From the NCBI GenBank assembly GCA_029821875.1, contig JALGXW010000026.1:1-50369 (forward strand): a stretch of 50,369 nucleotides of DNA, written 5' to 3'. This DNA comes from Candidatus Hebobacterum abditum. Its GTDB lineage: Bacteria > Armatimonadota > Hebobacteria > Hebobacterales > Hebobacteraceae. A program made the translations under genes and the position numbers. The notes beneath the pieces were generated by a model. The model was not told the DNA's origin and did not search any database. It saw only the letters and a program-made list of their open reading frames with translations. Positions 1 to 50,369 of the stretch are shown here, one piece after another (position 1 is the stretch's first letter; the number at the start of each line of letters is the position of its first letter).

Positions 1-255
1 GCCGGAAGCGATCCATCCCTGGCACCAAGAACGGGCTGGATACGACCCCAAGACCGCGGCCCCACAGGCCGTCGGCCTAACATAGCGCGTGGTATCTCTC
101 ATGGGGGTAGGCCACTCCCGTCAACACTCCCGCCAAAACCCCGACAGCCTATCCCGCCAAGGAGGAGGTGTCAAGGAGGGGGTTCTGAAACGCGGAGCCT
201 TTGGCGAACGCGGGGGCGGATTCAGCGTAACGAGCAGAGGTCGCGTGCTCGGGGC
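1..255. other. Window edge, no assignable gene
   Basis: A plus-strand reading frame that is open from the left edge ends with a TAG at 83-85 (27 codons, beginning PEAIHPWHQERAGYD). It could be the tail of a gene lying outside the window, but it is too short to recognise. The rest of the stretch up to the toxin stop at 256 shows no convincing start with a ribosome binding site. Confidence 0.3.
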
Positions 256-636
256 CTACTCCCCCTCATCCTGGGCCGCTATGACCGCCGCCCACTGGGT
301 GGCATAGGTCTCGTCATGCGGCCCATATGCCAGGAATATCACATTCGCGCGGTTCTCTTCACACGGGTTGCACGCGTTGTAGCCCTGTTCGCGGTACCCG
401 CTGTCCAAGCACTCTCGGCAGATCATGTAGATCAGAACGTAGCGCCCCCCGGCATCATGTCGTCCCCTCTTGCCGCGGAGGTCCGCCTTGTCCACAGTGA
501 GCCAGTGGCCCCCGCCATACGGGTCAGCGAGAACACGCTCTACGTGTTTCCGAATCCGCTCCCGCCGCTGAGGATGATTCTGCACGCATTCTTGGAAGGA
601 TACGGTCAGGCATGCTGAGTACGGCGGCGGCGGCAC
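256..636 (-). CDS. RelE/ParE-superfamily-like toxin with CxxC...CxxC insert
   Basis: This is probably the mRNA-interferase-type toxin of a type II toxin-antitoxin pair. The 126-residue protein has the RelE-like order: a helical N-terminus, a DLRGKRGRHDAGGRYVLIYMI strand segment (residues 52-72) and a final VIFLAYGPHDETY strand (99-111). Between the last two strands sits an insert with cysteines at about 73, 76, 89 and 92, a likely zinc knuckle that ordinary RelE toxins lack. The start is taken as GTG at 636, because no in-frame ATG follows before the conserved fold. It begins 12 nt after the stop of the Panacea-type antitoxin gene upstream, so the order is antitoxin then toxin. The toxin role is inferred from fold and position; catalytic residues are not strongly conserved in this superfamily. 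Confidence 0.7.
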   Translation of the reverse strand: MPPPPYSACLTVSFQECVQNHPQRRERIRKHVERVLADPYGGGHWLTVDKADLRGKRGRHDAGGRYVLIYMICRECLDSGYREQGYNACNPCEENRANVIFLAYGPHDETYATQWAAVIAAQDEGE

Positions 637-648
637 GAGGCCGAGACC

Positions 649-1281
649 TTACTCTTCACCGAAGACGTCAGACCACGAAACAAAGCGACCTTCTCGTGCG
701 TCCTTCTCTCCCTGCTGGACGGCCCGAATCAGCTCCGGGCTGCCGCACACGGCCTCGGTCATGACGTCTTCCGGAGAGATGCCTTTCGCCTTCGCGTATT
801 CCTGAACCGCATCCATGCGCGAGAAGTCGATGAGGTCGCCTCTCTTCGTCCCAACAAAAGGTAGCGTCCGCTTGGTGTGCGCGATCACGTCGTCCAGGCT
901 AGCCTGCCCCCAGTCTTCGAGCACCTCGTCGATCGCGGCCCGTGCCTCGCCCGACAACTGCACCTGGGTTCGGTCGATCTTCGGTTCGCGGATGTGCGCG
1001 GTGTAGCCCTCGACTGTCTCCACCTGACGGTCATGCAAGACGCCCTTGGCCGCCAGTGCCTCGAGCGCGGCGTAGACCTCTGCCGCGAAAGCTCCATGCT
1101 CGTGATAGGTGAAGGGGATACTCGTCAGACGCTCCCCGTGCAGACGCGTGTAATACACCTCCACCAGATAGACCAGCTTCATGAGCTTCGTCGTCCCCGG
1201 CTTCGAGGGGGCCCGGAAACAGAGGTACGTGATTATGTTCTCGAGCAGGCCTGTCGGGCGTGCCTCTACTGCTTTGACCAT
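649..1281 (-). CDS. Panacea (SocA/DUF4065-like) domain antitoxin
   Basis: This is a predicted antitoxin for the downstream RelE-like protein. The 210-residue product has the Panacea signature near its N-terminus (TTKLMKLVYLVEVYY, then HEHGAFAAEVYAALEAL) and a second conserved patch, ASLDDVIAHTKRTLPF. Its last 30 residues (GEKDAREGRFVSWSDVFGEE) look like the C-terminal tail of Phd/RelB antitoxins, which wraps the toxin. I infer a fused toxin-binding tail. The ATG at 1281 is chosen over upstream codons because AAGGAGG lies about 9 nt before it and because upstream in-frame starts fall inside the palindromic operator (1303-1333). Panacea is known as a promiscuous antitoxin domain that pairs with many toxin folds. 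Confidence 0.82.
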   Translation of the reverse strand: MVKAVEARPTGLLENIITYLCFRAPSKPGTTKLMKLVYLVEVYYTRLHGERLTSIPFTYHEHGAFAAEVYAALEALAAKGVLHDRQVETVEGYTAHIREPKIDRTQVQLSGEARAAIDEVLEDWGQASLDDVIAHTKRTLPFVGTKRGDLIDFSRMDAVQEYAKAKGISPEDVMTEAVCGSPELIRAVQQGEKDAREGRFVSWSDVFGEE

Positions 1282-1302
1282 CGCCTCCCCCTCCTTCACA
1301 CT

Positions 1303-1333
1303 CCGCTCCATAATACTACGTATTATGGAGCGG
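1303..1333. promoter_or_regulatory. Perfect 14-bp inverted repeat, probable toxin-antitoxin operator
   Basis: Arms CCGCTCCATAATAC and GTATTATGGAGCGG are separated by TAC. The element lies 22 bp before the antitoxin start codon and downstream of the predicted promoter, the position expected for autorepression by an antitoxin. It could alternatively act as an RNA hairpin in the 5' leader. Confidence 0.7.
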
Positions 1334-1360
1334 ACCCCCAAACATTTGCTCTCTATGTAC

Positions 1361-1389
1361 AGTATACCACAGTGCCCCCCGGGTGTCAC
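1361..1389 (-). promoter_or_regulatory. Sigma-70-type promoter of the first toxin-antitoxin operon
   Basis: Read on the minus strand, GTGACA (-35) and TATACT (-10) are separated by 17 bp; each matches 5 of 6 consensus bases. Transcription would start about 70 nt before the antitoxin ATG, placing the palindrome inside the leader. Confidence 0.6.
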
Positions 1390-1455
1390 CCGCCTCCCGT
1401 GCGCGATTCGCAAGGCATGGGCCCACGAGCCGCGTGGCCTCGCCCGCGCCTCGAC

Positions 1456-3270
1456 CTACTCCGGCGCCTTCGCCAGAATCTCCTTGAACCAATCGGCGTC
1501 GCGGACGCTTTCGAGGTCGGGGTCCTCCTCCATGTAGGACCGCCTGGGCAGCGTCCGGTGTTCGAGCCTGACTTCCAGCCACTTCCGGCATTCGTCCTCT
1601 TCGCCCAACCGGGCGGACGCGCAGGCCGCGTTGTACGCCCCCTCCCCCGGCTTGATGCGCTCTGCCTCCAGGGCCTTCTCTTTCGCAAGCGCGAACGTAT
1701 CTTGCGCTCGCTCTGCCATATGCGGCATTGCGCCATGGTAAAGAAGCACGAAGGCCCAGGTGCTCAGCGCCTGGTGGTACTCAGGGTTGATCTTCACGGC
1801 CCTTTCGAACTTCTCATACGCCTGCGCGAAGAGCCTGTCCGCCTCCTCGCCTTCCTTAGTCTCCGCCTGGTCCGAAAGCGCAATCCCCCAGTTGTTCAGC
1901 ACCCGATGGTAGTCAGACTTGATCGCCACCGCCGCTTCGTACTTCTCATACGCCTGCGCGAAGAGCCTATCCGCCTCCTCGCCTTCCTTCGTCTTAGCCA
2001 GGTCGGAAATCGCATTGCCCAAGTTGCTCAGCGCGAAGTAGTAGTCAGGTTCGATTCTCAGCGCTGCCTCGTACTTCTCGATAGCCTGCGCGAGGAGCGC
2101 GTCGGCCTCCTCCCGCTGCTTCGCTCCCGCCTGCTCGCGGAGCGCATTGCCCCAGTTGTTGTAGCCGCGACGGAACACGTGGGCCAGGCGAGGGGGCAGC
2201 TCTCCTTCGTATCGCTGGTGCAACTCAGCGACCTCTTCATGCTTGTCGGCGAGCACGAGGGCCTCTGCCTCGGCCACCCGACGCTCCGGCTCCAGGTTGT
2301 CGCGGATGGCATCAAGCGTTCCAAGGTTCCCCTTCTCGAACACGGCCGCAGCCTGCTGCACCCACTTGCGGGCCTCGGTCCCAATCTCCATGGGGTCCTC
2401 GCGGCCGGGAAGGTGGCATTCTGTAGGCAGGGGAGAAAGACATTCGCCGAGATGGGAGAAGGGACGGCCGAGCAAGGCGGGCGGGAAGGCCTCCAACGCC
2501 TGCGCCAGGGCCACGAAGAACCCGTCCGCGTCGTACCCCTCGATCTGGTACGCGCCCTTCCCGTCGACCAGCAGTCTCTCGCGCACATGCGCCGGCGGCG
2601 CGTTCTCCTCGTAGGACACCCAGAAGACGCCCTCGCGATACTCGTCTGGCTCAGCCAACACATCGAAGACGGGATCGTTCTCCCCGCTGTAGCCTACGAC
2701 GATTAGCACACGCCCTCGCTCAAGCGCGTCCTCGACAACCGGCCGAACTCTCTCCGCGTTGCGCTCTAGGTCGGTGGGCGTGTTGATCAGGATTGGCCCC
2801 CGGTACTGTCCGTGGAGGTAGAAGACGGCCTGGCCTCCGATCTGCCGCGGCCTGATGCCGTCCGACGCCGCGCAGTCGTACACGGCTGGAAACTGGCTCA
2901 GCAGAGCGCACGCTCGCACAACCAGAGGGTCAAAGTTCGTTGTCAGCATGCGGTCCACACATCCCTGGCTAACGAGCGAGGCAATAGCCAGGTGGGCCAG
3001 GTTGATGGTCGCGTTGGCGATGTTCTTCTCGATCAGCCGATCTCGCTGGCCGCGGTCCAACTGGGCCATGCACTCCGCATAGGCCTTCGTAGGAGCACGT
3101 TCGTACCTGTGCTCGTACTCCTCCCTTATCTGCTCCACGAACCCTGGGGCAGCGGGGATGCCTGCGGTGACCGAGCAGCCAGCGCCGATGAGCAGCGTGC
3201 ACGGTCTGTCAGCCTCGACGGCAGTCTTCACGTCGCCAACGAGGAAGTCAAGAGGCCGGACGAGAGACAT
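1456..3270 (-). CDS. SIR2-family protein with C-terminal TPR repeats
   Basis: This is a predicted NAD-binding or NAD-hydrolysing SIR2-fold protein of the kind found in antiphage systems. Visible in the 604 residues are the nucleotide-binding GAGCS (29-33) followed by GIP, TTNFD (110-114), YLHG with the expected catalytic His at 153, and VVGYSGEND (191-199). Residues about 330-560 hold tandem TPR-like repeats, several nearly identical (GEEADRLFAQAYEKYE appears twice). No sirtuin zinc ribbon is present, as is usual in SIR2 defence effectors. The start at 3270 follows GGAGGGGG; an in-frame upstream extension lacks such a site. It is a single gene next to a toxin-antitoxin pair and phage genes. 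The defence role is inferred from domain architecture. Confidence 0.8.
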   Translation of the reverse strand: MSLVRPLDFLVGDVKTAVEADRPCTLLIGAGCSVTAGIPAAPGFVEQIREEYEHRYERAPTKAYAECMAQLDRGQRDRLIEKNIANATINLAHLAIASLVSQGCVDRMLTTNFDPLVVRACALLSQFPAVYDCAASDGIRPRQIGGQAVFYLHGQYRGPILINTPTDLERNAERVRPVVEDALERGRVLIVVGYSGENDPVFDVLAEPDEYREGVFWVSYEENAPPAHVRERLLVDGKGAYQIEGYDADGFFVALAQALEAFPPALLGRPFSHLGECLSPLPTECHLPGREDPMEIGTEARKWVQQAAAVFEKGNLGTLDAIRDNLEPERRVAEAEALVLADKHEEVAELHQRYEGELPPRLAHVFRRGYNNWGNALREQAGAKQREEADALLAQAIEKYEAALRIEPDYYFALSNLGNAISDLAKTKEGEEADRLFAQAYEKYEAAVAIKSDYHRVLNNWGIALSDQAETKEGEEADRLFAQAYEKFERAVKINPEYHQALSTWAFVLLYHGAMPHMAERAQDTFALAKEKALEAERIKPGEGAYNAACASARLGEEDECRKWLEVRLEHRTLPRRSYMEEDPDLESVRDADWFKEILAKAPE

Positions 3271-3417
3271 GATTCCCCCTCCGCGCTTGCTGCGTAAGTA
3301 GCTTCGGGAGCGTAGGCCTCGCCTCCTGCCGGCCGAGAAGTGCTCCGCCGGATATCGACGGGCGCACCCCGAGTCCGCTACCATGGAGTAATCCCCCCCT
3401 CGGAGCAGCCCATCCCC

Positions 3418-3639
3418 CTACCCCTCCTCGACGGAGCGGAAGGCTTGGCAGCGGCGGGGGCGGGTGAGGCTGGAGTGGGTGTGGTTCCGGGTCGGGTTGC
3501 GCCAGCGCCGGCCCCCGATGAGGCGGTCGCGGCGGCCCACGCAGTGCCAGAGATTCCCCCCGGTGTCCGGCCGCACGCGGGCGTGAATGCAGTCGATGCA
3601 TTTCACGAGTTCGTTCGATTCACGCTTTCCGGTCTTCAT
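3418..3639 (-). CDS. Small cysteine-motif protein, phage-like
   Basis: This 73-residue protein has CIDCIHARVRP near the N-terminus and further cysteines at about 33 and 64 (spacing C-x2-C-x15-C-x30-C), with a terminal RRCQAFR. The pattern resembles the small treble-clef or zinc-binding proteins common in phage early regions. The start is the second in-frame ATG, at 3639; the Shine-Dalgarno match is weak (GGGGGTC). The function is unknown. Confidence 0.45.
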   Translation of the reverse strand: MKTGKRESNELVKCIDCIHARVRPDTGGNLWHCVGRRDRLIGGRRWRNPTRNHTHSSLTRPRRCQAFRSVEEG

Positions 3640-3686
3640 GATCGGACCCCCCAACGGCCGGCGGGGCGCGGGGACCCCGCCCTACA

Positions 3687-3900
3687 GGGGCAGGAGACGC
3701 GCTCCTGCCCTACGGTACTTCCCCCTCCCCACGGCGAGAGCCGCAGGCCTGTGCCCAGCGCCACCGCACTTGCGACGGTCGCGCGAACCGCATCTCGGAC
3801 ATTGTCAAGAAGCCCAAACGCGAGTGAAGGGGGTCCGGGGGGACTGATCGCCGGCAGTCCCCCCGGCCTCCACGCCCTGCCCGGCAGACATCTGCCGGGC
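3687..3900. repeat. Composite dispersed repeat, copy 1 (three hairpins)
   Basis: Hairpin A has arms GGGCAGGAG (3688-3696) and CTCCTGCCC (3702-3710). Hairpin B has 12-bp arms CCGGGGGGACTG (3835-3846) and CAGTCCCCCCGG (3855-3866) around loop ATCGCCGG. Hairpin C has arms GCCCGGCAGA (3879-3888) and TCTGCCGGGC (3891-3900). The same order recurs at 49807-49988, A and B recur at 4601-4797, and C alone recurs at 45467-45494. It lies just downstream of the gene ending at 3927. Confidence 0.8.
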
Positions 3901-3926
3901 CTGTCGTTCGGCCGTAACGGCCGGCC

Positions 3927-4268
3927 TCATTGCGTCGGGCTGTCGCTGGTCATCTCGATGGGTACGACGCGGACGGCGATGCGGCCATCGGGGGTGAAGA
4001 ACGGGGCCCCGCGCCAATCGATGCGCTCGGCCCTCATCACCTCGAGCACGCGACGGAGCCGCTGCTGGAAGTCGGCCTCCTTGCGCCGCTGCAGCTCCTG
4101 CTCGATCTGCTCGGTGGACTGCCCGGCCTCGCCGCCCGACTCGGCCTCCGCGGTCGAAGGCATGCCCTCCCCGCCCGGCATCACCCCGGCGATGGTCTGC
4201 GCGCCCTCCTCGTCGTGCACCGCGGTGGTGGTGGTCTGTCCCGCTTTCGTCTGGTCGTCTCTGGTCAC
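3927..4268 (-). CDS. Hypothetical protein, phage-like early operon
   Basis: This 113-residue protein has a disordered N-terminal half and a charged helical C-terminal half (STEQIEQELQRRKEADFQQ, then LRRVLEVMRAERIDW) ending in a short beta-like segment, GRIAVRVVPIEM. I do not recognise a family. The GTG at 4268 is chosen because GGAGGA stands 5 nt upstream of it; translation in this frame further upstream looks like low-complexity shadow sequence. The gene begins 25 nt after the stop of the preceding small gene, so the two are probably co-transcribed. Confidence 0.55.
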   Translation of the reverse strand: MTRDDQTKAGQTTTTAVHDEEGAQTIAGVMPGGEGMPSTAEAESGGEAGQSTEQIEQELQRRKEADFQQRLRRVLEVMRAERIDWRGAPFFTPDGRIAVRVVPIEMTSDSPTQ

Positions 4269-4293
4269 TCGACTCCTCCGAACTGTGGTCTCG

Positions 4294-4530
4294 TCAGGGC
4301 TCCGGCTGCGCCCCCCGGCGGCGGTTGCGGCGGAGCTGGAAGCGGATCTCCGGCGGTAGCTTCCGGAGGCTGGCCTCCCAGGCCCGCTGCCATTCGCCGG
4401 TGCGTTTCTGCTCGGCCACGCGCTGGCGCAGCTCGCGCTCCTTGCGGCGGCGCTCGCATTCCCGCTCCCATCGGTAGAGCCGCCGCGTCTCTGCCGGTGC
4501 GGCGCCTTTGTCACCCGGAATGGTCCGCAC
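4294..4530 (-). CDS. Small basic coiled-coil protein, phage-like
   Basis: This 78-residue, Arg/Glu-rich and largely helical protein contains RRLYRWERECERRRKERELR and KLPPEIRFQLRRNRRR. I do not recognise a family; the charge suggests nucleic-acid or protein contact. The start is GTG 4530, preceded by AGGAGA with a 4-nt gap. The sequence just upstream (4552-4578) is a dispersed intergenic repeat, which argues against a longer N-terminus. Confidence 0.5.
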   Translation of the reverse strand: MRTIPGDKGAAPAETRRLYRWERECERRRKERELRQRVAEQKRTGEWQRAWEASLRKLPPEIRFQLRRNRRRGAQPEP

Positions 4531-4551
4531 GTTTTCTCCTGTCACCCGCCC

Positions 4552-4578
4552 AAGATCCTTCGCTCCGCTCAGGATGAC
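4552..4578. repeat. Short dispersed intergenic repeat, copy A
   Basis: This stretch carries the core CTTCGCTCCGCTCAGGATGAC. Its reverse complement has the GTCATCCTGAGCG...GCGAAGGATC pattern that recurs between genes in many environmental bacteria. Two further copies, in opposite orientations, lie at 11948-12014. Confidence 0.6.
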
Positions 4579-4600
4579 CGCGGAGCAGACGCCGGCCTCG

Positions 4601-4797
4601 GGGCAGGAGACTCGCTCCTGCCCTACGGTGCTTCGCCCGGGGGCTTGGGGGCCGGGGGCCCCCGACGGGCTTCGCCCGAGAGTGCACTCTCGGGCATTCC
4701 TCCCCCTGGCCGACGCGCCCTCGCTCCGGCCCATCGCCAGCAAACGGCGGAAGCGAGTGAGAGGGGCCTGGGGGGACGAATCGCCGGTCGTCCCCCC
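4601..4797. repeat. Composite dispersed repeat, copy 2
   Basis: Hairpin A has arms GGGCAGGAG (4601-4609) and CTCCTGCCC (4615-4623). Hairpin B has 10-bp arms GGGGGGACGA (4770-4779) and TCGTCCCCCC (4788-4797) around the same loop, ATCGCCGG, as copy 1. Two stem pairs differ from copy 1 and both sides change together, so the pairing is kept. The repeat ends 12 bp from the stop of the replication-like gene at 4810. Confidence 0.75.
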
Positions 4798-4809
4798 ACC
4801 CCTCCTGCG

Positions 4810-5670
4810 CTACTCGGTGGCGCGGCGGCGGCGCTTCTGGACGGCGATGCAGAGGGCGTTATAGGCCCGCTGGTAGAGCGAGAAGTTGGCCGCGCTGTGC
4901 TCGCCCCGGATGCGGCGGTCGAAGAACTCATCGATGGTCTCCCTGAAGTCGTCGAGCGTGTCGCCGGCCTTGAGCCGCGAGCTGAAGAACCGGGCCGCCT
5001 GCCCGCCGGAGAAGACGGGCCGCTCCAGGCCGGTGTGCCGCTGGAGGCGGCCGAAGAAGTAGTCGATGGCGGCCTGCTTCGCGTCGTCAGCATTGTCCGT
5101 TGGGCTCAAGGTGCGCTTCGCGCGCTTCGTCGGCTTCGCCTTTTCGCGAGCCGACGCCGTGTTGACGTCGGCCTCGCCCTCCAGCTCTCCCTCCACCTCG
5201 TGTTCGGCCTCCACCTCCTCCTCGGCCTCGGGCGCGAATCCATCGTCCGTGAAGGAGGTGAACTTCTGCAAATTGTCTGCAATCAAGATGCGCGTGGGCT
5301 CACTGAGTTTCTGTAAGACGGACCGCGGCGGGCAGGGGCAATCCGCGTTGCTCGGCAGGCGCACGCGCTGATAATCCTGGTGCTTGCGGACCGCGAGGAA
5401 GCGCTGGCCGTCGACGGTCCAGGTGACGATGCGCGGATCGCGCCCCGTGGCGAAGGTCTCCATGCAGGCCTCGATAGACTTGACCGAGACCCGGCGGCCG
5501 TTGAGCTCCTCCTCCATGAACATCTGACCGATCTGCACGGGCGACCAGTAGCACAGCCCGAAGTCGTCCACCGACCCGAGGATGCCGAACCAGGTGAGCT
5601 TCTCGACCCAGGGCTTGCGCTTCAAAGACCGGGAGGCCTTCTTCCAGTCGATCACCCGTCTGCGAGCCAT
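4810..5670 (-). CDS. Phage replication-initiator-like protein
   Basis: This 286-residue protein starts MARRRVIDWKK and continues with a winged-helix-like segment, WFGILGSVDDFGLCYWSP, typical of phage and prophage replisome-organiser or replication proteins. Their beginning usually reads as a basic start followed by an LF(I/V)GL...DDEGR-like motif and a KHQxxQR box; here that is RKHQDYQRVRLPS. A long acidic linker (about 145-165) leads to a C-terminal helical domain containing AAIDYFFGRLQRHTG. By analogy it would bind the phage origin and recruit helicase. The start ATG follows GAGGGG with a 5-nt gap. It is the downstream partner of the recombination genes on the same strand. Confidence 0.65.
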   Translation of the reverse strand: MARRRVIDWKKASRSLKRKPWVEKLTWFGILGSVDDFGLCYWSPVQIGQMFMEEELNGRRVSVKSIEACMETFATGRDPRIVTWTVDGQRFLAVRKHQDYQRVRLPSNADCPCPPRSVLQKLSEPTRILIADNLQKFTSFTDDGFAPEAEEEVEAEHEVEGELEGEADVNTASAREKAKPTKRAKRTLSPTDNADDAKQAAIDYFFGRLQRHTGLERPVFSGGQAARFFSSRLKAGDTLDDFRETIDEFFDRRIRGEHSAANFSLYQRAYNALCIAVQKRRRRATE

Positions 5671-5757
5671 TCGTGCCCCTCGCCGCTGAAGTCTGCTGCA
5701 TGTCGCGCCGCCCGATCGCCGACCGGCCTTTCCTCGCTCGATCCACGGTTGCAGGCG

Positions 5758-6039
5758 TCATAGCTCGCCCGGAGTGAGCAGCAGGTCGAGCTGCCCCTCG
5801 TCGCCCGTAGGAATGTGGAAGAGCTTGTGGTGCCGGCCCGGCCCGTCGCCGGTGCGGTTCACCCACCGGCCGATGACCTGCCAGCCACCGCGGCGCAGAT
5901 CCCGGACCACCGCGTTCCCGCTCCCGCTGTGGCAGGTTCTCGCGACGGCCGCGGCGGTGTGCCAGCCCGACATCAGCAGGCCCACCGCGGCCGCATACCG
6001 CCTCGTCAGCGGCCTCATGCGTCGTGTTGCGATTGCCAT
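5758..6039 (-). CDS. Small winged-helix-like protein
   Basis: This 93-residue protein is predicted to bind DNA. RRYAAAVGLLMSGWHTAAAV looks like an HTH support helix. CHSGSGNAVVRDLRRGGWQV, with a following RHHKLFHIP strand, matches the recognition helix and wing arrangement of small phage winged-helix proteins. The start at 6039 is preceded by a G-rich stretch (GGGGTCAGG). It sits between the nuclease gene (stop 6110) and the replication-like gene, all on the minus strand. The specific function is unknown. Confidence 0.5.
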   Translation of the reverse strand: MAIATRRMRPLTRRYAAAVGLLMSGWHTAAAVARTCHSGSGNAVVRDLRRGGWQVIGRWVNRTGDGPGRHHKLFHIPTGDEGQLDLLLTPGEL

Positions 6040-6109
6040 CCCACCTGACCCCCTGCGCGTCGTCTCCCGATCCTCATCCCAGCCAAGTCCATTGCTGCAA
6101 CTGCCGCGC

Positions 6110-7195
6110 TCAGGCGGCCGGACCGACTGCCCGGCGCGGGACCTCCCAAACCCCGAAGCGCGCCGCCTTCTTCCCTTTAGTAAGAGGCTCGACCCAGACC
6201 TCCTCGCCGGCCTCGGTGAGGCCGAGGACCTGGCGGCGCCTGTTCACGACGCGGCTGATGGTGCGATTCGTCTCCTGCTGCCGATAGCCGACCTCCACTC
6301 CGGCCCGCTCGGGCAGCTCGATGCCCCCGCCGTCGGCCAGGCCGCGCACCATCTCCTCCAGCTCGCGGGCCCGCTCCCGGTGAAAGAGCCAGGCCTGGGC
6401 GACGTCGGCCGCCTCCTTGCCCAGGGGAAGCGACAGGTCGCATCGCCGCCGCAGCGGACAGCCGGCGCAGGCGCGCCCGGGACGGCGGCGGAACTGGCCG
6501 GCCTGCACGGCCAGCAGAACGGACTGGCAGCTCGCGATGAGGGCCTGCTCGTGCTCGTCGAGGCGCTCGTCGGCCGCGGTGTGGTCGTGGACGACGCCGT
6601 AGCGGAGGTAGACGAGCCTGAGGCCGTAGCGGTCGGCGCGGCCGTGAGATCGTCGCAGCGCGAGCGCATAGGTGAGCAGTTGGCACCAGAGCTGCGCGCC
6701 GATGTCGGCCGCCTCCGAGTCGGCGGGCAGGCGGGCGGAGGTCTTCCAGTCGTGAATGACCGGGATGCGCTCCTCCTGCCGCCAGAAGTCGAGCCGCGCC
6801 TGGAACAGCACCGGCGGCTCGGTGGCGACCTCGAACTCCATCGTCTCCTCGACCTGGTTGGCCGGTGCGCCGTCGGCGGCGTCGGCCCAACGAGATCGCC
6901 ACTTCGAGAACAGCTCTAGGGCCTCCGCCGCCAGCGCGGGCGACAGCTCGTGCGCGGCCGCCACCTGGGCCTCCTCCCCCAAGAGGCCCGACAGGTGACG
7001 GCCGATGAGATCGTGCACGGCCCCGCCGAGACGCATGCGCTCGGTGGCCGAGGCTTCGCGGCCGTCGAGGTTGACGGCCTTCCAATAGGCCGGGCAGTCG
7101 GCGAACTGCACGAGCTGCGAGTAGCTCAGGTGCCCCTTCGGCAGCTTGAGCTCGCCCCTCCCACTGCGCGGCCCGGCCTGGCCTCGCTCGCTCAT
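6110..7195 (-). CDS. PD-(D/E)XK nuclease, Cas4/AddB-like with Fe-S cysteines
   Basis: This is a predicted phage recombination exonuclease. The 361-residue protein has LSYSQLVQFADCPAYW at the N-terminus, LGGAVHDLIGRHL (catalytic His motif), IPVIHDWKTS (the D...DxK core with DWKT in place of the usual DYKT), QLWCQLLTYALAL (motif QxxxY-like), and a C-terminal CAGCPLRRRC. With the N-terminal Cys, these cysteines fit the 4Fe-4S cluster of Cas4/AddB-type nucleases. Its ATG overlaps the TGA of the upstream small gene (ATGA), implying translational coupling. The Rad52-like annealing protein lies three reading frames upstream, which fits an exonuclease plus annealase pair. Confidence 0.8.
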   Translation of the reverse strand: MSERGQAGPRSGRGELKLPKGHLSYSQLVQFADCPAYWKAVNLDGREASATERMRLGGAVHDLIGRHLSGLLGEEAQVAAAHELSPALAAEALELFSKWRSRWADAADGAPANQVEETMEFEVATEPPVLFQARLDFWRQEERIPVIHDWKTSARLPADSEAADIGAQLWCQLLTYALALRRSHGRADRYGLRLVYLRYGVVHDHTAADERLDEHEQALIASCQSVLLAVQAGQFRRRPGRACAGCPLRRRCDLSLPLGKEAADVAQAWLFHRERARELEEMVRGLADGGGIELPERAGVEVGYRQQETNRTISRVVNRRRQVLGLTEAGEEVWVEPLTKGKKAARFGVWEVPRRAVGPAA

Positions 7196-7449
7196 TGGAT
7201 CGCCCCATCCACGAGGCTGCATATGCCCCAGACTCGGTCGAGCGCGGCGCGCAGCGTCTGCTCCCATCCCGACCGCACCGTCACCGTGACTCCCTCCATG
7301 CGCTTGTTCGCCCAGGCCCGCCGGTAGGGAGGCGGCGCGACGCCGATGGGGTCGGTGCCCAACTCCCAGCCGGCCGCTCGGAGCTGGGCATCCACCTCGC
7401 CCGCGCCGTCATCCTCAAGCTGCTCCACCACCTGGCCGGCGTCGCTCAT
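7192..7449 (-). CDS. Hypothetical protein between annealase and nuclease genes
   Basis: This 85-residue protein starts MSDAGQVVEQLEDDGAGEV and has an aromatic-rich C-terminal half (AGWELGTDPIGVAPPPYRRA, then VRSGWEQTLRAALDRVW). I do not recognise a family. Its ATG overlaps the TGA of the last 12-codon mini-ORF, and its own TGA overlaps the nuclease ATG, so it is part of an unbroken chain of coupled frames. Confidence 0.55.
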   Translation of the reverse strand: MSDAGQVVEQLEDDGAGEVDAQLRAAGWELGTDPIGVAPPPYRRAWANKRMEGVTVTVRSGWEQTLRAALDRVWGICSLVDGAIQ

Positions 7450-7560
7450 GCTTCGGGCTCCCGCCACTGGCCGCGTGGGGCCATCAGCTCTTCTCCTCCT
7501 GGCGTTGGCGGAGCGCGGCCATCAGCTTTTCTCCTCCTGGCGTTGGCGAAGCGCGGCCAT
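7446..7560 (-). other. Chain of three 12-residue coupled mini-ORFs
   Basis: After the annealing-protein stop (TGA at 7562-7560), an overlapping ATG opens MAALRQRQEEKS (7522-7560). A second TGATG overlap opens the same peptide again (7484-7522), and a third opens MAPRGQWREPEA (7446-7484), whose TGA overlaps the next gene's ATG. The first two mini-ORFs carry AGGAGG 9 nt before the following ATG, and the annealing gene's 3' end does the same for the first mini-ORF. The frames may be translated by reinitiation, or may only be a by-product of the 38-bp repeat. Confidence 0.5.
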
Positions 7561-7594
7561 CAGCTCTTCTCCTCCTGGCGTTGGCGAAGCGCGG
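7481..7594. repeat. 38-bp tandem repeat, three copies
   Basis: CCATCAGCTCTTCTCCTCCT begins at 7481 and 7557, with one base changed at 7519, giving a constant period of 38. Copies differ at one or two bases. The unit is the last 12 codons plus stop of the annealing-protein gene, so it is a tandem duplication of that gene's 3' end. Confidence 0.9.
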
Positions 7595-8336
7595 CCATCA
7601 CCTTGCGCCGCGCGGCCGGCTCTATCTGGGTCTCGTGTGCGTAGGTCCAGCCGGGATGTCGCTTCGGGTCGGCCAGCCATCGGCGGAAGTTCGTGAGCGT
7701 GGCTCGCGGCCACACTCGCTTCGCCAGCGCGAGCAGACGCTGCCGCGGCAGCGGGCGCTTGGGCGCGGCCGCGGGGCACTCTTGCTGCCGGCGCCACACC
7801 TCCCACGGATCCTCGTCCAGGCTCTCGAGTCGGGCGCGGCCGTCATCGGTGCGGATGGTGGCCCGGACCGTGACCGGACCGTACTCCTCTCGCAGGTCTC
7901 GCCCCACACCGGCGAGCACCGCGCATCGCTTCAGCGCGTCGGTGGCCGCGCTCTTCAGCGGCTCCTCGCTGCGGGAGACCACCTCGCGCTCGCCGCGGTC
8001 GTAGCTGACACGGCTCGGGTAGCCGGGATTCTCGTATCGGAGCTCGCGGCCCCGGTCGGTCCAGATGGTGAGCCGGCCGATGACCCAGGCGTCGCTGCCG
8101 GGGGACTCCCGGACGATCTCGAACTGCCAGCCATCGGGCCCGCAGGCCCGGTCGAGGACCTCCATGACATGGGTCGCACATATATAAGGAAGGAGGAGAG
8201 CCTGACCGCGCTGGGCATCGAGCTTGCGGGGAAGCCAGCGGATGGCCTCGGGCGGGGTCTCTCGCCGGAGCGCGCCCGGCTTGAAGCGGCGCCTCGTGCG
8301 GCGTCTGGCGGAGGACTTCGGCTGCGTTCGGGTCAT
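7560..8336 (-). CDS. Rad52/DdrA-like single-strand annealing protein
   Basis: This is a predicted phage recombinase that anneals single strands. The 258-residue protein has the Rad52/22-family pattern: WLPRKLDAQRGQALLLPYIC, then ATHVMEVLDRACGPDGWQFE, a strand set ending AWVIGRLTIW, and EEPLKSAATDALKRCAVLAG followed by VGRDL. The last is the characteristic helix seen as GxESDALKRAAxxFGIGRYL in the family. The C-terminal part is basic and helical. Its ATG overlaps the TGA of the upstream small gene by 4 nt. It pairs functionally with the PD-(D/E)XK nuclease downstream. Its last 38 bp are tandemly repeated. Confidence 0.8.
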   Translation of the reverse strand: MTRTQPKSSARRRTRRRFKPGALRRETPPEAIRWLPRKLDAQRGQALLLPYICATHVMEVLDRACGPDGWQFEIVRESPGSDAWVIGRLTIWTDRGRELRYENPGYPSRVSYDRGEREVVSRSEEPLKSAATDALKRCAVLAGVGRDLREEYGPVTVRATIRTDDGRARLESLDEDPWEVWRRQQECPAAAPKRPLPRQRLLALAKRVWPRATLTNFRRWLADPKRHPGWTYAHETQIEPAARRKVMAALRQRQEEKS

Positions 8337-8572
8337 GGGCTTCGTGCCTTGCTCACATCGATCGCGACCACGGGCCGCTGCGAGATGCTGCGCCTCGCCC
8401 GGCCCAGCGACCGCGCCCTGCGGATCACCTCGGCGGCCGCCTCCAGCGGCAGATAGGCCCCGCGCAGCGCGTGCGCGGCGACGGCGGCGCGAAGGGCCTG
8501 GTAGAACTCCTCGAACTCCCCCTCGTCATCGAACTCGATTCGGGGCGGGCCCTCTTCGGTGACGGCCTCCAT
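8333..8572 (-). CDS. Hypothetical acidic N-terminus/helical phage protein
   Basis: This 79-residue protein begins with an acidic segment (RIEFDDEGEFEEFYQALRAA) and ends basic (RRARSLGRARRSISQRPVVA). I do not recognise it. The stop codon overlaps the start of the Rad52-like gene (ATGA), which places it in the same operon. Confidence 0.55.
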   Translation of the reverse strand: MEAVTEEGPPRIEFDDEGEFEEFYQALRAAVAAHALRGAYLPLEAAAEVIRRARSLGRARRSISQRPVVAIDVSKARSP

Positions 8573-8590
8573 TGTCGCCTCGGCGGCGGC

Positions 8591-8692
8591 TCAGAAGAGC
8601 CACAGCAGGGCGCGCCACACGAGCCGGTGCCAGCGCCGATTGGCGCGGCGCACCAGGGCGCGCTCGATTCTCCTCAAGCGGTCACTGCTCAT
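8591..8692 (-). CDS. 33-residue basic peptide
   Basis: A short frame, MSSDRLRRIERALVRRANRR followed by WHRLVWRALLWLF, is preceded by AGAGGAGA at a suitable distance. It is an amphipathic, strongly basic helix. It fits the dense operon layout between the 79-residue gene and the gene starting at 8965. The function is unknown. Confidence 0.4.
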   Translation of the reverse strand: MSSDRLRRIERALVRRANRRWHRLVWRALLWLF

Positions 8693-8740
8693 CAGCAATC
8701 TCCTCTGGTCTGGCGGAGGAGTCGCGCACTGCTCGACCCA

Positions 8741-8965
8741 TTACTGCTCACGTTGGATCTCCTCCAGTCCGATCTCGCGCAGGGCCCGCCGCTCGACGGC
8801 CAGCCACTGCGCGCCGGTGGCGTTCATCAGGTAGCCGGTGATCTCTCCGCGCTCGTCTCGAATCGGATGGGGCCGGCGCTCTTTCGGCCGGCGCGGTGGC
8901 TCGGCCCGTGCCTCGGTCCGTGTCTCGGCCGGTGGCTCGACTCTGGTCCGCGGTGGTGTCATCAC
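8741..8965 (-). CDS. Hypothetical phage-like protein
   Basis: This 74-residue protein has a charged, Pro/Arg-rich N-terminus and a more ordered C-terminus, RDERGEITGYLMNATGAQWL followed by AVERRALREIGLEE. The start pair ATGATG at 8965-8960 follows GAGG with a 7-nt gap. The C-terminal half looks like genuine protein, whereas the competing frame over the same bases is Arg/Pro-rich shadow sequence. No family is recognised. Confidence 0.5.
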   Translation of the reverse strand: MMTPPRTRVEPPAETRTEARAEPPRRPKERRPHPIRDERGEITGYLMNATGAQWLAVERRALREIGLEEIQREQ

Positions 8966-9643
8966 TGAACCTCACGATGGGAGCGGCCGGCTGCCGCGGG
9001 ATGGGTGCATCGGCCGCCGGAGCAGGGATGCGGTGACCGACGCGGCCAGGCCCTCGTGGGATGAGGGCCCCGGCCGCCGGAGCAGGGATGCTGTGATGGA
9101 CGCGGCCGGGCCCTCCTGGGATGAGTGCTCCGGCCGGCCGCCGCGGGGCGAGGGCGTTGCCCCGGGCGAACCGGCCGGGTGGGCAAGGGAATGCCGGCGA
9201 GTCACACCCGCCGATGGATGAGTGCGGCCCGGGCCGCGGCCGCAACACGGTAAGCCGACGCCAGGGCTTCTCACACCGGACTGCAGCGGCCCGGGACTCG
9301 GGTCGTGGTGTCCCCGGCCGACAGTCCGCCGCGGCCGCGGGCGACACAGACGCGTCCGTGTGGGCGGAGGGGCTAGCCGGGGAGCCATGGGTCCACCTCC
9401 TCTGGAGAAGATGAGGCCTGCGCGCCGCGCGCTGTCGGCAGAGAGTCCGCCGAGCGTTTCGGCAAAGGTCCTCCCGCTCGCGGCCGGGGCGCTCGGCCGG
9501 CAGAGGGCCGGCGTCGCGGCGAGGCAGCGACAGAGCCGGCCGCGGGAGGCGGGAGGTCGAGCCGCTCATGGGCCCAGCTCGAGTTGGGCCGGAGCGCCAG
9601 GCGCTCATGGGTCCGCCTCGATCCGGGCTGGAGCCTGAGGCGC
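8966..9643. other. Repeat-rich GC-rich stretch without a confident gene
   Basis: One minus-strand frame is open across the whole stretch. It would start at 9647 with an ATGA overlap on the Cro-like gene and begin MSASGSSPDRGGP, but the product is low-complexity Pro/Arg/Ala and runs into the better-supported gene at 8741-8965. The stretch contains a 60-bp repeat pair (9011-9130) and a 39-bp repeat (9570-9647). It may be a degraded gene or an origin-like repeat region. Confidence 0.4.
9011..9130. repeat. 60-bp tandem repeat, two copies
   Basis: CGGCCGCCGGAGCAGGGATG occurs at 9011 and 9071, with the following 40 bp also related (GACGCGGCC(A/G)GGCCCTC, GGGATGAG). The period of 60 is a multiple of three. 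It lies in the phage-like block, so iteron-like use is possible but unproven. Confidence 0.75.
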
Positions 9644-9647
9644 TCAT
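9570..9647. repeat. 39-bp imperfect tandem repeat
   Basis: On the minus strand ATGAGCGCCT begins at 9647 and 9608, and a partial third unit, ATGAGCGGCT, begins at 9569. The period of 39 keeps frame, giving MSASGSSPDRGGP then MSAWRSGPTRAGP. Confidence 0.6.
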
Positions 9648-9955
9648 TGCTTGGTCTCGCTCCGGATGAGGATGTGCCGAACGGCGGCGCGCAGGGCCTG
9701 AACATCGCCGGTGGTGGCGTTGGCGAGGCCGCGCTCGATATCGCTGAGCAGAGACTTGCTCTTGCCGGTGGACTGGGAGAGCTGCTGGAGGGTGATCCCG
9801 TGGGCCCGGCGAAGGCGGCGGAGTGCGTCCCGCTCGCGCTGGGCGGCTCTCCGGGTAAGGCGATGGGTGCTGGGCGCTGGCTCTCTGGGGCTGGTGTGTG
9901 CTGGTCTGGTCTGCCTGGGCCTGGTCTGTGTGGGCATAGTCTGTATGGTGGACAT
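9644..9955 (-). CDS. XRE-family helix-turn-helix regulator, Cro-like
   Basis: This 103-residue DNA-binding protein has a Thr/Pro/Arg-rich N-terminal arm and a lambda-repressor-type HTH: RDALRRLRRAHGITLQQLSQ, then STGKSKSLLSDIERGLANAT (about residues 42-85). The start at 9955 is preferred because the predicted promoter (-10 at 9984-9989) lies downstream of the longer in-frame ATG at 10024. It diverges from the CI/LexA-like gene, the classical immunity-region layout, and leads the leftward phage operon. The Shine-Dalgarno site (GAGGGG) is about 14 nt away, so translation may be weak. Confidence 0.7.
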   Translation of the reverse strand: MSTIQTMPTQTRPRQTRPAHTSPREPAPSTHRLTRRAAQRERDALRRLRRAHGITLQQLSQSTGKSKSLLSDIERGLANATTGDVQALRAAVRHILIRSETKQ

Positions 9956-9983
9956 GGGCTGCTTGGCGTCCCCTCGCCACTCC

Positions 9984-10012
9984 TTATTACTACTACTTCT
10001 CGCTTCTGTCAA
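9984..10012 (-). promoter_or_regulatory. Leftward phage early promoter
   Basis: On the minus strand a perfect TTGACA (10012-10007) is followed after 17 bp by TAATAA (9989-9984). It should drive the Cro-like gene and the replication and recombination operon behind it. Confidence 0.7.
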
Positions 10013-10051
10013 GAGTTTTTCCATAAAATGTGGAAGAATTCCTAATGGATG

Positions 10052-10066
10052 TGCTACACTACCGGT
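10052..10066 (+). promoter_or_regulatory. Extended -10 promoter giving a leaderless repressor mRNA
   Basis: TG-C-TACACT (10052-10060) ends 6 bp before the repressor ATG at 10067, so the transcript would begin at or next to the start codon. No Shine-Dalgarno site is present upstream, and no good -35 is seen. Lambda cI expressed from pRM is also leaderless. Confidence 0.55.
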
Positions 10067-10765
10067 ATGAGAGTCCGTCGCAGAAGTTTCAGCGAGGAGT
10101 TCGGCCGCTTCGTGCAGGAGAAACGCCTGGAAGCGGGCCAGACTCAGATCCGGTTCGCGCCTCGGCTGGGCGTGAGTCCGTCTTACCTCGCCCAGATCGA
10201 GCAGGGCGTAGTGCCGCCCGCAGATCGTGTCAGCCATATGGCAGAGGGACTAGGGGACGACCCCGCGCTGTGGCTCGCGGCTGCTGGCTATGAGGGCATC
10301 TCAAATACCACGGGGGTCGAGACGCCACTCGTGCCCGGAGCTACCAGAGCTGAGACCCTAGCCGGCAAGCATCTGACTGCCATCGAGGCCTCATTGCCCG
10401 TGCTCGCCCTTCTGAAGAGGGGCACCGTGACATTCGCCAAGAAGGACGACGCGCCAAAGCTCGCCTGTCGTCCTGAAGACGCGGCCGCTGCCGACTACGT
10501 GATCCGCGTCGAGGGGGACGGTGGACTCGAGCCCGACGTGCGCGCTGGGGATTATCTACTGGTGAAGAAAGCGCGCTCGGCACGCCGCGGCCAGTTGGTG
10601 GTCGCACAGGTGGGCAAACAGAGAGTCGTGCGAGAATACGGGGGAAGGACCAGGGACGGCACTGTCCTCAAGCCGCGCAATCCCTATGGCTATGACCGCA
10701 TCGTGTCGGACGCGGTCGAGGTCATAGGGGTCGTCGTGCGGCAGATCCGCGACTGGCCCAGCTAG
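10067..10765 (+). CDS. CI/LexA-like repressor lacking the catalytic Ser and Lys
   Basis: This 232-residue protein has an N-terminal XRE HTH (about 12-70; VQEKRLEAGQTQIRFAPRLG, then VSPSYLAQIEQGVVPP) and a C-terminal S24/LexA-type fold (about 143-230). The conserved GDSMxP motif reads GDGGLEP here, with Gly at 152 where the nucleophile Ser should be. The Lys of the dyad is replaced by Arg in RVVREY (about 189). Autocleavage therefore looks impossible, so RecA-dependent induction is unlikely. It could be a non-inducible or anti-repressor-controlled repressor. It diverges from the Cro-like gene and appears to be translated from a leaderless mRNA. Confidence 0.82.
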   Translation: MRVRRRSFSEEFGRFVQEKRLEAGQTQIRFAPRLGVSPSYLAQIEQGVVPPADRVSHMAEGLGDDPALWLAAAGYEGISNTTGVETPLVPGATRAETLAGKHLTAIEASLPVLALLKRGTVTFAKKDDAPKLACRPEDAAAADYVIRVEGDGGLEPDVRAGDYLLVKKARSARRGQLVVAQVGKQRVVREYGGRTRDGTVLKPRNPYGYDRIVSDAVEVIGVVVRQIRDWPS

Positions 10766-10955
10766 GCCGGCCGCGGTCGGAGCGGCCGTCGGTGTTCTGA
10801 GGGCGAGCAGCGGCCGCACCGGACCCGCACACGAGGACAGGCCAGGGCGAAATCTCGCAGCCGAGGGCAGCGAAGCTGCACGGCCGGGGGAGGCCCCGGC
10901 CACGGGCCGGGTCGTCACAGCAAAGTCTACAGCACGCAAAGCAGAGGGGGTCACG

Positions 10956-11897
10956 GTGGGACGGGTTTCGTTTGGCTATCGCATCACGGGGGGGAAGCTT
11001 GTTGCCGATCCCGAGTATGCTCCAGTAGTCCGCGAGGTGTTCCGGCGGTTCGTGAGGCGGCGGGATTCGCTGGGGGCCATCGCCCGCTGGTTGAGGAAGG
11101 CGGCCGCGCCGCGGCGGCGCAGTTGGACCGCCGCCGATGTGAGGCAGCTTCTCTCTTCCCCCACCTACGCAGGCGGCGGGCCGGGCCAGGCCGAGCATCC
11201 GCCTCTGATCGACGGGGCGGCCTGGCGGCGGGTCCAGGAGATCCTCGCCGCCCGCGCTCGCCACGGCCGGTCGCGGGAATCGCGCTATCTTCTCTCCGGC
11301 CTCCTTCGCTGCCGCAAGTGCGGCGCGGGGATGACCGGCCACCGACACCGGCGCGCATTGCCCGACGATCGGCGCGAGATCGCCAACTATGAGTGCTCCC
11401 GGAAACGGTCGGAGCCGCGGCGCTGCCGCGGCTCCCACATCAGCGCGGCCAAGGCGCACCGGCTGCTGAGCGAGAACCTGCGCGCCCTCTCGGAGAGCCA
11501 GAGGTCCGAGCCGGGCCGCGTCGAGTTCGCTCCCGGGCGCCCACCCGGAGAGCCACCCGCGGCGGAGCTGCGCCGCCGCCTGGCCGAGTACCCGAGGCGG
11601 CTCGAACGCCTGCTGCGATCGTTCCGCGAGGGCCGGCTCTCCCCGGGCGACTACGCGCAGGAACGCCGCCGGCTCGAGGCCGAGCGCCGGCGACTCGAGC
11701 AGTCCATCCTCCGGGCCGACGGCCGCCGCGCCGCGCCCTCGCGGCCGCACGCCGACGGGCCTCGCGTCTGCGGGATGGCCGACGTGCTGGAGTCAGATCG
11801 CTTCGGAACCCAGATGAAGAAAGACCTCCTCTGGGAGGCCTTCCACCACATCACCATCGAGCGGGAGGGGACGGTGAGGCTGTGGGTGCGGGTGTGA
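10956..11897 (+). CDS. Serine-recombinase-like protein without the catalytic domain
   Basis: This 313-residue protein matches only the C-terminal part of large serine recombinases. It has a Recombinase-type domain from residue 1 (GRVSFGYRITGGKLVADPEY, then VRQLLSSPTYAGG), a zinc ribbon with Cys at 119, 122, 147 and 157, and a long charged coiled coil (about 185-245) with a distal tail. The N-terminal resolvase domain with the nucleophile Ser is absent. The 190 bp upstream do not encode it in any frame I can follow. The start is GTG 10956 behind AGAGGGGG, a good ribosome site, so the short form may be expressed. It could be a decayed integrase or a DNA-binding-only derivative. Confidence 0.72.
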   Translation: MGRVSFGYRITGGKLVADPEYAPVVREVFRRFVRRRDSLGAIARWLRKAAAPRRRSWTAADVRQLLSSPTYAGGGPGQAEHPPLIDGAAWRRVQEILAARARHGRSRESRYLLSGLLRCRKCGAGMTGHRHRRALPDDRREIANYECSRKRSEPRRCRGSHISAAKAHRLLSENLRALSESQRSEPGRVEFAPGRPPGEPPAAELRRRLAEYPRRLERLLRSFREGRLSPGDYAQERRRLEAERRRLEQSILRADGRRAAPSRPHADGPRVCGMADVLESDRFGTQMKKDLLWEAFHHITIEREGTVRLWVRV

Positions 11898-11901
11898 GGT
11901 A

Positions 11902-11924
11902 GGGCAGGAGGCAAGTTCCTGCCC
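11902..11924. repeat. Hairpin A-type repeat, degenerate copy
   Basis: Arms GGGCAGGA (11902-11909) and TCCTGCCC (11917-11924) lie 5 bp after the recombinase-like stop. It is the same family as hairpin A at 3688, 4601 and 49807. It may act as a weak 3'-end hairpin; no T-run follows. Confidence 0.55.
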
Positions 11925-11947
11925 AACGAGCAGGAGGAACGCGGCCG

Positions 11948-12014
11948 AGATTCTTCGCTTCGCTCAGAATGACACCGTGCCGAGACCGTCACCCTGAGTG
12001 CAGCGAAGGGTCTT
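11948..12014. repeat. Inverted pair of short dispersed intergenic repeats
   Basis: Copy B (11948-11973, core TTCTTCGCTTCGCTCAGAAT) and copy C (11988-12014, CACCCTGAGTGCAGCGAAGG) face each other and could pair into a long hairpin between the recombinase-like gene and the DUF1232 gene. A single copy lies at 4552-4578. Confidence 0.6.
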
Positions 12015-12039
12015 GGTGTGAGGAGTGTGCCAGTGCCCC

Positions 12040-12417
12040 CTAATGCTCCGGCTCTTTGCCTTCCCGCTTGCCCTTTCGGCGGGCGAGGTCGCGGATTCGT
12101 TCGAGGGTGTGGATGTCCTCGCCCCAGTGCTCCCGCACCACCTCCGGCGGCACCCGGGCCAGCACGTAGCTGACCACGAAGCCGACCACGAGCACGTCGT
12201 CGAGGTAGCCCGCCGCCGGCACCCAGTCGGGAATGATGTCGATGGGTGACGCGAGGTAGGCGGCCAGCCCGACCAGCGAAGCCTTCGCCGCCCAGGGCAC
12301 CCGCGGGTCGCGGGAGACGTGATACACGAACCGCGCCAGCCTCGGCACCAATGTGAGCAGCGACTCCCGCGGCCGCTTCTCGTTCGGCTCTTCGGTTTTC
12401 TCCTCCGGCTCCTTCAT
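12040..12417 (-). CDS. DUF1232 (YkvA-like) small membrane protein
   Basis: This 125-residue protein has an acidic N-terminus (MKEPEEKTEEPNEKRPRESL) and then the DUF1232 core: VPWAAKASLVGLAAYLASPI, followed by DIIPDWVPAAGYLDDVLVVG. The SPIDxIPD(W/F)xPxxGYxDD motif is diagnostic. Two hydrophobic segments overlap the motif. The function of the family is unknown. The start at 12417 follows GGAGGGCG; the in-frame upstream sequence is Arg-rich and poor. It is a single gene. Confidence 0.82.
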   Translation of the reverse strand: MKEPEEKTEEPNEKRPRESLLTLVPRLARFVYHVSRDPRVPWAAKASLVGLAAYLASPIDIIPDWVPAAGYLDDVLVVGFVVSYVLARVPPEVVREHWGEDIHTLERIRDLARRKGKREGKEPEH

Positions 12418-12653
12418 TCGCCCGCCCTCCCCTCCGCCGAAGCGACTTCTGTGCCTACCGCCTGGGAACCTTGCTGCTCCTTGGGCCAGGATGTTCAGTG
12501 CGCGCCGCAGACGGCGCACCACCCCGGGGCCCTCCCACGCGAACAGGCTGGAGCCGAGCGGCTCCAGCCTGTATCGCGCTGGCGCTGAGGTCGGAGAGCG
12601 CCGAGCCACGCTGGGGGGAGGACGGGTCGGCGCTCTCCGGGGACCGCAGTGCC

Positions 12654-12986
12654 CTACATGAGCCCGAACGTCCAGGTGACGCAGACGGGAGTCTGGTCCC
12701 GGGTGACCATGGCCGTCGGCCGGTCAGCGCTTCCGAGATACCTCATGCCTGTGGTGGGGATGCTGTGAGGTTGGCTTCGGGGAATGCCGGCGTGCCATTG
12801 AGGGCGGCCGGATTGAGTCCACCCGGCCAGGCCGGTCTCGAAGCCATCCGCAAAGATGGTCGCCGATTGTGCACTCGCGCCTGTCGCCGGCCCAGCCACG
12901 ACGGCCGATCCGAGCACGATCAACAGCAGGCATCGACCAAACACATTGCCGGCCCAGGCGCGCCGCCCTTCCACTCCCATCATCAT
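12654..12986 (-). CDS. Secreted protein fragment with signal peptide
   Basis: This 110-residue protein carries a clear N-terminal signal peptide (CLLLIVLGSAVVAGPATGAS) and then ATIFADGFETGLAGWTQSGR, the opening of a secreted beta-sandwich (choice-of-anchor-like) domain as found on extracellular hydrolases. The frame stops after RYLGSADRPTAMVTRDQTP..., well short of a full domain, so the gene is probably truncated. GGAG precedes the ATG cluster at 12986-12980, and the exact start among the three is uncertain. Confidence 0.5.
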   Translation of the reverse strand: MMMGVEGRRAWAGNVFGRCLLLIVLGSAVVAGPATGASAQSATIFADGFETGLAGWTQSGRPQWHAGIPRSQPHSIPTTGMRYLGSADRPTAMVTRDQTPVCVTWTFGLM

Positions 12987-13213
12987 ATCTCCGCTGATCA
13001 GTGGCGCGTACGAGTGGCCAGTTGTCACACACGAGAGGGCGGCCGACGGGCAGCGGGTGGGAGCTGATCGCACCGGCCCGGGGTGCTTGCACTCAAGTGC
13101 GCCGCGGGGCGCACGTTGCCGGTGGGGTGCGTTCAGCCCAGCCGCACTGCACTCACGCCGCCTGCCCACTCATCTGCTTCTTCCACAAGAGGCCAATACT
13201 CGTAACCCACGAT

Positions 13214-13229
13214 CTCACGAGTTCGTGAG
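13214..13229. promoter_or_regulatory. Inverted repeat, possible operator
   Basis: CTCACGA and TCGTGAG are separated by GT. The repeat lies about 230 bp upstream of the start of the fragment gene and 275 bp before the MerR-KaiC promoter. The bound factor is unknown. Confidence 0.35.
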
Positions 13230-13505
13230 TTCGAGTGTTGGACTGGAGAGACAGCGGGAGGCCCGCATCGCGCTGGCATCTTCTTCCGGCTCGCTCACTA
13301 AGCGGGAAAGCCCTGCCTGGGCGCCGCCGCGCAGTGCACAGCATCCCCGCCCGGTGATAGTCGCCGCGATCACACGATGGCCGGCGCGGCCGGCCAGGTC
13401 TCCCCGGGCCTGCGTGGGCCGGACAGTCGGGGAGGGCGGCAGGAGCCGACTGCGTCTATCGGGGAGCAGCACGTGGATATGGCCGCAAAATCTCACAACG
13501 CTGTC

Positions 13506-13534
13506 TTGACCATCCAACACGCATGTGGTACGGT
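13506..13534 (+). promoter_or_regulatory. Promoter of the MerR-KaiC operon
   Basis: TTGACC (13506-13511) and TACGGT (13529-13534) are 17 bp apart. The first predicted start codon is at 13612, giving a leader of about 70 nt. Confidence 0.5.
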
Positions 13535-13611
13535 TCAACAAACTTGTGCGTCCTGGGGGCGGAGGCGCGGCAAGTGGGCGTCATCATCTCTCACAGCGCG
13601 AGGAGTTCGCG

Positions 13612-14265
13612 ATGGCGGAACCAACGCGTGAGCACACCTCTTCCTCGGTCCGCGCCGTCGATCTGAGCCAACTGCTGGAGGACCTCGAACTCGGCGTCGG
13701 GCAGGCGGCACAGCTCTGTGGCATCTCCATTCGCCAGCTTTCCTACTGGACCGACAAGGGGATCGTCGAGCCCGCCGACGAAAGCGGCGGCCGAACCTAT
13801 GACCATCATGCCATCGAGAAGGTCTGCCTGATCAAGCAAGCTCTGGACCAGGGATACAGCCTGGAGGGCGCGGTGGCAGAGGCCGAGGCCTTCCTCGACC
13901 GGCGGCAAGAGGAGCAGAAGAAGCTCGAGGCGATGGGCGCGGCTGAGCTGCAGCAGCTCATCCAGGAGCGGTCGGACATGCTGCATCAGCTCGCCGACCG
14001 GATCCGGCGCGGCCTGAGGACCTACCGGGTGAGCGGCGACCTGGGCCGGCTGGTGGCCTCGGTCGATGGCCTGGAGAAGCTCATCGCCTTCTTCGAGTCC
14101 AATCCCTACACGGTGAACACGGCGCGCCAGATTGCGCTGCGGGTGGGCCGTGAGGCGGAGCAGGTGGAGAAGGAATTGAAGTTGCTGGAGGAGAGGCGCT
14201 TCCTTCAGAAGATCAGCTATCCCGGCGCGGACGTCTATCGCTACATCCCGCCGGGGAGGCAATAA
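13612..14265 (+). CDS. MerR-family transcriptional regulator
   Basis: This 217-residue regulator has a MerR winged HTH (about 22-90; GVGQAAQLCGISIRQLSYWT, then DKGIVEPADESGGRTYDHHA), a coiled-coil region rich in Glu/Gln/Arg (about 95-150) and a distinct C-terminal helical domain. Near the end, YTVNTARQIALRVGREAEQV and ELKLLEERRFLQK look like a second small winged helix. No cysteine metal site is visible. The start at 13612 follows GAGGAG. The TAATG overlap with the KaiC-like gene means the two are co-translated, so it is likely to control or act with the ATPase. Confidence 0.82.
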   Translation: MAEPTREHTSSSVRAVDLSQLLEDLELGVGQAAQLCGISIRQLSYWTDKGIVEPADESGGRTYDHHAIEKVCLIKQALDQGYSLEGAVAEAEAFLDRRQEEQKKLEAMGAAELQQLIQERSDMLHQLADRIRRGLRTYRVSGDLGRLVASVDGLEKLIAFFESNPYTVNTARQIALRVGREAEQVEKELKLLEERRFLQKISYPGADVYRYIPPGRQ

Positions 14266-15701
14266 TGGACATGACCAAAGCGGATATCCGAAGACCCCCT
14301 GGAAGAGCTCCCGAGGAGATTCACATGGATCGCGTGCAGACGGGCATCGAGGGTCTGGACCAGCTTCTCTACGGCGGGATTCTGCGCGGAGATGCCGTTC
14401 TCGTGGCCGGCGCGCCCGGCACGGGCAAGACGAGCGTCGGCATGCAGTACCTCTACAATGGGGCGACCAAGTTCAACGAGCCGGGGCTCCTCATCACCTT
14501 CGAGGAGTTTCCCGAGCGCATCTACCGGGACGCGGAGAACTTCGGCTGGGACTTCCGCGGCCTCCAGGAAGAGGGCAAGCTCAAAGTCCTGTTCACCTCG
14601 CCCGACGTGCTCCAGCAAGACATCGTCCGCGATCAGGGCTTTGTGAACGAGATGATTGCGGAGATCGGCGCGGTCAGGGCCGTCGTGGACAGCGTCAGCC
14701 ATATGGAAGGGCCCAGCGAGGAGAAGGGCAATTTCCGCGAGTCGGTGTACGGCCTCGTCAACGCCTTGAAGGCGGCCTCGCTGACGGCGCTGCTGACCCG
14801 AGAGCTGTCAGAGGACGAGGACATCGGCGCCGGCCCGGAGGAGTTCGTGGCCGACGGGCTGATTCTGCTCACCCGCAGCTATGTGACGGGGCAGCGCATG
14901 CGGTTCCTGGAGGTCATCAAGAGCCGCGGCACCCCCCACATCGCCGCCCCCAGCCTCTACGTCATCGGCAAGGGCGGCCTCAAGGTCATGCCGCCATTCC
15001 AGGAGCCGTTCTACCGCTTCGAGGAGGCCGTCTCGACAGGCATCGACCAGCTCGACGATCTCCTCGGCGGCGGCATCCCCTACGGCAGCTTCTACCTGAT
15101 GGAAATCGACGTGGACCTCCACCAGGACCTCTTCGACGCGAGCTTCGCCGCCGAGGCCATGGAGGCCGGCGACCGCTATGTCCGGGTCGCAGGCCTGAGC
15201 GACAAGCAGTCCCGCTGGCGGGCCCTGATGAAGAGCGCCAAGCTCGAGGCCAAGCTGAAGAAGGGCCTCGACTCCGGCGAGGTGGTGTTCGTCGACGCCG
15301 ACTACTGCGTCGACAAGGCGGCCGACTCGGCGGCCGGCCGCATCGGGGCCGGACTCGCCGAGCTCTGCCCGCCGGAGAAAGGCGTCGGAATTCGCTTCCA
15401 GCTCGATCTCGGCCGGCTGTTCGCCATGATGCGCCCGGACCTGGCCGGCCGGGCCGTGTCGGACCTCGCCCTGTGCTGTCGCGGGCAGCGGTCGGTAGTG
15501 CTGGGGATGGTCACGCCGCGCAGCACACCCCCCGAGGAGCTCGGGAAGCTCCGCGCGGCCGCCGACGGCATCGTGCGCGTATGGTCGGAGGGGAGCTACT
15601 CCTTCCTCCAGGTGGTCAAGACGGTCAACTCCGTCCGCACTCCCGTCTACGCCATCAAGCAGATGCCGAAGCCGCCCTTCGTGAAGATCATCGAAGCCTA
15701 G
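14265..15701 (+). CDS. KaiC-like RecA-superfamily ATPase with degenerate second domain
   Basis: This 478-residue protein has two KaiC-type domains. The first has Walker A GAPGTGKTS (49-57), the catalytic Glu pair in ITFEEFPER (80-81) and Walker B VVDS. The second starts at about 250 (STGIDQLDDLLGGGIPYGSF) but has MEIDVDLHQ where a P-loop should be, so it probably does not bind ATP. Such two-domain KaiC relatives are common signal-transduction ATPases outside cyanobacteria; no KaiA or KaiB gene is nearby. Its start overlaps the MerR stop by one base. It converges on the SLH gene at 15713 with only 11 bp between the stops. Confidence 0.85.
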   Translation: MDMTKADIRRPPGRAPEEIHMDRVQTGIEGLDQLLYGGILRGDAVLVAGAPGTGKTSVGMQYLYNGATKFNEPGLLITFEEFPERIYRDAENFGWDFRGLQEEGKLKVLFTSPDVLQQDIVRDQGFVNEMIAEIGAVRAVVDSVSHMEGPSEEKGNFRESVYGLVNALKAASLTALLTRELSEDEDIGAGPEEFVADGLILLTRSYVTGQRMRFLEVIKSRGTPHIAAPSLYVIGKGGLKVMPPFQEPFYRFEEAVSTGIDQLDDLLGGGIPYGSFYLMEIDVDLHQDLFDASFAAEAMEAGDRYVRVAGLSDKQSRWRALMKSAKLEAKLKKGLDSGEVVFVDADYCVDKAADSAAGRIGAGLAELCPPEKGVGIRFQLDLGRLFAMMRPDLAGRAVSDLALCCRGQRSVVLGMVTPRSTPPEELGKLRAAADGIVRVWSEGSYSFLQVVKTVNSVRTPVYAIKQMPKPPFVKIIEA

Positions 15702-15712
15702 CCCGGCCGCGG

Positions 15713-17674
15713 CTACCCCGCCAACCCAAACGCCCTCGCCACATACACCGCCATCTGGTCGCGGGTGACGACGTACTCGGGGTGGTAGAGGCCGTCGAGG
15801 TAGCCGGCGACGACTCCGTGCTCCACGCAGTACTCGACGTGCGTGTAGGCCCAGAAGCCAGAGGCCACATCCGGGAAGTTGCGCGGGTCGGCGGGCGTGT
15901 AGTCGGCCAGGCCCGCCTCGCCCTCCGGCGCAACCAGCGCGCGGGCCACGTACACGGCCATCTGGTCACGCGTGACCTGATACTCCGGGTGGTAGCTGCC
16001 GTCGAGGTAGCCGGCGACGACGTTCTGGTCGACCGCGTACTCGACGTACTTCAGTGCCCAGTGCGTCCCATCGACATCCGGGAAGGTCGGGGTGTCGGTG
16101 AACTCCGGCACGTTCTCATCTCCACCCGCCAGAGCGCGGGCGATGTAGACGGCCATCTGGTCTCGCGTCACGGCCAGCTCGGGATGGTAGGTGCCGTCGG
16201 GGTAGCCGCTGACGATGGCGGCGTCCACACAGGCCAGTATCTCCTCGCAGGCCCAGTGGTCGAGATCGGCGTCGGGAAACATGACTGCGACATACTTGGC
16301 CTTCGTCTCGGTATTGGAGCCGGCCGCGTTGGCGGCCGTGAGAGATATGGTGTAGCTGCCGACCTCGGTGTACTGGTGGCTTGGGTGCTGTTCAGCAGAG
16401 GAGGTGGTGTCGCCGAACTCCCACGACCACGAAGTCACCTCGCCGCTGGACAGATCCGTGAAGTCCACGGTCAGCGGCCCCGTCCCGATCGTGGGACTGG
16501 CGGAGAAGTCGGCGGCCGGGGGCACCACCTCAACCGTGATGTAGTCGGGCTTCGTCTCCGTATCGGAGCCGCCCAGGTTGATGACCGTGAGGGAGACCGT
16601 GTAGCTGCCCGATATCACATACTCGTGGCTGGGGTTCTGCGCGGTGGATCCTCCCCCGTCGCCGAAGTCCCAATCCCAGGAGGCCGGGCTGTTGATGGAC
16701 TGATCGGTGAAGTCTACCGTCAACGGCGTCGGCCCGACGGTTGGGCTAGCGGAGAAGTCGGCCACAGGCGCCGTAATCACGGTGATGTAGTCGGTCTTCG
16801 TCTCGGTGTCGCAGCCGGCATCGTTGCATACCGCGAGGCTGACGGTGTACTGGCCCTGGCTGGTGTAGGTGTGAGTGGGGTTCTGCGCGGTGGATCCTCC
16901 CCCGTCGCCGAAGTCCCAGTCCCACGATGTCGGGCTGTTCGTAGACAGGTCCGTGAACGTCACCTCAAGAGAGACCCCACCTGTCTCAGGCGACGCTTCG
17001 AATTCGGCTGTTGGGTAGATTCCGCACGGGTCGCCGACGGATCCAAGGGCTTGATACACCCATGAGGCCGCGTCGTAGGCCATTATGGCGTCTTCAGGGC
17101 AGAAGAGAAGCGGTTCAGAGGAGCAAGCCGTTTCGATGCCGTTCGCGTTGAGATACTCCACGTACTTGTAGGCCCAGTGCGTAGAGGGCACGTCATCGAA
17201 GGTGGGATCGGCCGGAGGCGTGTAGTCCGCGAGCCCCGCGTCGCCGGCGGGAGCGACCATAGCGCGGGCGAGGAAGACGGCCATCTGAGCTCGATAGACT
17301 TCGCCCTGGGGACGGTAGGTATTGTCCGGGTACCCGGTGACGACGTTCTGCGCGATCGCGTACTCGACGTAGTCGCGGGCCCAGTGCTCGTAGCCAACAT
17401 CGGGGTAGGTCGGAGGGCAGGCACAGGTCGGAACGTTCTCTTCCCCGCCGGCCATGCCACACGCAGTGAGATAGGCCATGCCAGCCCTGTCCAGAACCGA
17501 GTCCAAGCAGGGCCAAGGAGCTTCGACGGCCGACGTGACGCCGACTGATGACTTCGCCTGGGCGGCAGCCGCGATGCTGCCAAGAAGGAACGCAGCGATG
17601 GCAGCCCACACTCCCAGTGTACGGCATGTTGGACGCTGCACAGAGGCACTCCTAACTCGTTGGCTCAGGGGCAT
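15713..17674 (-). CDS. SLH-PKD cell-surface protein
   Basis: This 653-residue exported protein has an N-terminal signal segment (LGVWAAIAAFLLGSIAAAAQ) and one clear plus one degenerate SLH repeat (about 85-215). Three PKD domains follow (about 225-475; each with WDWDFGDGG or WSWEFGD and a Y(T/V)VSL strand), and then a complete SLH triplet to the C-terminus, with motifs HWAxxYVEY, GYLDGxYHPE and VTRDQMAVYVARA. SLH triplets anchor proteins to secondary cell-wall polymers; PKD domains are beta-sandwich spacers or binding modules. SLH repeats at both ends are unusual and could bridge wall layers. The C-terminus is nearly the same as in the other SLH proteins here. Confidence 0.87.
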   Translation of the reverse strand: MPLSQRVRSASVQRPTCRTLGVWAAIAAFLLGSIAAAAQAKSSVGVTSAVEAPWPCLDSVLDRAGMAYLTACGMAGGEENVPTCACPPTYPDVGYEHWARDYVEYAIAQNVVTGYPDNTYRPQGEVYRAQMAVFLARAMVAPAGDAGLADYTPPADPTFDDVPSTHWAYKYVEYLNANGIETACSSEPLLFCPEDAIMAYDAASWVYQALGSVGDPCGIYPTAEFEASPETGGVSLEVTFTDLSTNSPTSWDWDFGDGGGSTAQNPTHTYTSQGQYTVSLAVCNDAGCDTETKTDYITVITAPVADFSASPTVGPTPLTVDFTDQSINSPASWDWDFGDGGGSTAQNPSHEYVISGSYTVSLTVINLGGSDTETKPDYITVEVVPPAADFSASPTIGTGPLTVDFTDLSSGEVTSWSWEFGDTTSSAEQHPSHQYTEVGSYTISLTAANAAGSNTETKAKYVAVMFPDADLDHWACEEILACVDAAIVSGYPDGTYHPELAVTRDQMAVYIARALAGGDENVPEFTDTPTFPDVDGTHWALKYVEYAVDQNVVAGYLDGSYHPEYQVTRDQMAVYVARALVAPEGEAGLADYTPADPRNFPDVASGFWAYTHVEYCVEHGVVAGYLDGLYHPEYVVTRDQMAVYVARAFGLAG

Positions 17675-18080
17675 GACTGCCCCGCTGAGCTCAGGAACAA
17701 CAACCAGCTATGCTGGAACAGTTCACCACGGACAAGGAAAGGTCCTGCCCCTCCCCTGCTATACGTGCCAGCGGAAGCCCAGTAGGGCGCAGCGCCAGTC
17801 GTAGGTGAGCGAGGCAGCGGCCGCCCTGCCTGTATGCGACGGCGAGTCCGCTGGTGAGAGTTTGACGGCGCCGCATCGAGTGCGCTCAGAGCAGGCCAGA
17901 TCCTCTTGCGATGCAGGCGGCCGTCTGGTTCCTGCTTCCCTCCAGCTCCGGATGGCAATCGCCGTGCTCCCATCCCCACACCGCTCCGTTCTCGACCCAG
18001 TAGTCCATGTCCGGGGCAGGCCTCTACTGAGCGGCGTCGAAGTCAGCTCACTTCTGCCACACTGCGGATCGCGCGAACGG
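17675..18080. other. Intergenic region containing a decayed SLH piece
   Basis: The only coding-like signal is the SLH remnant at 17886-18008 on the minus strand. The remainder, up to the start of the SLH-PKD gene, shows no clear promoter or second gene. Confidence 0.5.
17886..18008 (-). pseudogene. Decayed SLH repeat remnant
   Basis: The 40-codon frame reads MDYWVENGAVWGWEHGDCHP then ELEGSRNQTAACIARGSGLL and stop. It aligns position by position with the last SLH repeat of the gene just upstream (EYCVENGVVQGYEDGYYHPD then YVVTRDQMAVYVARAFGLLD). Conserved positions such as VTRDQMAVY have decayed. It lies 72 bp beyond that gene's stop and is probably the fossil end of a former SLH gene. Confidence 0.65.
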
Positions 18081-20894
18081 CTAGTCCAGCAGGCCAAACG
18101 CCCTCGCCACGTAGACGGCCATCTGATCGCGGGTGACAACGTAGTCGGGGTGGTAGTAGCCATCCTCGTACCCCTGCACGACGCCGTTCTCCACACAGTA
18201 CTCGATGTGCTTGTAGGCCCAGAAGTCGGAGGCCACATCGGGGAAGTCCCGCGGGTCGGCCGGCGTGTAGTCGGCCAGGCCCGCCTCGCCCTCCGGCGCC
18301 ACCAGCGAGCGGGCGACATACACGGCCATCTGATCGCGGGTCACCTCGTACTCAGGATTGTAGGTGCCGTCGAGGTACCCCGCGACCACGTTCTGGTTCG
18401 CCGCATACTCCACGTAGTCGATGGCCCAGTGCGCCTCATCGACATCCGGGAAGCTCGGCGTGTCGGTGAAGCCGGGCACATTCTCGTCCCCACCGGCCAG
18501 AGCGCGGGAGATGTAGACCGCCATCTGGTCGCGGCTGACGGAATCTGTCGGACGATAGAGGCCGTCGGGATAGCCGGCGACGATGCCTGCGTCGAAGCAG
18601 CCGTAGACCGCATCGAAGGCCCAATGGTAGCAGGTTACGTCAGAGAACTCCGCAGGCCGATAGTGCGCGACCACGTTCTGATCCCCGTCCACGCTCACGC
18701 TGGCGCGTCGCTCCCCGATCTCCTGACCGATGCCATCGACCTCCCAGTGGTCGAACCTCCACCCATCAGTACAGCGGCCCGCTTCCAACTCAACAGATGC
18801 ATACCAGTCATACTCGAGCGCGAAGGGGGTCGCCACCATGCCTATCCAGTGCCTGTCCGAGGGCTCCACGTAGACTGTCACGCCGGCCAGGGGGACCGAG
18901 TCAACGGTCAGCGTCATCACCGGCGGCGATTCGCCGGAATACTCGCAGGCTCCGCGGTCGATGCCATCACCATAGGGAAGCGGATTCCCCCAGTAGTCCC
19001 ACCCGCCGTTGTCGATCAGCTCCAGCCCAGTATCGATGCACAGCGAGCTAGGCGCCAGCTTGTAGCCGCCCACACTATCGAGGCCTATCCCCCCGCTCCC
19101 GGCGTGCACCAGCCTGGGGTCGCCGGTCATCTTGTGCGGATCATCGGGCTCGCTCTCCGGGTGGCTGCCGAAGAACACGTTGCCGTCGAAGACCCTGTTC
19201 GTGGCAATCACGAAGGTGTAGGGTGCGCCTGCCAGGTTATAGAAGATGTTGTTGTAGTAGTATATGTTCTCGTCGCCGCCGTCAGAGATGACACGGTACA
19301 TAGGCACCTCTTCTCCTATGAAGATCGTATTGTTGTAGATCTGGACGTTCGTGATGTTTGCCCCCATAAGCTTGATGCTGCAAGAGCTATCGTTCTGGCT
19401 GATGTTGTACCTGACGATGGCCTCGTCGTTGAAGTACTTATCCGGCGGGCCCGGCGCCTCGCACAGCAGGATGAAGCCCCCGTGGTTGTCGTGGCTGTAG
19501 TTGTACTGCACGATCGTCCGGCGGGTCCGCCCGTCGATGTCAAAGCCCTGGGCGTCACCTGCATCTTGCGTGAGGTAGGCTTCGTTGGACTGCATGACCG
19601 CGTCATCTGTCTCCCACACCCAGATGGCCACATCGCGGCCCGCCCGCGCGACACAGCGGGCCGCTACATTGTGCTCGATGAGAGGAGCGTCAGCGCCACC
19701 GACCAGAATGCCGGCCCCGCCGGCATTCTCAACCACGTTGTCTCTGATCACCACGTTCGTGTGCGGCACCCACTCAGGCCCGGCCAGTCGCTGCCACTCC
19801 GTCCACGTCAGTATGCCGGACCTGTCGCAGTCATATACGTAACACCCCTCGACCAGGACATCGTTGAACTTGGTGGTCACCGAGCCGAGGAGGACGTCGA
19901 ACACGATCCCTCCGGTCGGCTCGCCATAGCCCAGCTCGGACAGGTCGCCATTCACATCGTGCACATCCAAGTCCCTCAGATAGACGTGATCCAGCATCCC
20001 CCCGTCCTGCCCCAGCACACGCACCCCTCTCCTGTTGCCCCGGCCCGCGGGATCGTAGTTCGTGATCTCCAGGTTGCTGATCTCCCAATACTCCTGGTTG
20101 TACAGCCGCACGGCATCCTTTGCCAGTCCATCGCCGTTGATCGTCGGCCGCGGACCGGTCCCGTACGTATCGACGATGATCGGATTCGCCTCCGCCCCCG
20201 AGCCCTTCGGCCAGAGCTGGCCGCTCCACACGCCCCCCGCCTTGAGCAGAATCTGATCGCCGGGCGCGAAGCTCACGCGGTAGACTCTGTCAAGGCTCTG
20301 CCAGGCCGTGCTCGGACTCGTGCCGTTGTTCTCGTCATTCCCGCCCACCGAGTCGAGGTAGTAGATCGTGTTCCCCGGCGATGGCTCGAGCACCAGCTCA
20401 ACGAGGGAAACGTCATCCACGCAAAGGTATCCCAGGCCGTCCTCCTTCCACACGTCCACGTTCATCGCCGTGACCGTATCTGGCGTCGTGAAGGTCACCT
20501 CCTGGTACTCGTAGCCCTCGCTCTCGACGACGACCCCTCGGGTGTATAGAGTCCCCATCTCGTCCCAGTGGTGCACCCACACCCATCCCCGCTCATCCCC
20601 ATCGGTCAGCTTCGCCCACACGGTCAACTTGTAGACAGCATTGGGCTTCGGGTCTGCCACACCCTGATACCGGCCGCCTGCCTCGGGGCCGACCCTCAGG
20701 AACCAGTCCCCCGCGTGGGCCTCTGCGGGATCGTTCACCGCGTAGGCCGATCCCCCGCCGTCCCAGTGGTCATTGCCCTGCTCGAATCCCGGGTTCTGGA
20801 GCAAGTTGCCGGACCAGGCATGAGCGCGGGGCACCCAGATCACCTGGAGCCATGCCGCTGCCGCCAGTGCCATCGCTGTCGCGAGACGGTTCAT
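18081..20894 (-). CDS. SLH-anchored parallel beta-helix protein with CBM-like N-terminus
   Basis: This 937-residue exported protein has a signal peptide (1-26) and a carbohydrate-binding-like jelly roll (about 28-170; NLLQNPGFEQGNDHWDGGGS). A right-handed parallel beta-helix follows (about 180-650; many short NVVIRDNVVENAGGAG and VQIYNNTIF rungs, as in pectate-lyase or alginate-lyase-like folds). Next is a small beta domain with WRFDHWEVDG (about 670-755), and then an SLH triplet to residue 937. It probably binds or degrades polysaccharide at the cell surface. No catalytic set could be assigned. The start at 20894 follows GGAGGTGG, and its 50-bp gap to the upstream gene suggests an operon. 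Confidence 0.85.
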   Translation of the reverse strand: MNRLATAMALAAAAWLQVIWVPRAHAWSGNLLQNPGFEQGNDHWDGGGSAYAVNDPAEAHAGDWFLRVGPEAGGRYQGVADPKPNAVYKLTVWAKLTDGDERGWVWVHHWDEMGTLYTRGVVVESEGYEYQEVTFTTPDTVTAMNVDVWKEDGLGYLCVDDVSLVELVLEPSPGNTIYYLDSVGGNDENNGTSPSTAWQSLDRVYRVSFAPGDQILLKAGGVWSGQLWPKGSGAEANPIIVDTYGTGPRPTINGDGLAKDAVRLYNQEYWEISNLEITNYDPAGRGNRRGVRVLGQDGGMLDHVYLRDLDVHDVNGDLSELGYGEPTGGIVFDVLLGSVTTKFNDVLVEGCYVYDCDRSGILTWTEWQRLAGPEWVPHTNVVIRDNVVENAGGAGILVGGADAPLIEHNVAARCVARAGRDVAIWVWETDDAVMQSNEAYLTQDAGDAQGFDIDGRTRRTIVQYNYSHDNHGGFILLCEAPGPPDKYFNDEAIVRYNISQNDSSCSIKLMGANITNVQIYNNTIFIGEEVPMYRVISDGGDENIYYYNNIFYNLAGAPYTFVIATNRVFDGNVFFGSHPESEPDDPHKMTGDPRLVHAGSGGIGLDSVGGYKLAPSSLCIDTGLELIDNGGWDYWGNPLPYGDGIDRGACEYSGESPPVMTLTVDSVPLAGVTVYVEPSDRHWIGMVATPFALEYDWYASVELEAGRCTDGWRFDHWEVDGIGQEIGERRASVSVDGDQNVVAHYRPAEFSDVTCYHWAFDAVYGCFDAGIVAGYPDGLYRPTDSVSRDQMAVYISRALAGGDENVPGFTDTPSFPDVDEAHWAIDYVEYAANQNVVAGYLDGTYNPEYEVTRDQMAVYVARSLVAPEGEAGLADYTPADPRDFPDVASDFWAYKHIEYCVENGVVQGYEDGYYHPDYVVTRDQMAVYVARAFGLLD

Positions 20895-20943
20895 CCCAGC
20901 CACCTCCCGTTCACGTCCACCTTCAGCACTAGACCGAAGCTCC

Positions 20944-23604
20944 CTACCCCACCAGCCCAAACGCCCTCGCCACGTAGACGGCCATCTGATCCCGGGTCAC
21001 GACGATCTCGGGGTGGTAGAGGCCGTCGAGGTAGCCGGCCACCACTCCGTTCTCGACACAGTACTCGATGTGCACGTAGGCCCAGAAGTCGGAGCCAACG
21101 TCGGGGAAGTCTCGCGGATCGGCCGGGACGTAATCGGCCAGGCCGGCCTCGCCCTCCGGCGCGACCAGAGCCCGGGCGACATACACCGCCATCTGGTCGC
21201 GGGTGACCTCGTACTCGGGATGGTAGAGGCCGTCCTGGTATCCCGCGACCACGCCGTTCTCGACGCAGTACTCGATGTGGGTGTAGGCCCAGTGATCGGT
21301 TGGTACGTCGGGGAAGTCCTTCGGGTCGGCCGGCACCCAGTCGGCGAGGACGGCCTCGCCGCTAGGCGCCTCCAGGGAGCGGGCGACGTAGACGGCCATC
21401 TGGTCGCGGGTGACGTACCAATCAGGGCGATAGAAACCATTGCCATAGCCAGTGACGATTCCTTCCTCGACACACGTCTCGACCTCATCATAGGCCCAGT
21501 GCATTATCGGCACATCGATGAAGCGGGGCCTCTCGTCGCCGATGACGTCCAGGTGGACCACTTGGTAATTGCCGGAATCGGAGAGCCAGAGCGAGCCATC
21601 GCGAGGGTCGAGCTCGAAGAACTCCGGTTCGTTGAAGTTCTCCCCCCGCCACAGCTCGGTGCCGTCGGCGGCGAGATGGACTAGTGCTGATCGGCCTAGT
21701 CCGCGGTCGTCGTTGATCGCGACCCAAGCCGAGCCGTTTGCCGGATCGACCACGATGGGGCCGGTCCGTGGCAGTCCATCGATCACCCACATCGGGCTGC
21801 CATCGCTGGCCATCCGGAAGAGCCGGTACTCGTGGTGGCCACGACGACCGATGCCGTAGATCGAGCCGTCGTGGGGGAACACATCCATAGATGTGAGTAC
21901 CCAGTACCCCTGACGAGGGATCTCGGCCACAACTTGCCCGCTGGGGGCAAACCGCAGGAGCCCTCGGGAACCGTCCGCCCAGGCCGAACCATCGGCAGCG
22001 AACGCGCGTACCCGGAGGTCCCCGCAGAAGGTCTCGCTCTCCCACAGGAAGGTGCCGTCCGCGCCATAGCGGCGCAGAACACTGTTGCTGTACACGTAGC
22101 CGCGCTCGTCCTCCCAGCTCCACGTGTGCCAGTTCCATATGGATCCGTCGCTGTAGCTGATGGTGTAGATATCGTCCACATCGCCCACACTCAACTCCGT
22201 GCCGTCCTCGGCGAGATGGAGGCGGATGGCCTCGCCGTCAGCCGTCTCCACAGCCCACAGCCACCAGGAGCCATCGAAGGGGCTTATCTGGAGGCCCCCC
22301 ACGCTGTAGAAGCCCTCGAGGGTGTTCCACCTCTCGAGTTCCACCCCCTCCGGCGACAGGCGCACGTACTCCCCTGTGTCCTTATCGCGCACCCACAACG
22401 ATCCGTCACGGCGGTCCAGGCTGTAACGGCTCTGCTTCTTGAGCCCTACAGAGAGGCGCCGGCCCGAGAGGACCGTGCCGTCTGCACTCCGGTGCCCGAG
22501 CCAGAACCTGGCGCTCATCCAGAGCGAGTTGTCGGTTGGATCGTGGGCTCTGACGTGATCCCTGTCGATCTCGAAGTTGTGGGCGAAGCGGTGCAGCTCC
22601 TCGTGATCGGCCGAGTAGTGCACCAGGTCCGTGCCGTACACCAGCGCTGGCCAGTACGGACCGGTCACCAGCCACGCCGAGCCGTCGAGGTCGTTGTGGG
22701 CGACCAGGGCCGCCTCGTCGAGGCGCCACACCTCGGTCCCAGAGGAGTCCCGATGGCTGACATACCACCCATACGTCGATTCGGATACGTCGCTGTGCTG
22801 CAGCCACACCGAGCCGTCTGTTGGCGACACACACAGCGCCGACGCGGGTTCCATCGCCACTTCCGACAGCACTGTGCCATCCGAGGAGATGTGAATCAGA
22901 TAGCTCCCTGCGCTCGGATCATACACCGCCACCCAGAACGACTGGTCGCGGGGATCTTCGTCCACTGCGGTCGGCGTGGGCAGATCTGACACCCGCCACA
23001 TCTCGGTACCGTCGGCGCGCAGCCGGATGACCTCTGTTGGGGTCGTCAGCCAGGCCGAACCATCCGTCGGGTCCACTACCACCTGGAGGAAGTCCTCCCA
23101 CGGGCTGAGGGTGCGGCGGAATGTCTCGCTCCCGGCGGCGTCCACATGGACCACGGAGCTTTCCCCCCTGATCCAGACCGAACCGTCGGCCGGGCTCGGC
23201 GTGAGCAGAGCGGCACCCCCCTCGCCGTACTGCCGCGGGGTCGCTGACAGTAGCCCTCCGTCGGCCCCGAAGTGCAGCAGCTCGTCCGATGCATCCTGGA
23301 GCACCCAGCAGGACCCGTTTGCCGGATCGACGGCCACCCGACAGGGCCTCGCGAGGCGCTCCGAGCGGAACAGCAGCGTCCCATCCGCCGAAAGGTGGGC
23401 CACTTTGTCATACTCGATCCACCATATCGAGCCGTCTCGCGGATCGAGGGAGTACTTGTCGGGGCCGTCCCTCACGTCCGCGACGGTGTTCCCCATGTGG
23501 GTCCTGGCCAGACTCCGCCACGTCTCCACTACTTCTTCGGCGCTGGCGGCAGTGGCCGCCGCCAGGAAGAGCACCGCGAGCGCGAACACGATGTGCCGCT
23601 GCAT
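20944..23604 (-). CDS. SLH-anchored beta-propeller protein, tandem paralogue 1
   Basis: This 886-residue exported protein has a signal peptide (MQRHIVFALAVLFLAAATAA). A dozen or more repeats of about 45 residues follow, built on DPxDGSxWV...VHLxADGTELWR, consistent with beta-propeller blades (about 40-690), and then an SLH triplet. It starts only 12 nt after the stop of the next gene upstream, whose signal peptide is almost the same (MQRHTVFALAVLLLAAATAG), so the two are tandem duplicates. AAGGGGG before the ATG lies within the short intergenic gap. The ligand of the propeller is unknown. Confidence 0.87.
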   Translation of the reverse strand: MQRHIVFALAVLFLAAATAASAEEVVETWRSLARTHMGNTVADVRDGPDKYSLDPRDGSIWWIEYDKVAHLSADGTLLFRSERLARPCRVAVDPANGSCWVLQDASDELLHFGADGGLLSATPRQYGEGGAALLTPSPADGSVWIRGESSVVHVDAAGSETFRRTLSPWEDFLQVVVDPTDGSAWLTTPTEVIRLRADGTEMWRVSDLPTPTAVDEDPRDQSFWVAVYDPSAGSYLIHISSDGTVLSEVAMEPASALCVSPTDGSVWLQHSDVSESTYGWYVSHRDSSGTEVWRLDEAALVAHNDLDGSAWLVTGPYWPALVYGTDLVHYSADHEELHRFAHNFEIDRDHVRAHDPTDNSLWMSARFWLGHRSADGTVLSGRRLSVGLKKQSRYSLDRRDGSLWVRDKDTGEYVRLSPEGVELERWNTLEGFYSVGGLQISPFDGSWWLWAVETADGEAIRLHLAEDGTELSVGDVDDIYTISYSDGSIWNWHTWSWEDERGYVYSNSVLRRYGADGTFLWESETFCGDLRVRAFAADGSAWADGSRGLLRFAPSGQVVAEIPRQGYWVLTSMDVFPHDGSIYGIGRRGHHEYRLFRMASDGSPMWVIDGLPRTGPIVVDPANGSAWVAINDDRGLGRSALVHLAADGTELWRGENFNEPEFFELDPRDGSLWLSDSGNYQVVHLDVIGDERPRFIDVPIMHWAYDEVETCVEEGIVTGYGNGFYRPDWYVTRDQMAVYVARSLEAPSGEAVLADWVPADPKDFPDVPTDHWAYTHIEYCVENGVVAGYQDGLYHPEYEVTRDQMAVYVARALVAPEGEAGLADYVPADPRDFPDVGSDFWAYVHIEYCVENGVVAGYLDGLYHPEIVVTRDQMAVYVARAFGLVG

Positions 23605-23616
23605 GTCTGCCCCCTT

Positions 23617-26217
23617 CTAACTGGTCAACCCAAACGCCCTCGCCACATACACCGCCATCTGATCGCGGGTGACGACGATCTCGGGGTGGTAGAGGCCGTC
23701 GAGGTAGCCGGCCACTACGCCGTTCTCGACACAGTACTCGATGTGCGTGTAGGCCCAGAAGTCGGAGGCCACATCGGGGAAGTTGCGCGGGTCGGCCGGG
23801 GTGTAGCCCGCGAGGCCGGCCTCGCCCTCCGGCGCGACCAGAGCCCGGGCGACATACACCGCCATCTGGTCGCGGGTGACCTCGCGCTCCGGGTGGTAGA
23901 GTTGGAGGCCGTATCCGACAACCACCGCGTTGTCCGCGCAGTATTGGATCTGATCGAAGGCCCAGTGGTCTCGAGGCACGTCGAAGAAGGAACGAGGCCG
24001 CCCACCGGGGGGGACGTTCTCCTCGCCGCCGGCGAGGGCGCGGGCGATGTAGACGGCCATCTGGCCCCTGGTTACAGCCAGCTCGGCGTGGTAGAGGCCG
24101 TCAGGATAGCCCGAGATGATGCCGGAATCGGCACATGCCTCGACTTCATCGTGGGCCCAATGGTAGAGGCCGATGTCGAGGAACGCCAGCCGGTCGGCTC
24201 TCACGAGATGAACCACGGCGCTGCCATCAGCCCCCCAGACAGAGCCGTCTCTCGGGTTGACCGAGAGCCCGCGCATTCCTGCTCCCCGCCACACCTCGGC
24301 GCCGCCGGCGGACAGGAGCAGCAGTTGACCTGTGGCCACCCAGCACGAGCCATCCATGGGGTCAGCCCACAGATCGGTGAAGGAGGTGTACCCGGTGGCC
24401 TTCGCGGGCACCCGTGCAAGCTCGGCCCCATTCTCCGCCAGGTGGACGACATGAGTGTACCAAAACGCATCGCCGGTTGCTTCACCCAGCCAGCAGGAAT
24501 GATCCGCCGGGACCACTGACACCGAGTCAAGCCGCCCGGGCATCTCCAGCCGCGCGATCTGCCCGCCGTGCTGGCTGAGATGGAAGACTTCGGTGCGCCA
24601 CGTCCAGGGATCCTCCTGGTACGACAGGCTGAGCCAGCACGAGCCGTCACTCGGGTCTACAGAGGGCCCGCCGACTGAGTCACACGGTCCCAGCCGCAGC
24701 AGCTCCCTGCCATCCTCTGCGAGGTGGACGACCTCCGAGTACACCCCTTCGTCAAACCCGAGCGCTACCCAACACGAGCCGTCCAGCGGGTTGACCGATA
24801 GGCGGACGAGGGGAAGAAATCCGCCGACCCGGGCCAGCTCTGTGCCGTCCGGGGCGAGGTGGACAATCTCCCAGTCAAACGAATCTGTCACCCAGCAGGA
24901 GCCGTCTGTGGGGTTCACGGCGAGTGATCCAAAGCCCCCCTCCACGCGCAACAGCTCCGTCCCGTCCTCTCCCAGATGGATCAGACCCCCTCTATAGTAG
25001 GAGGACGACTGGAAGGAGGACGACTGGACTACCCAGCAGGAGCCGTCGTTGGGGTCCACCGATATCGCGATAGGTTCGCCGAACGCCACGCGGCGATACA
25101 GCTCGGTGCCATCCTCGGCCAGATGGACCACCTGCCCAGCGTCAGAGCAGGGGTCATAGTCTGCAATCCAGCAAGAGCCGTCTGCGGGGTCGATGGCGAA
25201 AGCCCTGGGATACAGGAAGCCATCGGCCGACCACAGCTCCGTCCCGTCCTCGGCCAGGTGGACTACCTGACGCTCAAATGAGTGGTTAGCGATCCAGCAG
25301 GATCCATCGTTCGGGTCGACGGACACGAACTCGGGATAGGCGGAGGCGCCGCGCCAGAGTTCGACGCCGTCTGCCCCCAGGTGGACGACTTGCCCGGCCA
25401 TCCCCAACCCGGGTTCGGAGTCGACCATCCAGCAGGAGCTGTCCGCGGGGTTCACCGATAGGGACCCTACGATGAGGAAGCCGCCGACGCGCCACAGCTC
25501 GGCGCCATCCTCGGCAAGGCGGACGATCTCCCCGGACCAGGTGCGCTCGTCGAAACCGCCCACCCAGCAGGAGGAGTCGGACGGGTCTACCGAGACGCTG
25601 GTCACGTGCTCGAACCCCGCCACCCGTAGCGCCTCGACGCCGTTCCGGTTAAGATGGATCACTGCCGCGCTGTAGTCCTTGCTCACCGCCACCCAGACGG
25701 ACCCATCTGTTGGGTTCACAGATAGCGACCCAACGTGCCCGAAGTTCTCCGTCCGAAGCAGTTCGTCACCGTTCTGGCTCAGATGGATCAGTCTGCCTCT
25801 GCCGTCCTCCACCCACACGGATCCATCGGCCGAGTTCACGTCTATGGCACGGCCGAAGTCGACCGTCTCCACCCGCAAGAGCTCGGCTCCGCCCTCGGCC
25901 AGGTGCAGGAGCGGCCAGCTGGCCTCGCCGTCCACGATCTCCGTCACCCGCACCCAGCAGGAGCCGTCTGTCGAGTTGACTGCAAGCGGCCCTGCATGTA
26001 TGAAGCCTCGGAGCTGGCTCAGGATCCTGCCGTCGGCCGCCAGGTGCATGACGCTGTCGCCCGCCGCCAGCCAGCAGGAGCCGTCGGACTGGTTGACAGA
26101 CATCGAGTGAACTTCGCCGAACCGGCTGCGGTAAGCCTCGACGACCTCTTCGGCGCTGCCGGCCGTGGCCGCCGCCAGCAAGAGCACCGCGAGCGCAAAG
26201 ACGGTATGCCGTTGCAT
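23617..26217 (-). CDS. SLH-anchored beta-propeller protein, tandem paralogue 2
   Basis: This 866-residue exported protein is the first gene of the group running to 18081. Its signal peptide is followed by about fifteen blades with the core VxxDGSCWVA...VVHLAEDGTELxRV (about 30-680). The Cys in DGSCW is conserved in most blades, unlike the paralogue downstream, where it is mostly DGSxW. The SLH triplet includes a GGRPRSFFDVPRDHWAFDQI variant. AAGGAGGGGGG precedes the ATG. A possible extended -10 promoter lies at 26380-26388. It is divergent from the IclR gene. Confidence 0.87.
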   Translation of the reverse strand: MQRHTVFALAVLLLAAATAGSAEEVVEAYRSRFGEVHSMSVNQSDGSCWLAAGDSVMHLAADGRILSQLRGFIHAGPLAVNSTDGSCWVRVTEIVDGEASWPLLHLAEGGAELLRVETVDFGRAIDVNSADGSVWVEDGRGRLIHLSQNGDELLRTENFGHVGSLSVNPTDGSVWVAVSKDYSAAVIHLNRNGVEALRVAGFEHVTSVSVDPSDSSCWVGGFDERTWSGEIVRLAEDGAELWRVGGFLIVGSLSVNPADSSCWMVDSEPGLGMAGQVVHLGADGVELWRGASAYPEFVSVDPNDGSCWIANHSFERQVVHLAEDGTELWSADGFLYPRAFAIDPADGSCWIADYDPCSDAGQVVHLAEDGTELYRRVAFGEPIAISVDPNDGSCWVVQSSSFQSSSYYRGGLIHLGEDGTELLRVEGGFGSLAVNPTDGSCWVTDSFDWEIVHLAPDGTELARVGGFLPLVRLSVNPLDGSCWVALGFDEGVYSEVVHLAEDGRELLRLGPCDSVGGPSVDPSDGSCWLSLSYQEDPWTWRTEVFHLSQHGGQIARLEMPGRLDSVSVVPADHSCWLGEATGDAFWYTHVVHLAENGAELARVPAKATGYTSFTDLWADPMDGSCWVATGQLLLLSAGGAEVWRGAGMRGLSVNPRDGSVWGADGSAVVHLVRADRLAFLDIGLYHWAHDEVEACADSGIISGYPDGLYHAELAVTRGQMAVYIARALAGGEENVPPGGRPRSFFDVPRDHWAFDQIQYCADNAVVVGYGLQLYHPEREVTRDQMAVYVARALVAPEGEAGLAGYTPADPRNFPDVASDFWAYTHIEYCVENGVVAGYLDGLYHPEIVVTRDQMAVYVARAFGLTS

Positions 26218-26246
26218 GTCTGCCCCCCTCCTTACGCCGGAGGTAG

Positions 26247-26274
26247 GTATTGGACGCGCCCCAGGGCGCGTTCA
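26247..26274 (-). promoter_or_regulatory. Conserved GC hairpin with CGTCCAATA leader motif
   Basis: On the minus strand the motif reads TGAACGCGCCCTGGGGCG then CGTCCAATAC, ending 29 nt before the ATG. Nearly the same motif precedes the genes starting at 31237 and 34014. Here the spacing between TGAAC and CGTC is only 13 bp, unlike the 17 bp in the other two. Confidence 0.5.
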
Positions 26275-26379
26275 TCTCTCGCTCGACGATGTCGCCTGGA
26301 ATCTCAGCAGGAAGCGGCCCGCGGGCCCGCCCCAATCGGGCCCACGCGCCCTCAGGTGGGCACAGCTTGATGCCCGTTC

Positions 26380-26388
26380 ATTATAGCA
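26380..26388 (-). promoter_or_regulatory. Extended -10 promoter of the SLH operon
   Basis: Minus strand TG-C-TATAAT, a perfect -10 with the TG extension; no good -35 is visible. It would give a leader of about 155 nt containing the conserved GC hairpin. Confidence 0.55.
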
Positions 26389-26504
26389 CGCGCCCGAGAG
26401 CGAACACAGCGCAGCCAGGGAGTCCCGGCTCGGTAGGGGCAGGGCGTAGAGGCGGCGAAGGGACTCTTGGCGTGTCGGCCAAGCAGGGCACCCACGAGAG
26501 CAGG

Positions 26505-27329
26505 ATGGCCACTCCGCCGCACGACAACAACGCAACACGCAACAGCAGAGGCAGCACGCCGCTGGTCCAGTCAGTGGCCAGGGCCGCCCGCATCATGCGC
26601 GTCCTGCTGGGGTCTGCTGAAGGCGAGCGGCTGACCGACCTCGCCCGGGGCCTCGATCTCACCAAGTCCACCGCCCACCGCCTCCTTCGCACGCTGGAAT
26701 CCGAGGGCATGGTGCGGAAGGACCGGGCGAGCGGGCGCTATAGGGCGAACCCGGCGATGGCGGTGAGCATGCCTGCCGCTGTCAGCACCATTCTCTCCCT
26801 GCGGGCGGCCACCCAGGATTCGCTGAAGCAACTGGCCCAGGGCGCCAGCGCCACGGCCGTGCTCGCCTTCCCCGACGAGACGCGCCGCAATGTCGTGGCC
26901 GGAGCCTATGCTCTTTCGCCGGAGCCGGTCCGTCTGGACCCCAGTGCGCTGCCGCCCGTCCCGGCGCACGCAATTGCGCCCGGGAAGTGCTGCCTCGCGG
27001 CGATCTCCGATGAGGAACTGAGGGACCTGCTCGGCGAGACGCTGCCACAGATGACGCGCTTCACCATCACGTCGCCTGACGTGCTGATGGAGCAGTTGGC
27101 CCAGGTCCGCAGCCGGGGTTACGCCATCTGCGAGCAAGAGGCCATGATGGGGATCTGCGGACTGGCCGTGCCCGTGCGCGATCGAGCCGGCGCGGTGGTC
27201 GCCAGCCTCGCGCTTGGCGCCACTGGCCACACGCTGCCGAGGGTCCAGATCCGGCAGTGGCTGCCCCTGCTTCGCACCGCGGCAGACGCCGTCTCCCGAC
27301 TCCTCTACGACGGTCGACCAGCAGAGTAG
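26505..27329 (+). CDS. IclR-family transcriptional regulator
   Basis: This 274-residue regulator has an N-terminal winged HTH (about 20-85; LTDLARGLDLTKSTAHRLLR then TLESEGMVRKDRASGRYRAN) and a C-terminal IclR effector-binding domain (about 95-270; the AIAPGKCCLAAISDEEL region and RSRGYAICEQEAMMGICGLA). The latter usually senses a small carboxylic or aromatic metabolite. The ATG at 26505 is used; a GTG at 26472 behind AAGGGA is an alternative start. It is divergent from the SLH operon and could regulate it, though no operator was identified. Confidence 0.85.
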   Translation: MATPPHDNNATRNSRGSTPLVQSVARAARIMRVLLGSAEGERLTDLARGLDLTKSTAHRLLRTLESEGMVRKDRASGRYRANPAMAVSMPAAVSTILSLRAATQDSLKQLAQGASATAVLAFPDETRRNVVAGAYALSPEPVRLDPSALPPVPAHAIAPGKCCLAAISDEELRDLLGETLPQMTRFTITSPDVLMEQLAQVRSRGYAICEQEAMMGICGLAVPVRDRAGAVVASLALGATGHTLPRVQIRQWLPLLRTAADAVSRLLYDGRPAE

Positions 27330-27762
27330 CCACAGAGCGCCGACCGGCAGCACCCCTCAGGCCGTACACTCGGATATGGATGAATTGTCCCACATCGTGA
27401 GACTGATAGGACAGGATGTGGGACCGAGATGTGGTACAAACGCAACGACACAGGCGAGGGGGGACTTGACCGCAGGGTCGGGTCCCCTGAGCTATTCTGA
27501 GTGGGTGCTGGCCGGTTCGCGTATACGGGTGCAGGCCCCGTCTTTCTCGACTGGGGCTGCCCAACACGCCCTACGACTACTGCCACGGGGCGGCGGCGAG
27601 CGTGGCGGTCAGGCCAAACGGCGGCGGAAGCATCCAGACATCGCTTTGGGTGATGTGCCGACTTCCCGCGGTCCCCGCGGCGGATCGCGACTCGGGAGGG
27701 CAGGCTGGGCAGCGCACTGCTGCCTGGGTGCTGGGAGCCAGTCATGCCGAGGAGTCTCTAGT
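27330..27762. other. Intergenic region with a 10-bp inverted repeat
   Basis: There is no gene with a convincing start. Apart from the repeat at 27387-27424 and the Shine-Dalgarno site of the receiver gene, I see no feature. Confidence 0.45.
27387..27424. repeat. Inverted repeat GTCCCACATC...GATGTGGGAC
   Basis: The 10-bp arms are perfect, with an 18-nt spacer. A third related half-site, GATGTGG, follows at 27428-27434. It is 58 bp downstream of the IclR stop, so it could be a 3' hairpin or a regulator site for the receiver gene. No T-run follows. Confidence 0.5.
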
Positions 27763-28155
27763 GTGAGAAAAGGATCGCGTCCCAGCGTGCTTGTCGTCGA
27801 CGACGAAGCACAGGTCCGAGCCACGCTGCGAGAGATGCTGACGCGCAACGGGTGTGAGGTCATGGAGGCGCCGCACGGCATGGGGGCGCTCGTGGAGCTG
27901 GCGGCGCCGCAGAACATGCTCCCCGACCTGGTGATCCTGGACATAGGCCTGCCCCTGGAAGGGGGCGTGCGTGTGCTGAGGTTCCTGCGAGAGACGCGGC
28001 GGAGCGACGTGCCGGTCATCGTGCTGACGGGCTCCGCCACCGAGGAGCAACGGCAGGAGCTTGAGCGGCTCGGGGTCAGCGCCACCCTCCGCAAACCAGC
28101 GCCGGCCGAGAAGCTGCTGGCTGAGATCGGGCGCGCTCTGGCCTGGGAGCAATAA
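27763..28155 (+). CDS. Stand-alone response-regulator receiver protein
   Basis: This 130-residue protein consists of a single CheY-like receiver domain. VLVVDDE carries the acidic pair, LVILDIGLPL the phospho-acceptor Asp, VIVLTGSA the switch Thr/Ser, and LRKPAP the conserved Lys. There is no output domain. The start is GTG 27763 behind GAGGAG; the open frame upstream is not protein-like. No histidine kinase is in the window, so the partner is unknown. Confidence 0.85.
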   Translation: MRKGSRPSVLVVDDEAQVRATLREMLTRNGCEVMEAPHGMGALVELAAPQNMLPDLVILDIGLPLEGGVRVLRFLRETRRSDVPVIVLTGSATEEQRQELERLGVSATLRKPAPAEKLLAEIGRALAWEQ

Positions 28156-28278
28156 TGGCGCACCTGCGCCAGCGGGCCCCGGTTTGCCCCGGACACGGGC
28201 TTGGTCTGCGTCTTGCACACGATTCGAACAAACTCGATCTCATAATCGTGAATCACTTGTGGAACAACCTAGGCGAGG

Positions 28279-28325
28279 AACGCTCGAGTTACCGGGACGC
28301 TCCGGTGACCCGAGCGTTGTTCTTT
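28279..28325 (+). terminator. Rho-independent terminator-like hairpin
   Basis: Arms AACGCTCGAGTTACCGG and CCGGTGACCCGAGCGTT form a stem of about 17 bp with one A-C mismatch and one G-T pair, followed by the T-rich TGTTCTTT. It ends the receiver transcription unit just before the riboswitch. Confidence 0.7.
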
Positions 28326-28344
28326 GAAAACTAGAGTGGTCTCC

Positions 28345-28432
28345 CGATAAAGGCAAACCCGTCGAAAGGCGGGGACGCAAAGCCGTGGATCTAACGCTAG
28401 CTGACTAGCCACGATTGCCAGGCTGCCGAAGG
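28345..28432 (+). ncRNA. GEMM-type cyclic dinucleotide (c-di-GMP-I) riboswitch
   Basis: The core GGCAAACC, a stem capped by the GAAA tetraloop (CCCGTC-GAAA-GGCGGGG), GGGACGCAAAGCC, a second hairpin and the closing GCCAGGCTGCCG match the GEMM-I consensus in order and spacing. GG precedes CAAACC, which fits the c-di-GMP rather than the cGAMP-preferring variant, though this is not decisive. A 6-bp hairpin, CGCTCG/CGAGCG, follows and may belong to the expression platform. The downstream gene is the SLH-like frame at 28626. Confidence 0.85.
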
Positions 28433-28625
28433 AGCACAGCGCTCTGCCGCTCGCTACAACGAGCGCGCCGGAGCTCCCGCGGCGACCATCTACGCAGATG
28501 AGCGAGACCGACTGCTTATAGCGGCCCGTCCCAAGTACGCCGCAGGGCGCTCCAGGGATGGGTCGTTCGCGTTTCTCCCGCCCCAGGCGGCGAGAAGGCG
28601 AGCTGCGGGGCGATGGGAGATCACC

Positions 28626-29057
28626 ATGAGTGCATATGATAAACGAATTGACTGCTTGCCGATACTCGTCGGTTTCCCGGCGCTGGGGACCCTCTGCGAC
28701 GCCGCTCGCTGCGGCGCCGCCGGACCCGACGCGCTGTCTCTCAATAACATCGAGGCGACCCTCGCCGACTGGCTGACCGGGCGCGGCGGCGCCTCCGGCA
28801 TCCCCGTCTCCCGCGACCGCACTTCTGTCTACATGTGCCGCGCCTTGCTGGGCGGCGACCCGCATGTCCAGGCCGGACAACAGGCGGCCTCCTTCCCGGA
28901 CATGCCCGTCGAGACCTCACCGTTCCCCTGCGTCGAGTGCGCCGGGAACCTGGACCTGGCCCCGCGCTGCCCGCATGGCCAGCTCACCTCATCCGTGGAG
29001 CTGGGCTGCGGCCAGATCGCGGTTCCTATAGTTGGAAGGTTGGATCTCGTGCGATAA
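28626..29057 (+). CDS. Short diverged SLH-like protein under riboswitch control
   Basis: This 143-residue protein has no clear signal peptide. Residues about 58-90 (IPVSRDRTSVYMCRALLGGD, then ASFPDMPVE) align with the SLH repeat of the neighbouring proteins (VTRDQMAVYIARALAGGDENVP...TFPDVP). The rest is Cys-rich and diverged. ATG 28626 follows GGGAG with a 6-nt gap. It is either a remnant of an SLH gene or a short diverged protein. The intact ribosome site and riboswitch favour expression; the missing signal and anchor favour decay. Confidence 0.5.
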   Translation: MSAYDKRIDCLPILVGFPALGTLCDAARCGAAGPDALSLNNIEATLADWLTGRGGASGIPVSRDRTSVYMCRALLGGDPHVQAGQQAASFPDMPVETSPFPCVECAGNLDLAPRCPHGQLTSSVELGCGQIAVPIVGRLDLVR

Positions 29058-29380
29058 CCTCCGCCGACCCCCGTGCGGAAAAATGGGCGGCGTGGCCTCC
29101 GGGCGGATCCCCCCCTCAACCCCCGGGGCCCGCCGCCCTTATATTCTGACGATGTCAGCGGCGGCTCTCATGAGCAACGGGAATCATCCCGGCTCAAAGC
29201 CCTGGCGATACCGGCTGGGGAACCCAATCACGTGTGGCGCGGTACCAAGAGGTTATTCCACGTCGGGGGCAGCGGCAAGGCAGCGGTGTGCTCCCGGCCG
29301 GGGCAGGCCGGGGGACAAAGAGTGCCTTACGTTGTTTCAGTCGCGCCCGGCCCCGCCTCAGGTGGACTTGGGGGCCGCCC
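29058..29380. other. Intergenic region, possible structured RNA on the plus strand
   Basis: Around 29170-29270 there are CGGG/CCCG and GGTACC-type short complementary stretches and a TGGGGAACCCAA block, suggestive of RNA structure. It does not match a complete riboswitch consensus that I know. A TATATT stands at 29148-29153. No gene was identified; the convergent SLH gene ends at 29381. Confidence 0.35.
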
Positions 29381-31237
29381 TCAGCTCACTAGCCCAAACG
29401 CCCTCGCCACGTAGACGGCCATCTGATCGCGGGTGACGACGTAGTCGGGGTGGTAGAGGCCGTCGAGGTAGCCGGCCACCACACCATTCTCGACACAGTA
29501 CTCCACATGCTTGTAGGACCAGAAGTCGGAGGCCACGTCGGGGAAGTCCCGCGGGTCGGCCGGCACGTAGTCGGCCAGCGCCGCCTCCCCCGTCGGCGCC
29601 ACCAATGCGCGGGCAACGTAGACCGCCATCTGGTCTCGGGTCACTTCATACTCGGGATGGTAGGTGCCGTCGAGGTAGCCCGCGACGACGTTGTGCGCGA
29701 CCGCGTACTCGACGTACTTCAGCGCCCAGGATTCCTCCGGCACATCGGGGAACGTCGGCGTGTCGGTGAACTCCGGCACGTAACCATCGCCACCGGCCAG
29801 GGCGCGGGCGACATAAACCGCCATCTGATCGCGGGTGACGGGATTGCCGGGCTGATAGGTTCCGTCGCCATAGCCGGACACGACGCCGGCCGCCACACAG
29901 GACCTGATCTCATCGTGGCACCAGAAGGCGGCCCCGATGTCCCCGAAGCCAAGCTCATCTCGAACGAAGACGCAGTACCCGTAGTAGCTCTCTCCCGGGA
30001 TGATGAGGTTGGCTTGCGTGCTGAAGGCGATGCAGGTGCCATCGGCGCTCATCGCGGGGTTTTGACCGTCGCCCCGGCTCTCCGATCCATCGGCGCGGAG
30101 GCTTACCCGCCTCGTCTCCCCGGTCGTCCGGTCGTGCACGAAGATGTCTCTAGTGCTGTTCGTGTCTCCGGGCACCAGGTTCGAGGCGGCGGAGGAGAAG
30201 GCGACATAGCGTCCATCGTAGCTGATGGCGAGGCTCATCCAGAACAGCCCACTGGTGCCGTTGCCCTGCGCGCCCTCGCTCGACACGCTCACCCGTTCGG
30301 TCTCCCGGGTCACGAGGTCGTGGACGAACACGTCGTAGCATCCGTTCGTGTCGTCGGGGACGAGATCGGAGGCCTCACAGGCAAAGGCCACGTACCGCCC
30401 GTCTCCGCTCAGCGCGGGCGGGCCCGTCCGGCCGTCGCTGCCACCAGTGCCGTCGCTGGCGACGCTGGCCCGGATCGTCTCCCCCGTCGCCCTGTCGTGT
30501 ACATACACGTCGCGCACGCCGTTGGTATCCCCCGCCACGAGGTTGGTGGCCTCCGACTCGAACGCGACATAGCGGCCGTCCGGGCTGATCGTCGCACACA
30601 GGCTCAGGCCGTTGCCCTCGGTCCCATCGGTCGCGACGCTCACGCGGGTGGTCTCCCCGGTCTGCCGGTCGAGCACGAAGACATCCCAGAACACGTTCGT
30701 GTCACCGGGCACCAGGTTGTCCGCGCCCGATGAGAAGACGACATAGCGGCCGTCGGCACTGAGCCCACCCGCGCTGCTGCCACCCCTAGCGTCGCCTCCT
30801 CCGATGGACGTGCTCACCCGCGTCGTCTCGCCTGTGACCCGATCGTGTAGGAGGACATCTGACCATTCGCTCGTGCCATCGGGAACCAGATTGTTCGCCC
30901 CGGAGCTGAAGGTCACGTATCGCCCGTCGGCACTGATCGCCGGGCTGCTGCTCCCCCCGTTGCCCTGGCTGCCATCGCTGGCGACGCTGACGCGGGTCGT
31001 CACTCCAGTGGCGCGGTCGTAGACGAAGACATCCAGGAAGCCGTTGGTGTCCCCCGGCACCAGCCCGGTCCCGAACGATTCGAAGGCCACATAGCGGCCG
31101 TTCGCGCTGATGGCGGGGTGGTTGCCGTCGGCAGGATTCCCGGCCATGTTCACGCTGATCAGCTCGGTGGTGGCGGCGTGGGCGGCCGTCGCCGCCAGCA
31201 AGAGGACCGCGAGCGCGAAAGCCGTATGCCGCTTCAT
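29381..31237 (-). CDS. SLH-anchored TolB-like beta-propeller protein
   Basis: This 618-residue exported protein has a signal peptide (MKRHTAFALAVLLLAATAAH). Repeats of about 60 residues then follow the TolB/PD40-like pattern (AISADGRYVAFSS, NLVPGDTN, DVFVHDRxTGETTRVSV; about 25-430), with an SLH triplet at the end. The repeats give a propeller of a different type from the two DGSxW paralogues. The ATG at 31237 follows AAGGAGG. An ECF-type promoter element lies at 31267-31298. Confidence 0.87.
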   Translation of the reverse strand: MKRHTAFALAVLLLAATAAHAATTELISVNMAGNPADGNHPAISANGRYVAFESFGTGLVPGDTNGFLDVFVYDRATGVTTRVSVASDGSQGNGGSSSPAISADGRYVTFSSGANNLVPDGTSEWSDVLLHDRVTGETTRVSTSIGGGDARGGSSAGGLSADGRYVVFSSGADNLVPGDTNVFWDVFVLDRQTGETTRVSVATDGTEGNGLSLCATISPDGRYVAFESEATNLVAGDTNGVRDVYVHDRATGETIRASVASDGTGGSDGRTGPPALSGDGRYVAFACEASDLVPDDTNGCYDVFVHDLVTRETERVSVSSEGAQGNGTSGLFWMSLAISYDGRYVAFSSAASNLVPGDTNSTRDIFVHDRTTGETRRVSLRADGSESRGDGQNPAMSADGTCIAFSTQANLIIPGESYYGYCVFVRDELGFGDIGAAFWCHDEIRSCVAAGVVSGYGDGTYQPGNPVTRDQMAVYVARALAGGDGYVPEFTDTPTFPDVPEESWALKYVEYAVAHNVVAGYLDGTYHPEYEVTRDQMAVYVARALVAPTGEAALADYVPADPRDFPDVASDFWSYKHVEYCVENGVVAGYLDGLYHPDYVVTRDQMAVYVARAFGLVS

Positions 31238-31266
31238 CTCCGCACGCCTCCTTGTGCCGAACGTGG

Positions 31267-31298
31267 CTATTAGACGCGTCCCAGGGCGCGTTCGTTCA
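31267..31298 (-). promoter_or_regulatory. Possible ECF-sigma-type promoter element
   Basis: Minus strand TGAAC, 17 bp, then CGTCTAATAG, ending 29 nt before the ATG of the 31237 gene. TGAAC plus CGTC spacing is typical of ECF sigma factors. The same element with CGAAC stands before the gene at 34014. The spacer is itself a GC palindrome. Confidence 0.5.
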
Positions 31299-31325
31299 GC
31301 GCGCTCCGGGAGCGCCCTCCACCGC

Positions 31326-33821
31326 CTAGCCCCCCAACCCAGACGCCCTCGCAACGTACACCGCCATCTGGTCCCGGGTCACCACGATCTGGGGATGGTA
31401 GTGGCCGTCCTCGTACCCCTGCACCACCCCGTTCTCCACACAGTACTCGATGTGGGTGTAGGCCCAGAAGTCCTCGGGGACATCCAGGAAGTTGCGCGGG
31501 TCGGCCGGGACGTAGTCGGCGAGGCCGGCCTCGCCGCTCGGCGCCACCAGGGAGCGGGCAACGTACACCGCCATCTGATCTCGGGTCACCTCGTACTCGG
31601 GATGGTAGGTGCCGTCTTCGTAGCCGGTAACCACTCCGTTCTCGACGCAGTACTCGATATGGGTGTAGGCCCAGTGATCGCTCGGCACGTCGGGGAAGTC
31701 CTGGGGATCGGCCGGCACCCAGTCGGCGAGCACGGCCTCGCCGCTGGGCGCCTCCAAAGCGCGGGCGATGTAGACGGCCATCTGATCCCGGGTCACGGCC
31801 AGCTCGGGGTGGTAGAGGCCGTCCTCGTAGCCGGCAACGATCCCGGCGCCGACCGCGGCCGCAACCTCGTCCTTCGCCCAGTGCCAGTAGGGCACATCGG
31901 AGAAGGGCGCGGGCGTATAGGAGAACTGGAGGACGCGCCCGGCCTCTTTGTCCAGCACGCGGACGCTGCCGGCCGCGTCAATGACCACACCGCTGGTGCG
32001 TAAGATGAGCGATTCGGGAGCGTCGCGCTGGTCACCCGTGCCGCCCCAGCCGCCGACGCGGCCAACCGGCATTCCATCCGGCCGGTACTTCCAGAGCCCA
32101 CCCGCGCCGCCGAGGTAGACGCCCGATCCATGATCGACCCCGAACGCCTCCACCAACCTCATGGATGGCAGGTCTGTCTGCCACGAGCGGAGCAGTTCGA
32201 TACTGGGGCTGACCTGTCCGACCCATACGCGGCACCCCCACCCGGTGTCGAAGTGCTCCATCGCAGACTGCGCTATCCAGATGCTGCCGTCCGGCCCGAA
32301 GGAGGTTAAGATCGCGGATTCGTGCGTATATGGGTCTCCATAGGCCTGGGGGACTGTGAACTGATTGGCCAGAATCGTCTGCCCGTCCGGGGAGGTCTTG
32401 GTCACCGTGCACTGTGATTCAGGCCATCCCGGCGTGAACTCCACGGAGTAGGAGTTGCCGTCCGGCCCCGGGATGGCGGGCTCCACAGCGGGGTCAACCA
32501 TCTCCACCATCCCGGTGACGGGGTTGTACCTTGGCATCTCGGGCTGATCGACGAAGGCGACACCTGCCAACGCGCCCTCTGCGTCGTAGCGACTTACGAC
32601 CCACTTCGTGCCGCTGCCTTCGTCTGGTATCCCGACGCCGTTCTTAGCGAAGACCTCGCCAGTCGGCGTGCCGGCCATCCGAGTCGGCTCCGCCAGCGCG
32701 CCTCGCAGGAGCAGCTCGCCCGGCTCTCCCACCGATGCGATCGGGGCGCCTTCCTGGTCCCAAGTCTCGACCCGATAGCCAGGAACACTCGTCGAGAGAG
32801 ACTCGGGTACCAGGTTCTGGGAGAAGAGCAACAGCAGGTGTCCGTCCGGCGCGATTGCCAGGTCGGAGGGAAAGGGGTAGGACCGCCCGAAGGCCTGCTC
32901 AGAGAGCAATCCTCCATCTGGCCCGTAGCAGTAGAGCCACCGGCTGTCATCCCCGCGAAGCACGACCCAGGCGTTCCCCTCCGGGTCGGAGGCGAGCCGC
33001 GGGTCGTTCCACGCGTAGGGCAGCAGATCGGGCGGCAGCAGCACGCTCGTCGTCTCCGTGCCATCGGGGCTGTACCGGAAGAGCCACGCCTCCTCCGGAT
33101 GCCAGTAGTCCGACTTCCTCCATTTCCAGTCGAGCAGCCACACCCCGCCCGATGGCACAGTGGCGATCTCCCACGGCGACCACTGCTCATCGCCGGTCCC
33201 CGTGTGTGTGGCCCAGCTCGCCAACAGCGCGCCGTTCTCATCGAACCGTCGCACGCGGCCGGGTTCTGGCGCATCCCACGCCTCGCCCAGCGTGTCGAGC
33301 ACGTATACTGACCCGTCCGGCGTTGTGCAGATGCTCGTGAAGTAGTGCCCCTCCGGGCACAGCTCGGGCGCCTCGCCGCGCCCGCCCCAGCCCAGAAGGT
33401 AAACGCCGTTGTGGTCATAGCGGTGGACGGCCGCGTGGCGGCGATCCAACACGAAGAGGTCACCCCCGCTGCCAATCGCCAGGCCCGACACCTCGGAGTG
33501 GTTGTAGGGGCCCGGGTCCTCCACGTGCCCGGGAGGCCACGGCGCGCCCACTCCGTGCGCCGGGGATGAGAATGGAAGGAACTGCAGCCAGTCACCCGTG
33601 GCGCGATCATAGAGATCGATCTGTCGCGTCCCGAGGTACAGCTTGGAGGCATCGGAGGCGAAGGCGGGCGGCCTGCCCCACTCTCCGGCATGCATCGCCG
33701 GGTGGCCATAGGCATCCACGAAGGCAGGGATCTCCTCCGCCCACAGTGGCGCGAGGAGTCCACACAGACAGCAGAGGGGGACCAGCAGCAAGAAGGTGAA
33801 CACCGGTGCGCTGTTACGCAT
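31326..33821 (-). CDS. SLH-anchored NHL-like beta-propeller protein
   Basis: This 831-residue exported protein has a long signal segment (VFTFLLLVPLCCLCGLLAPL) and an irregular propeller region with NHL-like blades (VSGLAIGSGGDLFVLDRRHA, AVHRYDHNGVYLLGWGG; about 40-640). An SLH triplet ends the protein. Start 33821 is chosen because GGAG stands 7 nt upstream. The next SLH gene starts 88 bp downstream, in the same direction. The role is presumably surface binding; the ligand is unknown. Confidence 0.85.
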   Translation of the reverse strand: MRNSAPVFTFLLLVPLCCLCGLLAPLWAEEIPAFVDAYGHPAMHAGEWGRPPAFASDASKLYLGTRQIDLYDRATGDWLQFLPFSSPAHGVGAPWPPGHVEDPGPYNHSEVSGLAIGSGGDLFVLDRRHAAVHRYDHNGVYLLGWGGRGEAPELCPEGHYFTSICTTPDGSVYVLDTLGEAWDAPEPGRVRRFDENGALLASWATHTGTGDEQWSPWEIATVPSGGVWLLDWKWRKSDYWHPEEAWLFRYSPDGTETTSVLLPPDLLPYAWNDPRLASDPEGNAWVVLRGDDSRWLYCYGPDGGLLSEQAFGRSYPFPSDLAIAPDGHLLLLFSQNLVPESLSTSVPGYRVETWDQEGAPIASVGEPGELLLRGALAEPTRMAGTPTGEVFAKNGVGIPDEGSGTKWVVSRYDAEGALAGVAFVDQPEMPRYNPVTGMVEMVDPAVEPAIPGPDGNSYSVEFTPGWPESQCTVTKTSPDGQTILANQFTVPQAYGDPYTHESAILTSFGPDGSIWIAQSAMEHFDTGWGCRVWVGQVSPSIELLRSWQTDLPSMRLVEAFGVDHGSGVYLGGAGGLWKYRPDGMPVGRVGGWGGTGDQRDAPESLILRTSGVVIDAAGSVRVLDKEAGRVLQFSYTPAPFSDVPYWHWAKDEVAAAVGAGIVAGYEDGLYHPELAVTRDQMAVYIARALEAPSGEAVLADWVPADPQDFPDVPSDHWAYTHIEYCVENGVVTGYEDGTYHPEYEVTRDQMAVYVARSLVAPSGEAGLADYVPADPRNFLDVPEDFWAYTHIEYCVENGVVQGYEDGHYHPQIVVTRDQMAVYVARASGLGG

Positions 33822-33876
33822 GGCACGGCTCCAGTACCGTGGCATTCTCAGCGCGACGCTCAGAGTTGCTGACTAC

Positions 33877-33885
33877 ATTGTACCA
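33877..33885 (-). promoter_or_regulatory. Extended -10 element before the 33821 gene
   Basis: Minus strand TG-G-TACAAT, about 55 nt before the ATG; no clear -35. Confidence 0.4.
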
Positions 33886-33954
33886 TATTGTCAATCGGTT
33901 GGCTGCCCCGGACCTTCCATGAGAGACAGAAGGGCCGGCGGCCTCGTCTTGGCA

Positions 33955-33986
33955 CGAACAATGCGGCGCCCCGGCGCGTCTAATAG
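33955..33986 (+). promoter_or_regulatory. Possible ECF-sigma-type promoter element
   Basis: CGAAC (33955-33959), 17 bp, then CGTCTAATAG (33977-33986), ending 27 nt before the ATG at 34014. It is nearly the same as the element before the SLH gene at 31237. Confidence 0.5.
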
Positions 33987-34013
33987 GGTGACAACGTACT
34001 CACGGAGGGCGGC

Positions 34014-35048
34014 ATGAGACGCCTGCTCTGGTCGGCGTGGTTGGTGTCGCTCTGGTTCGTCGCCGGCGCGCTGGTGGCGGCGGAGGTGGCCGGGCTGGAG
34101 GCGATCCCGCGGCCGGGAATGCCCAGGGCTGGAGGCGGGCCGCCAGATCAGTACACCTACGTGTGGGCGCCGGGAGCGCTGGAGTCGGCGAGCATGTACA
34201 CCCCTTCCGAGGTCATGGTCTACCGGATCGTGCCGGTGACACCGACCAAGGAGATGGTGTGCGACCTCGCGACTCGCCTCGGCGTGAGCGTTTCCGAAGA
34301 GGAGTACGCGGCCCTGCCCGAGATCGCCAAAGAGGATGCTCTCGGGCCGAACATCTACGCGGCGAGCTTCGAGCAGAAGAACGTCCATGACCAGCGGCTG
34401 TTCGAGTGCAAGGACATCGAGCTGGGGGACACCGGCTGCTTCATCTATCGGCATCGCGGCGGAGAGCCGCGGCCCGGCAACGCGCTGTGGCAGAAAGACG
34501 CCCTGCCGGAGGGGGAGACGCGGGAGATCGCCGAGCGGTTCCTCGCCGAGTCGGGCCTGCTGCCGGAGGGATGCGAGTTCGTCGGCGTTCTGCCGGACGT
34601 GGCGCAGAACGCGAAGGGCTTCGTGGTGCACGGGGACCTCGGCGCGTCCTCCCGGGTGCTGTCCCGCCGGGCCGTCTATGAGCGCCGGCCCGCAGGCGTC
34701 CTGCTGGGGAGCTTCGGGGTGAGCGTGAACGGGGCGGGAGACGTCTACCAGGTGAGACAGGAAGTGCCTCGGGTGGAGCCGATTGCGCCCTATCCGATTC
34801 TGTCGCTGGAGGAGGCGCGCAGGACGCTTCGGCCGGGCAGGCAGCCGTCGCGCCTCTACGGGCCGGCGACGGCCGCCATTGACTCTGTGTCCCTGCGGTA
34901 CTCGGGCAGCTGGGGGGGTATCCTCCAGCCGCTCTACCAGTTCGCGGGCACGGCCACCGGCGAGTTCGGGAGGACGGAGACCTTCCGGACAGGCCTGCCG
35001 GCCGTGAGGCCGGAGTACTTCCTGCCGGATTCCGGGACGGCCAACTAG
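34014..35048 (+). CDS. Secreted protein of unknown function
   Basis: This 344-residue protein has an N-terminal signal peptide (LLWSAWLVSLWFVAGALVAA). Its mature part is of alpha/beta character, with PSEVMVYRIVPVTPTKEMVC near the start and SGSWGGILQPLYQFAGTATG at the end. The latter resembles the closing strands of PepSY/YycH-like extracellular modules, but I cannot assign a family. GGAGG lies 5 nt before the ATG. It is divergent from the SLH genes and carries the same upstream element as one of them, so it may be co-regulated with the cell envelope genes. Confidence 0.7.
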   Translation: MRRLLWSAWLVSLWFVAGALVAAEVAGLEAIPRPGMPRAGGGPPDQYTYVWAPGALESASMYTPSEVMVYRIVPVTPTKEMVCDLATRLGVSVSEEEYAALPEIAKEDALGPNIYAASFEQKNVHDQRLFECKDIELGDTGCFIYRHRGGEPRPGNALWQKDALPEGETREIAERFLAESGLLPEGCEFVGVLPDVAQNAKGFVVHGDLGASSRVLSRRAVYERRPAGVLLGSFGVSVNGAGDVYQVRQEVPRVEPIAPYPILSLEEARRTLRPGRQPSRLYGPATAAIDSVSLRYSGSWGGILQPLYQFAGTATGEFGRTETFRTGLPAVRPEYFLPDSGTAN

Positions 35049-35172
35049 GGGGCGCCGTAGCGGTCGGGGCTGAGCGCGGTGGGGCGGCGTGCTCACGCCA
35101 GTGGAACAGTGTTGGCGCCAGCGGGGCTCTTTGCTGTGGGGGCCAAACTCCTCAGAACTGCTATGAAGGCGT

Positions 35173-35201
35173 TTGACGGCACGCCTGGACCTTGGTATAG
35201 T
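35173..35201 (+). promoter_or_regulatory. Promoter of the second toxin-antitoxin operon
   Basis: TTGACG (35173-35178) and TATAGT (35196-35201) are 17 bp apart; each matches 5 of 6 consensus bases. The start codon is 25 nt downstream. Confidence 0.7.
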
Positions 35202-35226
35202 GAGTCTGGAGAGGGGAGGGACCGCC

Positions 35227-35841
35227 ATGAGCCAGCCCCGCGCCTGCTCGATTCCGCTCGCAGTATATCAGCGTCTACGCGTACTGTACCTGCTTGAGCG
35301 GTTCAGCCGTGGCTGCTACGGGAGCGTTCGGCTCCAGAAGGTTGCCTACTTCAGCGAGAAGCAATCCCGGGAGAAGCTTTTTACATTCCGCAAAGCGCCA
35401 TGGGGACCGTACAGCGAGGACCTGGCACAGATCGTCGAGCAGCTACTCTCGATGGGCCTCGTGGATGCAGTGCCTCGTGACAAGGGCCAGGGCAACAAGT
35501 ACACCCTCACGTCCGGTGCAGATCAGGGGTTCTCCTATCACAAGTGGCTGGCCGCAATCGACCCAGATGACAGCAGGGCGATTGAGGAGGCAGTAGAGCA
35601 GTACGGATACCTGAAGGGAGACGCTGTAATCGAGGCTGGCCACCGCGAGAAGGCATTCCGGACGAGTGAGTTCTACGACGTCCTGCTTGAGGCTAGCGCT
35701 GAGGACCTCGTGGAGGTTAGGATGGAACGGGAAGACTGCGACGAACTGGTACTCTCGCTTTCCCCCGGCTTCGTCAGCCGAATAGATAGGCTTGCAACGG
35801 CAGCCCAGGACTTCGACTTCCGCAAAATCCCCGTATCCTGA
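35227..35841 (+). CDS. Panacea-type antitoxin (second pair)
   Basis: This 204-residue protein carries the Panacea-like core RLQKVAYFSEKQSREKLFTF and then KAPWGPYSEDLAQIVEQLLS (about 36-85), followed by a helical C-terminal region ending DRLATAAQDFDFRKIPVS. It is only distantly similar to the antitoxin at 649-1281 and lacks that protein's Phd-like tail. GGGAGG precedes ATG 35227. Its TGA overlaps the toxin ATG (TGATG), so antitoxin and toxin are translationally coupled. The antitoxin role is inferred from domain and pairing. Confidence 0.72.
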   Translation: MSQPRACSIPLAVYQRLRVLYLLERFSRGCYGSVRLQKVAYFSEKQSREKLFTFRKAPWGPYSEDLAQIVEQLLSMGLVDAVPRDKGQGNKYTLTSGADQGFSYHKWLAAIDPDDSRAIEEAVEQYGYLKGDAVIEAGHREKAFRTSEFYDVLLEASAEDLVEVRMEREDCDELVLSLSPGFVSRIDRLATAAQDFDFRKIPVS

Positions 35842-36236
35842 TGCCGACTCGCCTGGTCGTGCATTGCAGCCTCGAGGAGCAGCTAGTCCCCGCGCTGCGG
35901 GGCGAGGCCGACCAGAAGTCCCTAAGAAAGGCCCTCGAGAGCATTGCCACTGACCCCCGCGCGGCAGGGCGAGTACTCCAAGGCCTGAAGGAACCTTCCC
36001 GTGTCGCACAGGTGCGCAGTGCTCGAGTCAAAGGCCGCACGGGCTACCGGCTCATATACTGGGTTCCTGACGTCGCAGACAGTATAGGATTCCAGCCAGT
36101 CGTCCCCCTTTTCCTGTCTGAAGAGACGCGCGGTAGTCTCGACTGGGCTAAGATTGATCCCAATGAGATCGGCCGCGAAGTCGAGGATGACTTTGTGGCA
36201 AAGAGGTACGACCGTTTCAGAGTATTCGAGTTGTAG
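35841..36236 (+). CDS. RelE-like toxin (second pair)
   Basis: This 131-residue protein has the RelE/ParE-like layout: an N-terminal helical pair (SLRKALESIATDPRAAGRVL) and the strand segment VAQVRSARVKGRTGYRLIYW (about 54-73). A variable insert comes before the C-terminal strand, where the DxxD-type end of RelE is replaced by LFLSEETRGSLDW. The Arg/Lys-rich central strand is where ribosome-dependent RNases carry catalytic residues. No cysteine insert is present, unlike the toxin at 256-636. It overlaps the antitoxin stop by one base. Confidence 0.7.
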   Translation: MPTRLVVHCSLEEQLVPALRGEADQKSLRKALESIATDPRAAGRVLQGLKEPSRVAQVRSARVKGRTGYRLIYWVPDVADSIGFQPVVPLFLSEETRGSLDWAKIDPNEIGREVEDDFVAKRYDRFRVFEL

Positions 36237-36271
36237 CCTTGTCTCGGGCTGCGGGCCCTAACCTGGTGGGC

Positions 36272-36466
36272 ATGATCTGCTACGCGCTGGATGCGCTGAT
36301 CTTCGTGTGGGTGAAGGACTGGATCGGCGTGGGCCTCCACGCCTTCTTCCTCTACGGCATGTGGGGCGGCTACCAGTTCATGCGTGAGTGGCCGCGGGCG
36401 CGGCAGCTGCTCTCCCAAACCGTGACGGGCACCCACACTCCGCCGCCCGCCGCACCGGCTCCCTGA
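36272..36466 (+). CDS. Small membrane protein, probably an N-terminally truncated fragment
   Basis: The open frame continues upstream to the toxin stop. It encodes two hydrophobic helices (MICYALDALIFVWVKDWIGV, then GLHAFFLYGMWGGYQF) and a hydrophilic tail. The sequence looks like the end of a larger membrane protein in which ALDALIF...DW...HAF.LY follows earlier segments. ATG 36272 has only a weak ribosome site. The frame opens exactly after the toxin stop, as expected if the toxin-antitoxin pair was inserted into the gene. It could also be a real 64-residue protein. Confidence 0.4.
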   Translation: MICYALDALIFVWVKDWIGVGLHAFFLYGMWGGYQFMREWPRARQLLSQTVTGTHTPPPAAPAP

Positions 36467-36537
36467 AGCAGGGTCGGCCTCGGCGGCAGAACTCGCGAGG
36501 CATTGAAGCAGGCGCGGCCAGCGTCAGGCCCGCTGCC

Positions 36538-37434
36538 TCACCAGCTTCCGCTCGCGCCCCCGCCGCTGCTAAAGCCGCCTCCGAATCCGCCACCTCCTCC
36601 TCCCCAGCCGGAGGACCAGCCCCCGCCTCCTGAGTCCAAGCTTGCCTCCCAGGCGGCCGTCCACAGGGAGCGCCACCACGGGGTTCGCTCGTCGGCCGTC
36701 CAGTGGTCCCGTATGGGGAAGATGACGCGCAAGACGATGAAGAAGACGATCAGGATCCCCCCGATGGTCGCGACAACCGCTAGGCCGTCCGAGCCGGTCC
36801 CGTCCGACGGCCCAGGTCGCGGCGGGGGTCGCGCCGGCCTGTGCGTCTGCAATGTGTCGAGCGGCTGCCCGTAGTGCGCGGACAGTATCTCGGCAATGCG
36901 TGCGGCGCCGGCGTAGGCGCCATCGCCGTAGCGCCCGGTCTTGAAGAAGGGCACCATCGTGTCATCGATGATCCGCTGGCAGACCCAATCGGGCAGCACC
37001 GAGGTGAGGCCATCTCCCACCTGGATGCGCAGGCGGCGATCCCGTATCGACAACAGCAGCATCACGCCGTTGTCGCGATCCCTCTTCCCCAGGCCCCACT
37101 CATTGAAGAGGAGCTTCGCGTAGGACTCGATCGGCTCTCCGTGCAGAGACCTGATGGTCACCACGGCCAGTTCCGCCGTCGTCTTGCTTTCGAGCTCGAC
37201 ACACAGCGCGAGCAGCCTGTCCCGGTTCGGCTGGTCGAAGGCTCCAGCCTGATCGTTCACCCAGCCGTCGGGCTCGGGCAGGGCCACTGACGCCTGCTGG
37301 TAGACCGGCGGCGGCCCCCTCCGCGAGGCGCCGATGGCGGGCCGCGAGAGGGAAGCTGCGGCCAGCAGCGCAAGCGCGGCGCCGAGGAGGCGACTCGCGC
37401 CGCGGCTCATGCGATGGGCAGGGACCGCGCTCAT
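36538..37434 (-). CDS. TPM-domain (YgcG-like) membrane protein
   Basis: This 298-residue protein has a signal peptide (about 10-35) and a TPM/TLP18.3-type domain (about 55-195; VNDQAGAFDQPNRDRLLALC, TTAELAVVTIRSLHGEPIES, RDNGVMLLLSIRDRRLRIQV). It continues with a transmembrane helix (VATIGGILIVFFIVLRVIF) and a Gly/Ser/Trp-rich cytoplasmic tail ending GGGASGSW. This matches the YgcG family, often encoded beside LemA; no LemA gene is in the window. Its ATG comes one base after the stop of the nucleotidyltransferase-like gene, so the two are coupled. Confidence 0.85.
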   Translation of the reverse strand: MSAVPAHRMSRGASRLLGAALALLAAASLSRPAIGASRRGPPPVYQQASVALPEPDGWVNDQAGAFDQPNRDRLLALCVELESKTTAELAVVTIRSLHGEPIESYAKLLFNEWGLGKRDRDNGVMLLLSIRDRRLRIQVGDGLTSVLPDWVCQRIIDDTMVPFFKTGRYGDGAYAGAARIAEILSAHYGQPLDTLQTHRPARPPPRPGPSDGTGSDGLAVVATIGGILIVFFIVLRVIFPIRDHWTADERTPWWRSLWTAAWEASLDSGGGGWSSGWGGGGGGFGGGFSSGGGASGSW

Positions 37435-37435
37435 G

Positions 37436-38188
37436 TCAGCCTCCCGTGGACCGGTCCACGCTCCACACCGCCGACTCGACCGCGGCCAGATAGCTCTCGA
37501 AGACGCGATGTGCCTCCGCCTTGGGGATCGCTCTCCCCCCCCGGTGGGCCGCCAGCAGAAGCTCCAACACCCCTCGGTCGAGGCCGAGCTCATCGGCCGC
37601 CTGGCCCACCAGCTCGGCGCGCTTCCCGGCGGGGCGCTTCCCCCTCAGGCGGAGCAAGGTGGCGAAGAGCGTGAGGAAGGAGCTGAAGGAGTTCAGCATC
37701 AGCCAGATGACCGCACGCGGATCCACCGCATCCCGCAGGTAGTTCTGGCGCAGGCGAGACAGCTTGCCCCGCAGCTCGTGCTCGACCTGTAGTCTGAGAT
37801 GCTCCGGGTCGGGCTGCATCTTCGCCAGCGGGTCCTCGCCATAGAGCACGATGTGGTGCTCCTGCATATCGGCCAGCTCGATGGCGAAGGTGTCGGCGGA
37901 GGCGATCAGCTCCTCTCGAGCCACGAACACCGGGGAGAGTCTGATTCTCCGCCGAGCGCGCTGGACGTCTCGCGCAACCGCCCGAAGCTGGTCCGGCTCC
38001 ACCTTCCGGAGCACCACCAGCAGGTTGGTGTCGGAGCGGCCGCGCAGGTGCTCGCCTCGGGCCGCCCCGCCGTAGAGAACCACCGACAGCAGCTCATCGC
38101 CGAGCCGCGCGGCCAGCGTGTTTGTCAACTCGGCCAGCGGCTCCGCCAGATGTTCCGGCACACCGGCCGCGGCCTCCCCTTGGGCCAT
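37436..38188 (-). CDS. Nucleotidyltransferase-fold protein
   Basis: This 250-residue protein has a minimal nucleotidyltransferase motif, VVLYGGAARGEHLRGRSDTN followed by LLVVL (37-60). The second acidic residue of the expected D-x-D is Asn (SDTN), which may weaken or abolish catalysis. The C-terminal half is helical (about 130-250), a HEPN-like or kanamycin-nucleotidyltransferase-like arrangement. The ATG at 38188 follows GAGGAGGT. It is coupled to the TPM gene by a 1-nt gap, but the functional link is unknown. Confidence 0.7.
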   Translation of the reverse strand: MAQGEAAAGVPEHLAEPLAELTNTLAARLGDELLSVVLYGGAARGEHLRGRSDTNLLVVLRKVEPDQLRAVARDVQRARRRIRLSPVFVAREELIASADTFAIELADMQEHHIVLYGEDPLAKMQPDPEHLRLQVEHELRGKLSRLRQNYLRDAVDPRAVIWLMLNSFSSFLTLFATLLRLRGKRPAGKRAELVGQAADELGLDRGVLELLLAAHRGGRAIPKAEAHRVFESYLAAVESAVWSVDRSTGG

Positions 38189-38348
38189 CGCAGACCACCT
38201 CCTCGCCACCGAGAGATCCGCCTCCTAAGAATGAGAAGGGTCTCTTGCTGTCCCATGCTAGCCGGGGCCGCGGCTCGGGTCAAGTCGGCTCGTTGTCTGT
38301 GGGATCCGTGATCGAAGGGGCGCGGCGCCGCGCGGCCGCTCCACATAG

Positions 38349-38374
38349 CGGAGCGCCCCTCGCGGGGCGCTCCG
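38349..38374 (-). terminator. Strong 3' hairpin after the pseudopilin-like gene
   Basis: An 11-bp perfect stem, CGGAGCGCCCC-GCGA-GGGGCGCTCCG (minus-strand sense), has a GCGA GNRA-type tetraloop. It lies 46 bp downstream of the stop at 38420. No T-run follows, so it may stabilise the mRNA end rather than terminate intrinsically. Confidence 0.5.
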
Positions 38375-38419
38375 TTCCCTTCAACCGGTCTCAGTTCAGG
38401 TGAGGCCTGGAGCCGCGGA

Positions 38420-39436
38420 CTACGGTGACTCCAGTGAGGTCTCCATGCAGAGGCCGATTCCCAACAGCTCCGGCTCCTGCTTCTGGGAGTCGGGGATGTG
38501 CCCCCGCCAGTCCTCGGCGCCGAAGAGGACCTTCTCGGCGTCCCACCAGGCGGCGTGCCCATCAGCGAAGCCGAGGTTGACGCCGCCGAGATGCCGAGAG
38601 CGAAGATTCTCCTTCCGGTACTGGACATCGATCGCCGCCTCGGCCTCGTAGACTCCGCAGTCGGCGATCCAGTCGCCGCAGCCCAACTCAGCGGCCGGGC
38701 CCCAGTCGCAGGCCGCGCACCGCAGCCGGCACCAGTCCGGATAGGCCACCATAGTGGTGTCCCAGAACTCCTCAAGGACGCCGACCTCGGCCACGATAAC
38801 GTACCTTACTGGGTCTGCCATCTCGACCATCTTCATATCGATGGCCTCGGAGTTTGTCCCGATGCCAAACATGAAGGCCTTGCCGTCGCCCAGTTCGTTG
38901 AGGTCGCGTTCAATCGCGCAGGTCATCTGAACCCAGGAGTCGGTGACCGAACCGCCCCATCCGGGCGGGAAGGTGGACCGGCAGGTCATGCCATAGCAGT
39001 CCATAACCGCCTCGTTGGCCATGAGGGCCGAGAACCAGTCGGGCCCCGGGGAGATGCCGATGTTGGGGCTACTCCGTTGGCTGGGGCAGCGCCACACGTC
39101 GCGGTTCTTCACGTACTCGTCGAGTATCACGGGCCACCGCAGGTAGGGGTTGGCCGTCCGGCCCCGGCAGCAGCAGTCCTTATCCCCGTGGGCGTTCATG
39201 AAGTCGATCACCTCCTGTCGGTGCTCGTCAGGAGGGAACACATCGTTGTTGTCGGCCAGGTACATCTGGATCGCCAGGGCTATGTTCTTCACATTCGACA
39301 GACAAACAGCCTTGCGCGCGGACTCGCGCGCCCGTGCGAAGACCGGGAAGACCATGGCTGCCAGGATCCCGATGATCGCAATGACAACCAGCAGCTCAAT
39401 CAACGTAAAGCCTCGTCTCCCTCTACAGCTGAACAT
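38420..39436 (-). CDS. Type II/IV pseudopilin-like protein (N-methylation motif, DUF1559-like)
   Basis: This 338-residue protein starts with a prepilin leader, MFSCRGRRG followed by [20 protein letters not shown] (cleavage after Gly-9). The continuing helix then reads [20 protein letters not shown] and [20 protein letters not shown]. The C-terminal part is Cys-rich ([17 protein letters not shown]) and contains [13 protein letters not shown], the typical terminal motif of DUF1559-like pseudopilins of Planctomycetes, Armatimonadota and relatives. The start follows GGAGGTGA. No secretion machinery lies nearby, as is usual for these dispersed genes. Confidence 0.88.
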
Positions 39437-39820
39437 ACTTCACCTCCATGATTGTTCGTGATCCAGCACGTCGAACAGTCACATCAGGCGGTTCCATCCC
39501 CAGCTGTGCATCGGGGCTGCCTTCGGCTACGTGTCTAGCTGCCAGGCAAACCCGATTGGGTCTGCTCCGACCTCATCACCTCCTTCCCTCGCATGCATGC
39601 GACACCGTGCGCCTCCCGCCGAGGCCGCGCCGCTGGGCGCTACCGCGGTTCTGCCCACCCTCGGCACGGCCCTGAGCGCCTTCGCTGTCGCGCTCTCCCT
39701 CTGTTCGCCGCAGACCCGTGATTCCCACCTTCGTGATGACGCCTGCCGCGCCCTCGCGACATAGGGCTTGTCATCTCACGCGTGCCCCTCAAGAGGCCCC
39801 AAGCCCGGCCTGCCGCCTTC
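39437..39820. other. Intergenic region with a full Shine-Dalgarno match
   Basis: On the minus strand AAGGAGGTGAT (39585-39575) is a complete anti-Shine-Dalgarno complement leading into a 13-residue frame, MRSEQTQSGLPGS (39576-39535). The spacing to its ATG is too short for efficient initiation. No other gene is evident in the leader of the pseudopilin-like gene. Confidence 0.3.
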
Positions 39821-40963
39821 TCAACACCCCTGGAGCAACTCGAGCATCTTCCGGTCCAGCTTGTGCCCGTGGAAATCCTCGTAGTCTACGTCCTCCCGCT
39901 CCGAGTCGAGTATGCCGAAAGGCCCGCGGAAGTTCCACACCGCATAGCCGATGTTATGCTCCTTCAGGAGCCCAAGCACATCCCCCAGCCAGGCCAGCGC
40001 CACATGGTGCGCGGTCTTGACGTAGACCCCTCCCTCCCCCGCGTGCACTCCAACGCCCTTGCCCGCCAGCTCGATCCACGGCCGCAGGTGCTCCTCCAGT
40101 GCCGCCCGATTGCTCGGCTCATCCCCTTCCCCCGGCCCCGGCCAGGTTGGCTCCGGCCACCGCATCGCCTCCGGCCCTGCCCAGCTGGCCCTGTAGTGTG
40201 TCAGCCGGTGGGGCGTGTAGAAGTGGTAGCTCTGCGCGATCCCCAGATCGGCCAGCTCCGGCACAGGCTCCTTGCCCCACTCAAGGCCATCGGCGATGAT
40301 CAGCCGCTCCGGCGAGACCTCCCTTACGGCTGCCGTCGCCCCACGGATCACGGCTTCGTGTTCCTCCCGCGTCATCTTCCCGACGGGCATCGCCGGCTCG
40401 TTCAGCAGGTTGAACGACAGCTCCGACGACGGGATGTCCTGATAGCGTTGGGCGCAGACTCGCCAGAGATGACAGAATCTCGCCTGCATCGCCTCGTCCT
40501 TCCAGAGGCTCCGCTCCTCCGTCATCTGCCCCTCGTGGTAGGCATAGCCCGGCGCCGTGTGCATGTCGAGATTCGCATGGAGCTTGTGCTTCCTGGCCAG
40601 CTCGATCCCCCGGTCCACCTCCGCGAAACCCTTTTCACTCGGCCTGTCGGGCTCGTCTTCGTCCATCATCCAGACGTGCGACACCGCCAGTCGCACGAAG
40701 TCGAAGCCCCAGTCTGCGATCCATTGAAAGTCGGTCTCCCGGTATGGCTCGTAGCCGCCGATGGCGAACATGTTGTGCACGTTGAAGCCCCGCCACCGCG
40801 GCAGCACCGTCTGCTTCGCCATGTTCCTTGCCTCCTTCCCAGCCCTTGTCTGTTTCCCAGAGGAGATACACGCGGATCCGAGCCACGCCGCCAGACAGCC
40901 GCCGGCCGCGGCACTGAGAAGCTGCCTCCGTGTGAGGACCCTGTTCTCACCCGCGTCTCTCAT
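39821..40963 (-). CDS. GH5-like glycoside hydrolase, Tat lipoprotein signal
   Basis: This 380-residue predicted exported endoglycosidase has a Tat-type start (LTRRQLLSAAAGG) running into a lipobox (LGSAC, Cys at 32), so it is probably membrane-anchored. The (beta/alpha)8 domain has RGFNVHNMF, FDFVRLAVSH, LHANLDMHTAPG, the acid/base Glu in FNLLNEPA (189) and the nucleophile Glu in GVHAGEGGVY (310), the pattern of GH5 cellulases and mannanases. The substrate cannot be stated from sequence. GAGAGGGAGG precedes the ATG. It is a single minus-strand gene divergent from the membrane protein at 41194. Confidence 0.85.
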   Translation of the reverse strand: MRDAGENRVLTRRQLLSAAAGGCLAAWLGSACISSGKQTRAGKEARNMAKQTVLPRWRGFNVHNMFAIGGYEPYRETDFQWIADWGFDFVRLAVSHVWMMDEDEPDRPSEKGFAEVDRGIELARKHKLHANLDMHTAPGYAYHEGQMTEERSLWKDEAMQARFCHLWRVCAQRYQDIPSSELSFNLLNEPAMPVGKMTREEHEAVIRGATAAVREVSPERLIIADGLEWGKEPVPELADLGIAQSYHFYTPHRLTHYRASWAGPEAMRWPEPTWPGPGEGDEPSNRAALEEHLRPWIELAGKGVGVHAGEGGVYVKTAHHVALAWLGDVLGLLKEHNIGYAVWNFRGPFGILDSEREDVDYEDFHGHKLDRKMLELLQGC

Positions 40964-41193
40964 ACGCCTCCCTCTCCGGCCACGCCCCGGCGAAGTTCGC
41001 CCCTCCAGGGGCCCGCGTGCTCCCCACCACCCAGGTGCGCATCCGCCGCGCCTCGCGGCGCCAGCGCCAGCAGATTCCGCGGCGCCTGAAGCCTTCCCTG
41101 CCGAGATGCGGCAGTTGACACCAGAGCGGGCGAAAACTAGACTTCGGATGCTCGAGGGCGAGCCACCGTCCTGGGGCGAGGAGACACACCGGC

Positions 41194-43119
41194 ATGGTCC
41201 GCAGCACGGGGAGGCGGCGGGGGGTGACGGCGCGCGCCATCATCGTCGGAGCCGCCCTCACGCCGCTGAACGTGCTGTTCCTCGTGAAGGCCACGTGGAC
41301 CGTCGGGGGATTCACGGGCTCCGAGTCACTGTTCACCAACACAGTAGCCGTTCTGTTCCTGCTGGCCGTCGCCAACCTGTGGCTCAAGCGACGGCAATCC
41401 CCCTGGGCTCTCGGAGCTGGCGAGATCCTCACCGTGTATCTCATGCTCGGAGTCAGCACCGGGCTGGTGAGCAGTGTGTGGGATCTGGGCGGGGCGCTGT
41501 CGGGGAGCATAACGTATCCCTTCTGGTTCGCCACCGAGGAGAACAAGTGGCGCGACATGCTCTGGCCCAACCTCCCGACCTGGTTGACCGTGCGGGATCC
41601 AGGTGTGCTGGAGGGCTTCTACTCGGGCATGTCCGATCCGTATGACCGGGAGGTCCTCAGAGCCTGGGCGGTACCCGCCCTTGCGTGGGCGGGCATCGTG
41701 GGCGCATTGATGTGGGTCTGCCTCTGCCTGAACTCCATCGTGCGGCGCCGGTGGGCGGACGAGGAGAAGCTGCCCTTCCCAATGACCATCCTGCCCGTAC
41801 AGCTGGTTTCCGAAGGGGCCGGCCTCCTCCGCAATAAGCTCTTCTGGGTCGCGGTGGCCATCTCCGCTGGGATGGGGATATGGAACACGCTCGCGAGCGT
41901 CCTGCCGGCTCTCCCGGGGATACCGCTTGGGTTCGATTACACGAGCTACGTGGAGAACAACCGCCCCTGGGACTTCATCCGATACCGGGGACTGGAGTGG
42001 GGACCGTGGGCGGTGGGCCTGTGCTATCTCATGCCGCTGGACCTGGCCTTCTCTCTATTCGTTTTCGATCTGTTCTGGGTCGCCGAATACGTTCTCTCCG
42101 GCCACCTGGGATGGACCACGAGCGCCTGGTCGGGATTCCCGTATGGCGAGCAGCAGACGGCCGGGGGGTTCATCGCCCTGCTGGCGGCGGCTCTATGGCT
42201 GGATCGCCACTACCTCCTACAGGTGATGAGGTCGGCGCTTGGGCTGAAGTCACCCTTGCGGCAGCGGGAGCCGGAGGCATTCAGTCATCGGGGCGCCGTC
42301 CTGGGGGCCGTGGCAGGAGTGGCCTTTCTGTGGTGGGTGCTGGCGCGCGCTGGAATGCAGGGGTGGGCAGTGCTGTCGTTCCTCGCCATCTACTTCTTGA
42401 TGTGCCTGGTCATTTCCCGGCTGCGCGCCCAGCTCGGGCCGCCCACCCATCAGCTCTATGGCGCGATGCCGAACTGGATTCTTTCCACGCTGGCAGGCAC
42501 CCGCGCCCTGGGTCCTCGGACGCTTGGCATGTTCGCCCTCATGCGTCCCTTCCTGCAGGAGCAGCGCAACAACCCCGTGCCCCTCCAGCTCGAGGCGCTC
42601 AAGATGGCCGAAGGGGGCCGCATGGAGCGACGCCGCATTGCCCTTGCCCTGGCCGTGGTCGCGCCCCTTGCCATTCTCTGCTACTTCTGGGCCAGCATCC
42701 ACATGGGCTATCGCATGGGACTGGGCACCGGGAAGACTCACGTCTGGCACCTGTGGGTGGCGCGCTGGGGCGCCCAGGGGATGGATGAGGGGCTGCGCTA
42801 TCCCTCTGACATGAACAGGTCGGGTTCTGCGGCGATCGGGTTCGGGCTGATATTCACCCTCATGCTGACCTACCTGAAGCTCCGGCTCCAGTGGTGGCCT
42901 CTCCACCCGGTGGCCTACCCCATCGCCATTGCCTCGACGATCCAATCGATGACGCTCGCCATCTTCGGCACCTGGCTGTTCAAGGCTCTCCTGCTGCGTT
43001 ACGGCGGCCTGCGTGCCCATCGCGCGGCGCTCCCCTTCTTCCTGGGCCTGCTGGCGGGGAGCGCCACGGTTTCGCTGCTCCAGCGTGTGCTCTTCCAAAT
43101 GCTGGGCATCCGTCTGTGA
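41194..43119 (+). CDS. Polytopic membrane protein, DUF6785/OPT-like
   Basis: This 641-residue protein has about a dozen hydrophobic helices. It resembles the large DUF6785/DUF6784 membrane proteins of Armatimonadota and Planctomycetes, which are related to oligopeptide transporters. Notable segments are TPLNVLFLVKATWTVGGFTG (helix 1), FPYGEQQTAGGFIALLAAAL and HVWHLWVARWGAQ. Transport of a small solute is inferred, with no substrate evidence. The ATG lies 10 nt after GAGGAG. Confidence 0.7.
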   Translation: MVRSTGRRRGVTARAIIVGAALTPLNVLFLVKATWTVGGFTGSESLFTNTVAVLFLLAVANLWLKRRQSPWALGAGEILTVYLMLGVSTGLVSSVWDLGGALSGSITYPFWFATEENKWRDMLWPNLPTWLTVRDPGVLEGFYSGMSDPYDREVLRAWAVPALAWAGIVGALMWVCLCLNSIVRRRWADEEKLPFPMTILPVQLVSEGAGLLRNKLFWVAVAISAGMGIWNTLASVLPALPGIPLGFDYTSYVENNRPWDFIRYRGLEWGPWAVGLCYLMPLDLAFSLFVFDLFWVAEYVLSGHLGWTTSAWSGFPYGEQQTAGGFIALLAAALWLDRHYLLQVMRSALGLKSPLRQREPEAFSHRGAVLGAVAGVAFLWWVLARAGMQGWAVLSFLAIYFLMCLVISRLRAQLGPPTHQLYGAMPNWILSTLAGTRALGPRTLGMFALMRPFLQEQRNNPVPLQLEALKMAEGGRMERRRIALALAVVAPLAILCYFWASIHMGYRMGLGTGKTHVWHLWVARWGAQGMDEGLRYPSDMNRSGSAAIGFGLIFTLMLTYLKLRLQWWPLHPVAYPIAIASTIQSMTLAIFGTWLFKALLLRYGGLRAHRAALPFFLGLLAGSATVSLLQRVLFQMLGIRL

Positions 43120-43170
43120 CGGTCGGGCCGAGCCGGTGACCTGCCGCCATGAGCGTTGAGACTCATGGTG

Positions 43171-45324
43171 CTAATCCCCCGCGGCCAACGCGGCGAAGCT
43201 CCCTACGTCTGCGCGCACCCCGATGGAGATCGGCAGGAACGGGACCTGCTTCCGCAAGATCGTCTGCTCCTTGTCACCGCCTTCGAGCAGTCCCCTTGCA
43301 GTGAGGTGGACCCGGTACCAGTCGACCGCGCCCGCCTGGTCTTCGGTGTAGGTCTCCCCGCCGCCGGCCCCCACAGTATCCCGCTCGCCGGCCGCGTCAT
43401 AGGTCGCGTGCCTCCAAAGCACGCTCGACTCGGCCTCCCCCTGCGTGATTGAGATGGTGATGTTGCTGTGCCCCGGCAAGTGCAGGTTCCAGTGACTCTT
43501 CTCCTCTATCGCGGCGTCGAGCAGCTTCATCTGATCCGGGCTCAGGTCTGCCCGGCCCTCGAGGGTCCCCGCGTGGGCAGACTCCCATTGGGCCGTATGC
43601 AGACTGCCGAGGAACCGCAGCATGGCCGGATTCTCCTTCGCCAGGGCGAAGGCGGCCCCCCAGGTCGAGCGGCGCGTCGCGTCGAGGAGATCTCCCGGCT
43701 CTCCGTAGGGCACGACGGCCCCGTACTGAATCTGCAGGTCGCTGAGGCTCCCGATCCAGAAGGTCCACCCCTCGGGATCGACGGGCAGGTCAAACTCAGC
43801 CGCCTCGGCGCGCTCGCCGGCCGCATCGGGCATCGGCAGGTAAGGCTCGACCTGGCCGTCGAGCCAGTCGAGCAGCGCCTGTGGCAGCATGGCTGCGCGC
43901 CAGATGTCGCGGTTGGCGGTGCGGAAGGCGAGGAAGCGCCCCGCGTCACCCCACTCCCACTCCGGACTCCTCATGAAGTTGCGGCCGGGCGTGTCGCAGA
44001 AGGCCTTCAGGGCCGCCAGCGCGCTGACGCCGTCGCCCTCCGCCGCGGTTATGTCGGCCTTCGCGTCGAGCAGCCCATCGGCGATGAGGTGCAGGCCGGT
44101 CGCCGTGCCGACTTCCTCTTCGATCGCCCAGGCGGGATGTGTGCCAGTGGGGAGGGAGAGAGCGGTGTTCTCGAGCAGCTCGCGCATCTCATCCGACAGC
44201 CACCTGCCCCCGGCTTCGCGCCGGCGTGCGCTCTGCTCTTCGGCGGCGATCTCCTCCTCGCGGCGTGCGACGTAGGCCTCCTCCTCGACCGGGCTAATGG
44301 TCTCGCCGAGCGCCCGTCGCAGGGCGACTTCGTCCTTCGGGCGGGAGCGAATGTCGCTCGACAGATCGATCACCGGCACGGCATCAGCATACCCACGCCA
44401 GCCGACTATCGGATCGCCGTGGTAGCGTGGCGGGTCCAGGTGAACGCGACCCCGGGAGTCGATGGCCAGCATACAGAACGCCTCCGGGTCGTTGTAGTCC
44501 ACATCATAGTCCGGGAAGACTGCCGCCAGCGCATCCTTATCCTCTTGTGGGAGAGGCGCAAGGGGGATGCCAGTGCAGAAGCTCTGTACGGCGTTCGGCG
44601 GAAGCGATGGGTCGAACCGGATGGTCTCCAGCAGCTCACTCAGGCGCTCCGATACGATCTGAGCTACAGTGCGCCGGGCGGGGTCGAGAGTCGTCAGCAG
44701 GAGGGCGTCGTCCTGTCCCAGATAGAGGTCGATGGCCTCCTCCCGCGGCAGTTGGAGAGCTTCCTCGATCTGGCCGCGCCTGTCCTTGAGCGCCTGGACC
44801 CGGCCTTCGCTTTCCTCGCGGGCCCGCGTCTCTCGCTTGCGCAGGGCGGCCGCCGCTCCCTCCGCGATGCTCGTGCCGAGCAGATAGTAGCTGCTCCCGG
44901 CTCCGCTGCCCGTGCAGCCGAAGGTGCAGTCGGTCACCCAGGTGAGCTGGGCCATGAGGTCGCGAAGAGTGGGCGGATCATCGGAACTCAGGAACAGGTG
45001 CACGCGGAGGCGCCGGTTCTCGTCGTCGTGGGGCCAGAAGCCGATCGCGACACCGGTCTGCTCCGCCATGTCGGCGAAGAGATCGGAGAGCGAGACGCCG
45101 GCCCGCCAGCAGGAGACGAGTTCGTCGAGGCGCGGGTCGTGCTGCTCTCCCCCCGGCCACGACTCGCCTGCCTCCCAGGCGTAGAGCGCCCGGCCGCCAG
45201 GCCCCTGGCCCGCTGGCACCAGCCGAGTCGCGGCCTGGGCCGGAGCACCTGTCGCCACTGACGCAACCAGCAAAGCGACGGCGAACAGCACCATCCCGAT
45301 ACGCCAGGCAGTCGATGTGCCCAT
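43171..45324 (-). CDS. Large secreted protein of unknown function
   Basis: This 717-residue protein has a signal peptide (GMVLFAVALLVASVATGAPA). Two stretches (about 60-135, LSDLFADMAEQTGVAIGFWP; and about 395-460, AWAIEEEVGTATGLHLIADG) resemble the STN/N0 fold of secretin N-termini, where a small domain asks for an early-binding partner. The middle is helical and charged (coiled coil about 165-200), and the C-terminal third is rich in Trp and Asp. No enzyme motif is seen. GGGGGGA precedes the ATG. It is a single gene, convergent with the membrane protein at 41194. Confidence 0.65.
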   Translation of the reverse strand: MGTSTAWRIGMVLFAVALLVASVATGAPAQAATRLVPAGQGPGGRALYAWEAGESWPGGEQHDPRLDELVSCWRAGVSLSDLFADMAEQTGVAIGFWPHDDENRRLRVHLFLSSDDPPTLRDLMAQLTWVTDCTFGCTGSGAGSSYYLLGTSIAEGAAAALRKRETRAREESEGRVQALKDRRGQIEEALQLPREEAIDLYLGQDDALLLTTLDPARRTVAQIVSERLSELLETIRFDPSLPPNAVQSFCTGIPLAPLPQEDKDALAAVFPDYDVDYNDPEAFCMLAIDSRGRVHLDPPRYHGDPIVGWRGYADAVPVIDLSSDIRSRPKDEVALRRALGETISPVEEEAYVARREEEIAAEEQSARRREAGGRWLSDEMRELLENTALSLPTGTHPAWAIEEEVGTATGLHLIADGLLDAKADITAAEGDGVSALAALKAFCDTPGRNFMRSPEWEWGDAGRFLAFRTANRDIWRAAMLPQALLDWLDGQVEPYLPMPDAAGERAEAAEFDLPVDPEGWTFWIGSLSDLQIQYGAVVPYGEPGDLLDATRRSTWGAAFALAKENPAMLRFLGSLHTAQWESAHAGTLEGRADLSPDQMKLLDAAIEEKSHWNLHLPGHSNITISITQGEAESSVLWRHATYDAAGERDTVGAGGGETYTEDQAGAVDWYRVHLTARGLLEGGDKEQTILRKQVPFLPISIGVRADVGSFAALAAGD

Positions 45325-45466
45325 ACCATCCCCCCGAACGTAGGTCGATGAACCAGGTGGTTCGTCTACTTAGACTCGTGGGAGGGTGACTTGGTCACCA
45401 GGAATCTCAGGCCGAAACGGGGCTCCCGCCCAACTGGTAGAAGGCCGATCCTCCCGGCCTAAGGTA

Positions 45467-45494
45467 GCCGCCCGGCAGATATCTGCCGGGCGGC
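45467..45494. repeat. 28-bp perfect palindrome, hairpin C-type
   Basis: GCCGCCCGGCAGAT is immediately followed by its reverse complement, ATCTGCCGGGCGGC, with no spacer. It is the best-formed copy of the GCCCGGCAGA/TCTGCCGGGC element also found at 3879-3900 and 49967-49988. It lies between the small partner gene and the large secreted protein gene. Confidence 0.85.
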
Positions 45495-45589
45495 TCGGTT
45501 CCGTCCTATCGGCTTCGGCGGCCGAACTGGCGCGGCAACCGGCTATCAGAGCGACGTCCAGCTGCGAGCCAGCCGGAACTAGGATGCCT

Positions 45590-45925
45590 TCAGAGAGCCT
45601 CCTCGATCTGCTTCAGGAGGTCAGACAGATAGGAGAGATCCGCCTCCGTGTGCATCTTGCCGAAGTCGGTTTCCGCCAGGATGTCTTCTGTGACCTCGTC
45701 CCTGGTATGGGCCGCGCCGCTCAACACCTGGGCCGTGTAATCGGAGCCGGCCCGATTACGTTCGGCGGCGAGCTTCTTGCGCTGCTCGTGAGTGAGCGTC
45801 TCGAGCGGGACGATCTTCTCTGTCCCCTCGATCAGCTCATCGTAGTAGATGAACTTGTCTCTCTGCGGATCGTAGCACAGGGGTTTGTTTCGATCGGGCC
45901 CCTTTATGTCTGGCAGCGATGGCAT
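45590..45925 (-). CDS. Small partner protein sharing a domain with the caspase-like protease
   Basis: This 111-residue protein has no signal peptide. Its C-terminal 70 residues (LETLTHEQRKKLAAERNRAG, then HTRDEVTEDILAETDFGKMH and EADLSYLSDLLKQIE) align with the N-terminal domain of the protease encoded just upstream (LTSLDALDPDAKIELALKRN, then LVTKAEVIQHIERETELGRE and KAELNYCNDLMQAL). Shared positions include RNR, EV..(H/D)I..ET..G and AEL.Y..DL. It starts 18 nt after the protease stop, behind GGAGGGAGAGGG. It may recruit, inhibit or be cleaved by the protease. Confidence 0.65.
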   Translation of the reverse strand: MPSLPDIKGPDRNKPLCYDPQRDKFIYYDELIEGTEKIVPLETLTHEQRKKLAAERNRAGSDYTAQVLSGAAHTRDEVTEDILAETDFGKMHTEADLSYLSDLLKQIEEAL

Positions 45926-45943
45926 CCCTCTCCCTCCGCCGGA

Positions 45944-47110
45944 TCAGCCGGCGACCAGCGCCGGTAGTTCCTCCTCGGCCTCCATGAACGGGGCGAGCGG
46001 GTGCTTGAGCCACGGTGAGATCTTCGCTGTCTTCGAGCCGTAGATCGCGTCGATCCCGGGGCTCCGGAAGCAGTTCCTGTCCCACGTCAGCCAGGTCGCG
46101 GCGGCCGTGTTGGGCACTTGCGCGATGGCGTGCTTGTACGCTGCCATTGTGACGTTGTGTGCCGCTATGGCCGTGGCACCGTGGGCCATCATCAGATCGA
46201 ACGCACTGTCGCACTTCCAGAACAGTTCTGTTTCGTTCACGGGCGTCCCCGGTTGATCCCAGACGAATGTGAAGTTCTCGTAATACCCGGCATAGGCGCT
46301 GGCGCCCTTCTTGATGACGTCGGGCCCGAGCTTCTGCGCCGTCTTGCAGCTCAAGAGGTGGATCACCTTCCCCTTGACCTCTGCCGGGTCGTAGTTGCCC
46401 ACCTGCAGGATCGGATCGCCGAGGTGTCCCGTGTAGGTGGTGGGGCTTCCATGTCCTATGCCAGAGATGTACACGACCCGCTTGCTCTTCGCTCTGCTAG
46501 CGAACTCCGTTCGCACATCGTGTACCCCCTTCAGTAACATCACGCAATAGCCCTTCTTCTTGAACGCTGGATGCACGTTGCTCATCCGGTAGCTGGCTGC
46601 GCTCTGGGTGATTCCGTCAGTCGTGTTCTCACAGAACAGCGCGCAGTTGCGGAAGTACCGCCACCATTTCTTCCACCAGCTCGGTGGAATCCACCGCCAG
46701 TCCGTGGGCCTGGACGGCACTCTGCGCGCGGCCCCGGGCTTCGGAATCTTCGGCCCTCGAGGGGCGGCGCCTCCTGCGAGCGCCTGCATGAGATCATTGC
46801 AGTAGTTGAGCTCTGCCTTGACGACCTCGCGCCCGAGTTCCGTCTCCCTCTCGATATGCTGGATCACCTCGGCCTTCGTGACCAGGCCGACGCCGATGAT
46901 CCCGAGCGTGAAGTTGGGTTCGAGCCGGTTGCGCTTCAGGGCGAGTTCGATCTTCGCGTCCGGGTCAAGCGCGTCCAAGGACGTCAGAGCGAGAGCGCGC
47001 GTTCGGGCGACATCGCGTGGGCCGATCAGCTTCCCTGTCGGTCCAACGCTAATCGGCTTCTCCGCCGCGTACTCCTTGAGACTGAGTCTTCCGACCTTCA
47101 CCTTCCTCAT
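45944..47110 (-). CDS. Caspase/gingipain-like cysteine protease
   Basis: This 388-residue protein is a predicted clan CD peptidase. The His is in VVYISGIGHGSPTTYTG (His about 220) and the Cys in KVIHLLSCKTA (Cys about 255), each after a hydrophobic strand, the caspase/C25 arrangement; a further AYAGYYENFTFVW block follows. Residues about 40-112 form a helical domain shared with the small protein downstream, and a Trp/Pro/Lys-rich linker (125-155) joins the two parts. No signal peptide is present, so it acts inside the cell. ATG 47110 is chosen over 47125 because AAGGGGGAG lies just before it. The substrate is unknown. Confidence 0.72.
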   Translation of the reverse strand: MRKVKVGRLSLKEYAAEKPISVGPTGKLIGPRDVARTRALALTSLDALDPDAKIELALKRNRLEPNFTLGIIGVGLVTKAEVIQHIERETELGREVVKAELNYCNDLMQALAGGAAPRGPKIPKPGAARRVPSRPTDWRWIPPSWWKKWWRYFRNCALFCENTTDGITQSAASYRMSNVHPAFKKKGYCVMLLKGVHDVRTEFASRAKSKRVVYISGIGHGSPTTYTGHLGDPILQVGNYDPAEVKGKVIHLLSCKTAQKLGPDVIKKGASAYAGYYENFTFVWDQPGTPVNETELFWKCDSAFDLMMAHGATAIAAHNVTMAAYKHAIAQVPNTAAATWLTWDRNCFRSPGIDAIYGSKTAKISPWLKHPLAPFMEAEEELPALVAG

Positions 47111-47335
47111 GGTCTCCCCCTTCATGTCCGAGTGTGGGCGGCCCGTACCTCAGGCGCGCTCCACATCACGCCGACCATGGTAGATGCCTCAGGAGAGATC
47201 ACAGGTCGGGACGACAAGGGCCGGCGACTACGACTAGTGAGGCAAGTGTGGCATAGGCAACCTCCCTCGAAAGAACTGGCGGAGTCCGCGTCACCAAGGA
47301 GAGGTGCGAGCGAGGTAGCGGTCCCCCTGAAGCAA

Positions 47336-47363
47336 AGCGTATCACAGATCGCTCCTCTGTCAA
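47336..47363 (-). promoter_or_regulatory. Possible promoter of the caspase-like operon
   Basis: Minus strand TTGACA (47363-47358), 16 bp, then TACGCT (47341-47336). The -35 is perfect and the -10 weak. It would leave a leader of about 220 nt. Confidence 0.4.
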
Positions 47364-47411
47364 GGGCCGGATGTCCTGTTGCCGGCCCACGTCAGAGGGC
47401 AGAACGCCGGA

Positions 47412-48251
47412 CTACGACTTCTCCGCGACGATATCGAAGTAGAGGCCCACATAGGAGAGCATGTGCTCGTAGCTGCCCGGCTCTTCGCCGGTTGGCTCTT
47501 TCAGGTGGCAGGGGTTCTCCACCACCTCTCGGATGATGAAGCCCAGCTCGATGAGACCGCCGAAGATGTCCTTGAGGAAATGGCGGAATTCGCCGGTGGG
47601 CTCGCCCGCCTCCATGTTCTCGACCCCGGCCTCGTTCACGAAGACCGGGCCGCCGCGATACGGGTCCACGATGCGGTAGCCGACTCCATCCCATCCTCCC
47701 GCCCCACCTTGCGAGCCGCAGAAGCCGAGCGAAACGGCGTGCACGGCCGGGTTGACATGCCCTGCGCCGTAGAGGCCGCCTGGTCGCAACACGCGGTGCA
47801 CCTCTCGGTAGACGGGACGCACGTCCGGCACGTAGCTGAAGGAATGTGGCTGATAGACGAGATCGAAGGAGGTGTCGTCGAAGGCGCTGAGGTCGCGCAT
47901 ATCTCCCTTGACCGCCCTCACCTCGTAGCCGTAATGCTCGGCCGCAGTGCGGTCACCTCTGACCTGGCCCGCCGAGATATCGAGCACGGTCACGTTCGCC
48001 CCCAGCAGGCCGAACACTGCGCTCTGCTGGCCGCCGCCGGAGGCAAGGCAGAGGACGTCCTTCCCCTCCACCCCCTCCAGCAGGTGGCGCGGCTCCATGC
48101 TTACCCCGGGAAGATCGTCCCGCCGGCCGGCGGCGTAGTCGGCCACCATCTCCCGGGTGAGGTCGAGGAGCGGACGCGTGCAGGAATCCCCCTCCTCCAC
48201 GCCCCTGTCCCAGCACTCCTCCACCTTGCGCGTGATCTCATCCTGTTCCAT
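47412..48251 (-). CDS. Class I SAM-dependent methyltransferase
   Basis: This 279-residue protein carries the Rossmann methyltransferase core: motif I DVLCLASGGGQQSAVFGLLG (about 65-84), the acidic residue in VTVLDIS, GDMRDLSAFDDTSFDLVYQP and the post-motif VLRPGGLYGAGHV. It is cytosolic; the substrate is not evident (small-molecule, UbiE/Coq5-like type). ATG 48251 follows AGAGGGG; the longer open frame upstream is not protein-like. It is a single gene divergent from the pentapeptide-repeat gene. Confidence 0.85.
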   Translation of the reverse strand: MEQDEITRKVEECWDRGVEEGDSCTRPLLDLTREMVADYAAGRRDDLPGVSMEPRHLLEGVEGKDVLCLASGGGQQSAVFGLLGANVTVLDISAGQVRGDRTAAEHYGYEVRAVKGDMRDLSAFDDTSFDLVYQPHSFSYVPDVRPVYREVHRVLRPGGLYGAGHVNPAVHAVSLGFCGSQGGAGGWDGVGYRIVDPYRGGPVFVNEAGVENMEAGEPTGEFRHFLKDIFGGLIELGFIIREVVENPCHLKEPTGEEPGSYEHMLSYVGLYFDIVAEKS

Positions 48252-48426
48252 GAGCGTGTCCCCTCTGAACTGACCCGCGGTTCCAGATGAGTATCCGAGC
48301 ATAGTGAGGGGAGGCGAAGCCGTCAAGTCTACGTGGTGGGCAGGAAGCGGCGCTTGCGTGGTCAAGAGGAGGGCGGGCGGCCGGATCGGCGGCCGCGATG
48401 AGTAAGACGGAGAGAGGGGGTGCGAG

Positions 48427-49800
48427 ATGACGCTTGTCGAGTGGGTCCTGCTCGCTGTCATCGTGGCGACTTTGCTCTTCGTTGTGCGTGGGATCTATCT
48501 CCTGCGGCGACAGCTTATGGAGCTGTCCCGCGCCGCGGCGGAGTGGGTGCGGGCGCGGCCGTGGGGCCTCGTCTTCGCAACCACGCTCTCGGTGCTGGCC
48601 GGGGTGCTCCTGGTCTGGAAGGCGCCGGAGTGGCACCTCGCCTCCCTTCAGGCAGTCCTCCCGCCCGAGCAGTACCTCGAACTCCAGAACTCATATCGGG
48701 CCACCATCGTGCAGGCATTGGGCGGCCTTGCGCTCCTCATCGGCCTCTACCTGACCTGGCGGCGCATCGTAGCGCTGGAGCGCGCCGTGGGCGCGTGGCT
48801 GCGGGCGGTCCCGTGGGGCCTCATCGTCGCGGTGTTCCTGGCCTGGAAGGTGCCGATCTGGCAGCTCTCCTCCCGTGCGGGGTCACTCACGCCCGAGCAG
48901 TATCTCGAACTCCAGAACGCCTACCGCGCGACCGTGGTGCAGGGGCTGGGCGGACTCGTCCTGCTCATTGGAATCTACCTGACCTGGCGGCGGGTGGCCG
49001 CCACCGAGCAGCAGGTCGAGGTGGCGCGGGAGGAGCAGATCACGGAGCGGTTCACCCGCGCCATCGACCAGCTTGGCAGCGAGAAGCTCGAAGTGCGCCT
49101 GGGCGGCATCTACGCGCTCGAACGCATCGCCCGCGATTCCGAGCGGGACCACTGGCCCATCATGGAGGTGCTGACTGCGTACGTGCGGAAGCGCTCTCCC
49201 GCTGCCGAGGTGGCGGAAGACGGGACGAAGCCAGACCCGACGCCTGTAAAGACCGACATCCAGGCCATCCTCACCGTGATCGGGCGGCGAAAGGTGGACT
49301 TCGACCCGCCGCAACAAAGACTGGACCTCAGCAGGACGAACCTGACCCTGGCGAGCCTGCCCGGCGCGCACCTGGCGGGGGCTAACCTATTGTTCGCGCA
49401 GCTGTTCGGGGCGGACCTATCCGCGGCAGACTTATCCGGGGCTAACCTGTCCAAGGCGGATCTGTCCCAGTCGGACCTGTCCGACGCGCACCTGGTCGGG
49501 GCCTACCTGTTTGGGGCAGAACTGGTGAGAGCGTGTCTGCGACGCACCGACCTAAGGGGCGTGAACTGTGGCTTCGATACGCCTTTTGTGGAAGCGAATG
49601 TCAGAGGGGCCCGATTCCACGACGCCCCCCTCGACAGGGCCGACCTGCGCGGTGTGGACCTGTCCCGCGCCATCGGCCTCACCCGCGAGCAGATCAAGAG
49701 CGCGATCACGAACGAGACGACGATCCTGCCGGACTACCTGAAGGAGGGCGGGGAGGGGGAGCCGGAAGTGCCCGCCGAAGGCGGGGAGGCGGAGGGGTGA
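48427..49800 (+). CDS. Pentapeptide-repeat membrane protein with duplicated N-terminal module
   Basis: This 457-residue protein has an N-terminal transmembrane helix and then two copies of a module of about 75 residues (about 45-115 and 125-190). Each has a hydrophobic helix after PWGL, the motif PEQYLELQN(S/A)YRAT and a second helix GLGGL.LLIGIYLTWRR. A soluble segment of a known pentapeptide-repeat type (ERFTRAIDQLGSEKLEVRLG) comes next. About fifteen pentapeptide repeats A(D/N)LS/LxGA (about 300-410) should form a right-handed beta-helix, followed by a low-complexity tail. The function is unknown. Confidence 0.85.
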   Translation: MTLVEWVLLAVIVATLLFVVRGIYLLRRQLMELSRAAAEWVRARPWGLVFATTLSVLAGVLLVWKAPEWHLASLQAVLPPEQYLELQNSYRATIVQALGGLALLIGLYLTWRRIVALERAVGAWLRAVPWGLIVAVFLAWKVPIWQLSSRAGSLTPEQYLELQNAYRATVVQGLGGLVLLIGIYLTWRRVAATEQQVEVAREEQITERFTRAIDQLGSEKLEVRLGGIYALERIARDSERDHWPIMEVLTAYVRKRSPAAEVAEDGTKPDPTPVKTDIQAILTVIGRRKVDFDPPQQRLDLSRTNLTLASLPGAHLAGANLLFAQLFGADLSAADLSGANLSKADLSQSDLSDAHLVGAYLFGAELVRACLRRTDLRGVNCGFDTPFVEANVRGARFHDAPLDRADLRGVDLSRAIGLTREQIKSAITNETTILPDYLKEGGEGEPEVPAEGGEAEG

Positions 49801-49806
49801 GGACAG

Positions 49807-49988
49807 GGGCAGGAGGCGCGCTCCTGCCCTACGGGAACGGCAACGGCCGGCGGCGATGCTGCGCATGGCCGCCCTGCAGGGTGCGGCCCACCGTCAGGAA
49901 GGCCAAACGCGAGTGAAGGGGGTCCGGGGGGACTGATCGCTGGCAGTCCCCCCGGCCTGATCTGCTGCCCGGCAAGAATCTGCCGGGC
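49807..49988. repeat. Composite dispersed repeat, copy 3 (three hairpins)
   Basis: Hairpin A has arms 49807-49815/49821-49829, hairpin B 49924-49935/49944-49955 with loop ATCGCTGG, and hairpin C 49967-49974/49981-49988. The order and the segment AAACGCGAGTGAAGGGGGTC before B are as in copy 1. It lies between the convergent pentapeptide-repeat and phosphate dikinase genes, where it could end both transcripts. Confidence 0.85.
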
Positions 49989-50002
49989 CGGCCTTCTGTC
50001 GT

Positions 50003-50369
50003 CTACCGCGAGTCGCTGATGGCGACTTTGTCTTTGACGACGGCCTGCGCGGCGGCGAGGCGGGCGATGGGAACGCGGAAGGGCGAGCAGCTTACATAGT
50101 CGAGCCCGACCCGGTGGCAGAACTCGACCGAGCGCGGATCGCCGCCGTGCTCGCCGCAGATGCCGACCTCTAGGTTCTTGCGGACCTTGCGGCCCAGCTT
50201 CACCGCGATCTCCACCAGCTTGCCTACGCCCTCCGGGTCGATCGTCTGGAATGGGTTCTCCGGGAGGATCTTGTCCTCGACATACTTCAGCAGGAACTTG
50301 CCCTCCACGTCATCGCGGGAGTACCCGAAGCAGGTCTGCGTGAGGTCGTTGGTGCCGAAGGAGAAGAAC
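50003..50369 (-). CDS. ppdK: Pyruvate phosphate dikinase, C-terminal part
   Basis: The last 121 residues of pyruvate, phosphate dikinase are seen; the gene continues past the right edge. The PEP-binding TIM-barrel motifs are clear: [11 protein letters not shown] at the edge, [26 protein letters not shown] and the active-site Cys motif [19 protein letters not shown]. The enzyme interconverts pyruvate, ATP and phosphate with PEP, AMP and pyrophosphate in central metabolism. The C-terminal end ([11 protein letters not shown]) is complete. Confidence 0.95.

What the first reader, a model, noticed from the sequence alone, without database searches (positions are those of the whole stretch)
45590..47110. 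Caspase-like protease and a small protein sharing its N-terminal domain
The protease (His about 220, Cys about 255) carries an N-terminal helical domain of about 70 residues that is recognisably repeated in the 111-residue protein encoded 18 nt downstream. Matching positions include RNR, EVxxxIxxET..G and AEL.Y..DL. Shared domains in a two-gene operon point to self-association, an adaptor, or a substrate mimicking the protease's own regulatory domain. I know of no described system with this layout.
Basis: partly seen in the sequence, partly recalled or inferred. Interest (0 to 1): 0.72.

Follow-up and report, generated by a model that had tools for sequence, protein, structure and literature searches.

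The report
Caspase-like protease with domain-only partner
A caspase-like protease travels across bacteria and archaea with a small neighbour gene that is a free-standing copy of the protease's own regulatory domain, a layout resembling the CARD-only decoys that restrain caspase-1 in primates but with an unrelated domain that matches no known family or fold.

Summary
On the minus strand, a 388-aa protease (47110..45944; H220, C255) is followed after 18 nt by a 111-aa protein. The shared unit is the whole small protein, aligned to residues 1-112 of the protease (BLASTP E=2e-9; profile-profile E=3.4e-19 over 102 columns), and is alpha+beta rather than purely helical. A scan of 84,980 species genomes found 14 full-length relatives, in Bathyarchaeota and at least seven bacterial phyla. 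Thirteen have the small gene directly downstream; the fourteenth contig ends at the protease. Each genome carries one protease copy and one small gene. The two domain versions form separate clades (100/100), protease and small gene co-vary (r=0.84), and in Algoriphagus exactly these two genes occupy a site that is empty in four relatives. The protease fold matches SAVED-CHAT, gingipain and caspases. The small protein (pLDDT 95) matches no PDB fold and no Pfam, NCBIfam or PADLOC family. Looser variants exist: a cis fusion, an archaeal virus pair, and histidine kinase-receiver-caspase operons. Most likely the small protein is a dedicated trans regulator, probably an inhibitor or decoy, of a latent cytosolic protease. 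The direction of regulation and the biological role are untested.

The parts
45944..47110 (-). Caspase-like protease, 388 aa, cytosolic (no signal peptide or TM segment seen in the sequence)
   Evidence: ORF and SD; family of 15 full-length relatives; fold matches SAVED-CHAT, gingipain R, caspase-11
46775..47110 (-). Residues 1-112: N-terminal regulatory domain, homologous along its length to the small protein
   Evidence: BLASTP E=2e-9; hhalign E=3.4e-19; same order of secondary structure in the model
46646..46774 (-). Residues 113-155: Pro/Lys/Arg-rich linker, pLDDT about 60
   Evidence: Model confidence; alignment
45995..46645 (-). Residues 156-372: clan CD (caspase/CHAT/gingipain-like) catalytic domain with invariant ENTTD, GHG, TGH, LSC-T, LGP and ENF motifs
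   Evidence: Alignments; fold search
46451..46453 (-). Codon of catalytic His220 (GHG)
   Evidence: Invariant in A7 and in the wider alignment A10
46346..46348 (-). Codon of catalytic Cys255 (LSC)
   Evidence: Invariant in A7 and A10
45926..45943 (-). 18-nt intergenic spacer with ribosome-binding site GGAGGGAGAGGG for the small gene
   Evidence: Sequence
45590..45925 (-). Small partner protein, 111 aa, a free-standing copy of the N-terminal domain
   Evidence: AlphaFold2 mean pLDDT 94.9; no PDB or BFVD fold match
45614..45706 (-). Residues 74-104 of the small protein: tail motif (helix, T-x-x-G turn, long helix) that recurs in the archaeal-virus partner, the cis fusion and, probably, receiver tails next to caspases

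Best explanation
This is a self-contained two-gene protease module. The first gene encodes a cytosolic caspase-like cysteine protease (His220/Cys255) with its own N-terminal regulatory domain; the second encodes that domain alone. The small protein is most likely a dedicated trans-acting regulator that engages the protease through this domain, either by pairing with the N-terminal domain or by taking its place on the catalytic domain. Probably it keeps the protease latent (a decoy or pro-domain-like inhibitor, working like CARD-only proteins on caspase-1 or like the stand-alone propeptide inhibitors of papain-like proteases) until stress or a parasite disturbs the balance. SHOWN: homology of the two domains, conserved pairing, co-inheritance, two-gene mobility, caspase fold, conserved dyad. 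INFERRED: physical binding, protease activity, inhibition as the direction of regulation, a defence or suicide role.
For: Small gene directly downstream and on the same strand in 13 of 13 assessable loci from a scan of 84,980 genomes, plus one IMG/VR contig. Each of 15 genomes holds one N-terminal copy and one small gene, so the small protein has no other same-domain partner (the one genome with a cut contig shows only the protease copy). Domain versions split into two clades with 100/100 support, and distances of catalytic domain and small protein correlate (r=0.84, p=0.0001): an old duplication held together as a heterotypic pair. In Algoriphagus exactly these two genes lie between an amidohydrolase and a dtxR gene that are neighbours in four relatives. 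No third conserved neighbour. Protease under purifying selection, dN/dS 0.04-0.05. In more distant systems the tail motif sits in trans beside caspases that lack an N-terminal domain: an archaeal virus and, probably, receivers of histidine-kinase operons. It also occurs in cis. This fits a regulator acting on the catalytic domain. In L018 the protease has an in-frame stop while the small gene is intact, as expected if the small protein is the protective half (one case, could be an assembly error).
Against: No experiment. No complex prediction with interface confidence was available; one linked-chain model gave fold only. Gene order (protease first) is not that of most antitoxins, and ribosome-site strength does not favour the small gene. 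The receiver-tail link rests on about 40 residues, and a histidine-kinase linker gives a weak match too.
Confidence: 0.5

Rival explanations
1. Substrate or effector: the small protein is the protease's dedicated target. It docks like the protease's own domain and is cleaved, and its fragment acts on the cell.
For: Caspase-type defence proteases commonly have a neighbouring target (e.g. Craspase and its substrate, from general knowledge; MaOC1 cleaves the antitoxin encoded beside it, PMC7935541). The small protein evolves faster than the protease (dN/dS about 0.18 against 0.04).
Against: The small protein is a compact confident domain (pLDDT 95) without disordered segment, second domain, TM helix or toxin-like part. 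Its most conserved positions are shared with the protease's own domain, not a separate scissile stretch.
Confidence: 0.2
2. Activating scaffold: the small protein co-assembles with the N-terminal domains into a dimer or filament that brings protease domains together, as death-fold adaptors do.
For: Homotypic assembly is the rule for EADs and death domains (PMC7159879, PMC8195603); the closest PDB fold for the protease is an activated SAVED-CHAT filament.
Against: An adaptor normally links to a sensor bearing the same domain. No third copy exists in the 15 genomes apart from a truncated remnant in L012 and one marginal hit, and no third gene is conserved nearby.
Confidence: 0.2
3. The small gene is a non-functional relic of a partial duplication of the protease gene.
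For: The two proteins are homologous and adjacent; L012 shows that broken copies of the small gene can arise.
Against: Small genes are one clade across archaea and many bacterial phyla, retained beside the protease in every assessable case, with strong conservation and correlated evolution.
Confidence: 0.03

Closest known systems
EAD-coupled conflict systems and EACC1/EACC2-caspase two-gene systems (Kaur et al. 2020, PMC7159879; Kaur et al. 2021, PMC8195603)
   Same: Small non-enzymatic domain present in two adjacent genes, one of them fused to a caspase-like effector; two-gene caspase systems in prokaryotes.
   Different: No NTPase, GTPase or STAND core; no TM EACC1 component; no variable C-terminal domains; copies in adjacent genes are not each other's closest relatives; each genome has only the two copies.
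CARD-only proteins (COP/Pseudo-ICE, INCA, ICEBERG) beside caspase-1 in primates (PMC3775265)
   Same: A domain-only duplicate of a caspase's own N-terminal domain, encoded next to it, acting as a decoy.
   Different: Unrelated alpha+beta domain with no PDB fold match; old and spread over phyla rather than recent and primate-restricted; function here untested.
Propeptide-like cysteine protease inhibitors, MEROPS I29 (CTLA-2, crammer, BCPI; PMC4089206)
   Same: Free-standing homologues of a protease's N-terminal regulatory region that inhibit in trans.
   Different: Different protease clan (papain-like) and different domain; here partner and protease are encoded together.
SAVED-CHAT (PDB 8tl0) and Craspase TPR-CHAT (PMC9729208)
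   Same: Caspase-like protease fold; best PDB fold match E=2.5e-4.
   Different: No SAVED or TPR domain and no CRISPR genes in the neighbouring genes scanned; no PADLOC hit.
Gingipain R / Pfam Peptidase_C25
   Same: Same clan CD fold (PDB 1cvr); the viral relative weakly matches PF01364, E=0.015.
   Different: Not secreted, no C25 propeptide, no Pfam match for the window family.

Membership tests
Clan CD caspase-like peptidases (C14/C25/CHAT) | His-Cys catalytic dyad in H-G and S-C motifs | tested here: met
   H220 and C255 invariant in 15 homologues and in three distant relatives
Clan CD caspase-like peptidases (C14/C25/CHAT) | Caspase-hemoglobinase fold | tested here: met
   Foldseek: SAVED-CHAT E=2.5e-4 prob 1.00; gingipain R, caspase-11, caspase-4, CED-3 with prob 0.96-1.00
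Clan CD caspase-like peptidases (C14/C25/CHAT) | Match to a curated Pfam family of the clan | tested here: not met
   No Pfam or NCBIfam hit for the window protein; nothing relevant for 15 members. This lowers assignment to a named family, not to the fold.
Clan CD caspase-like peptidases (C14/C25/CHAT) | Proteolytic activity dependent on the dyad | not testable with these tools
   Needs biochemistry
EAD-coupled systems | One copy of the domain fused to a core NTPase/GTPase/STAND component | tested here: not met
   One N-terminal and one stand-alone copy per genome; no third conserved neighbour
EAD-coupled systems | Copies in adjacent genes more like each other than like copies elsewhere | tested here: not met
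   Small and N-terminal versions form two clades, 100/100
EACC1/EACC2-caspase two-gene systems | TM-containing constant partner (EACC1) or EACC2-caspase with variable C-terminal domain | tested here: not met
   Partner is a soluble-looking alpha+beta domain; protease C-termini are short and alike
CARD-only proteins | Death-fold (CARD) domain | tested here: not met
   No death-fold match for a pLDDT-95 model in PDB
CARD-only proteins | Trans binding and inhibition of the caspase with the homologous domain | not testable with these tools
   Needs biochemistry
Type II toxin-antitoxin modules | Toxicity of one gene neutralised by the other | not testable with these tools
   Needs expression in a laboratory strain; the two-gene unit and the empty site are compatible
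SAVED-CHAT / Craspase CRISPR effectors | SAVED or TPR sensor domain, or a CRISPR locus nearby | tested here: not met
   The protease has only the N-terminal domain and the catalytic domain; selected neighbouring genes carry none of these; no PADLOC match

The most novel reading that the evidence does not exclude
A new, minimal and widely transferred caspase module in which an ancient domain-only paralogue restrains the protease in trans. It would be a prokaryotic and archaeal counterpart of CARD-only regulation built on a previously unknown alpha+beta domain. The tail of that domain would be a portable caspase switch also used by an archaeal virus and by histidine kinase-receiver systems.
Probability: 0.35. 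Interest if true: 0.8.

Novelty: new variant of a known kind. Interest (0 to 1): 0.62.

Why it matters
Prokaryotic caspase-like proteases are many, but their direct regulators are mostly unknown and often need large NTPase platforms. Here the regulator would be a 111-residue protein encoded beside a 388-residue protease, small enough for immediate reconstitution. If the small protein inhibits, domain-only restraint of caspases is not a late primate invention but was also found, with another domain, in bacteria and archaea. The domain has no family entry or fold match in the libraries searched here.

Tried and rejected
Family libraries (Pfam, PHROGs, NCBIfam, PADLOC) gave no usable match to either window protein; the PHROG hits to residues 29-55 of the small protein (E=0.0017 and 0.067) match two short families of unknown function and were not followed. 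Sequence search of PDB chains found nothing. Single-protein scans of viral contigs found nothing until an alignment with the archaeal-virus relative was used. Plasmids: no match. No relative in 290 other genomes of the window's own phylum, nor in 295 Bacteroidota sampled; the family is rare. No orphan small genes in about 370 genomes of three phyla. Ribosome-site strength as a hint of antitoxin-like excess was uninformative. Structural alignment of all small proteins with a linked protease-small chain failed because they align to the N-terminal domain; read-through translations of loci where both genes are in frame were used instead. The viral origin of L004 is doubtful: GC jumps from 0.36 to 0.57 at about 2.4 kb, so it may be a chimeric contig. 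An EAD-type adaptor role was considered and judged unlikely on copy number and phylogeny.

Full report
WHAT IS THERE. Both genes lie on the minus strand. The protease runs from ATG 47110 to TGA 45946-45944 (388 aa); ATG 47125 is possible but would place the clear ribosome site AAGGGGGAG inside the gene. Eighteen nucleotides later, behind GGAGGGAGAGGG, starts the 111-aa gene 45925..45590.

THE SHARED DOMAIN IS REAL. Two-sequence BLASTP gives 29% identity over 70 residues, E=2e-9. With the protease as query the small gene is the only other place in the whole genome that matches (E=2.8e-5). With homologues from elsewhere, the small-protein family and the N-terminal family align over 102 columns at probability 99.2, E=3.4e-19. 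The shared unit is therefore the whole small protein. A model of the small protein reaches mean pLDDT 94.9 (29-row alignment): short helix, beta hairpin, helices, an isolated strand and a long C-terminal helix. The N-terminal domain shows the same order in a linked model. So it is alpha+beta, about 110 residues, not a 70-residue helical domain.

RELATIVES. No match in Pfam, NCBIfam or PADLOC and none in 290 other genomes of the window's phylum. tblastn of phage records found one distant relative, in a Caudoviricetes record assigned to Methanofastidiosa (BK063666.1, E=5e-9). An alignment with it uncovered an IMG/VR contig, and the three together, scanned against 84,980 species genomes, gave 14 full-length relatives (40-54% identity in the best segment). 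These are in Bathyarchaeota (archaea), Zixibacteria, Chloroflexota, Planctomycetota (2), Bacteroidota (6, including three Algoriphagus isolates), Sumerlaeota, Verrucomicrobiota and a deltaproteobacterium. Most are metagenome bins, so single taxonomic assignments may be wrong; the Algoriphagus genomes are isolates.

THE PAIR IS CONSERVED. In 13 of the 14 loci, and in the IMG/VR contig, a 107-131-aa relative of the small protein follows the protease on the same strand at 10-567 nt; in the fourteenth the contig ends at the protease stop. Searching the 15 whole genomes with a domain profile found in each one N-terminal copy and one small gene; the exceptions are the genome whose contig ends, a broken extra small gene in L012, and one marginal extra hit in G295 (E=0.004). 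No other gene is shared by the neighbourhoods at any consistent place, except between Algoriphagus species. In two Algoriphagus genomes the pair lies between an amidohydrolase and a dtxR gene; in four relatives those two genes are direct neighbours. The unit gained or lost is thus the two genes. The protease is under strong purifying selection (dN/dS 0.04-0.05) and the small gene evolves faster (0.18 in the one pair that could be computed).

EVOLUTION. Small proteins and N-terminal domains form two groups separated by a branch with 100/100 support, and distances between catalytic domains match distances between small proteins (Mantel r=0.84, p=0.0001; 0.77 and p=0.0003 without two of the Algoriphagus). 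One old duplication, then joint inheritance as a heterotypic pair.

FOLD. The linked model (15 sequences, mean pLDDT 82.1, pTM 0.69) matches in PDB the activated SAVED-CHAT filament (E=2.5e-4, probability 1.00), gingipain R, caspase-11, caspase-4 and CED-3. The small protein matches no solved structure with E below 3.8 and no viral model convincingly (best E=0.51). The linked chain is the in-frame read-through of the window pair, used only to get both parts into one model; it says nothing about the interface, because no inter-domain error was returned.

LOOSER VARIANTS. (i) In the archaeal virus, a 66-aa gene directly upstream of the protease carries the tail motif (AETDFGK; BLASTP E=1e-5 in a two-sequence comparison; E=6e-5 among the frames of three loci). 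That protease has no N-terminal domain and ends in a likely TM helix (inspection). (ii) In L023 one 428-aa ORF with a signal peptide (inspection) carries a caspase domain and then the shared domain (E=1e-10). (iii) In five loci of three Bacteroidota genomes a receiver protein, in most of them after a histidine kinase, precedes a 200-aa caspase-like protein that has no N-terminal domain; the receiver domain was confirmed for one (Response_reg E=4e-10). The receiver's 50-residue tail aligns with the small-protein tail at probability 94, E=1.3e-7; against the combined profile the score of 38.8 exceeded all 300 column shuffles (maximum 16.7). Caution: the motif is short, and a histidine-kinase linker in a related genome also matches weakly, so (iii) is likely but not certain homology.

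MECHANISM. The catalytic domain is the constant; the tail-bearing domain is supplied in cis (N- or C-terminal), in trans, or both. In the window family the trans copy has no other same-domain partner in the cell, which argues against an adaptor to a third protein and for direct regulation of this protease. The simplest mechanism is that the small protein occupies the place of the protease's own domain, or pairs with it, and holds the protease latent. Precedents for such trans copies are CARD-only proteins beside caspase-1, described as decoys (PMC3775265), and propeptide-like inhibitors (PMC4089206). That it inhibits rather than activates is inference. A substrate role remains possible but is less natural for a compact single domain. 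A defence or suicide role is inferred from the fold relatives, the patchy transfer as a two-gene unit, and the presence of a variant in a virus.

RELATION TO KNOWN SYSTEMS. It works like EAD-coupled systems in using a small domain twice, but two defining features of those systems were tested and not met. It is not an EACC1/EACC2 system, not CRISPR-linked, not a CARD. The membership claim kept is: clan CD caspase-like fold with conserved dyad. No paper describing this layout was found in four literature searches, which cover open-access papers only.

Noticed in passing
L020:1-1824, L028:1492-3612, L029:1462-2707, L030:1489-3601, L031:1-2115: Operons of (in most loci) a histidine kinase, a receiver with a C-terminal tail motif, and a caspase-like protein of about 200 aa in three Bacteroidota genomes; a two-component-controlled caspase would be notable by itself. 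In L031 the receiver domain is broken but the tail is kept.
   Followed up: partly
L023:1344-2630: 428-aa ORF with signal peptide, caspase-like domain, the shared domain and a further C-terminal domain: a cis fusion.
   Followed up: partly
L003:5711-6654: Circular 38.8-kb Caudoviricetes record assigned to Methanofastidiosa carries a caspase-like protein with a likely C-terminal TM helix and a 66-aa partner.
   Followed up: partly
L018:5998-7149: Protease with a single in-frame TAG after residue 281 while the small gene is intact; nonsense mutation, recoding or assembly error.
   Followed up: no
L012:7308-7541: Truncated extra copy of the small gene between protease and intact small gene.
   Followed up: no
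L004, about 2.3-2.5 kb: Abrupt GC step (0.36 to 0.57) between the module and phage terminase/portal genes; chimeric contig or recent acquisition.
   Followed up: partly
L014 and L016, upstream of 6001: Strongly conserved promoter region with a direct repeat TTTTTAAGTAA, possibly an operator of the module.
   Followed up: no
L011:8876-11017: A gingipain-type Peptidase_C25 protein (Pfam E=8.5e-42) with propeptide lies close to one module.
   Followed up: no
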